From Patescibacteria group bacterium (GTDB lineage: Bacteria > Patescibacteriota > Patescibacteriia > 2-12-FULL-60-25): a DNA stretch of 32,180 nt. Below, in pieces: positions 1 through 32,180 of the stretch (position 1 is the stretch's first letter; each line of letters opens with the position of its first letter). The position numbers and the translations under genes were made by a program. The stretch spans positions 6,514 to 38,693 of the forward strand of contig JAGOQY010000003.1 in NCBI GenBank assembly GCA_018063125.1, written 5' to 3'. The notes beneath the pieces were generated by a model that had not been told where the DNA came from, ran no database searches, and saw nothing but the letters and a program-made list of their open reading frames with translations.

Positions 1-35
1 TCCCTGGCACGAATTGCCTCAGGTCGATGCTGACG

Positions 36-64
36 TTTATACCTGAAAATAGAAAAATTGTCAA
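36..64 (-). promoter_or_regulatory. Promoter for a gene left of the window
   Basis: On the minus strand a perfect -35 TTGACA (59-64) is followed after exactly 17 bases by TATAAA (36-41). Transcription would start near position 29 and run out of the left edge, so a gene or RNA outside the window starts a new transcript here, just after yraN ends. Confidence 0.7.
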
Positions 65-72
65 GACTCTCC

Positions 73-441
73 CTACAACGCGTTTTCAATGTAATGAAAT
101 TCTGGTGACTTTCCGTGGAGAATCGTAATCGCCAGAACATCCGCCTGATAGCGCGAAATAGGAAATTTCGCAACCTGAAGATACGCCTCGATCGTGCGTT
201 CAAATCGCTCTCGCTTTCCAAAATTCACCGACTCTTCGGGATACCCGAACGAAATTGAACGACGCGTCTTCACCTCAACGAAATGAATCCTCCCGTCACG
301 TTCGACGATCAAATCAATCTCCCCCATCCGACACCGCCAGTTGCGTGCGACGATTCGAAATCCTTTTGACTCAAAAAAGACCGCCGCGAGATCTTCGCCG
401 CGGTCCCCGAACCGTCGGCGCGGGTCGGATGCCAATGTCAT
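73..441 (-). CDS. yraN: YraN/UPF0102 family nuclease-like protein
   Basis: A 122-residue protein, the usual length for the YraN (UPF0102) family. These are small proteins with a restriction-endonuclease-like fold and no firmly known role, often found near ribosome or DNA-processing genes. Visible motifs in order are GDRGEDLAA (about 12-20), NWRCRMGEIDLIV (about 34-46), which carries the E-x-D pair of the fold, and FVEVKTR (about 54-60), the E-V-K triad. It is the last gene of a minus-strand run: the stop codon of the upstream membrane-protein gene lies directly against this ATG with no gap, and there is no Shine-Dalgarno sequence. The family call is confident; nuclease activity is only inferred from the fold. 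Confidence 0.93.
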   Translation of the reverse strand: MTLASDPRRRFGDRGEDLAAVFFESKGFRIVARNWRCRMGEIDLIVERDGRIHFVEVKTRRSISFGYPEESVNFGKRERFERTIEAYLQVAKFPISRYQADVLAITILHGKSPEFHYIENAL

Positions 442-855
442 TTATTTCTTGGACTTCGGAAGCCACTTGTTAATGGCGTCGCGTTCTTTCTGCTGATCCT
501 GTTTCTGCGGAATCTCGATGAAGACAAACTTGTAGATGGAATAGACCCACCAGATCAAAATACCCAACCATACGAGATACCAGAAACGCATGCTGAGATA
601 CGAAACGCGCTCATAGAGAAACGCCCAGAGCAAAAGGCCAAACAACCCCATCGTGATCAAAAGCGTTCCTGCACGACTAATCGCACGACGCGTCATCTTT
701 TCAAGACCGCCACGAAGGCGGGCGAGATGTGCCAAAACGCCAATCACCACAAATCCGACAAAGAGAACCAGCAAAAGACGGTCCACAAGCGGGAGAAATG
801 GGGGCGGAGCTGGGTTAAACCAGAACGGAAGGGTGAGTGGCGGAGGGAGTGTCAT
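442..855 (-). CDS. Small integral membrane protein, unknown function
   Basis: A 137-residue protein that I do not recognise by name. It starts with a Pro-rich stretch, followed by three probable membrane segments at about 22-44, 62-80 and 88-110, and ends in a charged Lys/Gln/Glu-rich tail. A basic loop (RLRGGLEKMTRRAISR) separates the first two segments and is probably cytoplasmic. It lies between a methyltransferase gene (42 bases upstream) and yraN (no gap), so it is almost certainly co-transcribed with them. No Shine-Dalgarno is visible before the ATG. It looks like a lineage-specific envelope protein; no function can be given. Confidence 0.75.
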   Translation of the reverse strand: MTLPPPLTLPFWFNPAPPPFLPLVDRLLLVLFVGFVVIGVLAHLARLRGGLEKMTRRAISRAGTLLITMGLFGLLLWAFLYERVSYLSMRFWYLVWLGILIWWVYSIYKFVFIEIPQKQDQQKERDAINKWLPKSKK

Positions 856-897
856 ACGGCCAGTATCCTGCCTGAAACGTCAATTCTCTTCAAGTCC

Positions 898-1476
898 TTA
901 GATCGATCCAACCGGTTGGTCGTTTCGGAGATAGATCAATCCGTAGTGAAACTCTCCCGCATCAAACTCGTCATGAAAATCGAGGAGTGACGACTTCATC
1001 TCACGCTTTGCCTCTTCTTTGCTCATTCGGTTTTCTGGCGACGGTCCGATCGGGCTCCTTGTCGGCTTCCACTCCACAATCACGATCCGGCCACCCGGTC
1101 GCGTGAGACGCGCCATTTCACGAACCAGTTGTTCGCGATTCTGTGCCAGAAACAAATTGTTCACGAGAAGCGTGAGATCCAATGTTCCTTCATCGATATG
1201 TGTTGCACGAAAGACTTCGATATCAGACCAGACCGGTGTGATATTCCAAAACTGTTGATCCTTTGCGCCCTTCTCAATCTGTTTCAAAACGCTCTTCTGA
1301 ATATCCACGGCGAACACCGCGCCGGTGCCACCGACAAGTTGCGCGGCAGGAAAAACAAAGTGCCCCAGCGCGCCACACCCAAGATCCGCGACACGATTTC
1401 CTTCACGAACCCCCACCCGTTCCAAAAGCTTGAACGGATTGATGAGCTCGGTGCCACTGCGGATCGTGAAGGCCAT
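898..1476 (-). CDS. Class I SAM-dependent methyltransferase
   Basis: A 192-residue class I methyltransferase. The SAM-binding motif I is VADLGCGALGHF at about 29-40. An acidic residue ends strand 2 (FAVDIQ, about 74-79), and a post-motif LTRPGGRIVIVEW at about 123-135 matches the usual strand 5 region of UbiE/Methyltransf_11-type enzymes. The substrate cannot be told from sequence. It lies six bases downstream of a small membrane-protein gene and 42 bases upstream of another, so it belongs to the minus-strand cluster that ends with yraN. The cluster mix (hydrolase, MBL enzyme, methyltransferase, membrane proteins) does not point to one pathway. Confidence 0.85.
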   Translation of the reverse strand: MAFTIRSGTELINPFKLLERVGVREGNRVADLGCGALGHFVFPAAQLVGGTGAVFAVDIQKSVLKQIEKGAKDQQFWNITPVWSDIEVFRATHIDEGTLDLTLLVNNLFLAQNREQLVREMARLTRPGGRIVIVEWKPTRSPIGPSPENRMSKEEAKREMKSSLLDFHDEFDAGEFHYGLIYLRNDQPVGSI

Positions 1477-1482
1477 TGGAAT

Positions 1483-1731
1483 TTAGAGAACCTGCTTCGG
1501 AAAAATACCGCCGAGCGTTGCTTCGAGAAACGCTCCCCACAACCCCGTCGCCCAGAGGAATCCCACAAAAATGAGAAGGATCCCGATAAACTTGTACGTC
1601 AAACTCGTTCCTCCTCCACCGAGCTTTGCGTCGGCATATGGAATCGGTCCAAAGAACTCAATAAACTTTCGCGTCTTCCACACGAAGACGAATCCAATGG
1701 CGACAAGGGCCAACCCAATGAGAATATTCAT
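1483..1731 (-). CDS. Two-TM small membrane protein
   Basis: An 82-residue protein with two likely membrane helices at about 3-18 and 47-66. They are joined by a polar loop containing a short glycine run (KLGGGGTS) and the segment FFGPIPYADA. I do not recognise the family. It is six bases upstream of the methyltransferase gene and 23 bases downstream of the MBL hydrolase gene, so it sits inside the same minus-strand transcript. The reading frame is supported by its tight packing with neighbours and by its clean hydrophobic pattern; opposing frames give no sensible protein. Confidence 0.65.
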   Translation of the reverse strand: MNILIGLALVAIGFVFVWKTRKFIEFFGPIPYADAKLGGGGTSLTYKFIGILLIFVGFLWATGLWGAFLEATLGGIFPKQVL

Positions 1732-1754
1732 ATTGCGGACAGTATATCGTATTT

Positions 1755-2573
1755 TTAGTCAGTCTCGTACCGATCGCCATCTTGTGCGAGTTTTGCCTCC
1801 CCAAAATATCCCGCTGAACGCACCTCTGCGAGCATCACTTCCGCAGAATCAAAATCATGATAATGCGTCAGCCACAGACGTTTTGCGCCAGCTTTGAGTG
1901 CGAGATCTCCACATTGCTTCGGCCCCATGTGTCCGTAGCCTCCTGTGTATTCCTGCCCCACGCGCGTCTGACAATCTGAAATCAAGAGATCTGCGCTCTG
2001 TGCCAAAACACGCACGCCCTCACACACGCCAGAATCTCCGGTGTATGCCACGACGCCCCAAGGCGTGGTCAATCGAAATCCCATGGCGGGATGACGACCG
2101 AATCCGTGATAGACGCTCACCGCTTTCAATGTGATCCCCGGACTCAGTTCTTCTTCAAATCCATCGTCCATCCCCACGATCTGCGGAGCGAACTCTTTCC
2201 AATATCCTCCATCATTCTCCGGTTGATGCCAGTTCCATACTTGAGGAAAGTCACGCGCCAAAATCTTGGGGAGATAAATCCGAAGATGATCGCTGTGCGC
2301 TTTATGTTCTCCAAACAGATGACGGCAAAACTTCGCCTGGATGAATTGCGGAAGTGCCGCATGATCCGGATGTGCATGTGTGACGGCGACATGTGTCACA
2401 TCCGTCACATCAATCCCCGCCTGACGCAATCGAAACCGGATCCCCTCGCTACAATCCAGTAAAAGATGCAACCCACCGGCGATCACTAAAAATCCCGGTG
2501 GTTGTCGCGGGTTTGATGCGTGCGACGTATCCGTGCAAACACCCGTCCCCAAAGCGATGACTTTCAACGACAT
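1755..2573 (-). CDS. MBL-fold metallo-hydrolase (RNase Z-like)
   Basis: A 272-residue metallo-beta-lactamase-fold hydrolase. The metal-binding signature THAHPDHA lies at about 65-72 (HxHxDH pattern). Later metal ligands are likely the Asp in YTGDSGVC and the His in LTHYHDFD. The N-terminal VIALGTGVC and the layout resemble the RNase Z/ElaC and phosphodiesterase branch, which acts on tRNA 3' ends or small phosphodiesters; the substrate is not decided by sequence. All three tRNA genes here encode their own CCA, so a classical RNase Z role in tRNA 3' cleavage is not obvious. The gene is 12 bases downstream of the RBBP9-like hydrolase. No Shine-Dalgarno is visible. Confidence 0.85.
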   Translation of the reverse strand: MSLKVIALGTGVCTDTSHASNPRQPPGFLVIAGGLHLLLDCSEGIRFRLRQAGIDVTDVTHVAVTHAHPDHAALPQFIQAKFCRHLFGEHKAHSDHLRIYLPKILARDFPQVWNWHQPENDGGYWKEFAPQIVGMDDGFEEELSPGITLKAVSVYHGFGRHPAMGFRLTTPWGVVAYTGDSGVCEGVRVLAQSADLLISDCQTRVGQEYTGGYGHMGPKQCGDLALKAGAKRLWLTHYHDFDSAEVMLAEVRSAGYFGEAKLAQDGDRYETD

Positions 2574-2585
2574 GAAGACAGGATA

Positions 2586-3131
2586 TCAGACGCGCGGCAT
2601 TTTCAGGACGGCTTCAAGAACCGGCGGTGCCTCAAACACGCCTTCTGGATGAGAGAGATGCCCCAGAGGAGGAAGTTTTGTGATCTCTGTATGTAGTTGC
2701 CCTGCGAGCCACTGACCTTCGGGATATGGCACCCAGCTATCATTTTCAGAATGAAGTACGCTCCAGCTCCTTGCTCGATGACGAAGCTCTTCAAACGGAA
2801 GCGCATGATCAAACCAATATTCCAATCCCGGCGCACCAAAATTCCTCCCGAACCCCGCAACAAACACCACACCGTGCAACGGCTGTCCGCCGTATCCTTC
2901 TAACGCCATGAGCGTCGCCGCGCATCCTAATGAATGTGCGATGACGATCGTATCGGGAGTCGAAAGCTTCTCGCGAATCATCTCCACCCATCGATCACGT
3001 CGGGGAAAAAGCGGATCCGGCAAATCCGGAACGTCGACCGAATATCCGAGCGTCTCTAATTCACGCTTGAGCCAGGGAAACCACGCATAGGTAGACCATC
3101 CTCTCCACCCATGAATCAAAAGCGCCTTCAT
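2586..3131 (-). CDS. RBBP9/YdeN-like serine hydrolase
   Basis: A 181-residue alpha/beta hydrolase of the RBBP9/YdeN type. LLIHGWRG (about 4-11) is the oxyanion-hole region and AHSLGC (about 65-70) is the nucleophile elbow with the catalytic Ser. SENDSWVPY supplies the Asp, and GHLSHPEG near the C-terminus supplies the His. Family members are small serine hydrolases of mostly unknown substrate. I chose the ATG at 3131, which gives the normal N-terminus MKALLIHG. A longer frame would start inside the terminator of the upstream tRNA gene. A -10-like TACACT lies only six bases before this ATG, with no Shine-Dalgarno, so the message may be leaderless. First gene of the run ending with yraN. Confidence 0.88.
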   Translation of the reverse strand: MKALLIHGWRGWSTYAWFPWLKRELETLGYSVDVPDLPDPLFPRRDRWVEMIREKLSTPDTIVIAHSLGCAATLMALEGYGGQPLHGVVFVAGFGRNFGAPGLEYWFDHALPFEELRHRARSWSVLHSENDSWVPYPEGQWLAGQLHTEITKLPPLGHLSHPEGVFEAPPVLEAVLKMPRV

Positions 3132-3150
3132 GAGGAGAGTGTAACACTCT

Positions 3151-3182
3151 AAAAACAAACACGCCCCGTTTGGGGCGCGTTT
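3151..3182 (-). terminator. Terminator after tRNA-Val(TAC)
   Basis: On the minus strand a GC-rich hairpin (CGCCCC, loop AAA, GGGGCG, extended by AAAC/GTTT ends; 3157-3182) is followed by TGTTTTT. It ends the tRNA transcript just before the hydrolase operon begins. Confidence 0.8.
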
Positions 3183-3185
3183 GCG

Positions 3186-3262
3186 TGGTGGACGCTATAG
3201 GGCTCGAACCTATGACCTTCTCGGTGTAAACGAGACGCTCTAACCAACTGAGCTAAGCGTCC
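3186..3262 (-). tRNA. tRNA-Val (anticodon TAC), CCA encoded
   Basis: A complete cloverleaf on the minus strand. The acceptor stem is GGACGCT/AGCGTCC, the D arm contains AGTTGGTTA, the anticodon stem is TCTCG/CGAGA with loop TTTACAC, and the T loop is TTCGAGC. Anticodon TAC reads valine codons GUA and probably GUG. The discriminator A and the 3' CCA are encoded (3186-3189). A terminator follows directly. It is the first of two valine tRNAs in this window. Confidence 0.96.
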
Positions 3263-3304
3263 TTGCGGGCCTATGCTGACACAGAAATACAGATTCGTCA
3301 CGGC

Positions 3305-3333
3305 TTGACGAAAACCGTTATTTTCGGTAGAGC
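3305..3333 (+). promoter_or_regulatory. Promoter of the G+C-rich ORF at 3372
   Basis: TTGACG (3305-3310), a 17-base spacer, then TAGAGC (3328-3333). The spacer is A/T-rich and resembles the spacer of the promoter of the other solitary G+C-rich ORF (23051-23079). Transcription would start near 3340, giving a leader of about 30 bases that contains an imperfect AGAGC...GCTCT hairpin. Confidence 0.55.
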
Positions 3334-3371
3334 TTCAGAAGGCTCTGCTCTTTCAGATCAGACGGAGGAAC

Positions 3372-3737
3372 ATGGACGACGCGAAAGTCATCAAGATCAC
3401 GAAGATCCTCGTTCGAGACATCCCCGCGCTAGCCCTCAAGGTGTCGCGCGCGGAACAAGACATCGGCATCCAGTACAAGCAGGAGCTCGCGGAGTACCGG
3501 AATCAGACGGTTCCGTCGAAGCGCATCCTGCTCGTGCGCGGACACACCGCCCAAGAAGCATTCCGTGTCGCGTTCGTCCTCGGCCTTTACGAAGGCATGG
3601 ACGTCGTCGCCTTGCGAGGTCACGACCAGCATCACTACGAAGTGACCGTCGCGTCCTCGACGCCCGAGTTCCCCTGCAGTAGCCACATCGGTCGGAACGA
3701 AGTACACGCCTTTCAGCCGGCACAAAGAAGTGCCTGA
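3372..3737 (+). CDS. Solitary G+C-rich ORF, unknown function
   Basis: A 121-residue protein that I do not recognise. It begins MDDAKVIKITKILVRDIP, has a basic/helical middle (around 24-50) and a probable beta-alpha-beta core around RILLVRGH and EGMDVVALRGHDQHH. It ends in a Ser/Gly-poor polar tail with one Cys. No signal peptide or membrane segment is seen. The gene has its own promoter, a strong Shine-Dalgarno (GGAGG three bases before ATG) and its own terminator at 3748. Codon third positions are richer in G+C than in neighbouring genes, and the Shine-Dalgarno contrasts with the almost leaderless host genes. Probably an acquired single-gene unit. The reading frame is well supported by these signals. 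Confidence 0.7.
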   Translation: MDDAKVIKITKILVRDIPALALKVSRAEQDIGIQYKQELAEYRNQTVPSKRILLVRGHTAQEAFRVAFVLGLYEGMDVVALRGHDQHHYEVTVASSTPEFPCSSHIGRNEVHAFQPAQRSA

Positions 3738-3747
3738 CAATCCACGG

Positions 3748-3783
3748 CCCCATCTCAATTCTCGAGATGGGGTTCTTTTTTTT
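3748..3783 (+). terminator. One-way terminator of the 3372 ORF
   Basis: CCCCATCTC (3748-3756), a 7-base loop, GAGATGGGG (3764-3772), then TTCTTTTTTTT. There is no A-tract on the upstream side, so it works for the plus strand only. Confidence 0.85.
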
Positions 3784-3792
3784 ATATGACGA

Positions 3793-5097
3793 CTACAAAC
3801 CGCTAGGCAATTTTTCTAGATCCGTATTCTTTATACCCAAACCCAAATATCTCATTATCTGATATGCGGCATTCCCATCTCGCATGTATATCCTCAAACA
3901 CTTTTGAGGATCAATATACCAAGCTTCCCCATGCGCCTGTACCTGAAGGACTATTCTGCCTTTTAATTTGCTCGCTTTAGCATTCGAGGCACAGACACTG
4001 GTCGCCTTTAACATCTCCTGCGATGTAGAAACTGATGGGATGGCACCTAGATCAGCATCAGTAATTCCAAGACCAAATGACCGCATCATTCCGTATGCTA
4101 CCGCTCCATCCTTCATGTAATAACGAAGTGAATCAATAGGATTTACATACCAGGCCTCACCCCTGTCTTCAACTTGGAGTAAGATTCGCCCCTTCAGTTT
4201 CTGCAACAGAGCAGAATCCTTTTTGGTGGCGATATACACACCACCTTTAGGAAAAGCAGTCGTAGATGATTCAACAGATTTATTAGATTCTCCGCTCAGA
4301 GAAGGATCGGTTGTTATCGACTGAATTATTTTTGGAATACACGCTGTCGTATCCGTATTGAACTCATATCCATCGTTGCAATAGCAGTAATCGGCATTTC
4401 CATAACTATAAGTTCCGTAATAGGAACGACAGGATGCGTTATAGTCGATACACGAATTTCCATCCTTACTCATCACAAAACCAGCAGAACAGTGACACTG
4501 ATTATTGCTATCAAGATAGCTATTGCCTAAAGATGCACAGAGAGAGCGAATCTGATCTTGAATTTCATTAATTTTATCCTGTTCATCTTCTTGGTCTTTA
4601 TTTGCTTGCTGTAGAGCTAGACTACGGCATTCAGAATTCACAGATCGTTGCAGGAACGATGCTTGATTCACTAAAATAGCGTACTGCGTGAGATATTCAG
4701 ATTCGGCTTTCGTAAGCTGACCATTAATGAACTCCATGGCGATCGGCTGCGACTGTATATCTGCCTGTTTTTGTAGATACGCTATGTATAGATTGCTAAT
4801 CTTTGCGACTGCCGCCGCAACATCATACTTAGTCATTAACTGACTATATTCAGAACTAGTGCACAGAGGCGTTGGATTTTCCTTGCACTTGATCACGGAA
4901 GAATACATCACACTGCTGTCAGCTGTACCATCAACACAAATGACACTACCGTCATAATCCCATCCCGCTCCACAGTCCACACCACCGTGATATGAACACG
5001 CGCCGCTTCCAGTTGCAGCATTTGCGAAACTCTTAACCCCAAATAAACTAGAAAGAATACAGAAAGCTACAAAGAACTTAGCAAAATAATATTTCAT
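3793..5097 (-). CDS. Secreted Cys-rich protein with two GEAWY repeats
   Basis: A 434-residue exported protein with a signal peptide at 1-27 (hydrophobic stretch FFVAFCILSSLFG, probable cleavage near ANA|ATG). Next comes a segment with YHGGVDCGAGW and DGSVICVDG (about 36-57), a helical, probably coiled-coil region (about 85-190), and a Cys-rich EGF-like stretch with CHCSAGF and CYCNDGYEF (about 187-253). The C-terminal half holds two copies of one domain of about 58 residues (about 296-354 and 374-433), each with LKGR.(I/V)LQV, GEAWY(V/I)(N/D)P, a Met-Arg-rich helix and LGLGI..(A/T)DL. I associate this domain with Patescibacteria surface proteins; its role is unknown. The gene is more A+T-rich than its neighbours and stands alone. 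No Shine-Dalgarno is visible. Confidence 0.8.
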   Translation of the reverse strand: MKYYFAKFFVAFCILSSLFGVKSFANAATGSGACSYHGGVDCGAGWDYDGSVICVDGTADSSVMYSSVIKCKENPTPLCTSSEYSQLMTKYDVAAAVAKISNLYIAYLQKQADIQSQPIAMEFINGQLTKAESEYLTQYAILVNQASFLQRSVNSECRSLALQQANKDQEDEQDKINEIQDQIRSLCASLGNSYLDSNNQCHCSAGFVMSKDGNSCIDYNASCRSYYGTYSYGNADYCYCNDGYEFNTDTTACIPKIIQSITTDPSLSGESNKSVESSTTAFPKGGVYIATKKDSALLQKLKGRILLQVEDRGEAWYVNPIDSLRYYMKDGAVAYGMMRSFGLGITDADLGAIPSVSTSQEMLKATSVCASNAKASKLKGRIVLQVQAHGEAWYIDPQKCLRIYMRDGNAAYQIMRYLGLGIKNTDLEKLPSGL

Positions 5098-5206
5098 ACT
5101 GTTTATTATCTCAGTTTTCTCGACCTTCTTGAAGAGATAGGGGAACTACAAGAATACTCTCTGCGGCGTCGGATCTAATTGGCTTGCAGGTCCGTTCTTT
5201 TTCACC

Positions 5207-5240
5207 AAACAAAAAGACCCCAATCGGGGTCTTTTTGTTT
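5207..5240 (-). terminator. Bidirectional terminator after tRNA-Leu
   Basis: A near-perfect palindrome in which AAACAAAAAGACCCC is mirrored by GGGGTCTTTTTGTTT around a 4-base loop. The A-tract and T-tract close the stem, so it can act on both strands. It ends tRNA-Leu on minus and touches the last base of its CCA. Confidence 0.85.
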
Positions 5241-5325
5241 GGTGCTCAGGAGAGGACTCGAACCTCCACGGGGTTGCCCCCGCCAGCACCTCAAGCTGGT
5301 GCGTATACCATTCCGCCACCTGAGC
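5240..5325 (-). tRNA. tRNA-Leu (anticodon GAG), CCA encoded
   Basis: A class II tRNA on the minus strand. The acceptor stem is GCTCAGG/CCTGAGC, the anticodon stem is CCAGC/GCTGG with loop TTGAGGT, the long variable arm has a GGGG/CCCC stem, and the T loop is TTCGAGT. Anticodon GAG reads leucine CUC and CUU. The discriminator A and CCA are encoded. A terminator follows directly and a promoter lies just upstream. Confidence 0.95.
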
Positions 5326-5361
5326 ATGAGCACCTTTCAAGGTATCAAACGTTGCGTCGGG

Positions 5362-5390
5362 AGCGTACAGAAATACACCGACTTTGACAA
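5362..5390 (-). promoter_or_regulatory. Promoter of tRNA-Leu
   Basis: On minus, TTGTCA (5385-5390), a 17-base spacer and TACGCT (5362-5367). It begins right after the stop codon of the upstream DAGK-like gene, which has no terminator of its own. Confidence 0.65.
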
Positions 5391-5395
5391 GCCCC

Positions 5396-6208
5396 CTAAA
5401 CCCCAGAAACCTTCGCCCCCGGCAAAAATCGACGGTTTACTTCTTGGGCAAAATTGAGACGACGTGCGCGCCCCGTAATGACTTTCAGCGTATCGGGACG
5501 GATTCCAATCGCAAAACGAAATCCATTCAGGATCGTTCCATCCACACGAACGTCCATGGGATCCACCGAAACAAGTTCACCGTGACTGATCAGCATGCGC
5601 GTCTCACTGGGTTTCTTTCGAGAAAAAAATGATCGTCGACCCGGATCCTCTGCGGTGACGATGACTTCGAGCAATCCATCTTTCGCGTTGGATGATTGTC
5701 CTTCTAGCCCTCCCAAATTCCGAATCGTGATCGATCCTCCGTTCGATGGAGAGATGCGATACTTCCCTTCGATATCAACAGACGCCACCGTGCGACTCAC
5801 GTTCACTTCCGTCAAAAAATATCGATCATGAAATCTCCCCATGTCGATCGTTTCAATGAGACGCGCGGCCAACACATCACACGCCTTTGGTCCGACGGGA
5901 ATTCCGAGAAGCTCCGCAACAGAAAACGGTGGCGCAACCGGAATATATCCAATCGTGACGTTCAAATCTGGGGCGAACCACATCACCTTGTCGAGCGTGC
6001 GATCATTTCCCACAACCACAATCGTTCGCACACCCTGGTTCACCATGCTCTCAATCAGATCTCTCGCGCTTCGAAACAGAGCCAACCGCGCAATTCGCCC
6101 CTGAACATCCAGAGACGTGAGCCGCGCTTCAATCTCGGCCAATGCTTGCGCATGCCGTTTATCTGTCAGGAGGTCATCGTAGATGAATGCGTAGTCTCCG
6201 GACGCCAT
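5396..6208 (-). CDS. DAGK-like protein with altered kinase motifs
   Basis: A 270-residue protein whose layout follows the diacylglycerol/NAD-kinase-like catalytic domain. A strand TIVVVGNDRTLDKVM (about 62-76) stands where GGDGTLNEV is expected, followed by IGYIPVAPPFSVAELLGIP (about 86-104) where P-x-G-T-x-N-D-x-A is expected. A later Asp-Met-Gly segment (IDMGRF) matches the usual 'iDlg' strand, and a beta-rich C-terminal domain follows. The two nucleotide/phosphate-binding glycine motifs are changed (GGDGT to GNDRT), so catalysis is doubtful and it may be a binding protein or divergent kinase. It is last in the tyrS-argS-kinase-bactofilin run, 15 bases after the bactofilin gene. Family placement is moderate. 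Confidence 0.55.
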   Translation of the reverse strand: MASGDYAFIYDDLLTDKRHAQALAEIEARLTSLDVQGRIARLALFRSARDLIESMVNQGVRTIVVVGNDRTLDKVMWFAPDLNVTIGYIPVAPPFSVAELLGIPVGPKACDVLAARLIETIDMGRFHDRYFLTEVNVSRTVASVDIEGKYRISPSNGGSITIRNLGGLEGQSSNAKDGLLEVIVTAEDPGRRSFFSRKKPSETRMLISHGELVSVDPMDVRVDGTILNGFRFAIGIRPDTLKVITGRARRLNFAQEVNRRFLPGAKVSGV

Positions 6209-6223
6209 ATCGGCTCGTGCAAA

Positions 6224-6718
6224 TTACGCGGCGGCGAGCGCCTTCTTCCCGTCTCGATTGTCCTTTGAATCCGTGGCGGGTACCGATTTTGGAGAAGCTC
6301 CGACGCCGACTTTCCCGTGCATCGTGGCGCCTTCTTCGACCGCAACCGTTTCACACGTGATGTCTCCCAGAATCTTGGCCGTTGATTTGAGCTCCAAACG
6401 CTTTTTCACCGTGACGTTTCCTTCTACGAGTCCCGCGATCACGGCTTCTTCCGCAGAAACGTCGGCTTTAAGCTTGGCTTCAGATCCGACGGTGAGCAAT
6501 CCACTCGTGGACACATGTCCGTGAACTTCTCCCTCGATCTGAACATCGCCCTGACTCGTAAAATCTCCTTCGACCTTCACGCCACGCGCAATAACGGTCG
6601 CGTTTCCACCGGAACTCGATGAAGTGGCAGAATATTCGTCTCGTTTTGGGCTTGAAAACATATCCTCCGATTGATTCCGAGCGTACCCGCGGCGAATCAT
6701 GCCGTCAAACCAACTCAT
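6224..6718 (-). CDS. Bactofilin (polymer-forming cytoskeletal protein)
   Basis: A 164-residue bactofilin (DUF583). The central region, about 38-140, is a right-handed beta-helix-like series of short repeats, seen as VKVEGDFTSQGDVQIEGEVHG, LTVGSEAKLKADVSAEEAVI and VTVKKRLELKSTAKILGDI. Polar, low-complexity tails flank it (SSSSGGN on the N side, KDNRDGKK on the C side). Bactofilins polymerise without nucleotides at the membrane and take part in cell shape, envelope enzyme placement or chromosome organisation. The ATG overlaps the stop of the upstream histidine-kinase gene (ATGA, 6715-6718), which suggests translational coupling. The pairing of sensor kinase and bactofilin hints at an envelope function. 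Confidence 0.92.
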   Translation of the reverse strand: MSWFDGMIRRGYARNQSEDMFSSPKRDEYSATSSSSGGNATVIARGVKVEGDFTSQGDVQIEGEVHGHVSTSGLLTVGSEAKLKADVSAEEAVIAGLVEGNVTVKKRLELKSTAKILGDITCETVAVEEGATMHGKVGVGASPKSVPATDSKDNRDGKKALAAA

Positions 6719-8301
6719 GATGTTGATTTTTCTGCGGGTAATTCTGCCCGAAACGCTGATCCTCGCCCCGCGCCTTCACTTGTCGCATGAATACGACCAC
6801 CGGCCGCCTCCAGCAAACGTCTCACGATATAAAGCCCCAACCCCGTCCCCTGCACCGATCGGACATGCGCCGAACGCCCACGATGAAACTTATGAAACAA
6901 ATCCGCACCCTCCTCTTCTGAAAACCCAATCCCCGTATCCCGAATTTCAATTTGAATCTTCCCATTCTCAAATGAGACATCGCCCGTCACTTCTCCAGTG
7001 GCTGTGTACTTCACCGCGTTGTCCAAAAGATTAAACAACGACTGTCGCAGAACCTCCGCATCTAGTGTCACTTTTTTCGGAACAGAAGCATCGACCTTCA
7101 CGTTGAACCGAATCTTTTTTGAAGACGCCGCATCCTCAATCTCAGCGATGAGCTCCGCCACAATCGCCCGCACATCCGTCGACACGCGTTCTGAGCGATA
7201 GGTTCCCGCATCGAGACGCGAAGCATCCAAGAATGTTTCAGCGAGCGAAAGAAGTCGCGAAGCAGAAGACTCAATCAACCCGGTCGCGATTCGTGCGCGT
7301 TCTGGCAGCTCTCCGTAATCCCCTTCGCGAAGCATGGCGGATGATGAACGAATCCCACCAAGCGGTCCACGGAGTTGGTGCGCCACCATATCGAGAAAAT
7401 CGTTCTTCGCGTGTTCCAGATACTGAAGCTCGCGATTCGTCGCTTCGAGGACATGGCGTTTCTCACGCTCCTGTCCGATGCTCCAGATCGCGAGAAATCC
7501 AAATGCTCCGACCAAGATCAATCCGATCATGGTCGTCACAATTTCTGGAATCGTGTTTGAGCGAAGAACCAACACCGATCCGAATGCCGCGAGAAACAGG
7601 AAAAACCCTTCGAGCGGACCCAGCTCCACATTCAAAAATGATGCGCGCGCGAAACCCGTCAACGAAAACACGAGAAACCACGTCGCAAAAAATGGCATAG
7701 CAAATCCAACCGGCAATGGACCCGCAATGAACTGCAAAAGTCCGGCCGCAAGAAACGGAATGATAATCACAAGCCCATACGCCGCCCGACGATGTGCGAG
7801 TTCCGAAACGTGTTTTGTATGAAGAAGCGGATACAGTTCCCAGCCCACCGCAATCATCGCGAACGTCACAAAGAACGCACCGAGAATCGCTCCCGCATCA
7901 ATCAACAACCGTGCAAGATCCGACGATACTCCGATGAACGGCGCCGCCAGACCGATCGCAAATAACACGAACACGATCAAAGACATGACGTATACCGCGA
8001 TCGTCCCACGTTGCAGTGGACGACGTCCGACCGCACCCGCCGCATGAATCGCGACCGCCGGCGCCGCACAACTCAAGAGATAGAAAAATAATTTCCAGCC
8101 AATCACCGAAACCGTCGGCACACCAGACTGAAGAAGCAGAAACCAATCCGCCGACGTCCAGATCGAAAGCGCCACGGCCATCAGCGCATAAAGCAACGTT
8201 CCCGTCGCCCAGCGGTTGCGGAGCCACACAATCACCCCGAGCATGAACACGGCGGACGAAGCGCCGATCGTCAAAACTAATTCCAGTGGAAGAAGACCCA
8301 T
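6715..8301 (-). CDS. Membrane sensor histidine kinase
   Basis: A 528-residue sensor kinase. The N-terminal half (about 1-275) has some eight hydrophobic segments and no obvious extracellular domain, so it may sense membrane or intramembrane signals. The HisKA domain contains DMVAHQLRGPLGG with the phospho-acceptor His308. The HATPase domain has the N box LFNLLDNAVKYT (about 422-433), G1 DTGIGF (455-460) and G2 GTGLGLYIV (485-493), all intact, so it should be active. No response-regulator gene is present anywhere in this window, so the partner lies elsewhere. It lies between argS and bactofilin, overlapping the latter by four bases. No Shine-Dalgarno is visible. A palindromic element separates it from argS. 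Confidence 0.92.
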   Translation of the reverse strand: MGLLPLELVLTIGASSAVFMLGVIVWLRNRWATGTLLYALMAVALSIWTSADWFLLLQSGVPTVSVIGWKLFFYLLSCAAPAVAIHAAGAVGRRPLQRGTIAVYVMSLIVFVLFAIGLAAPFIGVSSDLARLLIDAGAILGAFFVTFAMIAVGWELYPLLHTKHVSELAHRRAAYGLVIIIPFLAAGLLQFIAGPLPVGFAMPFFATWFLVFSLTGFARASFLNVELGPLEGFFLFLAAFGSVLVLRSNTIPEIVTTMIGLILVGAFGFLAIWSIGQEREKRHVLEATNRELQYLEHAKNDFLDMVAHQLRGPLGGIRSSSAMLREGDYGELPERARIATGLIESSASRLLSLAETFLDASRLDAGTYRSERVSTDVRAIVAELIAEIEDAASSKKIRFNVKVDASVPKKVTLDAEVLRQSLFNLLDNAVKYTATGEVTGDVSFENGKIQIEIRDTGIGFSEEEGADLFHKFHRGRSAHVRSVQGTGLGLYIVRRLLEAAGGRIHATSEGAGRGSAFRAELPAEKSTS

Positions 8302-8322
8302 GACGGATAGGATACATCACCC

Positions 8323-8389
8323 GTGTCATTCCCGTGCAGGCGGGAATCTGGCCTCAAGCCGGTTCCCCGCCTTCACGAGGACGACATGA
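8323..8389. repeat. Palindromic repeat element between argS and kinase
   Basis: The sequence starts GTGTCATTCCCGTGCAGGCG, continues to GGAATCTGG, and is followed after a short spacer by a diverged copy in reverse orientation. The second half, read backwards, is GTCGTCCTCGTGAAGGCGGG then GAACCGG. Each half is itself a hairpin, and the two halves can pair with each other. The element abuts the argS stop codon. A single half-copy with compensating changes is found inside valS at 13387-13415. This resembles the widespread 'GTCATTCCCGC..GCGGGAATC' family of small palindromic repeats. It could also act as a weak terminator or mRNA end for argS. Confidence 0.75.
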
Positions 8390-10240
8390 CTACATCTCAT
8401 CCGGCATCGGAATGCCGAGAAGATCCAAACCTTGGATCAATACCGACTGTGTTGCCGCAATCAATCGAAGACGCGCCTGCTTCACCCCAAATTCAGATTC
8501 CAGCACGTTCACGTCGTGATAGAACTTCGTAATTTCCTGAGCCATGGTGAAGCACCACTGCGCAAGAACCGAAGGTTTCAGTTCAATCGCAGATCGACGA
8601 CACGCCACGGGAAACGCGGCGAGATGAAGCACGAGGCGCTTTTCCGACGGGTCGGTGAGAAGCGTGAGATCGCCTGCGCCACTCTCTGGATCCCAATTCG
8701 CTTTCTTCAAAATCGCTCCGAGGCGTGTGGCCGCGTATTGAACGTACGGACCGGTGTCGCCATCGAAGGACAACGCGCGTTCCAAATCGAACGTAAACAA
8801 CTTCTCTGGGTCCTGCTTCAACATCCCATATTTAATTCCGCCCATCGCGAGCGCCCACGACGTGTGTTCCAATCGTCCTTTTGACCAATCGTCATGTCGC
8901 GACTGCGTTTCTTTCCAGGTCATCCCAACAACCTCTTTTCGAAAATCCTGATACGTCACCACATTTCCATCACGGCTCGACATGGCTCCGCTCTTCAACG
9001 TTACAAACTCATATCCAATGAACTCCTGCGGCTTACCGATCTTCATGAGCTCAAGCGTGCGGAAGAGCTGTTTGAAATACAACGCCTGTCGGTTATCCAC
9101 CATGATCAAACTCCGTGACATCTTTCGATACTCCTCAAACTTCATCTTCGCGAGCGCCAAATCCTTCGTCGCATACAACGATGTTCCGTCCGACTTTCGA
9201 ATCAGAAACATACCAAGCTTTTCTTCTTCCAAATCCACGACAATCGCGCCCTGACTTTCACGTGCGACTTTTTTGGAGATCAACTCATCCACCATGCGCT
9301 GACCTTCATCGACGACTTCGCTTTCAAAATATTGTCGTTTAATCGCGACACCGAGGTCATCAAAAATCTCCGCCATCTCATCGACGGACCAACGTCGCGT
9401 CTCATGCCAAATCGCTTCCCACCCAGGAATGTGCGCCTCAAGATTATGCTGGACCTGCGACACCTGCTCTTTCCAATCCGGATTTTCATCCAGCAATTTC
9501 GTGGCTTCCGCGTAATATCGACCAAGTGTTGCGCCTGTTCGCTCCGTTTTTGGGATCCCCGCCAAAATCGCCTTGGCCATCGCTTCATCCAGATTTGCCA
9601 ACACGTAATCCGTCCATTCATCCGCCTTCATCGCGACAAATTCCGGCTCACCCTTCTTCGGTTTTTTCTTAGGCTTTGCTTGAACCACGGCAGATGATCC
9701 AATGCGCACCAACAACCACAAGCACTTGGCGACATGCGCGCCAACATCTCCGTGATAGCTCGCCGGGATCACGTTCCATCCGTTGTGCTTCAACAACTTC
9801 ACGAGCGAAACGCCAAGAACAAGATTTCGCAAATGACCAACATGAATCTCTTTGTGCGTATTCGGCTGAGCATACTCAAACATCAACTCCTGTCCTTTTC
9901 CGTCATCCGACATTCCATATTCCTCCCCCGCGTTCTCGATGTCGCCAACAAGACGGTTGATCAGATCCCCGGTCTTAAAAATCACGTTCACATACGGCCC
10001 AGCCGCCGTCGCACTCTCGACGGTCTGATCCCCCTTCGCCAATTTCGATGCGAGTTCTTTCGCAATCTCCGCCGGATTCTTTCCCGTAGACTTCGCCAAT
10101 TTAAAACACCCAAAACACACATCACCCAAATCCGGCTTCGGTGGCGTCACAAGTTCATCCGCCAAAACTTTGGTTCCGGTCTCATCCGAAAGCCACATCG
10201 CCACATGCGACTTCATCGCATCCCAGGAAGAATATGCCAT
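8390..10240 (-). CDS. argS: Arginyl-tRNA synthetase
   Basis: A 616-residue class I arginyl-tRNA synthetase that charges tRNA-Arg. Visible parts are an N-terminal Arg-tRNA-synthetase additional domain (about 1-110), the HIGH motif as HVGH (133-136) in EYAQPNTHKEIHVGH, the KMSKS-loop equivalent MSSRDGN (420-426), and a DALR anticodon-binding helix bundle ending in LLGIPMPDEM, as is usual for the family. A Lys/Pro-rich stretch AKPKKKPKKGEPE (about 188-200) is an insertion compared with E. coli ArgS. The gene begins one base after the tyrS stop codon, so the two synthetases are co-transcribed. A palindromic repeat lies directly behind its stop. Confidence 0.97.
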   Translation of the reverse strand: MAYSSWDAMKSHVAMWLSDETGTKVLADELVTPPKPDLGDVCFGCFKLAKSTGKNPAEIAKELASKLAKGDQTVESATAAGPYVNVIFKTGDLINRLVGDIENAGEEYGMSDDGKGQELMFEYAQPNTHKEIHVGHLRNLVLGVSLVKLLKHNGWNVIPASYHGDVGAHVAKCLWLLVRIGSSAVVQAKPKKKPKKGEPEFVAMKADEWTDYVLANLDEAMAKAILAGIPKTERTGATLGRYYAEATKLLDENPDWKEQVSQVQHNLEAHIPGWEAIWHETRRWSVDEMAEIFDDLGVAIKRQYFESEVVDEGQRMVDELISKKVARESQGAIVVDLEEEKLGMFLIRKSDGTSLYATKDLALAKMKFEEYRKMSRSLIMVDNRQALYFKQLFRTLELMKIGKPQEFIGYEFVTLKSGAMSSRDGNVVTYQDFRKEVVGMTWKETQSRHDDWSKGRLEHTSWALAMGGIKYGMLKQDPEKLFTFDLERALSFDGDTGPYVQYAATRLGAILKKANWDPESGAGDLTLLTDPSEKRLVLHLAAFPVACRRSAIELKPSVLAQWCFTMAQEITKFYHDVNVLESEFGVKQARLRLIAATQSVLIQGLDLLGIPMPDEM

Positions 10241-10241
10241 A

Positions 10242-11447
10242 TCAGCCTTTGATCAATTTCACGAAATGTCGCTTTCCTTTTTGAATCACAGATGGCGCCT
10301 TTACGGTCGCCGTAATGTCCTTCACGACTTCTCCATCTACCTTTACGCCACCCTGCTCAATCTGACGACGCGCATCGGATTTGGACGTGACCATCTTGGA
10401 AGACACGAGAACATCCATCAACGTCATCGCAGACGAAACGGCGAGCTCTTCCATCTCTTCCGGCATTTCTCCCGCCTGATGAACGTTCGCAAAATTTACT
10501 TCTGCCGCATCTGCAGATTTCTCGCCCGCAAGCGAACGAACAATCTCTTTCGCCAAACGACGCTTCAAGCTCATGGGATTCTCCCCCTTCTTCATGGATT
10601 TCTCCATGGTCTTGATCTCGGAATCCGAAACATCCGTACACAATTCAAATCCCGGGAGAATCATCCCGTCCGTCCAGCTCATGACTTTTCCGTACATGTC
10701 TTCTGGAGAATCCGAAAGCGCAATCATGTTCCCTTCACTCTTTCCCATCTTCTTTCCCGTCGGATCCACAAGAAGCTTTGTCGTCAAAACAAATTTCTCA
10801 CGGTTCTTCAACGTGCGCTGAAGCGTACGCCCTGCAAGCATATTGAATGTCTGATCGTTTCCACCAACTTCCATGTCGACATCCATCGCCACAGAGTCGT
10901 AGCCCTGCATGAGCGGATAGAGGAATTCATGAAGACCAACCGGTTTTCCTTCTTCGATCCGCTTCTCAAACATATCTCGTTCCATCATCTGCTGAACCGT
11001 GAAATTCGAAGCGAGCTCAACGACATCGTTAAACGACATCTTTCCAAGCCAGGAACTATTAAACTTCAACTCCGCCGCATTCGGTCCGGTGAAGTCGATA
11101 ATCTTCTCAAGCTGTTTCTTGTAGCCTTTGCAGTTCGCAAGCACTTCTTCGCGCGTCAGTTGTTTTCGCGTCGCAAGTTTGTCCGTCGGATCACCAATCA
11201 TCGCGGTGAAATCTCCGATCAATAAAATAATCTTGTGGCCCATCTTCTGAAGTTCCGCGAATTTCCGAATCGGAATCAAGTGACCCAAATGAATCGACGG
11301 ACCTGTCGGATCAATACCGTAATAAATCGTGAGCGGCTTGCCCGAGACCAACGCCTCAGCGAGCTTTTCCTTTTTCGGATAGACATTCTCGACGGCGCGC
11401 GTCAGAAACGTCTCGATCTGTGTTTTGTCCGTGCTCACCTTGGCCAT
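10242..11447 (-). CDS. tyrS: Tyrosyl-tRNA synthetase
   Basis: A 401-residue class I tyrosyl-tRNA synthetase. Motifs are YYGIDPTGPSIHLGH with HLGH at 53-56, the tyrosine-pocket region GGNDQTFNM (about 195-203), KKMGKSEGN with KMGKS at 233-237, and a C-terminal S4 RNA-binding domain from about 335. The length and the KMGKS form fit the bacterial TyrRS subgroup that keeps the HxGH motif as HLGH. It is the first gene of the run tyrS-argS-kinase-bactofilin-DAGK-like. A promoter can be proposed 12 bases before the ATG. AGGA lies five bases upstream of the ATG but would lie outside such a short transcript. Confidence 0.97.
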   Translation of the reverse strand: MAKVSTDKTQIETFLTRAVENVYPKKEKLAEALVSGKPLTIYYGIDPTGPSIHLGHLIPIRKFAELQKMGHKIILLIGDFTAMIGDPTDKLATRKQLTREEVLANCKGYKKQLEKIIDFTGPNAAELKFNSSWLGKMSFNDVVELASNFTVQQMMERDMFEKRIEEGKPVGLHEFLYPLMQGYDSVAMDVDMEVGGNDQTFNMLAGRTLQRTLKNREKFVLTTKLLVDPTGKKMGKSEGNMIALSDSPEDMYGKVMSWTDGMILPGFELCTDVSDSEIKTMEKSMKKGENPMSLKRRLAKEIVRSLAGEKSADAAEVNFANVHQAGEMPEEMEELAVSSAMTLMDVLVSSKMVTSKSDARRQIEQGGVKVDGEVVKDITATVKAPSVIQKGKRHFVKLIKG

Positions 11448-11459
11448 AATTTCCTGCTC

Positions 11460-11488
11460 ATCCTAACGAAAAAGGCTGAAAAGCGCAA
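11460..11488 (-). promoter_or_regulatory. Probable promoter of the tyrS run
   Basis: On minus, TTGCGC (11483-11488), a 17-base spacer, then TAGGAT (11460-11465). The ATG of tyrS is 12 bases after the -10, which would give a leader of about six bases. The -35 overlaps the T-run of the upstream terminator. The -35 is weak. Confidence 0.45.
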
Positions 11489-11523
11489 AAAGAAAAGACC
11501 CCGCCTCAGTAGAGGGCAGGGTC
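11484..11523 (-). terminator. One-way terminator of the cyclase gene
   Basis: On minus, GACCCTGCCCTC and GAGGCGGGGTC flank the loop TACT (11497-11523), followed by TTTTCTTTTTG. It separates the cyclase gene from tyrS. Confidence 0.8.
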
Positions 11524-11530
11524 GAGTTGT

Positions 11531-12757
11531 TCAGCGGACGGCGATCGGCGTGCTCGTGGAGCCGCTCGCGCCGACCATCGGGGTACGCGGAACGTGGATG
11601 AAGGACATCCACTCTTCCTTGTCACCCGAGTCTTCGAAGTCTTCGTACATGTCGTCGGCCAGGTGGCCGAGGTGCATGCTCTCGATGTGCGTGATCCCGT
11701 TCTTCACGATGAGGTGATGGTGAACGGGAAACGGAACGCCGGGCGGGATCGGCGACGGCGGATGCGGGAAGTTCGAGAACGGCGGCCAGACCGCGAAATC
11801 GATCGCCCACGCATCGGAGCCGACGGCCACGACGTGCTTGCTCGCGAGCCAGACGGCCGCTTCGAGGTTGATGCCGGGCGTCGAACCCGCGAGACCAGGA
11901 CCACCCTGGTAGTAGACGTCGCGAGGCTGGCTCCACATCTCCTCCCAACCCGTGTTGAAGAGGACGACGTCGCCTTCCTTGATGGTGTTCTGGCCCATCC
12001 CCTGCGCCTTGAGGGAGCAGATCAGATGGCCCAGCGTCACCTCGTAGCCGGGAGGCAACATCTCGTTGTTGTTCATGAACCGCTTCACGTCGATCATGAT
12101 CGCACGCGTGATGATCGGCTTCAGCTTCTCGACGCCGAGGTGGTGCGCGCCGTTCGCCCCGTGGACGTCGGCGCCCGTGAACCCCCCGTAGTACACGAGG
12201 TTGTTCGGATCCGAGTTGCCCGGCGGGTTGAACCCGAAGTGGTAGAACGCGTCGACCTGCGTCCCGATCTGCGCGAAGGCCGTCCCCAATCCCGTCGAGG
12301 GATCGTGGTTCGTGTCGCCGTTGTACGCTTGAGAGGGCGAGAACACGAACGGCGGGTACGAGGTGAGCTCGTAGTTGGCATCCGGATTGACCGGCATCCC
12401 CTTCACGAGCTCGTGGGACAGCTCGTACACCCGCCCCTTGCCGAAGTGCTCGGCGCCCTTCTTGGCCTGCTGACGCGTCTGCGTGTTCGTCTCGCCAGCC
12501 TCGATGTCCGCGCCGGGTACATTGGCCCAGCGCGACGGACCCGGAGTCGGGTCGTAGGTGAGCGGATCGAAGCCCTCGACGTGGTAGTCGTTCGGGTTGC
12601 ATGGCCCGTCACCCCCATGGTGCGCGAGCTGAACCTCACCCGTCTCCTCCGGCGAGGGACTGACGGTCGGCTCCGACTCCTCGGGCGCTTCGCACCCGAT
12701 GAAGCCGAAAGAAGCAACGGCCATGATGGCCATCATGAACGAAAAGGATCGTCGCAT
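11531..12757 (-). CDS. Cyclase-family (kynurenine formamidase-like) lipoprotein
   Basis: A 408-residue exported lipoprotein of the metal-dependent cyclase family (PF04199; relatives of bacterial kynurenine formamidase and polyketide-like cyclases). A lipoprotein signal at 1-22 ends in FIG|C, followed by a Pro/Glu-rich linker. The metal-site region reads IGTQVDAFYHFG, where the classical H-x-G-T-H-x-D-x-x-x-H has Gln at both early His positions. Other typical blocks are LPPGYEVT, IKEGDVVLFNTGWEEMW, HVVAVGSDAWAID and HHHLIVKNGITHIE. I chose the ATG at 12757 because GGGAG lies eight bases upstream and the signal peptide then starts with MRR. The gene is clearly richer in G+C than its neighbours and has a private terminator. 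Probably acquired. The substrate is unknown. Confidence 0.85.
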   Translation of the reverse strand: MRRSFSFMMAIMAVASFGFIGCEAPEESEPTVSPSPEETGEVQLAHHGGDGPCNPNDYHVEGFDPLTYDPTPGPSRWANVPGADIEAGETNTQTRQQAKKGAEHFGKGRVYELSHELVKGMPVNPDANYELTSYPPFVFSPSQAYNGDTNHDPSTGLGTAFAQIGTQVDAFYHFGFNPPGNSDPNNLVYYGGFTGADVHGANGAHHLGVEKLKPIITRAIMIDVKRFMNNNEMLPPGYEVTLGHLICSLKAQGMGQNTIKEGDVVLFNTGWEEMWSQPRDVYYQGGPGLAGSTPGINLEAAVWLASKHVVAVGSDAWAIDFAVWPPFSNFPHPPSPIPPGVPFPVHHHLIVKNGITHIESMHLGHLADDMYEDFEDSGDKEEWMSFIHVPRTPMVGASGSTSTPIAVR

Positions 12758-12840
12758 AGCATGTCTCCCGTTGTGACGCGGTGTCTCACGACTCTGCATC
12801 CCATGAACTGCCGAAAGTAAAGCTCCCAAAGGAAGTCTGA

Positions 12841-12874
12841 AAAGAACAAAGACTGCTCAAACTGATGAGCAGGT
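12841..12874 (-). terminator. Probable terminator of valS
   Basis: On minus, CTGCTCA and TGAGCAG flank a short loop (12853-12874), followed by TCTTTGTTCTTTT. It lies about 60 bases after the valS stop and before the cyclase gene. I see no strong promoter for the cyclase gene in 12758-12850. Confidence 0.65.
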
Positions 12875-12933
12875 CGGGAGATTACCCTTTGAGATCAATC
12901 GAAACAAGATGAACCCTTGTGGGTAAACACGAT

Positions 12934-15561
12934 TTACACCAATTTCTCCAAACGTTCCTTCAACGCCTTCAGCTTCGCTTCCGCCTCTCCGTACTTCCGT
13001 TCCATCTCCTCTTTCACCTTCACCGGAGCTTTTGAAATAAATTCTTGGTTTCCCAATTTTCCACGGACAGATTCAAGATAGCTTTCCGTTTCTTGGATTT
13101 CCTTTTCTGTCTTGGCACGTTCTTTTTCAATATCGACAGAGCCTGCAACATTCAGGCCAATCGTCGCGCCTCCAGAAACCGTGGTCGCCCAGCCATCTGG
13201 GATTTCATCGACAAACGAAATCGATTCCGCTCGTGCAAGTGTTTTTAAAATCTCGATCTGCGCTTCCGCAAGCGATCGGACATCTTTCGCCGTGACGAGC
13301 GAGAACTCCACCATCTTCACCGGCTCGATTCCCTGCTCCGCACGAAGTCGACGCATGTCCGTGACGAGCTCACGAACGAGATCAAACTGGATTCCTGCCT
13401 CCGCAGGAATGACACCGTGGGGCCAGGCTGACACGATCAGCTGACCTTCAAACCCAGCCTCCTTCCACACAGATTCCGTCACGAATGGCATGTACGGATG
13501 CCACAACGCGAGAACGGTCTTGAGGATGTATGAGAGTATCGAAGCTTTTCCTTTTTCGATCTTCGCAATTTCAAGATACCAGTCCGCCAAATCTCCCCAC
13601 GTAAAATCCCGAAGCTCTTCACCCGCAGACGAGAACTGATACGTCTCAATCTTCTTTGTGACACTTGAAGTCACTTCCGCGAGCCGCGAAAGAATCCATC
13701 GATCCGCAAGCGTCTTCGCTTCCGGCTCTCCAACCTTTTCATCCCCGATCTGCATCAAAATAAATCGCGAGATGTTCCACAGCTTATTCGTGAAATTCCG
13801 GAAGCCCTGAATCTTCTCTTCCGACAACTTCACATCCTGCCCCGGCGTTGATCCAAGAACGAGCGATAGACGAACCGCATCCGTTCCGTATTTCGGAATG
13901 AGATCCAACGGATCCAAAATATTCCCGAGCGACTTGCTCATCTTTCTCCCCTGTTCGTCGCGAACAAGACCATGAAGATACACGTCCTTAAACGGAACTT
14001 CACCGAGCGCATACGTCGACATGAGAATCATGCGAGCCACCCAGAAAAAGAGAATATCGTATCCGGTTTCGAGAACCGCCGTCGGATGAAACGCTTTGTT
14101 CTTTTCCCACGCGTCCTTATCCGGCCAACCCAACGTCGAGAATGTCCAAAGCCCGGACGAGAACCATGTATCGAGCGTGTCGGGATCCTGCGTCCAATCT
14201 GAACCCGGCGATGTGGCAGACACCTGCATTTCTTCGCCGCGATACCATACCGGAATGCGATGACCGAACCAGATCTGACGCGAGATGCACCAATCACGAA
14301 GGTTATCGATCCAATGAAAATATGTTTTATCAAAACGTTCCGGCACGATTTTCGTTTGTCCGGATTCAACCGCATGACGCATCAATTCCTTAAGCGTCGT
14401 CTTCTCCCCCTTCTTCCATTTACCAAGCGTATCATTTCGCAGCGCAAACGATTTGTTCACACGAATAAACCATTGTTCCATCGGAAGCTGTTCCACCGGC
14501 GCACCACCACGTTCCGCAATGGGAAGATTCTGTGCAACGTCCGCGACAGATTCGAGAAGCCCGCTCGCTTCGAGCGTGCCCTGAACTTTCTTTCGCGTTT
14601 CTTCAATCGTGAGTCCGCCAAATCCTTCACCAACAGCCTCAGCAATCATGCGGCCATCTTTTCCAATGACCGGAATCGTTTCAAGTCCATGACGAACTGC
14701 CATCTCTGCATCAATCATGGAATGCGCAGGCGTCACACCAAGCGTGCCCGTCCCAAATTCCGGATCAACGGCTTCATCCGCAATAATCTTGATCGTAAGC
14801 TTCTTTCCGCAAAACGTCGGCGTAAATGTTTGTCCGACGAGTTTCGCATACCGCGCATCTTCTGGATGCACGGCCACTGCTGTATCACCGAATTTCGTTT
14901 CCGGTCGCGTCGTTGAAATCGCAATCGGAAAATCTTTATCGTATTTGAACGTCAAAAGCTTTGCCGTGGTTTCTTTGGTCTGTACTTCGTCATCCGAAAG
15001 CGTGGTCTGAAATTGCGGATCCCAGTTCACGATGCGATAGCCGCGCTCAATGATGCCGTCGTCATACATCATCTTGAACATCTCGTTCACGGCCGCATTT
15101 CGTTCTTCATCCAACGTATATTTTTCCGCCGACCAATCGCAGGACGATCCCATCTTTCGAACCTGTGTCCGGATTGTCGTCGCGGACTCCTCAGCAAACT
15201 TCACAACCTCTTCCAAAAATTTCTCACGACCCAATTCCTCGCGAGGATTCTTCATCCCCTGTTTCATCAAAAGTTGTTCGACCTTCACCTGGGTCGCAAT
15301 CGCCGCGTGATCCGTTCCTGGAATCCACCACGCGCGTTTTCCTTGCATCCGATGAAAACGGATCAACAAATCCTCAATCGCGAGCATGGTCGCATGACCC
15401 ATATGCAACGTCCCCGTCCGATTCGGCGGAGGCATCACGATGGAATACGGTTCCCCGGTTCCCTGCGGCTTGTACGCGCCGGATTCTTCCCAAGTCTTGG
15501 AAATCGCATCTTCTACGGCGGAGGCATCGTAGGCCTTTGGGAGATCGTCAAAGCGGGACAT
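12934..15561 (-). CDS. valS: Valyl-tRNA synthetase with in-frame repeat peptide
   Basis: An 875-residue class I valyl-tRNA synthetase. Motifs are PPPNRTGTLHMGHA with HMGH at 53-56, the editing domain region (about 190-350), the WCISRQIWFGHRIPVWY block (about 424-440), KMSKSLGN at 540-547, an anticodon-binding domain, and a C-terminal coiled-coil arm (about 805-875). I start at the ATG at 15561 (MSRFDDLPKAYD), which matches the family N-terminus; the frame stays open upstream. Residues 717-725, VIPAEAGIQ, are encoded by a copy of the palindromic repeat seen at 8323 and lie just after the family block LIVSAWP, in a linker of the anticodon domain. No Shine-Dalgarno; a promoter lies 12 bases before the ATG. 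Confidence 0.97.
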   Translation of the reverse strand: MSRFDDLPKAYDASAVEDAISKTWEESGAYKPQGTGEPYSIVMPPPNRTGTLHMGHATMLAIEDLLIRFHRMQGKRAWWIPGTDHAAIATQVKVEQLLMKQGMKNPREELGREKFLEEVVKFAEESATTIRTQVRKMGSSCDWSAEKYTLDEERNAAVNEMFKMMYDDGIIERGYRIVNWDPQFQTTLSDDEVQTKETTAKLLTFKYDKDFPIAISTTRPETKFGDTAVAVHPEDARYAKLVGQTFTPTFCGKKLTIKIIADEAVDPEFGTGTLGVTPAHSMIDAEMAVRHGLETIPVIGKDGRMIAEAVGEGFGGLTIEETRKKVQGTLEASGLLESVADVAQNLPIAERGGAPVEQLPMEQWFIRVNKSFALRNDTLGKWKKGEKTTLKELMRHAVESGQTKIVPERFDKTYFHWIDNLRDWCISRQIWFGHRIPVWYRGEEMQVSATSPGSDWTQDPDTLDTWFSSGLWTFSTLGWPDKDAWEKNKAFHPTAVLETGYDILFFWVARMILMSTYALGEVPFKDVYLHGLVRDEQGRKMSKSLGNILDPLDLIPKYGTDAVRLSLVLGSTPGQDVKLSEEKIQGFRNFTNKLWNISRFILMQIGDEKVGEPEAKTLADRWILSRLAEVTSSVTKKIETYQFSSAGEELRDFTWGDLADWYLEIAKIEKGKASILSYILKTVLALWHPYMPFVTESVWKEAGFEGQLIVSAWPHGVIPAEAGIQFDLVRELVTDMRRLRAEQGIEPVKMVEFSLVTAKDVRSLAEAQIEILKTLARAESISFVDEIPDGWATTVSGGATIGLNVAGSVDIEKERAKTEKEIQETESYLESVRGKLGNQEFISKAPVKVKEEMERKYGEAEAKLKALKERLEKLV
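13387..13415 (-). repeat. Palindromic repeat copy inside valS
   Basis: On minus this reads GTGTCATTCCTGCGGAGGCA then GGAATCCAG. It matches the first half of the element at 8323-8351 apart from paired changes that keep the CCTGC/GCAGG stem (CCCG/CGGG in the other copy). It is in frame and encodes VIPAEAGIQ, residues 717-725 of ValS. Confidence 0.8.
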
Positions 15562-15573
15562 ATCAGTGCGGAG

Positions 15574-15602
15574 ATCGTACGTGAGGGGTTTCAATTCGGC
15601 AA
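15574..15602 (-). promoter_or_regulatory. Promoter of valS
   Basis: On minus, TTGCCG (15597-15602), a 17-base spacer and TACGAT (15574-15579). The chosen ATG is 12 bases after the -10, so the leader would be about six bases and without a Shine-Dalgarno. This supports the start at 15561. Confidence 0.55.
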
Positions 15603-15682
15603 TCAAGAGATTCGACCTCAAAGCCCTCTTTTTTGTAAAGGCTAAAATTAACAAAAAACCCCAATTTTACAGGCAAAAACCC

Positions 15683-15711
15683 TTGACCCAACGCCTAATA
15701 CGGGCTACTCT
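15683..15711 (+). promoter_or_regulatory. Promoter of the DHH-like gene
   Basis: TTGACC (15683-15688), a 17-base spacer, TACTCT (15706-15711). The leader is about 20 bases and holds a small CCGC/GCGG hairpin just before the ATG at 15738. It is divergent from the valS promoter. Confidence 0.65.
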
Positions 15712-15737
15712 TACCGATCCGCAAAACGCGGACATTC

Positions 15738-16895
15738 ATGGCACTGGCCCCAGAACAACAGGCGATTGAGCTCATCATGCGCGCCAAGCGCATTCTCATC
15801 GTTTCTAAAGATCACGCCGCCATCGACGCACTCGCTTCCGTCGGGGCGTGTTTGGCATTTCTGACAAAACTAGGCAAAGCCGCAGACGCGGTGATCCCCG
15901 GCCATGATGCCAACCGAGTGCCGGCCTTTTTGCCGGTTTCGATCCCCATTCAACCCGCCGTCGGAGCCATGCGCGCCTTCGAATTATCCCTCGATGTCTC
16001 CAACACTCCCCTTTCTGAACTCCTCTACGACGTGAAGGACGGGAAGCTCGAAATCACCGTGACGCCGAAATCCGGAGAATGGTCTCCGAAAGACGTCACA
16101 TTCAAACACGGACAGGATCGATACGATCTTGTGATCGCTCTCGACTGTCCGGATCTCGCTTCGCTCGGCTCTCTCTTCAAAGAACACGCGGACTTCTTTT
16201 ATCGAACCACGGTCGTGAACATTGATCGCGATGCAACGAACGAACATTGGGGCCAGGTGAATCTTGTGGATCTGAACGCCGTCTCCACGACCGAGATCTT
16301 GTTCGGGATGTTTGATCGCTGGAACAAAAACCTCATCGACGAACCAATTGCGACGGGACTTCTCGCCGGCATGATTGCGAAGACGCAATCGTTCCGCACA
16401 CCGAACGTCACCCCAAAGACGCTCGACACCGCTTCGAAACTCATCGCCATGGGCGCGAAGCGCGAAGAGATCGTTCACGGTCTCTGGCGCACGAAGAGTG
16501 TCCCAACGCTAAAATTGTGGGGACGCGCGCTTTCCCGTTTGGAATATGATCGTGCTCACGGACTCGTCTGGACAACGCTCTCGCGCGAAGACTTTCTCTC
16601 TGCTGGTGCACCGGATGATGCGCTCGACGGCATTGTTTCCGAACTGGTCGCGTATTCGCCGGAAGCGAAAGTTGTTGTCTTGATCCACGAAAAAGGAAAT
16701 TCCACTCAAATGGGCGCATGCGTGACGATTCACGCGATGCCTCCCTACTCGGCCACAGAGCTCGGTCGTGTCTTTGGCGCGAGTGGCGCACGAGATCGCG
16801 TCGAGTTCTGCCTGACGCCGGGTCAGCCACTTGTCGAAGGAACCCTGCAAATCATTGACCGCCTCCGAGAAACCCTGAAAAACACGTCCCGCTAA
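15738..16895 (+). CDS. DHH-like phosphoesterase with lost DHH motif
   Basis: A 385-residue protein with the overall plan of DHH-family phosphoesterases (NrnA/RecJ-like: nanoRNase or pAp phosphatase). The first motif region is SKDHAAIDALASVGA (about 23-37), where N-x-D-x-D-A-x-x-S is usual. The strand LVIALDCPDLASLG (about 131-144) keeps its Asp. The defining DHH motif is replaced: VVNIDRDATNEHWGQVNLVD (about 159-178) has DRD where 'IDHH' is expected. The C-terminal DHHA1-like part is present (STQMGACVTIH). With metal ligands missing, it may be inactive or use another chemistry. It has its own promoter and terminator. The stop codon lies in the terminator loop. Confidence 0.72.
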   Translation: MALAPEQQAIELIMRAKRILIVSKDHAAIDALASVGACLAFLTKLGKAADAVIPGHDANRVPAFLPVSIPIQPAVGAMRAFELSLDVSNTPLSELLYDVKDGKLEITVTPKSGEWSPKDVTFKHGQDRYDLVIALDCPDLASLGSLFKEHADFFYRTTVVNIDRDATNEHWGQVNLVDLNAVSTTEILFGMFDRWNKNLIDEPIATGLLAGMIAKTQSFRTPNVTPKTLDTASKLIAMGAKREEIVHGLWRTKSVPTLKLWGRALSRLEYDRAHGLVWTTLSREDFLSAGAPDDALDGIVSELVAYSPEAKVVVLIHEKGNSTQMGACVTIHAMPPYSATELGRVFGASGARDRVEFCLTPGQPLVEGTLQIIDRLRETLKNTSR

Positions 16896-16912
16896 TCCTG
16901 GGACGTGTTTTT
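16878..16912 (+). terminator. Terminator of the DHH-like gene
   Basis: AAAAACACGTCCC (16878-16890), a 9-base loop containing the TAA stop, and GGGACGTGTTTTT (16900-16912). The stem is closed by matching A and T tracts. Confidence 0.9.
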
Positions 16913-16957
16913 ATCATGGACGGATCGAGCCCCGACCGATACGCTTTTGCGGATCTT

Positions 16958-18124
16958 ATGGCCAATCCTCGTATCGTGATTGTCGGCGCAGGTTTCGTGG
17001 GACTCCCCACCGCACGTCAACTAAAAAAACGTCTTCCGAATGCAGACGTTTTTCTGATTGATAAGAAAGACCATTTTCTTTTTACGCCACGCCTCATCGA
17101 TCTTCTCGAAACGCCGAGTGATAAATACACGCCGCGCATCGCCCCAATCGCCGCGCGCCAAAAATTTACGTTCGTCCAAGGAGAAGCGCGAAATATTGAT
17201 CGCACGAAAAGGATTGTCTACGTGAAAACTCAGGACGGAGCCGCTCGTGAACTTGGGTATGACGCTCTCGTCCTCTGTCAGGGCGCCAAAACAACCTACT
17301 TCAAAACCCCAGGCGCAGAAGCCTACGCCCTCCCACTCAAAGTCCGCGAAGACGTCGACCGGATCCATGCACGCGTCCAAGAACGCTTCGCGGATGCAAA
17401 AGATGCAGATCCGATGCGCGCAAAAGCGCTCCTCTCGTTTCTCGTGGTTGGCGCTGGACCTTCTGGAATCGAGGCGCTCTTCTCGCTCAAGGCCTACGCA
17501 GAGCGATACGCTGACGAACACGCGCCAACACTTAAGCAATATCTCTCGTTTGCTGTTCTCCAAGCGGCTCCCCAGATTCTCCCAGGATTCATTCCAGGCG
17601 TCGTAAACGCGGCGAAAGATGCGCTCTCTCGTCACAACATCGATATCTTTGAAGGAGATCCTGTCACCAACATCGAGCCGGATGCAGTCACCACCGCCGT
17701 GGGTCGCCGCATTCCGTATGGCGTTCTTCTCTGGTGTGCCGGAATTGAAGCCAACTGCATCACGATGGCCCCAGAAACACTTCTGGATCGCGCAGGGTGT
17801 ATCGTGACGGATCAATATCTCCACGTCTCAGACATGATTTTTGCCGCTGGCGATACGGTCGCATTCGCAGATCGAAACGTCATCATCCCAAAAAATGCGC
17901 AGACAGCCATGATGATGGTTGAAACGATCACCACAAACGTGATCAATACGCTCGAGAAAAAACCTCTTGTCGCGTTCCACTACACGTCGAAAGGAAACAT
18001 CCTCACCCTTGGCCCGAATGACGGCGTTCTTCAATTAAAGAGCCTGAGCGCTCGATCGGGGCTTGCGCGCACCATTCGCAACGCGCTCTACAATATTCGC
18101 GAGCGTCAAATCACCGGCAATTGA
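16958..18124 (+). CDS. NDH-2-like FAD/NAD(P)-dependent oxidoreductase
   Basis: A 388-residue pyridine nucleotide-disulfide-type oxidoreductase resembling type II NADH dehydrogenase. It has two Rossmann motifs: IVIVGAGFVGLPTARQL at the N-terminus for FAD, and FLVVGAGPSGIEALFSL (about 163-179) for NAD(P)H. The ALVLCQGAKT segment and the late IFAAGDTVAF, which contacts the flavin, are present. Length fits NDH-2 or sulfide-quinone-reductase relatives; no redox Cys pair is obvious. In a cell with reduced metabolism this may be the main NADH:quinone-type oxidase. I use the ATG at 16958, which places the glycine motif at the N-terminus; an earlier ATG at 16916 lies in the preceding terminator. No Shine-Dalgarno is visible. 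Confidence 0.85.
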   Translation: MANPRIVIVGAGFVGLPTARQLKKRLPNADVFLIDKKDHFLFTPRLIDLLETPSDKYTPRIAPIAARQKFTFVQGEARNIDRTKRIVYVKTQDGAARELGYDALVLCQGAKTTYFKTPGAEAYALPLKVREDVDRIHARVQERFADAKDADPMRAKALLSFLVVGAGPSGIEALFSLKAYAERYADEHAPTLKQYLSFAVLQAAPQILPGFIPGVVNAAKDALSRHNIDIFEGDPVTNIEPDAVTTAVGRRIPYGVLLWCAGIEANCITMAPETLLDRAGCIVTDQYLHVSDMIFAAGDTVAFADRNVIIPKNAQTAMMMVETITTNVINTLEKKPLVAFHYTSKGNILTLGPNDGVLQLKSLSARSGLARTIRNALYNIRERQITGN

Positions 18125-18149
18125 TTCCCTGCCCCTCGGACGTTACACT
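18121..18149 (+). promoter_or_regulatory. Promoter of the doxX-like gene
   Basis: TTGATT (18121-18126) overlaps the stop of the oxidoreductase gene. A 17-base spacer and TACACT (18144-18149) follow. The leader is about 30 bases. Confidence 0.6.
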
Positions 18150-18185
18150 GTGGATATCTACTCATTATTCTCCACATTGTTTCGT

Positions 18186-18608
18186 ATGTTGAAAAAGTTC
18201 TTCGACGGAAAGAAGTGCACAGATTGCGCGCTTCTCGTCATTCGCCTCGCCGCTGGTGTGATCTTCGTGATTCATGGATACGGCAAGCTGTTTGGCACGG
18301 CCCCAGGAATGACCGCCTTTACCGGCATGGTTGATAAGCTCGGCTTCCCAGCTCCAGGCCTCTTCGCCTACCTCGCCGCGCTCACGGAATTCCTCGGTGG
18401 CATCGCCCTGATCCTCGGCGTCTTTGTTCCGCCAGCCGCTGCCCTTCTCGCGATTGTCATGCTCGTCGCCTGGGGTGCCGTGAAGAAATTCGCACTTCCG
18501 GCCGGAGATGCGGATCTCTCATTGCTCGCCATCTCGATCGCCCTCTTTATGACGGGCGCCGGCAAGCACACGGTCATGTCCCTCATGGGCAAGAAGAACA
18601 ACTCGTAA
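18186..18608 (+). CDS. DoxX family membrane protein
   Basis: A 140-residue four-helix membrane protein of the DoxX family. The first helix carries the family pattern RLAAGVIFVIHGYGKLFG (about 21-38), followed by the conserved amphipathic FTGMVDKLGFPAP and then three further hydrophobic segments (LFAYLAALTEFLGGIALILG, AAALLAIVMLVAWGAV, SLLAISIALFMTG). DoxX proteins occur with oxidoreductases and in redox or sulfur stress settings; the NDH-2-like gene just upstream fits this. I start at the ATG at 18186 because upstream codons belong to the end of the oxidoreductase gene in another frame. No Shine-Dalgarno is seen. A strong palindromic terminator follows. Confidence 0.88.
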   Translation: MLKKFFDGKKCTDCALLVIRLAAGVIFVIHGYGKLFGTAPGMTAFTGMVDKLGFPAPGLFAYLAALTEFLGGIALILGVFVPPAAALLAIVMLVAWGAVKKFALPAGDADLSLLAISIALFMTGAGKHTVMSLMGKKNNS

Positions 18609-18623
18609 AATTCTCAGGATTGA

Positions 18624-18659
18624 AAAACACCCCACCTCTCGCGAGAGGTGGGGTGTTTT
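18624..18659 (+). terminator. Terminator of the doxX-like gene
   Basis: An uninterrupted 36-base inverted repeat: AAAACACCCCACCTCTCG is mirrored by CGAGAGGTGGGGTGTTTT. It is strong and symmetric, so it may also stop transcripts from the minus-strand RNA at 18680. Confidence 0.92.
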
Positions 18660-18679
18660 GTATGTATGATATTTCTCAC

Positions 18680-18767
18680 AAAAAAGGACAGCAGGGGGTG
18701 TGGTCCGGAACGGCATCCTCGCCAGAACCCGCTCCGTAAACCCACCCTCTGCTGCCCTTTTTATCTT
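18680..18767 (-). ncRNA. Probable small structured RNA, unidentified
   Basis: A region of about 88 nt with no ORF. On minus it forms a rod: the 5' end AAAAAGGGCAGCAG pairs with 3' CUGCUGUCCUUUUU (one G-U), continues as GGGUG/CACCC after a mismatch, and then, past a small internal loop, forms the 8-bp stem CGGAGCGG/CCGUUCCG. A small apical hairpin follows (UUCU, GGCG loop, AGGA). The transcript ends in six U, so the closing stem doubles as terminator. A promoter lies 8 bases before the proposed 5' end. Size and shape recall small bacterial SRP RNA, but the conserved GGAA loop with flanking AGCA is absent on this strand. It is too short for 6S RNA. Identity unknown. Confidence 0.6.
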
Positions 18768-18774
18768 GGAGAAT

Positions 18775-18803
18775 AGAGTACCCCCGAGGCAAAAACCTGT
18801 GAA
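18775..18803 (-). promoter_or_regulatory. Promoter of the small RNA
   Basis: On minus, TTCACA (18798-18803; one mismatch to TTGACA), a 17-base spacer and TACTCT (18775-18780). The same -10 hexamer is used by the 16S promoter. The start would be near 18767. Confidence 0.6.
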
Positions 18804-18820
18804 GTCCCCCTTGTCAACAG

Positions 18821-19504
18821 CTATTTCTTACACGATGTGGAACACGTTTCGTAGGCCGTTTTGCAGGAAGCGAGTTTTACTTCATCCGTTCCAGCCGTTT
18901 TTTGACATTCGGCGTTTCGTGCATCACAGGTCGTACATGCAACGGCAGCCGTACCCGGCGCGGGAAACACGGAAGCTTCTCGACACTTCTTCGCACATGC
19001 CTCGGCGCCTGCCGCATTCGTCGCTGGTTCTTTCTTGCAGGATTCAATACAGATCGCCACTGGATCTGTCGGAGCCGTTGCACCGCGACAGTCTTTCGCC
19101 TGAGCAACACATTTATCATTCATCGTCTTGAGCAACGTCTCAAGACGCTCCACCCGCTTTCCCAGATTTCGAATTTCCGTCAAAACCGTGGCGTTCGTAT
19201 TTGCCGTACCGCCCGTCGTCTGTGCTTCGACAGAACTCCAAGCAATCGCTCCCGTTAGCACAATCGCGAGACCGGAAACAATCGCCGCAGTCCACACATG
19301 TGCGGCACCACGAGCGGCATGCACGATATGATGATCGCGCATGTGCGATGTTGGTCCAACGTATCGCACGGCACACTCACGGCCACAATCACCATGCCCG
19401 CAGGCAGGTCCGCTCGTCATTCCGCCCATCGGACCCTCAGGGATCGGAGAAGAAGCGGCTTTTTTGGGACGACGGGAAGGGGCTTTTGGTTTTGGCTCGG
19501 CCAT
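18821..19504 (-). CDS. Membrane-anchored Cys-rich protein
   Basis: A 227-residue protein of unknown function. It has a basic Pro/Lys/Ser-rich start (1-25), then a Cys/His cluster ACGHGDCGREC (about 33-43) followed by RYVGPTSHMRDHHIVH (about 47-62), which could bind metal on the inner side. A single membrane helix follows at about 70-92, then a short coiled coil (about 105-130), and an outer region with eleven Cys in C-x3-C and similar spacing (CIESC, CAKKC, CTTC, CKTAYETCSTSC), probably disulfide-bonded or metal-binding. I start at the ATG at 19504; the frame is open further but that stretch covers the promoter. No Shine-Dalgarno is visible. I associate this type with Patescibacteria. Confidence 0.72.
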   Translation of the reverse strand: MAEPKPKAPSRRPKKAASSPIPEGPMGGMTSGPACGHGDCGRECAVRYVGPTSHMRDHHIVHAARGAAHVWTAAIVSGLAIVLTGAIAWSSVEAQTTGGTANTNATVLTEIRNLGKRVERLETLLKTMNDKCVAQAKDCRGATAPTDPVAICIESCKKEPATNAAGAEACAKKCREASVFPAPGTAAVACTTCDARNAECQKTAGTDEVKLASCKTAYETCSTSCKK

Positions 19505-19545
19505 AGGTGCGAAAGACGGGATGTGGATTAAATGAATCTGCCGGA

Positions 19546-19551
19546 AGTATA
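19546..19551 (-). promoter_or_regulatory. Extended -10 promoter of the Cys-rich gene
   Basis: On minus, TGG followed by TATACT makes an extended -10 box (TGn-TATACT). No good -35 is seen. The leader would be about 35 bases. It is divergent from the tRNA-Val promoter. Confidence 0.5.
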
Positions 19552-19569
19552 CCATATCCCCCGATCGCA

Positions 19570-19598
19570 TTGACACTTGGCCGTAAAAACCGTACAGT
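19570..19598 (+). promoter_or_regulatory. Promoter of tRNA-Val(GAC)
   Basis: TTGACA (19570-19575), a 17-base spacer and TACAGT (19593-19598). The tRNA begins 13 bases later, so the 5' leader is only a few bases. Confidence 0.8.
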
Positions 19599-19611
19599 GC
19601 CGGCACGTTTT

Positions 19612-19688
19612 GGACGGCTAGCTCAGTTGGTTAGAGCGTCACATTGACATTGTGAAGGTCAGAGGTTCGACTCCTCTGCCGTCCACCA
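19612..19688 (+). tRNA. tRNA-Val (anticodon GAC), CCA encoded
   Basis: A complete cloverleaf: acceptor GGACGGC/GCCGTCC, D arm with AGTTGGTTA, anticodon stem TCACA/TGTGA with loop TTGACAT, T loop TTCGACT. Anticodon GAC reads GUC and GUU, complementing the TAC isoacceptor at 3186. CCA is encoded. It has its own promoter and terminator. Confidence 0.96.
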
Positions 19689-19691
19689 GTG

Positions 19692-19719
19692 AAAAACACC
19701 GCCAGAGGGCGGTGTTTTT
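19692..19719 (+). terminator. Bidirectional terminator, tRNA-Val / kinase-like gene
   Basis: AAAAACACCGCC, loop AGAG, and GGCGGTGTTTTT form a stem closed by A and T tracts. It serves the tRNA on plus and the convergent gene ending at 19731 on minus. Confidence 0.9.
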
Positions 19720-19730
19720 CGTTGGAGGGC

Positions 19731-21038
19731 TTAATCAGTTACCGGAGGACCAGTGCGACGATTTCGATCACGATCTTCAAACATCGGCGTGAACACCTCA
19801 CGCCACATCTTGGGAGACATGATCTGAATCGCCGGAATATGCACGCGATCAGGAATCCCCGAAATAATCGCTAATGCGTTTGTCACACGAACAGTGTTCA
19901 TCGTATTCAATGCGTATGTAAGCCGATCCGGATGAAACCCAAATCCTTTTCGCCAACTATTAGCAAATGATTCCAACTCCTCCACTTGAGAAAAATATTC
20001 CCCCGGATGATCCGGCTTCTCCCGTCTCGGCGTTGAAGTAATGAACGGATCAGGAAAACGAACATTCCAAGAATCTCCTTCTTTGAGGAGAACCATATTT
20101 TTTGATCCTGCGAGGTCCAATGCGTTCCCCGTCTCCTGAAGATATCGAACCATTTGCTTCACCGTCTCTTGAAGTTTTTCCAAAAATTTTGCATCCGTCT
20201 GGGCCTCCAAATGCACGGACATCAACTGCGGGAACATCGACAACGCCATTGCGCGTTCTTCATTCAGCGTGATGCCCCGCTCCTGGACAGCTTCCGGATT
20301 TGTTAGCACGACATGCGCTTTATCAAATAATTTTTCATGCGCTTCCGACCGCTGTTCCTGCATCAATCTTTTTTCTGGATAGTGCCCCGTCAATGAAATC
20401 ACCTGGTCATCCGCGAGATCCATCTTTTTCTGTACCACGACCCACGCAGGAATCTTTTCCGGAAACCATCCAAAATGCTCATTGGATCCCGTTAGCGCTT
20501 GATAGACGTTCGGGGAAACTGGAACATCGCGAATCATAAACTGCTGAGGCGGAACGGAGTGAAAACCAAAATAGGATCGCAATTCCGCAATCTTCTCACG
20601 CTCAACGTTCATCTGCTCCTTCAAATATCCAACCGCTTCTTTTTGCTGAAACTCCCCCCTTAATCTTGCAGAGAGAACTGGCAATGACTGATTAAAATTC
20701 ACTTTATAGACAACGTCTTGATGTTTCGGATTCTCAAATTCAAACACCAGATGCTCTCCACCTTTTGCGAGCAATGCGGGATCGAAAATCACTTCGCGCA
20801 CGTTTCCCGTTTTTTCCGAAACATACCTCTGAGAAGCGGGCACGATTTCTGAAACGGATTTTGCGAGCGTCTTCTTTTGCGTACGCTCCCCCGTCTTCTC
20901 TTCTGCTTTTTGAAATGCATCCTGTTCAGATACCGGACGCTCGTCAGAAATCTGCTCCGACGACTCCGAATCCATTGGAGGCGGAATCATCTGATGTTCT
21001 TTTTTCGCGTGCGACTCAAACGACTTCATGCCGGACAT
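19731..21038 (-). CDS. Conserved-looking protein, possibly kinase-like fold
   Basis: A 435-residue cytoplasmic protein with no signal peptide or membrane helix. The first 75 residues are charged and low in complexity (many Glu, Lys and Ser). The rest hints at a protein-kinase-like fold: a glycine-containing strand AKGGEHLVFEF (about 91-101), a following VVYKVN with a possible catalytic Lys (about 109-114), a catalytic-loop-like LDLAGSKN (D-x-x-G-x-x-N) near 315, and RFPDPF shortly after, which could stand for the metal-binding DFG Asp. A central helical region contains many acidic residues. I cannot name a family. The start is uncertain: ATG at 21038 or 21029, or TTG at 21068, which lies in the T-run of the 16S terminator. 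Confidence 0.6.
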   Translation of the reverse strand: MSGMKSFESHAKKEHQMIPPPMDSESSEQISDERPVSEQDAFQKAEEKTGERTQKKTLAKSVSEIVPASQRYVSEKTGNVREVIFDPALLAKGGEHLVFEFENPKHQDVVYKVNFNQSLPVLSARLRGEFQQKEAVGYLKEQMNVEREKIAELRSYFGFHSVPPQQFMIRDVPVSPNVYQALTGSNEHFGWFPEKIPAWVVVQKKMDLADDQVISLTGHYPEKRLMQEQRSEAHEKLFDKAHVVLTNPEAVQERGITLNEERAMALSMFPQLMSVHLEAQTDAKFLEKLQETVKQMVRYLQETGNALDLAGSKNMVLLKEGDSWNVRFPDPFITSTPRREKPDHPGEYFSQVEELESFANSWRKGFGFHPDRLTYALNTMNTVRVTNALAIISGIPDRVHIPAIQIMSPKMWREVFTPMFEDRDRNRRTGPPVTD

Positions 21039-21065
21039 GATACGTGTTTTTTCTGCGTTTGAATA

Positions 21066-21090
21066 CAAAAATCCTCAGCGGATGCTGAGG
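21066..21090 (-). terminator. Terminator of the 16S transcript
   Basis: On minus, CCTCAGC, loop ATCC, GCTGAGG (21073-21090), then ATTTTTG. It ends the 16S transcript about 150 bases after the gene, with no 23S gene, 5S gene or tRNA in between. Confidence 0.85.
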
Positions 21091-21100
21091 CGTTTGCCTT

Positions 21101-21137
21101 CAACTTCGAAAGAGTGACCACAGTAATGATCGGGACC
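21101..21137 (-). other. 3' arm of the pre-16S processing stem
   Basis: This stretch is complementary to 22791-22837. The matched blocks include AACTTCG, AAAGAGTGACCACAGT and GATCGGG with their complements, interrupted by small bulges. In the precursor RNA the two arms bring the 5' and 3' flanks of 16S together, as in RNase III processing stems. Confidence 0.8.
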
Positions 21138-21240
21138 TTCATGGTCGTGAACCGAAGTTCACGAACCGACCTTGGGAATTTCATCCTGATTCATTCCGAC
21201 GAGATGTCGGAACGACAGTGTTGTATTCTTGTCTCCCTAG

Positions 21241-22747
<1,507 letters not shown>

Positions 22748-22750
22748 ACA

Positions 22751-22769
22751 CCCTGATAAATTATCAGGG
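22751..22769 (-). other. Hairpin directly upstream of 16S
   Basis: CCCTGATA, loop AAT, TATCAGGG. A perfect 8-bp stem a few bases before the mature 5' end, inside the processing region. Confidence 0.6.
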
Positions 22770-22790
22770 TATCAATAATTGTGTTTGTCT

Positions 22791-22837
22791 GGACCCGATC
22801 TTAGTAACTGTGGTCACTCTTTCGTTGTCGAAGTTCA
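22791..22837 (-). other. 5' arm of the pre-16S processing stem
   Basis: Complementary to 21101-21137 (see that entry). Between this arm and the promoter, the leader holds a hairpin GCCCACGC/GCGTGG (about 22859-22880) and a direct repeat ATCACAG-N9-ATCACAG (about 22889-22911). I see no clear boxA. Confidence 0.8.
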
Positions 22838-22922
22838 GACGTTCGCGGGATGATGAAACCACGCTTTAGGCGTGGGCTTCTTCCGCTGTGATATCCACAA
22901 TCTGTGATGCGAACGTGCGGGC

Positions 22923-22951
22923 AGAGTAACGAAAGAAAAAAACCCTGTCAA
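22923..22951 (-). promoter_or_regulatory. Promoter of the 16S rRNA gene
   Basis: On minus, TTGACA (22946-22951), a 17-base spacer with a T-rich centre, TACTCT (22923-22928). The leader is about 170 nt. The 414-base gap 22748-23161 is filled by this leader, this promoter and, on plus, the promoter and leader of the next gene; the middle (22952-23050) shows no further feature. Confidence 0.8.
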
Positions 22952-23050
22952 GGCGCGGCCAAACGACCCTTTTTGTTCACAAAATGAACCACCCATAACC
23001 ATGATTTTCCGAGGCTTTTTGCGAATCTTAAAATCATGTTAAGAGATCGA

Positions 23051-23079
23051 TTGACAAAAACGCCAAAAAATGGTAGTTT
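23051..23079 (+). promoter_or_regulatory. Promoter of the G+C-rich ORF at 23162
   Basis: TTGACA (23051-23056), a 17-base A-rich spacer, TAGTTT (23074-23079). The leader is about 75 bases. Its second half turns G+C-rich and holds a CGGGG/CCCCG hairpin just before the Shine-Dalgarno. Confidence 0.7.
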
Positions 23080-23161
23080 TCGACATCCGTTCAACGCAAA
23101 TGCAGAACGGTACATCGTCCTTTAACCCATCACAGCGCGGGGTCCCCGCGAGGAGAAAGCC

Positions 23162-23998
23162 TTGAATCCACATCGAAATCGGCTCAAAACCCTCACGGCG
23201 GCACATGACGCTGTGATCAGACTCCAATCGACGATGAATCTCGACGCGCCGCAAGCGATCGAGCTCATCAGCAAGGCACTCGCCTGCCTCGATCCTCGCG
23301 TCGTGCAAGAACGACAGCTCGAGGAGTGGGTCGAGACGCTGAAAAAGGCCTGTGCCCGAAAATGGTGCAAGCCTGCTCCGCAGATCCCGCCGTCGGACAA
23401 ACTGCAGAAGCAGATCCGAAGCGTGGCCAGCGGGCTCCGACATGTGAGGGAGGCGCTCTACGCCGCCATCCATCCGTTCACGGTGAGAAGGGTTCGAGAC
23501 ACGCTCGACATGCTCTTCACCGAAGCCTGCAGACGCTCTCCAGAGACCTCGATCGAGCTCCCTGAGCTCGCCGATCCGGTCGCCCTTCATGTGCTCAAAC
23601 TTCTCGTTCAAGAGGAGGATCGGCACACGAATGACGAGCACTGGAACGCCCTCGTTCACGAGGTCATCGAGTTCTTCATGGAAGCGCGTCTCGGAGCGTA
23701 CACACGCCTCGAGCCGCACTTCGGAGACGCCAAACGTGGAGCGCGCAAGGAGGCCAGTAGCCTTGTCCACGAAGAGCTGACTCGCTTGCGACGCCTGCGT
23801 GCGCCCAAGCGTGAACGAGCTCCTCAGCCCGCTCCGCCGATCCGGCGCTCCACCATCATCGAACTGGCCCCGAACAGCGTTCGAGGCCACAAGGCGACCG
23901 GCAAGCCCGCCCGAGAGAGTGCCGATGTCAGAGGCGACATCCCCCAGCAGATCTGGAAGCGCTTCCCGCAGCTCAGGGTGCTCATCGCCCCGAACTAA
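23162..23998 (+). CDS. Solitary G+C-rich ORF, helical basic protein
   Basis: A 278-residue protein that I do not recognise, starting with TTG. It is mostly alpha-helical by composition, Arg/Lys/Glu-rich and without a signal peptide or membrane helix. The last 75 residues are basic and Pro-rich (RAPKRERAPQPAPPIRR), perhaps a disordered nucleic-acid-binding tail. GAGGAG lies six bases before the TTG, the promoter is at 23051 and the terminator at 24039, all on plus, which decides the strand against a longer open frame on minus (23039-24025). Its base and codon use is G+C-rich like the ORFs at 3372 and 11531, unlike rsmA beside it. Probably a separately acquired unit. Confidence 0.68.
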   Translation: MNPHRNRLKTLTAAHDAVIRLQSTMNLDAPQAIELISKALACLDPRVVQERQLEEWVETLKKACARKWCKPAPQIPPSDKLQKQIRSVASGLRHVREALYAAIHPFTVRRVRDTLDMLFTEACRRSPETSIELPELADPVALHVLKLLVQEEDRHTNDEHWNALVHEVIEFFMEARLGAYTRLEPHFGDAKRGARKEASSLVHEELTRLRRLRAPKRERAPQPAPPIRRSTIIELAPNSVRGHKATGKPARESADVRGDIPQQIWKRFPQLRVLIAPN

Positions 23999-24038
23999 TC
24001 CACCCGCTCCTTCGTCCGCCCTCACCGGCAGACTTCAC

Positions 24039-24082
24039 CTCGCCTCGCTCTGAGAGATCTCAGAACGAGGCGAGTTTTTTTT
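24039..24082 (+). terminator. One-way terminator of the 23162 ORF
   Basis: CTCGCCTCG.TCTGAG and CTCAGA.CGAGGCGAG form a long stem (24039-24074) with one mismatch, followed by eight T. The T-run overlaps the last codon of the convergent rsmA gene. Confidence 0.92.
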
Positions 24083-24887
24083 ATTTCTCCAACAGAAATC
24101 GGGCAAGCTTCGCCCAATCATCGGCGGAGAGATTTTCCGCCCGTGCCTTTTGCGGAATCCCCGTTTCTCCAAAATCTGGAATCCCAAGATTTGATGTCAA
24201 AAGTTTTCGTGGATGTGCAAATCCTTTTTTCGCGATCTGCATGATTTGTTCTGGATCAATCCCCCATCGTGCTTCTCGTTCTCGAAGCGTCATCGGAACA
24301 ATATCTAAAATAGCCGATTCCACTTTCGGTGGAGGGAAAAAAGCCCCGGCCGCGACACGACGCACAATCCGCGCAGAAGAAGATGCGAGACTGACCATCA
24401 ATGAAAGCAGCGATGTCTTTCCATCCTTTGCGATCGCGCGTTCTGCGACTTCTCGCTGAACGAGAACAACAACGCGCTCCGGCGGTTTCGGAGACCAGAG
24501 CGCTTTTCGTAGCGCGAGCGAGGTAATGCTGTAGGGAAGGTTTGCGACAAATTTCCACGGTTCGTCGCGGACGATTTCGTGCCAGTGAATCGTGGCCGCA
24601 TCACCGTGAATCACCCGTAGAGACTTCGCTCCAGGAAGGCTCTCGAGATGCGGAATAAATCGACGATCTTGTTCAATCGCCATAACCTCCGCCCCACAAT
24701 CCAAAAGCGCTCGTGTGAGCACGCCGAGCCCTGGGCCAACCTCCAATACTTGATCTTTTGGCTGAATATCCGCTGCATCAACAATCGAAAGAAGAGCGGC
24801 CGGTTCAATCAAAAAATGCTGGCCGAGCCGTTTATTTGCTCCGCCGCCAATCTTTGCCAAAACCGTTTTGATTTCTGTGGGGTTCAT
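24081..24887 (-). CDS. rsmA: 16S rRNA dimethyladenosine transferase
   Basis: A 268-residue RsmA/KsgA, which dimethylates two adjacent adenines in helix 45 near the 3' end of 16S rRNA during small-subunit maturation. Motifs are KRLGQHFLIEP (about 19-29), the SAM motif VLEVGPGLGVLT (about 48-59), the acidic AIEQD (about 70-74), and the catalytic motif IV as FVANLPYSITS (about 112-122). A C-terminal helical domain follows. Its ATG overlaps the tsaC stop (ATGA), so the two are translationally coupled. The downstream end meets the terminator of the convergent ORF. It lies about 1.3 kb from the 16S gene, but on a separate transcript. Confidence 0.97.
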   Translation of the reverse strand: MNPTEIKTVLAKIGGGANKRLGQHFLIEPAALLSIVDAADIQPKDQVLEVGPGLGVLTRALLDCGAEVMAIEQDRRFIPHLESLPGAKSLRVIHGDAATIHWHEIVRDEPWKFVANLPYSITSLALRKALWSPKPPERVVVLVQREVAERAIAKDGKTSLLSLMVSLASSSARIVRRVAAGAFFPPPKVESAILDIVPMTLREREARWGIDPEQIMQIAKKGFAHPRKLLTSNLGIPDFGETGIPQKARAENLSADDWAKLARFLLEK

Positions 24888-25483
24888 AGACGAATCGCAC
24901 CAGCTCTCACCACATCTATCTTACCGTCATCCGCGATTCGAACAATGGTTGATGCGGCGCGTTTCGGGAGTGTCCCCGCATCAATAAGCAGATCTGGCGA
25001 GACGCGGTCGTTTCCAAACATTTCGATTACCGTCTTTGCCGATCGAGCCGCCGTTTCACCGGAATGATTCGCAGAAGTCGAAACGATGGGAAAACGAAAT
25101 CGACGACACAACTCTTGAACCATCGAATCAGACGAAACACGGATCGCGATATCTTTTCGCCCCATGATCTTTTCGACTGCCGGAAGAATGAGCGTTAGTG
25201 GTCCTGGCCAAAACCTCTCCGCAAGTGAACGTGCCGCACCTCGAATCTCTGCGACGCGTTTTGCTTGCGCGACAGAACTCGCGACCAATAACACTGGCTT
25301 TCCTTTTTCGCGCCCCTTGATCCGAAAAATTCGTGCGAGCGCTTTTGCATTTCGTGGATCACACCCAAGCCCATACACGGTCTCGGTCGGATACGCGATG
25401 ACGCCACCTTGTTTCACAATAGAAACTGCTAAACGAAGCGCACGCTTGCATTCCGCTTCTGTCTTCGCTGGAACAACGATCAT
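24884..25483 (-). CDS. tsaC: Threonylcarbamoyl-AMP synthase (Sua5/YrdC)
   Basis: A 199-residue YrdC-domain protein that makes threonylcarbamoyl-AMP for the t6A37 modification of ANN-reading tRNAs. Motifs are IAYPTETVYGLGCD (about 28-41), RIFRIKGREKGKPVLLV with the basic K-x-R (about 51-67), WPGPLTLIL (about 91-99), IAIRVSS and PIVSTSANHSGE (about 130-141). The length is that of the short TsaC form without the Sua5 C-terminal domain. I use the ATG at 25483, which overlaps the stop of the upstream epimerase gene (ATGA); the frame is open further upstream but inside the epimerase. It is followed by rsmA with the same overlap. Confidence 0.94.
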   Translation of the reverse strand: MIVVPAKTEAECKRALRLAVSIVKQGGVIAYPTETVYGLGCDPRNAKALARIFRIKGREKGKPVLLVASSVAQAKRVAEIRGAARSLAERFWPGPLTLILPAVEKIMGRKDIAIRVSSDSMVQELCRRFRFPIVSTSANHSGETAARSAKTVIEMFGNDRVSPDLLIDAGTLPKRAASTIVRIADDGKIDVVRAGAIRL

Positions 25484-26409
25484 GCCTGATTCAAAAACCA
25501 CTCCACCGTTCGACGCAGACCATCCTCTAAATTCACTTCCGGGCGCCATCGAAGCTCATGCGTAAGCTTCGAAGAATCCAGCGCGCTCCGCATCGGTGCG
25601 CCGATATCCGCCGGTCCTTTCTTTGGTTTCTTCTCGTAATGCGCGAGCTGAGCGATCTGCGCGTAGAGCGTATTCACGTCCGTCTCAATCCCCGTTCCCA
25701 CGTGAAACGGACCTTCCGCCTCCGGATGATCCATCGCCGCGAGCATCGCCGAGACGACATCGGAAACATAAATATAATCGCGGGTCTGTTTTCCGGTTCC
25801 GTTGATGCGAACAACGTCATCCGCAAGCATCCGCTTCGCAAAAATCGCAACAACCCCAGCTTCCCCATGCGGATTCTGTCGCGGCCCGTACACGTTCGCA
25901 AAGCGCATCGAGGTGAATGCGAGTTTCCGCGCCGCTCGAAAGAATGCGCCGTAGTGTTCGCTCGCCACTTTCGCAATCGCGTACGGAGATGACGGAGCGG
26001 ACGCATGGAGTTCGTCCGTTGGGAGCACTGTTTTCTCGGAAGAGAGCGCTCCGCCGGTTCCGGCAAAAATAAACCGCTTCACCTTTGCTACGCTTGCCGC
26101 TTCGAGCAAGCGAATCGTGGCGTGAATGTTCACTTCCGCGTCATGCACAGGATTTTTGACTGAGACTGGAACGCTTGCCTGCGCTGCCAAATGAAAAATA
26201 GCGTGAGGCTTTAATTTCGTAATCAATGCAGACGCCGCCGGGGAACGAATATCCAGTTTTTTAAAATCTGCTCGCTTATCCACGTTTTTCCGCGAGCCAG
26301 TCGAGAGATCATCGATCACCGTCACATCCCACTTCTTCGCGAGAAGCGCATCCACCAGATGAGAACCGATAAAGCCGGCGCCGCCGGTTACAAGAGCCTT
26401 TTTTGCCAT
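25480..26409 (-). CDS. NAD-dependent epimerase/dehydratase (GalE-like)
   Basis: A 309-residue extended short-chain dehydrogenase. The N-terminal NAD motif is ALVTGGAGFIGSHLVDAL (about 5-22), followed by DDLSTGSRKN (about 29-38), typical of UDP-glucose 4-epimerases. FHLAAQASVPVSV is the strand-4 region, and the catalytic set is FAGTGGALSS with SPYAIAKVASE (Y-x3-K). NVYGPRQNP and GTGKQTRDYIYVSDV match the sugar-nucleotide part. The likely substrate is a UDP-sugar for surface glycans; specificity is not decided. I start at the ATG at 26409, which gives the family N-terminus; GGGAAG sits only one base before it. The stop overlaps tsaC. It is odd to find it among translation genes. Confidence 0.9.
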   Translation of the reverse strand: MAKKALVTGGAGFIGSHLVDALLAKKWDVTVIDDLSTGSRKNVDKRADFKKLDIRSPAASALITKLKPHAIFHLAAQASVPVSVKNPVHDAEVNIHATIRLLEAASVAKVKRFIFAGTGGALSSEKTVLPTDELHASAPSSPYAIAKVASEHYGAFFRAARKLAFTSMRFANVYGPRQNPHGEAGVVAIFAKRMLADDVVRINGTGKQTRDYIYVSDVVSAMLAAMDHPEAEGPFHVGTGIETDVNTLYAQIAQLAHYEKKPKKGPADIGAPMRSALDSSKLTHELRWRPEVNLEDGLRRTVEWFLNQA

Positions 26410-26437
26410 ACTTCCCGCATGATAGCGGACATGAGGG

Positions 26438-26932
26438 TTATTGGTCACCCCAGGGTTTTACGTCCTTCAGAATCTCCAACCGCGGTTCCTTTTTCGCCTG
26501 AACGCGATCAAACAACGCGTCGTCAGTAATAAAATACACACGTACACCGTTCTGTGACATTCCTTGGAGAGCCGAATCATAGTGACGGATTTCAGACGGC
26601 GTAACCGCAACGTCGCTTTGCCATTCGTAATCCTTTCCACGCTTCACAAACGTCTCACTCGGCAAAAGATAGAGATATCCGCCACGATCCTTTTCTGCGA
26701 ATTCTTCCGGCGTTCCCCAAATGCAGACATACGAAACCTCCTGCTCACGTCCAATGCTAAACAGCACATCCGAAGGCATCAAAAATAAACTCGCGGCCGC
26801 GATATCATCTGTTGCAAAAACTGCCGGAAGATCATGAAGATGATCTTCGGAAGATTTCACTAACACCGGCTCGAGTACACCCTCAATCTTGCGCGACGAA
26901 CCGTGATACAGAATTACGGGTTTTGCATCCAT
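26438..26932 (-). CDS. Hypothetical protein, perhaps ADP-ribosyltransferase-like
   Basis: A 164-residue soluble protein. The start, VILYHGSSRKIEGVLEPVL (about 6-24), and the later AVFATDDIAAASLFLM (about 37-52) recall the first half of ADP-ribosyltransferase-like folds (His-Gly-Ser/Thr strand, then a Thr/Ser strand and helix). GGYLYLLPSETF (about 84-95) and YEWQSDVAVTPSEI (about 101-114) could be the second and third core regions with a Glu. This is shape recognition only; no family can be named and activity is unproven. It begins five bases after the prfB stop and ends 28 bases before the epimerase gene, so it is part of that transcript. No Shine-Dalgarno. Confidence 0.6.
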   Translation of the reverse strand: MDAKPVILYHGSSRKIEGVLEPVLVKSSEDHLHDLPAVFATDDIAAASLFLMPSDVLFSIGREQEVSYVCIWGTPEEFAEKDRGGYLYLLPSETFVKRGKDYEWQSDVAVTPSEIRHYDSALQGMSQNGVRVYFITDDALFDRVQAKKEPRLEILKDVKPWGDQ

Positions 26933-26937
26933 ACACG

Positions 26938-28068
26938 TTAGTCTTTACTCAACTCCCCTCGCACATCCCGCTTCTCCGCCTCTAACCGAAGCTCTGCTTC
27001 GACAAAGCCATCAAGATCTCCATCGAGCACCGCATCCGTATCTGACGTCTCATGATCCGTTCGATGATCTTTCACCATCCGATACGGCTGAAGCACATAG
27101 GAACGAATCTGATTCCCCCACTCCGCGCTGTGAAACTCTCCACGAAGCTGTTGTTTTTCTTTCTGCAGTTCCTCTTCTTTGATTTTCAAAAGCTTCGCCC
27201 GAAGAATCTTCATCGCGGTTTCACGATTCTGCGTTTGCGAACGTTCGTTCTGACAGGTCACCGTAATTCCTGTTGGAATATGCACGATGCGGACAGCTGA
27301 ATACGTCGTGTTCACCGACTGCCCGCCTTTTCCACCGGACATAAACGTATCAATACGAAGATCATCGGATTTGATTTCAACGTCTACATCCTCATCAATC
27401 TCCGGAAGAACTTCAGCGAGCGCGAATGAGGTCTGACGCAAGGCATCCGCATTGAATGGAGAAAGACGCACAAGGCGATGCACTCCAGCTTCGGCCTTCA
27501 AATGACCGTACGCATGGCGACCTTCCACAAAAAATGTTGCGGATTTGATCCCCGCCTCCCCACCACGACTTTCATCCACGAGACGTACGCTCCAACCTTT
27601 GCGCTCCGCATATCGAAAGTACATGCGCATGAGCATCTCCGCCCAATCCTGCGCATCCGTTCCACCAGCTCCTGCATGAATCGCCATGACGGCATTTGCC
27701 GCGTCATGCGGACCAGCCATCAACATGGAAAACTCCATCGCCTGATATCGCGCTTCTAGTTCTCCGACGCGGGTCACGACTTCACTCTCCATCGATTCAT
27801 CCGACTCTTTGTCAGAAAGCGAAGCAAGTTCCTGCAGATCGAGAATCTCTTTTCGTAACACATCCCACGCCTCAAATTCCTTTCGAAGATCCGCCAACTT
27901 CTGCGATTCACGTCGCGCGCGTTCCTGATCTGACCAAAAATCTGGAGCGGAAACTTCTTGCTCTAACGCCGCCATTTCATTCTTCACCGCATCCAAACTC
28001 AACACGCGCCACGCATCTTCCAGCTTGGTTTTCAGCGCATCAATGCGAGCGACAAGATCTTTATTCAT
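26938..28068 (-). CDS. prfB: Peptide chain release factor 2
   Basis: A 376-residue class I release factor 2 that ends translation at UGA and UAA. The stop-codon-reading tripeptide is SPF (203-205, in RLSPFNADALRQ), and the catalytic GGQ is at 248-250 in SGGKGGQSVN. The N-terminal coiled-coil domain (about 1-110) and the basic C-terminal helices are present, and the length is standard. The frame is continuous from the ATG, so the programmed +1 frameshift that autoregulates prfB in many bacteria is absent. The promoter -10 lies seven bases before the ATG and there is no Shine-Dalgarno, so the mRNA is probably leaderless. First gene of the run ending in rsmA. Confidence 0.97.
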   Translation of the reverse strand: MNKDLVARIDALKTKLEDAWRVLSLDAVKNEMAALEQEVSAPDFWSDQERARRESQKLADLRKEFEAWDVLRKEILDLQELASLSDKESDESMESEVVTRVGELEARYQAMEFSMLMAGPHDAANAVMAIHAGAGGTDAQDWAEMLMRMYFRYAERKGWSVRLVDESRGGEAGIKSATFFVEGRHAYGHLKAEAGVHRLVRLSPFNADALRQTSFALAEVLPEIDEDVDVEIKSDDLRIDTFMSGGKGGQSVNTTYSAVRIVHIPTGITVTCQNERSQTQNRETAMKILRAKLLKIKEEELQKEKQQLRGEFHSAEWGNQIRSYVLQPYRMVKDHRTDHETSDTDAVLDGDLDGFVEAELRLEAEKRDVRGELSKD

Positions 28069-28075
28069 CGCACGA

Positions 28076-28104
28076 AACGTATCGTTTTATAAACAAAAAA
28101 GCAA
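28076..28104 (-). promoter_or_regulatory. Promoter of prfB, leaderless spacing
   Basis: On minus, TTGCTT (28099-28104, inside the upstream terminator stem), a 17-base spacer and TACGTT (28076-28081). The ATG at 28068 begins eight bases after the -10, so the transcript would start at or next to the A of ATG. Confidence 0.6.
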
Positions 28105-28122
28105 CCCACCGAAGCGGATTGC
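28094..28122 (-). terminator. Terminator behind the groESL-DUF4870 run
   Basis: On minus, GCAATCC, loop GCTTCGGT, GGGTTGC (28101-28122), then TTTTTTG. It ends transcripts from 28136 and overlaps the prfB promoter. Confidence 0.8.
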
Positions 28123-28135
28123 TTTTGTTGTTCGA

Positions 28136-28498
28136 TTAGAAGTTGACCTTGTTGCGGTACTGACCAATAACCGGAATCTCCCAAAACTTTCCCTGCATCA
28201 CGTTGATGATTCCGATCACCGAAACGATCAATCCGGCGACCGACGCGATCGAACCGATGATCCCAAGAGCTGGCAACATCCCGACGACGCTGGCCGCAAT
28301 CTCAAAGAGGAAGAGGACAAAGCCCTGCTTCGCATGTTCCTGTGCGAATTTCGACGTCTTCTTCATGAAGAGCGGAATCAAGCACAGAATCCCGATGTAC
28401 GAGAGAACCGCCATGAGCTGGTTTTCCTGAACGTCCTTCGGGTCGAATGAGGTGACCGGCGTTGCGTGAAGCGGGGGCTGTTGGTTTTGGTTGTCCAT
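28136..28498 (-). CDS. DUF4870/Tic20-like membrane protein
   Basis: A 120-residue membrane protein with a polar Gln/Pro-rich N-terminus (1-25). Next comes ENQLMAVLSYIGILCLIPLF (about 25-44), the block KFAQEHAKQGFVLFLFEI (about 50-67), and two further hydrophobic stretches ending in VMQGKFWEIPVIGQ. The pattern 'N.LMAVLSYIG...' plus 'F...H.KQG' is that of the DUF4870/Tic20-like family, small polytopic proteins of unknown role. It lies 40 bases behind groEL with no terminator between them, so it may be transcribed by read-through; a terminator follows. No Shine-Dalgarno. Confidence 0.75.
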   Translation of the reverse strand: MDNQNQQPPLHATPVTSFDPKDVQENQLMAVLSYIGILCLIPLFMKKTSKFAQEHAKQGFVLFLFEIAASVVGMLPALGIIGSIASVAGLIVSVIGIINVMQGKFWEIPVIGQYRNKVNF

Positions 28499-28538
28499 AT
28501 TGCGTGAAATAATATCAGGTTACGTTGAATGAGGCGAC

Positions 28539-30179
<1,641 letters not shown>

Positions 30180-30464
30180 TTACTCAATAACGGCTGTGAC
30201 GTCGGATTCAGAAACAACCAAATACTCCACGCCATCAACTTTCACCTTGTCTGGGTATCCCCCAAACACAATCTTGTCACCAACTTTGAGCGACATCGGC
30301 GCGAGCGAACCTGAATCAAGCAAGCGACCTGGACCGATCGCAATCACCTCGCCCTGTTCTGGACGTTGCTTGTCACCCATGTCGGCAAGAATAATGCCGG
30401 ACTTGGTCATTTCTTCTTTTGGTGCCTGTTTAACGATCACGCGATCACCGAGAGGACGAAGCAT
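30180..30464 (-). CDS. groES: Co-chaperonin GroES (10 kDa)
   Basis: A 94-residue GroES, the heptameric lid of the GroEL chamber. It shows the N-terminal LRPLGDRVIVKQ (about 2-13), the mobile-loop region EEMTKSGIILAD (about 17-28), and the core motif GDKIVFGGYPDKVKVDG (about 62-78). First gene of groES-groEL. A CIRCE operator lies 45 bases upstream. No Shine-Dalgarno is visible before the ATG. Confidence 0.97.
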   Translation of the reverse strand: MLRPLGDRVIVKQAPKEEMTKSGIILADMGDKQRPEQGEVIAIGPGRLLDSGSLAPMSLKVGDKIVFGGYPDKVKVDGVEYLVVSESDVTAVIE

Positions 30465-30509
30465 AGATATTGAGAAATTAGGCGTAAAATCAGAGAAAAC
30501 TGACGAGAA

Positions 30510-30536
30510 TTAGCACTCCATATTTGCGAATGCTAA
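30510..30536. promoter_or_regulatory. CIRCE operator (HrcA site)
   Basis: TTAGCACTC (30510-30518), nine bases, GAATGCTAA (30528-30536). This is the CIRCE consensus TTAGCACTC-N9-GAGTGCTAA with one changed base in the right arm. It is the binding site of the heat-shock repressor HrcA and so predicts HrcA control of groES-groEL. hrcA itself is not in this window. The -35/-10 of groES are not clear to me. Confidence 0.93.
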
Positions 30537-30571
30537 TCCCGTTACGCCGGTACTGTGCCAAGGTTTTGCCC

Positions 30572-30600
30572 TTGCCGTCAAGACAGGACCCCCGTATGCT
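30572..30600 (+). promoter_or_regulatory. Promoter of the PmtA-like gene, leaderless spacing
   Basis: TTGCCG (30572-30577), a 17-base spacer, TATGCT (30595-30600). The chosen ATG at 30608 starts eight bases after the -10, which suggests a leaderless mRNA. Confidence 0.55.
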
Positions 30601-30607
30601 GACGCCC

Positions 30608-31144
30608 ATGTTTTCGTGGCTCTCGAAGTTTGTTCAACACCCCGCTCGAATTGGTGCGGTTGCTCCGAGTTCGGCCTCTTTGGCGCGCCTCATGACGGAT
30701 GAATTGAAGCCGAATAGCCGCGTCCTAGAGCTTGGCCCCGGAAGTGGCGCCATCACCCCGTTCATTCTTGAGCGACTCTCTTCCCCTTCTCAACTCACCT
30801 TGATTGAAATTGATCACGATTTTGCGGAACGATGTAAAAAAATATTCGCTGGGACAAACGTGATCGAGGGCGACATCGTCAATATTCTGACGCAACAGAA
30901 CGCGACGTATGATGCGATCATTTCCGGCATCCCATTTGCCGCGATGGGGAAAGAACGCGCAGAAGAAATTTTCAAACTCATTCGAGATCATCTTACGCCC
31001 GGCGGACAGTTCATCATGTTTCAATATTCGACGCGCACGCTTGGAGAAGTAAAAAATGTTTTTGGAAACACCCACGTTCGATTCACTCCATGGAATCTTC
31101 CACCCGCATTCGTCTTTTTTGCGACACGCGAAGATAAAAAATAA
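30608..31144 (+). CDS. PmtA-like (phospholipid N-methyltransferase) protein
   Basis: A 178-residue SAM-dependent methyltransferase. The start FVQHPARIGAVAPSSASLAR (about 8-27) is the hallmark of the Rhodobacter-type phospholipid N-methyltransferase/rRNA-dimethylase-like family. Motif I is VLELGPGSGAITPF (about 39-52), strand 2 ends in LIEIDHDF, motif IV is AIISGIPFAAM (about 99-109), and LTPGGQFIMFQYS follows. It could methylate phosphatidylethanolamine, but many relatives are uncharacterised. I start at the ATG at 30608; ATGs at 30596 and 30524 are possible, but the first lies in the -10 box and the second in the CIRCE site. It is convergent with the last gene of the window. Confidence 0.78.
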   Translation: MFSWLSKFVQHPARIGAVAPSSASLARLMTDELKPNSRVLELGPGSGAITPFILERLSSPSQLTLIEIDHDFAERCKKIFAGTNVIEGDIVNILTQQNATYDAIISGIPFAAMGKERAEEIFKLIRDHLTPGGQFIMFQYSTRTLGEVKNVFGNTHVRFTPWNLPPAFVFFATREDKK

Positions 31145-31174
31145 CGCTCGGCGGAAAAAATCCACGCCGAGCGT
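31144..31174. terminator. Convergent terminator
   Basis: ACGCTCGGCG, an 11-base loop, CGCCGAGCGT. On minus it is followed by TATTTTTTA, so it mainly ends the lipoprotein transcript; on plus only a short T-run follows. Confidence 0.75.
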
Positions 31175-31181
31175 TTGAGAT

Positions 31182-32177
31182 TCAGGGAATCGTCACCCTC
31201 ACATTCCTCAACCCAGGAGGGTTGAAGTGTGGAATGACAGTTATGACGCCTGTGACGACATCAGAGATCATGGAGCCAATCTCTGTACCATCCTCATAGA
31301 CGTAGACCTGTCCTCCACAGGAGTCGGTGCTGCAGTCCCAGGTTCCGGTGATGGTTCCTGAGGAAGGAGCGATATGAAGACCTCCACGGAACTGAATGTT
31401 CCAATTAGGTTCTGCGGGACCGAGGTCACAGAGAACGAAAGGTTCTCCCATATTGGGATTTACACACCAGGGATCAAGGAACTTCTCCTCGATGGTTTCT
31501 CCTTGGTCTGGATCTGCGGTACCTCCGGCGAGGCCCACAAACTGATTGGGAGGGACGGGAAGAGTGTCATAGACCCAGCAGACGAAGAGACCAGAGGGAG
31601 GGATGGGGCCGCAGGGGCCTTCACACACGCCCATGTTGCAGGAAGCTGCCGTGATGGACCCGCACGGACTCAGACATCCGCCGCAGGCATCCACATCATC
31701 AAGGAGAGACGCTTCGCATCCTGTGAGCGGGTCGGAATCGCAATCCTCGAAATCCGCATCGCAGGTGCCGAGTGCACACTGCTCCGCTTCGCAGATCGCT
31801 GAGGCCTGATCAAATGCGCACGGCGTGCACGCATCGTCCTCAGCGGAACACCCGAAATCTGGATCGTTCACTTGAACGCATTCTCCCTCACAGAGCTTCT
31901 GCGTTGGACTGCACGGATCAGAACCACCGGTTCCGCCCTCGCCACCCATTCCGCCAGCAGTGGTCGTTGTCGTGGTCGACGGTTCGCCGCCCATCCCACC
32001 CGTCGCCGACGTGGTCGTGGTGGTCGACGAGAGATCTCCCCCCATTCCACCCACACCACCGCCTCCATCTTCCTGCACGCGGAACTTATCGAAGTCCTGC
32101 AGACAGGCGCAGAGGCACAGCGCGATCATCACAAACCCCTGCGCGCCCATTCGAGCAAGTTGCGTTTCACGCATCAC
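31182..32177 (-). CDS. Cys-rich lipoprotein of Myxococcota style, 5' end at edge
   Basis: 331 residues from a GTG at 32177; ATG at 32174 or 32150 are alternatives, and the true start could lie outside the window. A lipoprotein signal is visible, with the hydrophobic run FVMIALCLCAC and a probable lipobox LCA|C. A low-complexity linker follows with repeated Gly-Gly-Met and poly-Thr blocks, then a Cys-rich region (CEGECVQVNDPDFGC, CTPCAFD, DCDSDPLTGCE, CGGCLSPCG), and a beta-rich C-terminal domain with few Cys. This exact layout is one I know from secreted proteins of Myxococcota (Polyangiales), not from Patescibacteria. Function unknown. The repetitive linker and base use differ from the neighbouring host genes. 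It may be transferred, or mark an assembly join. Confidence 0.75.
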   Translation of the reverse strand: MMRETQLARMGAQGFVMIALCLCACLQDFDKFRVQEDGGGGVGGMGGDLSSTTTTTSATGGMGGEPSTTTTTTAGGMGGEGGTGGSDPCSPTQKLCEGECVQVNDPDFGCSAEDDACTPCAFDQASAICEAEQCALGTCDADFEDCDSDPLTGCEASLLDDVDACGGCLSPCGSITAASCNMGVCEGPCGPIPPSGLFVCWVYDTLPVPPNQFVGLAGGTADPDQGETIEEKFLDPWCVNPNMGEPFVLCDLGPAEPNWNIQFRGGLHIAPSSGTITGTWDCSTDSCGGQVYVYEDGTEIGSMISDVVTGVITVIPHFNPPGLRNVRVTIP

Positions 32178-32180
32178 GAA

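What the first reader, a model, noticed from the sequence alone, without database searches (positions are those of the whole stretch)
18680..18803. Unidentified rod-like small RNA with its own promoter and terminator
Between the doxX-like gene and the Cys-rich protein gene, the minus strand has TTCACA-17-TACTCT, then about 88 nt whose two ends pair over 14 bp, followed by a second 5-bp block and an 8-bp inner stem with a G-U pair, ending in six U. No ORF fits. The shape suggests a stand-alone RNA, but the SRP hallmark (GGAA loop with flanking AGCA) is missing on this strand and it is too short for 6S, tmRNA or RNase P. It may be a lineage-specific RNA or a strongly diverged SRP RNA.
Basis: partly seen in the sequence, partly recalled or inferred. 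Interest (0 to 1): 0.78.

Follow-up and report, generated by a model that had tools for sequence, protein, structure and literature searches.

The report
New Uhrbacteria rod-shaped small RNA
The minus strand carries a real, previously uncatalogued small non-coding RNA of about 88 bases, kept for a long evolutionary time by part of one family of tiny Patescibacteria (Candidatus Uhrbacteria), with an unchanging GGCGAGGA loop on a freely evolving but always paired stem; it is not the protein-targeting SRP RNA, and its function is still open.

Summary
An 88-nt minus-strand rod (18680-18768) with its own promoter and U-tract is real and conserved. Homologues were found in 19 genomes from 8 of 21 genera of one Candidatus Uhrbacteria family. 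They are single copy, always just 3' of the same gene (a small Cys-rich membrane protein), and absent from the rest of the class sample. On 19 sequences, 15 of 25 pairs show changes on both sides (49 cells; shuffles mean 16, 0 of 500 as high), while the loop core GGCGAGGA is identical in 19/19. A -35/-10 promoter is conserved upstream (0 of 200 shuffles as good). No Rfam 15 family matches at gathering score. A diverged SRP RNA is not supported: no SRP RNA hit in the phylum sample (0/143), no Ffh M domain in relatives (0/38). CsrA and Hfq were not found either. Perfect complements of the loop in translation-start regions are not shared by orthologues of two RNA-bearing genomes, so a conserved mRNA target has no support. 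Best reading: a new lineage-specific small RNA, type-I 3'-UTR-like in position, whose rod presents one invariant loop, more likely to a protein than to a conserved mRNA. Function is inferred, not shown.

The parts
18680..18768 (-). predicted RNA, about 88 nt (TSS estimated about 7 nt after the -10; ends in U6)
   Evidence: fold z = -6.4; 19 homologues with covariation; TSS position is inferred
18798..18803 (-). -35 element TTCACA
   Evidence: sequence; TTNNCA-like -35 with a 17-nt spacer recurs in homologues; sum of promoter scores over 19 loci exceeds all 200 shuffles
18775..18780 (-). -10 element TACTCT (most homologues: extended TGNTATNNT)
18749..18762 (-). basal stem, 5' arm (14 bp)
   Evidence: covarying columns
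18681..18694 (-). basal stem, 3' arm, running into the terminator U-tract
18729..18736 (-). inner 8-bp stem, 5' arm (CGGAGCGG)
   Evidence: pair 27-57 of A2 flips between G-C and C-G between genera
18706..18713 (-). inner 8-bp stem, 3' arm (CCGUUCCG)
18716..18723 (-). invariant apical core GGCGAGGA
   Evidence: identical in 19 of 19 homologues
18680..18685 (-). U-tract of the intrinsic terminator
   Evidence: sequence; a run of 4 or more T close after the stem in 15 of 19 homologues (my count)
18821..19504 (-). upstream gene c0: small Cys-rich protein (CGHxxC...C, basic N-terminus, one hydrophobic segment), no Pfam match; its 3' end always precedes the RNA
15738..16895 (+). convergent DHH-family gene, part of the conserved neighbourhood (16 of 17 loci)
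   Evidence: Pfam DHH match 27.4 bits, just under the cut-off of 28.1

Best explanation
A new lineage-specific small RNA of some Uhrbacteria. It is transcribed from its own sigma-70-type promoter directly after the stop codon of a conserved Cys-rich membrane-protein gene, folds into an 88-nt rod, and ends in an intrinsic terminator that in most loci also serves the upstream gene (position of a type-I 3'-UTR sRNA). Shown by sequence: the conserved unit, paired stems, promoter, U-tract and locus. Inferred: the rod is a handle that presents the invariant GGCGAGGA loop to a partner that reads its sequence. I think an RNA-binding protein is the more likely partner (about 55%), and a trans mRNA or other RNA the next (about 30%).
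For: 19 homologues, 8 genera, single copy, same locus. 15 of 25 pairs with double changes; sliding partners by 1-3 columns destroys pairing, 88% to 33-55%. GGCGAGGA 19/19, while its internal pairing is not kept: G020 shows it as a heptaloop, and several genomes lose the pair at its last A. Promoter conserved. Terminator-like hairpins before the promoter in G011 and G015. No shared mRNA complement: 0 orthologue pairs at 7-10 nt in start regions; duplex-energy overlap 1, expected 1.
Against: No transcript data. Not found in 22 of 41 family genomes, 16 of which keep the c0 gene, so it is not essential across the family. No protein partner identified. The target test covered two genomes (about 75-85% of each), with start sites I predicted, so targets outside start regions or differing between species are not excluded.
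Confidence: 0.55

Rival explanations
1. Trans-acting antisense sRNA: the GGCGAGGA loop is a seed that pairs with UCCUCGCC in one or more target mRNAs.
For: An invariant, exposed 8-nt loop on a variable stem is what a seed looks like; type-I 3'-UTR sRNAs such as MicL and DapZ repress target genes (PMC7821165).
Against: No orthologue pair out of 404 between G032 and G002 has a 7-10 nt complement in both start regions, and whole-gene 8-mers are not shared. No Hfq in 38 relatives, though Hfq is not needed in all bacteria.
Confidence: 0.27
2. Only an elaborate 3' end of the c0 mRNA: a terminator and stabiliser, with no separate RNA function.
For: Always directly 3' of c0; in the window no other terminator lies between the c0 stop and the rod; genomes without the rod mostly have a simple terminator there.
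Against: A terminator needs no invariant loop; the promoter between the stop codon and the rod is conserved; G011 and G015 have a terminator-like hairpin for c0 before the rod.
Confidence: 0.13
3. Strongly diverged SRP (4.5S) RNA.
For: Size, rod shape, single copy, own promoter and terminator resemble 4.5S RNA (from general knowledge).
Against: No GGAA tetraloop, no AGCA strand; no Ffh M domain in 38 relatives (all 14 control genomes ring) and no SRP54 NG domain in the own genome; RNA not found in about half the family.
Confidence: 0.01
4. CsrA/RsmA sponge: AGGA in a hairpin loop titrates CsrA.
For: GGC-GAGGAU-GCC in several homologues looks like a CsrA site.
Against: No CsrA gene in 41 family genomes; only one site per RNA; the GCC half is not conserved.
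Confidence: 0.01
5. cis leader or attenuator of the TrmH/SpoU-type methyltransferase gene that follows in the g18 genomes.
For: In 8 of 17 loci this gene follows on the same strand, in G033 with its ATG right after the U-tract.
Against: In G000, G011, G015, G016 and G020 the next gene is convergent, yet rod and loop are kept.
Confidence: 0.03

Closest known systems
Type-I 3'-UTR-derived sRNAs (MicL, DapZ, RsmW; review PMC7821165)
   Same: own promoter directly after an upstream gene's stop codon, intrinsic terminator at the end
   Different: no sequence relation known; no Hfq or CsrA found in this lineage; rod with a single invariant loop; target unknown
Bacterial small SRP RNA (4.5S, RF00169)
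   Same: short rod, own promoter and terminator, conserved apical part
   Different: lacks GGAA loop and AGCA strand; no Ffh partner; patchy distribution
CsrB/RsmW-type protein sponges
   Same: GGA-containing hairpin loop
   Different: one site only, CsrA not found
Rfam BTnc231 (RF04180)
   Same: weak cmscan match, 32 bits
   Different: far below its gathering score of 80.4; the match joins the rod to the separate doxX terminator

Membership tests
Bacterial small SRP RNA (RF00169) | reaches the family's gathering score | tested here: not met
   no match in window or genome
Bacterial small SRP RNA (RF00169) | GNRA/GGAA apical loop with 3' AGCA of domain IV | tested here: not met
   apical core is GGCGAGGA in 19/19
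Bacterial small SRP RNA (RF00169) | partner protein Ffh (M domain PF02978) in the genome | tested here: not met
   0 of 38 relatives including own; 14 of 14 controls ring; the own genome is 82% complete
Type-I 3'-UTR-derived sRNA | promoter within or directly after the upstream CDS | tested here: met
   conserved -35/-10 between the c0 stop and the rod; sequence prediction only
Type-I 3'-UTR-derived sRNA | 5'-triphosphate transcript observed | not testable with these tools
   no transcriptome on hand
Type-I 3'-UTR-derived sRNA | trans-regulation of target mRNAs | tested here: inconclusive
   no conserved complement in start regions of two genomes
CsrA sponge RNA | CsrA present in the genome | tested here: not met
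   0 of 41 family genomes
CsrA sponge RNA | several GGA hairpins | tested here: not met
   one GGA loop only
Any described Rfam 15 family | gathering-score match | tested here: not met
   window and 9 homologue loci give only SSU rRNA and tRNA

The most novel reading that the evidence does not exclude
The rod is the RNA half of an undescribed ribonucleoprotein of Uhrbacteria, a lineage in which no Hfq, CsrA or SRP could be found: an unknown protein reads the GGCGAGGA loop.
Probability: 0.3. Interest if true: 0.68.

Novelty: new member of a known kind. Interest (0 to 1): 0.5.

Why it matters
Regulatory RNAs of Patescibacteria are little studied: my searches of the held library found no paper on one in Uhrbacteria. 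Here is a well-supported RNA family with covariation, a promoter and a clear functional core in a lineage without detectable Hfq, CsrA or SRP. It gives a concrete bait for finding RNA-binding proteins in these bacteria. The apparent lack of SRP RNA and Ffh across the sampled relatives is itself of note.

Tried and rejected
SRP RNA: no RF00169 and no Ffh M domain. CsrA and Hfq partners: not found. 16S rRNA pairing: no run longer than 8 including G-U. mRNA targets: none shared. Mobile palindrome: one copy per genome, one locus. Phage carriage: the two viral-contig hits and hits L058, L059, L061 and L066 do not form the rod. R1 hits in G216, G312 and the second G031 hit do not reproduce the core and were dropped. 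Plus-strand RNA: folds less well (-45.4 against -55.6) and most homologues lack a U-tract on that strand. A c0 tree does not resolve whether the RNA was gained once and lost several times: 4 changes, weak support. A script that tried to delimit the helix ends automatically overshot in several genomes, so the U-tract count was made by eye.

Full report
What is there. The minus strand of 18680-18803 holds a promoter (TTCACA-17-TACTCT), then an 88-nt rod that ends in U6. The rod folds at -55.6 kcal/mol, z = -6.4, 0 of 200 shuffles as low. The plus strand folds less well.

Conservation. blastn in the family found clear copies in 9 of 41 genomes; record titles name Candidatus Uhrbacteria / Patescibacteria. 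A covariance model (R1) and inspection of the intergenic region after the same gene raised this to 19 genomes in 8 of 21 genera. A refined model (R2) found nothing outside the family in 381 genomes of the class (stricter filters were used there). Each genome has one copy, always directly 3' of gene c0 (window 18821-19504, minus), with the convergent DHH-family gene close by in 16 of 17 annotated loci. Sixteen further family genomes keep c0 but have a simple terminator, a tRNA gene or a neighbour gene in place of the RNA. On a c0 tree the RNA label needs 4 changes against 11.8 for shuffled labels, so it is old in the family and was lost, or gained, a few times (weakly resolved).

Structure. On 9 sequences 8 of 24 pairs changed on both sides; on 19 sequences 15 of 25, with 49 double-changed cells against 16 in shuffles, none of 500 as high. 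Sliding partners by 1-3 columns drops paired cells from 88% to 33-55%. Sequences of one genus are related, so cells are not independent events, but changes occur between genera (for example pair 27-57 of A2 flips between C-G and G-C). The apical GGCGAGGA is identical in all 19. The letters of this core were part of what found several homologues by sequence, but G020, G015 and the g2 genomes came from a model search over the whole rod and from synteny, and carry it too. Its own internal pairing is not conserved: G020 shows it as a loop of seven closed by U-A, G027 and G029 lack the preceding U, and the base facing the last A is U, A or G. This suggests that the letters, not a fold within the loop, are selected. 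The g2 genomes appear to carry an additional 5' hairpin before the rod (seen by eye in G001, G002 and G003).

Transcription unit. A -35/-10 pair lies 6-17 nt before the rod in the g18 genomes and in G000, G011, G016, G015 and G024, and further up in g2, where the extra hairpin intervenes. The summed promoter score over 19 loci is 207 against 157 +/- 11 in shuffles, 0 of 200 as high; 12 have the TG of an extended -10 against 2.4 expected. G020 and G004 have no convincing promoter by this score. A T-run of 4 or more closely follows the stem in 15 of 19 (my count). In the window there is no separate terminator between c0 and the rod, so c0 transcripts would also end there. G011 and G015 have a terminator-like hairpin between c0 and the RNA promoter. 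This is the architecture of type-I 3'-UTR sRNAs as defined in PMC7821165. No transcript data were available, so the start site is inferred.

Not SRP. No match to RF00169 in the genome, 96 relatives or 143 genomes of the phylum, while 11 of 14 controls ring. The Ffh M domain is absent from 38 relatives with all 14 controls positive, and the SRP54 NG domain from the own genome. The own genome is 82% complete, but many relatives are over 95%. The RNA also lacks the SRP hallmark and was not found in half of the family.

Partner. CsrA is absent from 41 family genomes, Hfq from 38 relatives. To test base pairing I fetched most of two RNA-bearing genomes (G032, G002), predicted genes and paired 404 orthologues. 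No orthologue pair shares a 7-10 nt complement of the loop in its start region (0.2 expected at 7 nt), none shares the 8-mers within the gene, and duplex energies overlap only as expected by chance. 16S rRNA shows nothing beyond 8 bp. This does not exclude species-specific targets, but lowers the base-pairing reading and leaves a protein as the likelier reader of the loop. That step is inference.

Known? No Rfam 15 family at gathering score in the window or at 9 homologue loci; the best sub-threshold match (BTnc231, 32 of 80.4 bits) joins the rod to the neighbouring terminator. Searches of the held papers for Uhrbacteria with non-coding RNA, and for related terms, gave nothing on such an RNA. 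The library lacks most subscription papers, so novelty rests mainly on Rfam.

Verdict. Real; a new RNA family of a known kind (stand-alone bacterial small RNA next to a gene's 3' end). My estimates: existence as a conserved structured RNA about 0.93; own promoter used about 0.8; protein-bound function about 0.55 of the mechanism weight.

Noticed in passing
G000 and relatives: No SRP RNA in 143 genomes drawn from the phylum and no Ffh M domain in 38 relatives: the SRP pathway appears to be lost, or unrecognisable, in this part of Patescibacteria.
   Followed up: partly
window 18821-19504 (-): Gene c0: small protein with a basic N-terminus, CGHxxC...C motif, conserved DHH and a hydrophobic segment; no Pfam family; found in 35 of 41 family genomes.
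   Followed up: partly
window 18628-18655: Palindromic terminator-like hairpin CACCCCACCTCTCGCGAGAGGTGGGGTG, able to serve both strands; a 94% copy occurs on another contig (G000:C74:10038-10070).
   Followed up: no
window 21241-22747 (-): 16S rRNA gene with no 23S rRNA match anywhere in the 32-kb window, so the rRNA genes look unlinked; it lies upstream of c0 in several relatives too.
   Followed up: no
L083, directly after position 12970: In G030 a long imperfect palindrome (TGTCATTCCGAGGGAGTAGC...GGGATGACA) sits right after the RNA's U-tract and looks like a dispersed repeat; not part of the RNA.
   Followed up: no
L090, L091, L093, L128 (G001-G004): In genus g2 the RNA seems to carry an extra 5' hairpin of variable sequence between promoter and rod.
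   Followed up: partly
L080-L087 and L090 (g18 loci and G001): A TrmH/SpoU-type RNA methyltransferase gene follows the RNA on the same strand in 8 of 17 loci, in G033 starting right after the U-tract.
   Followed up: partly
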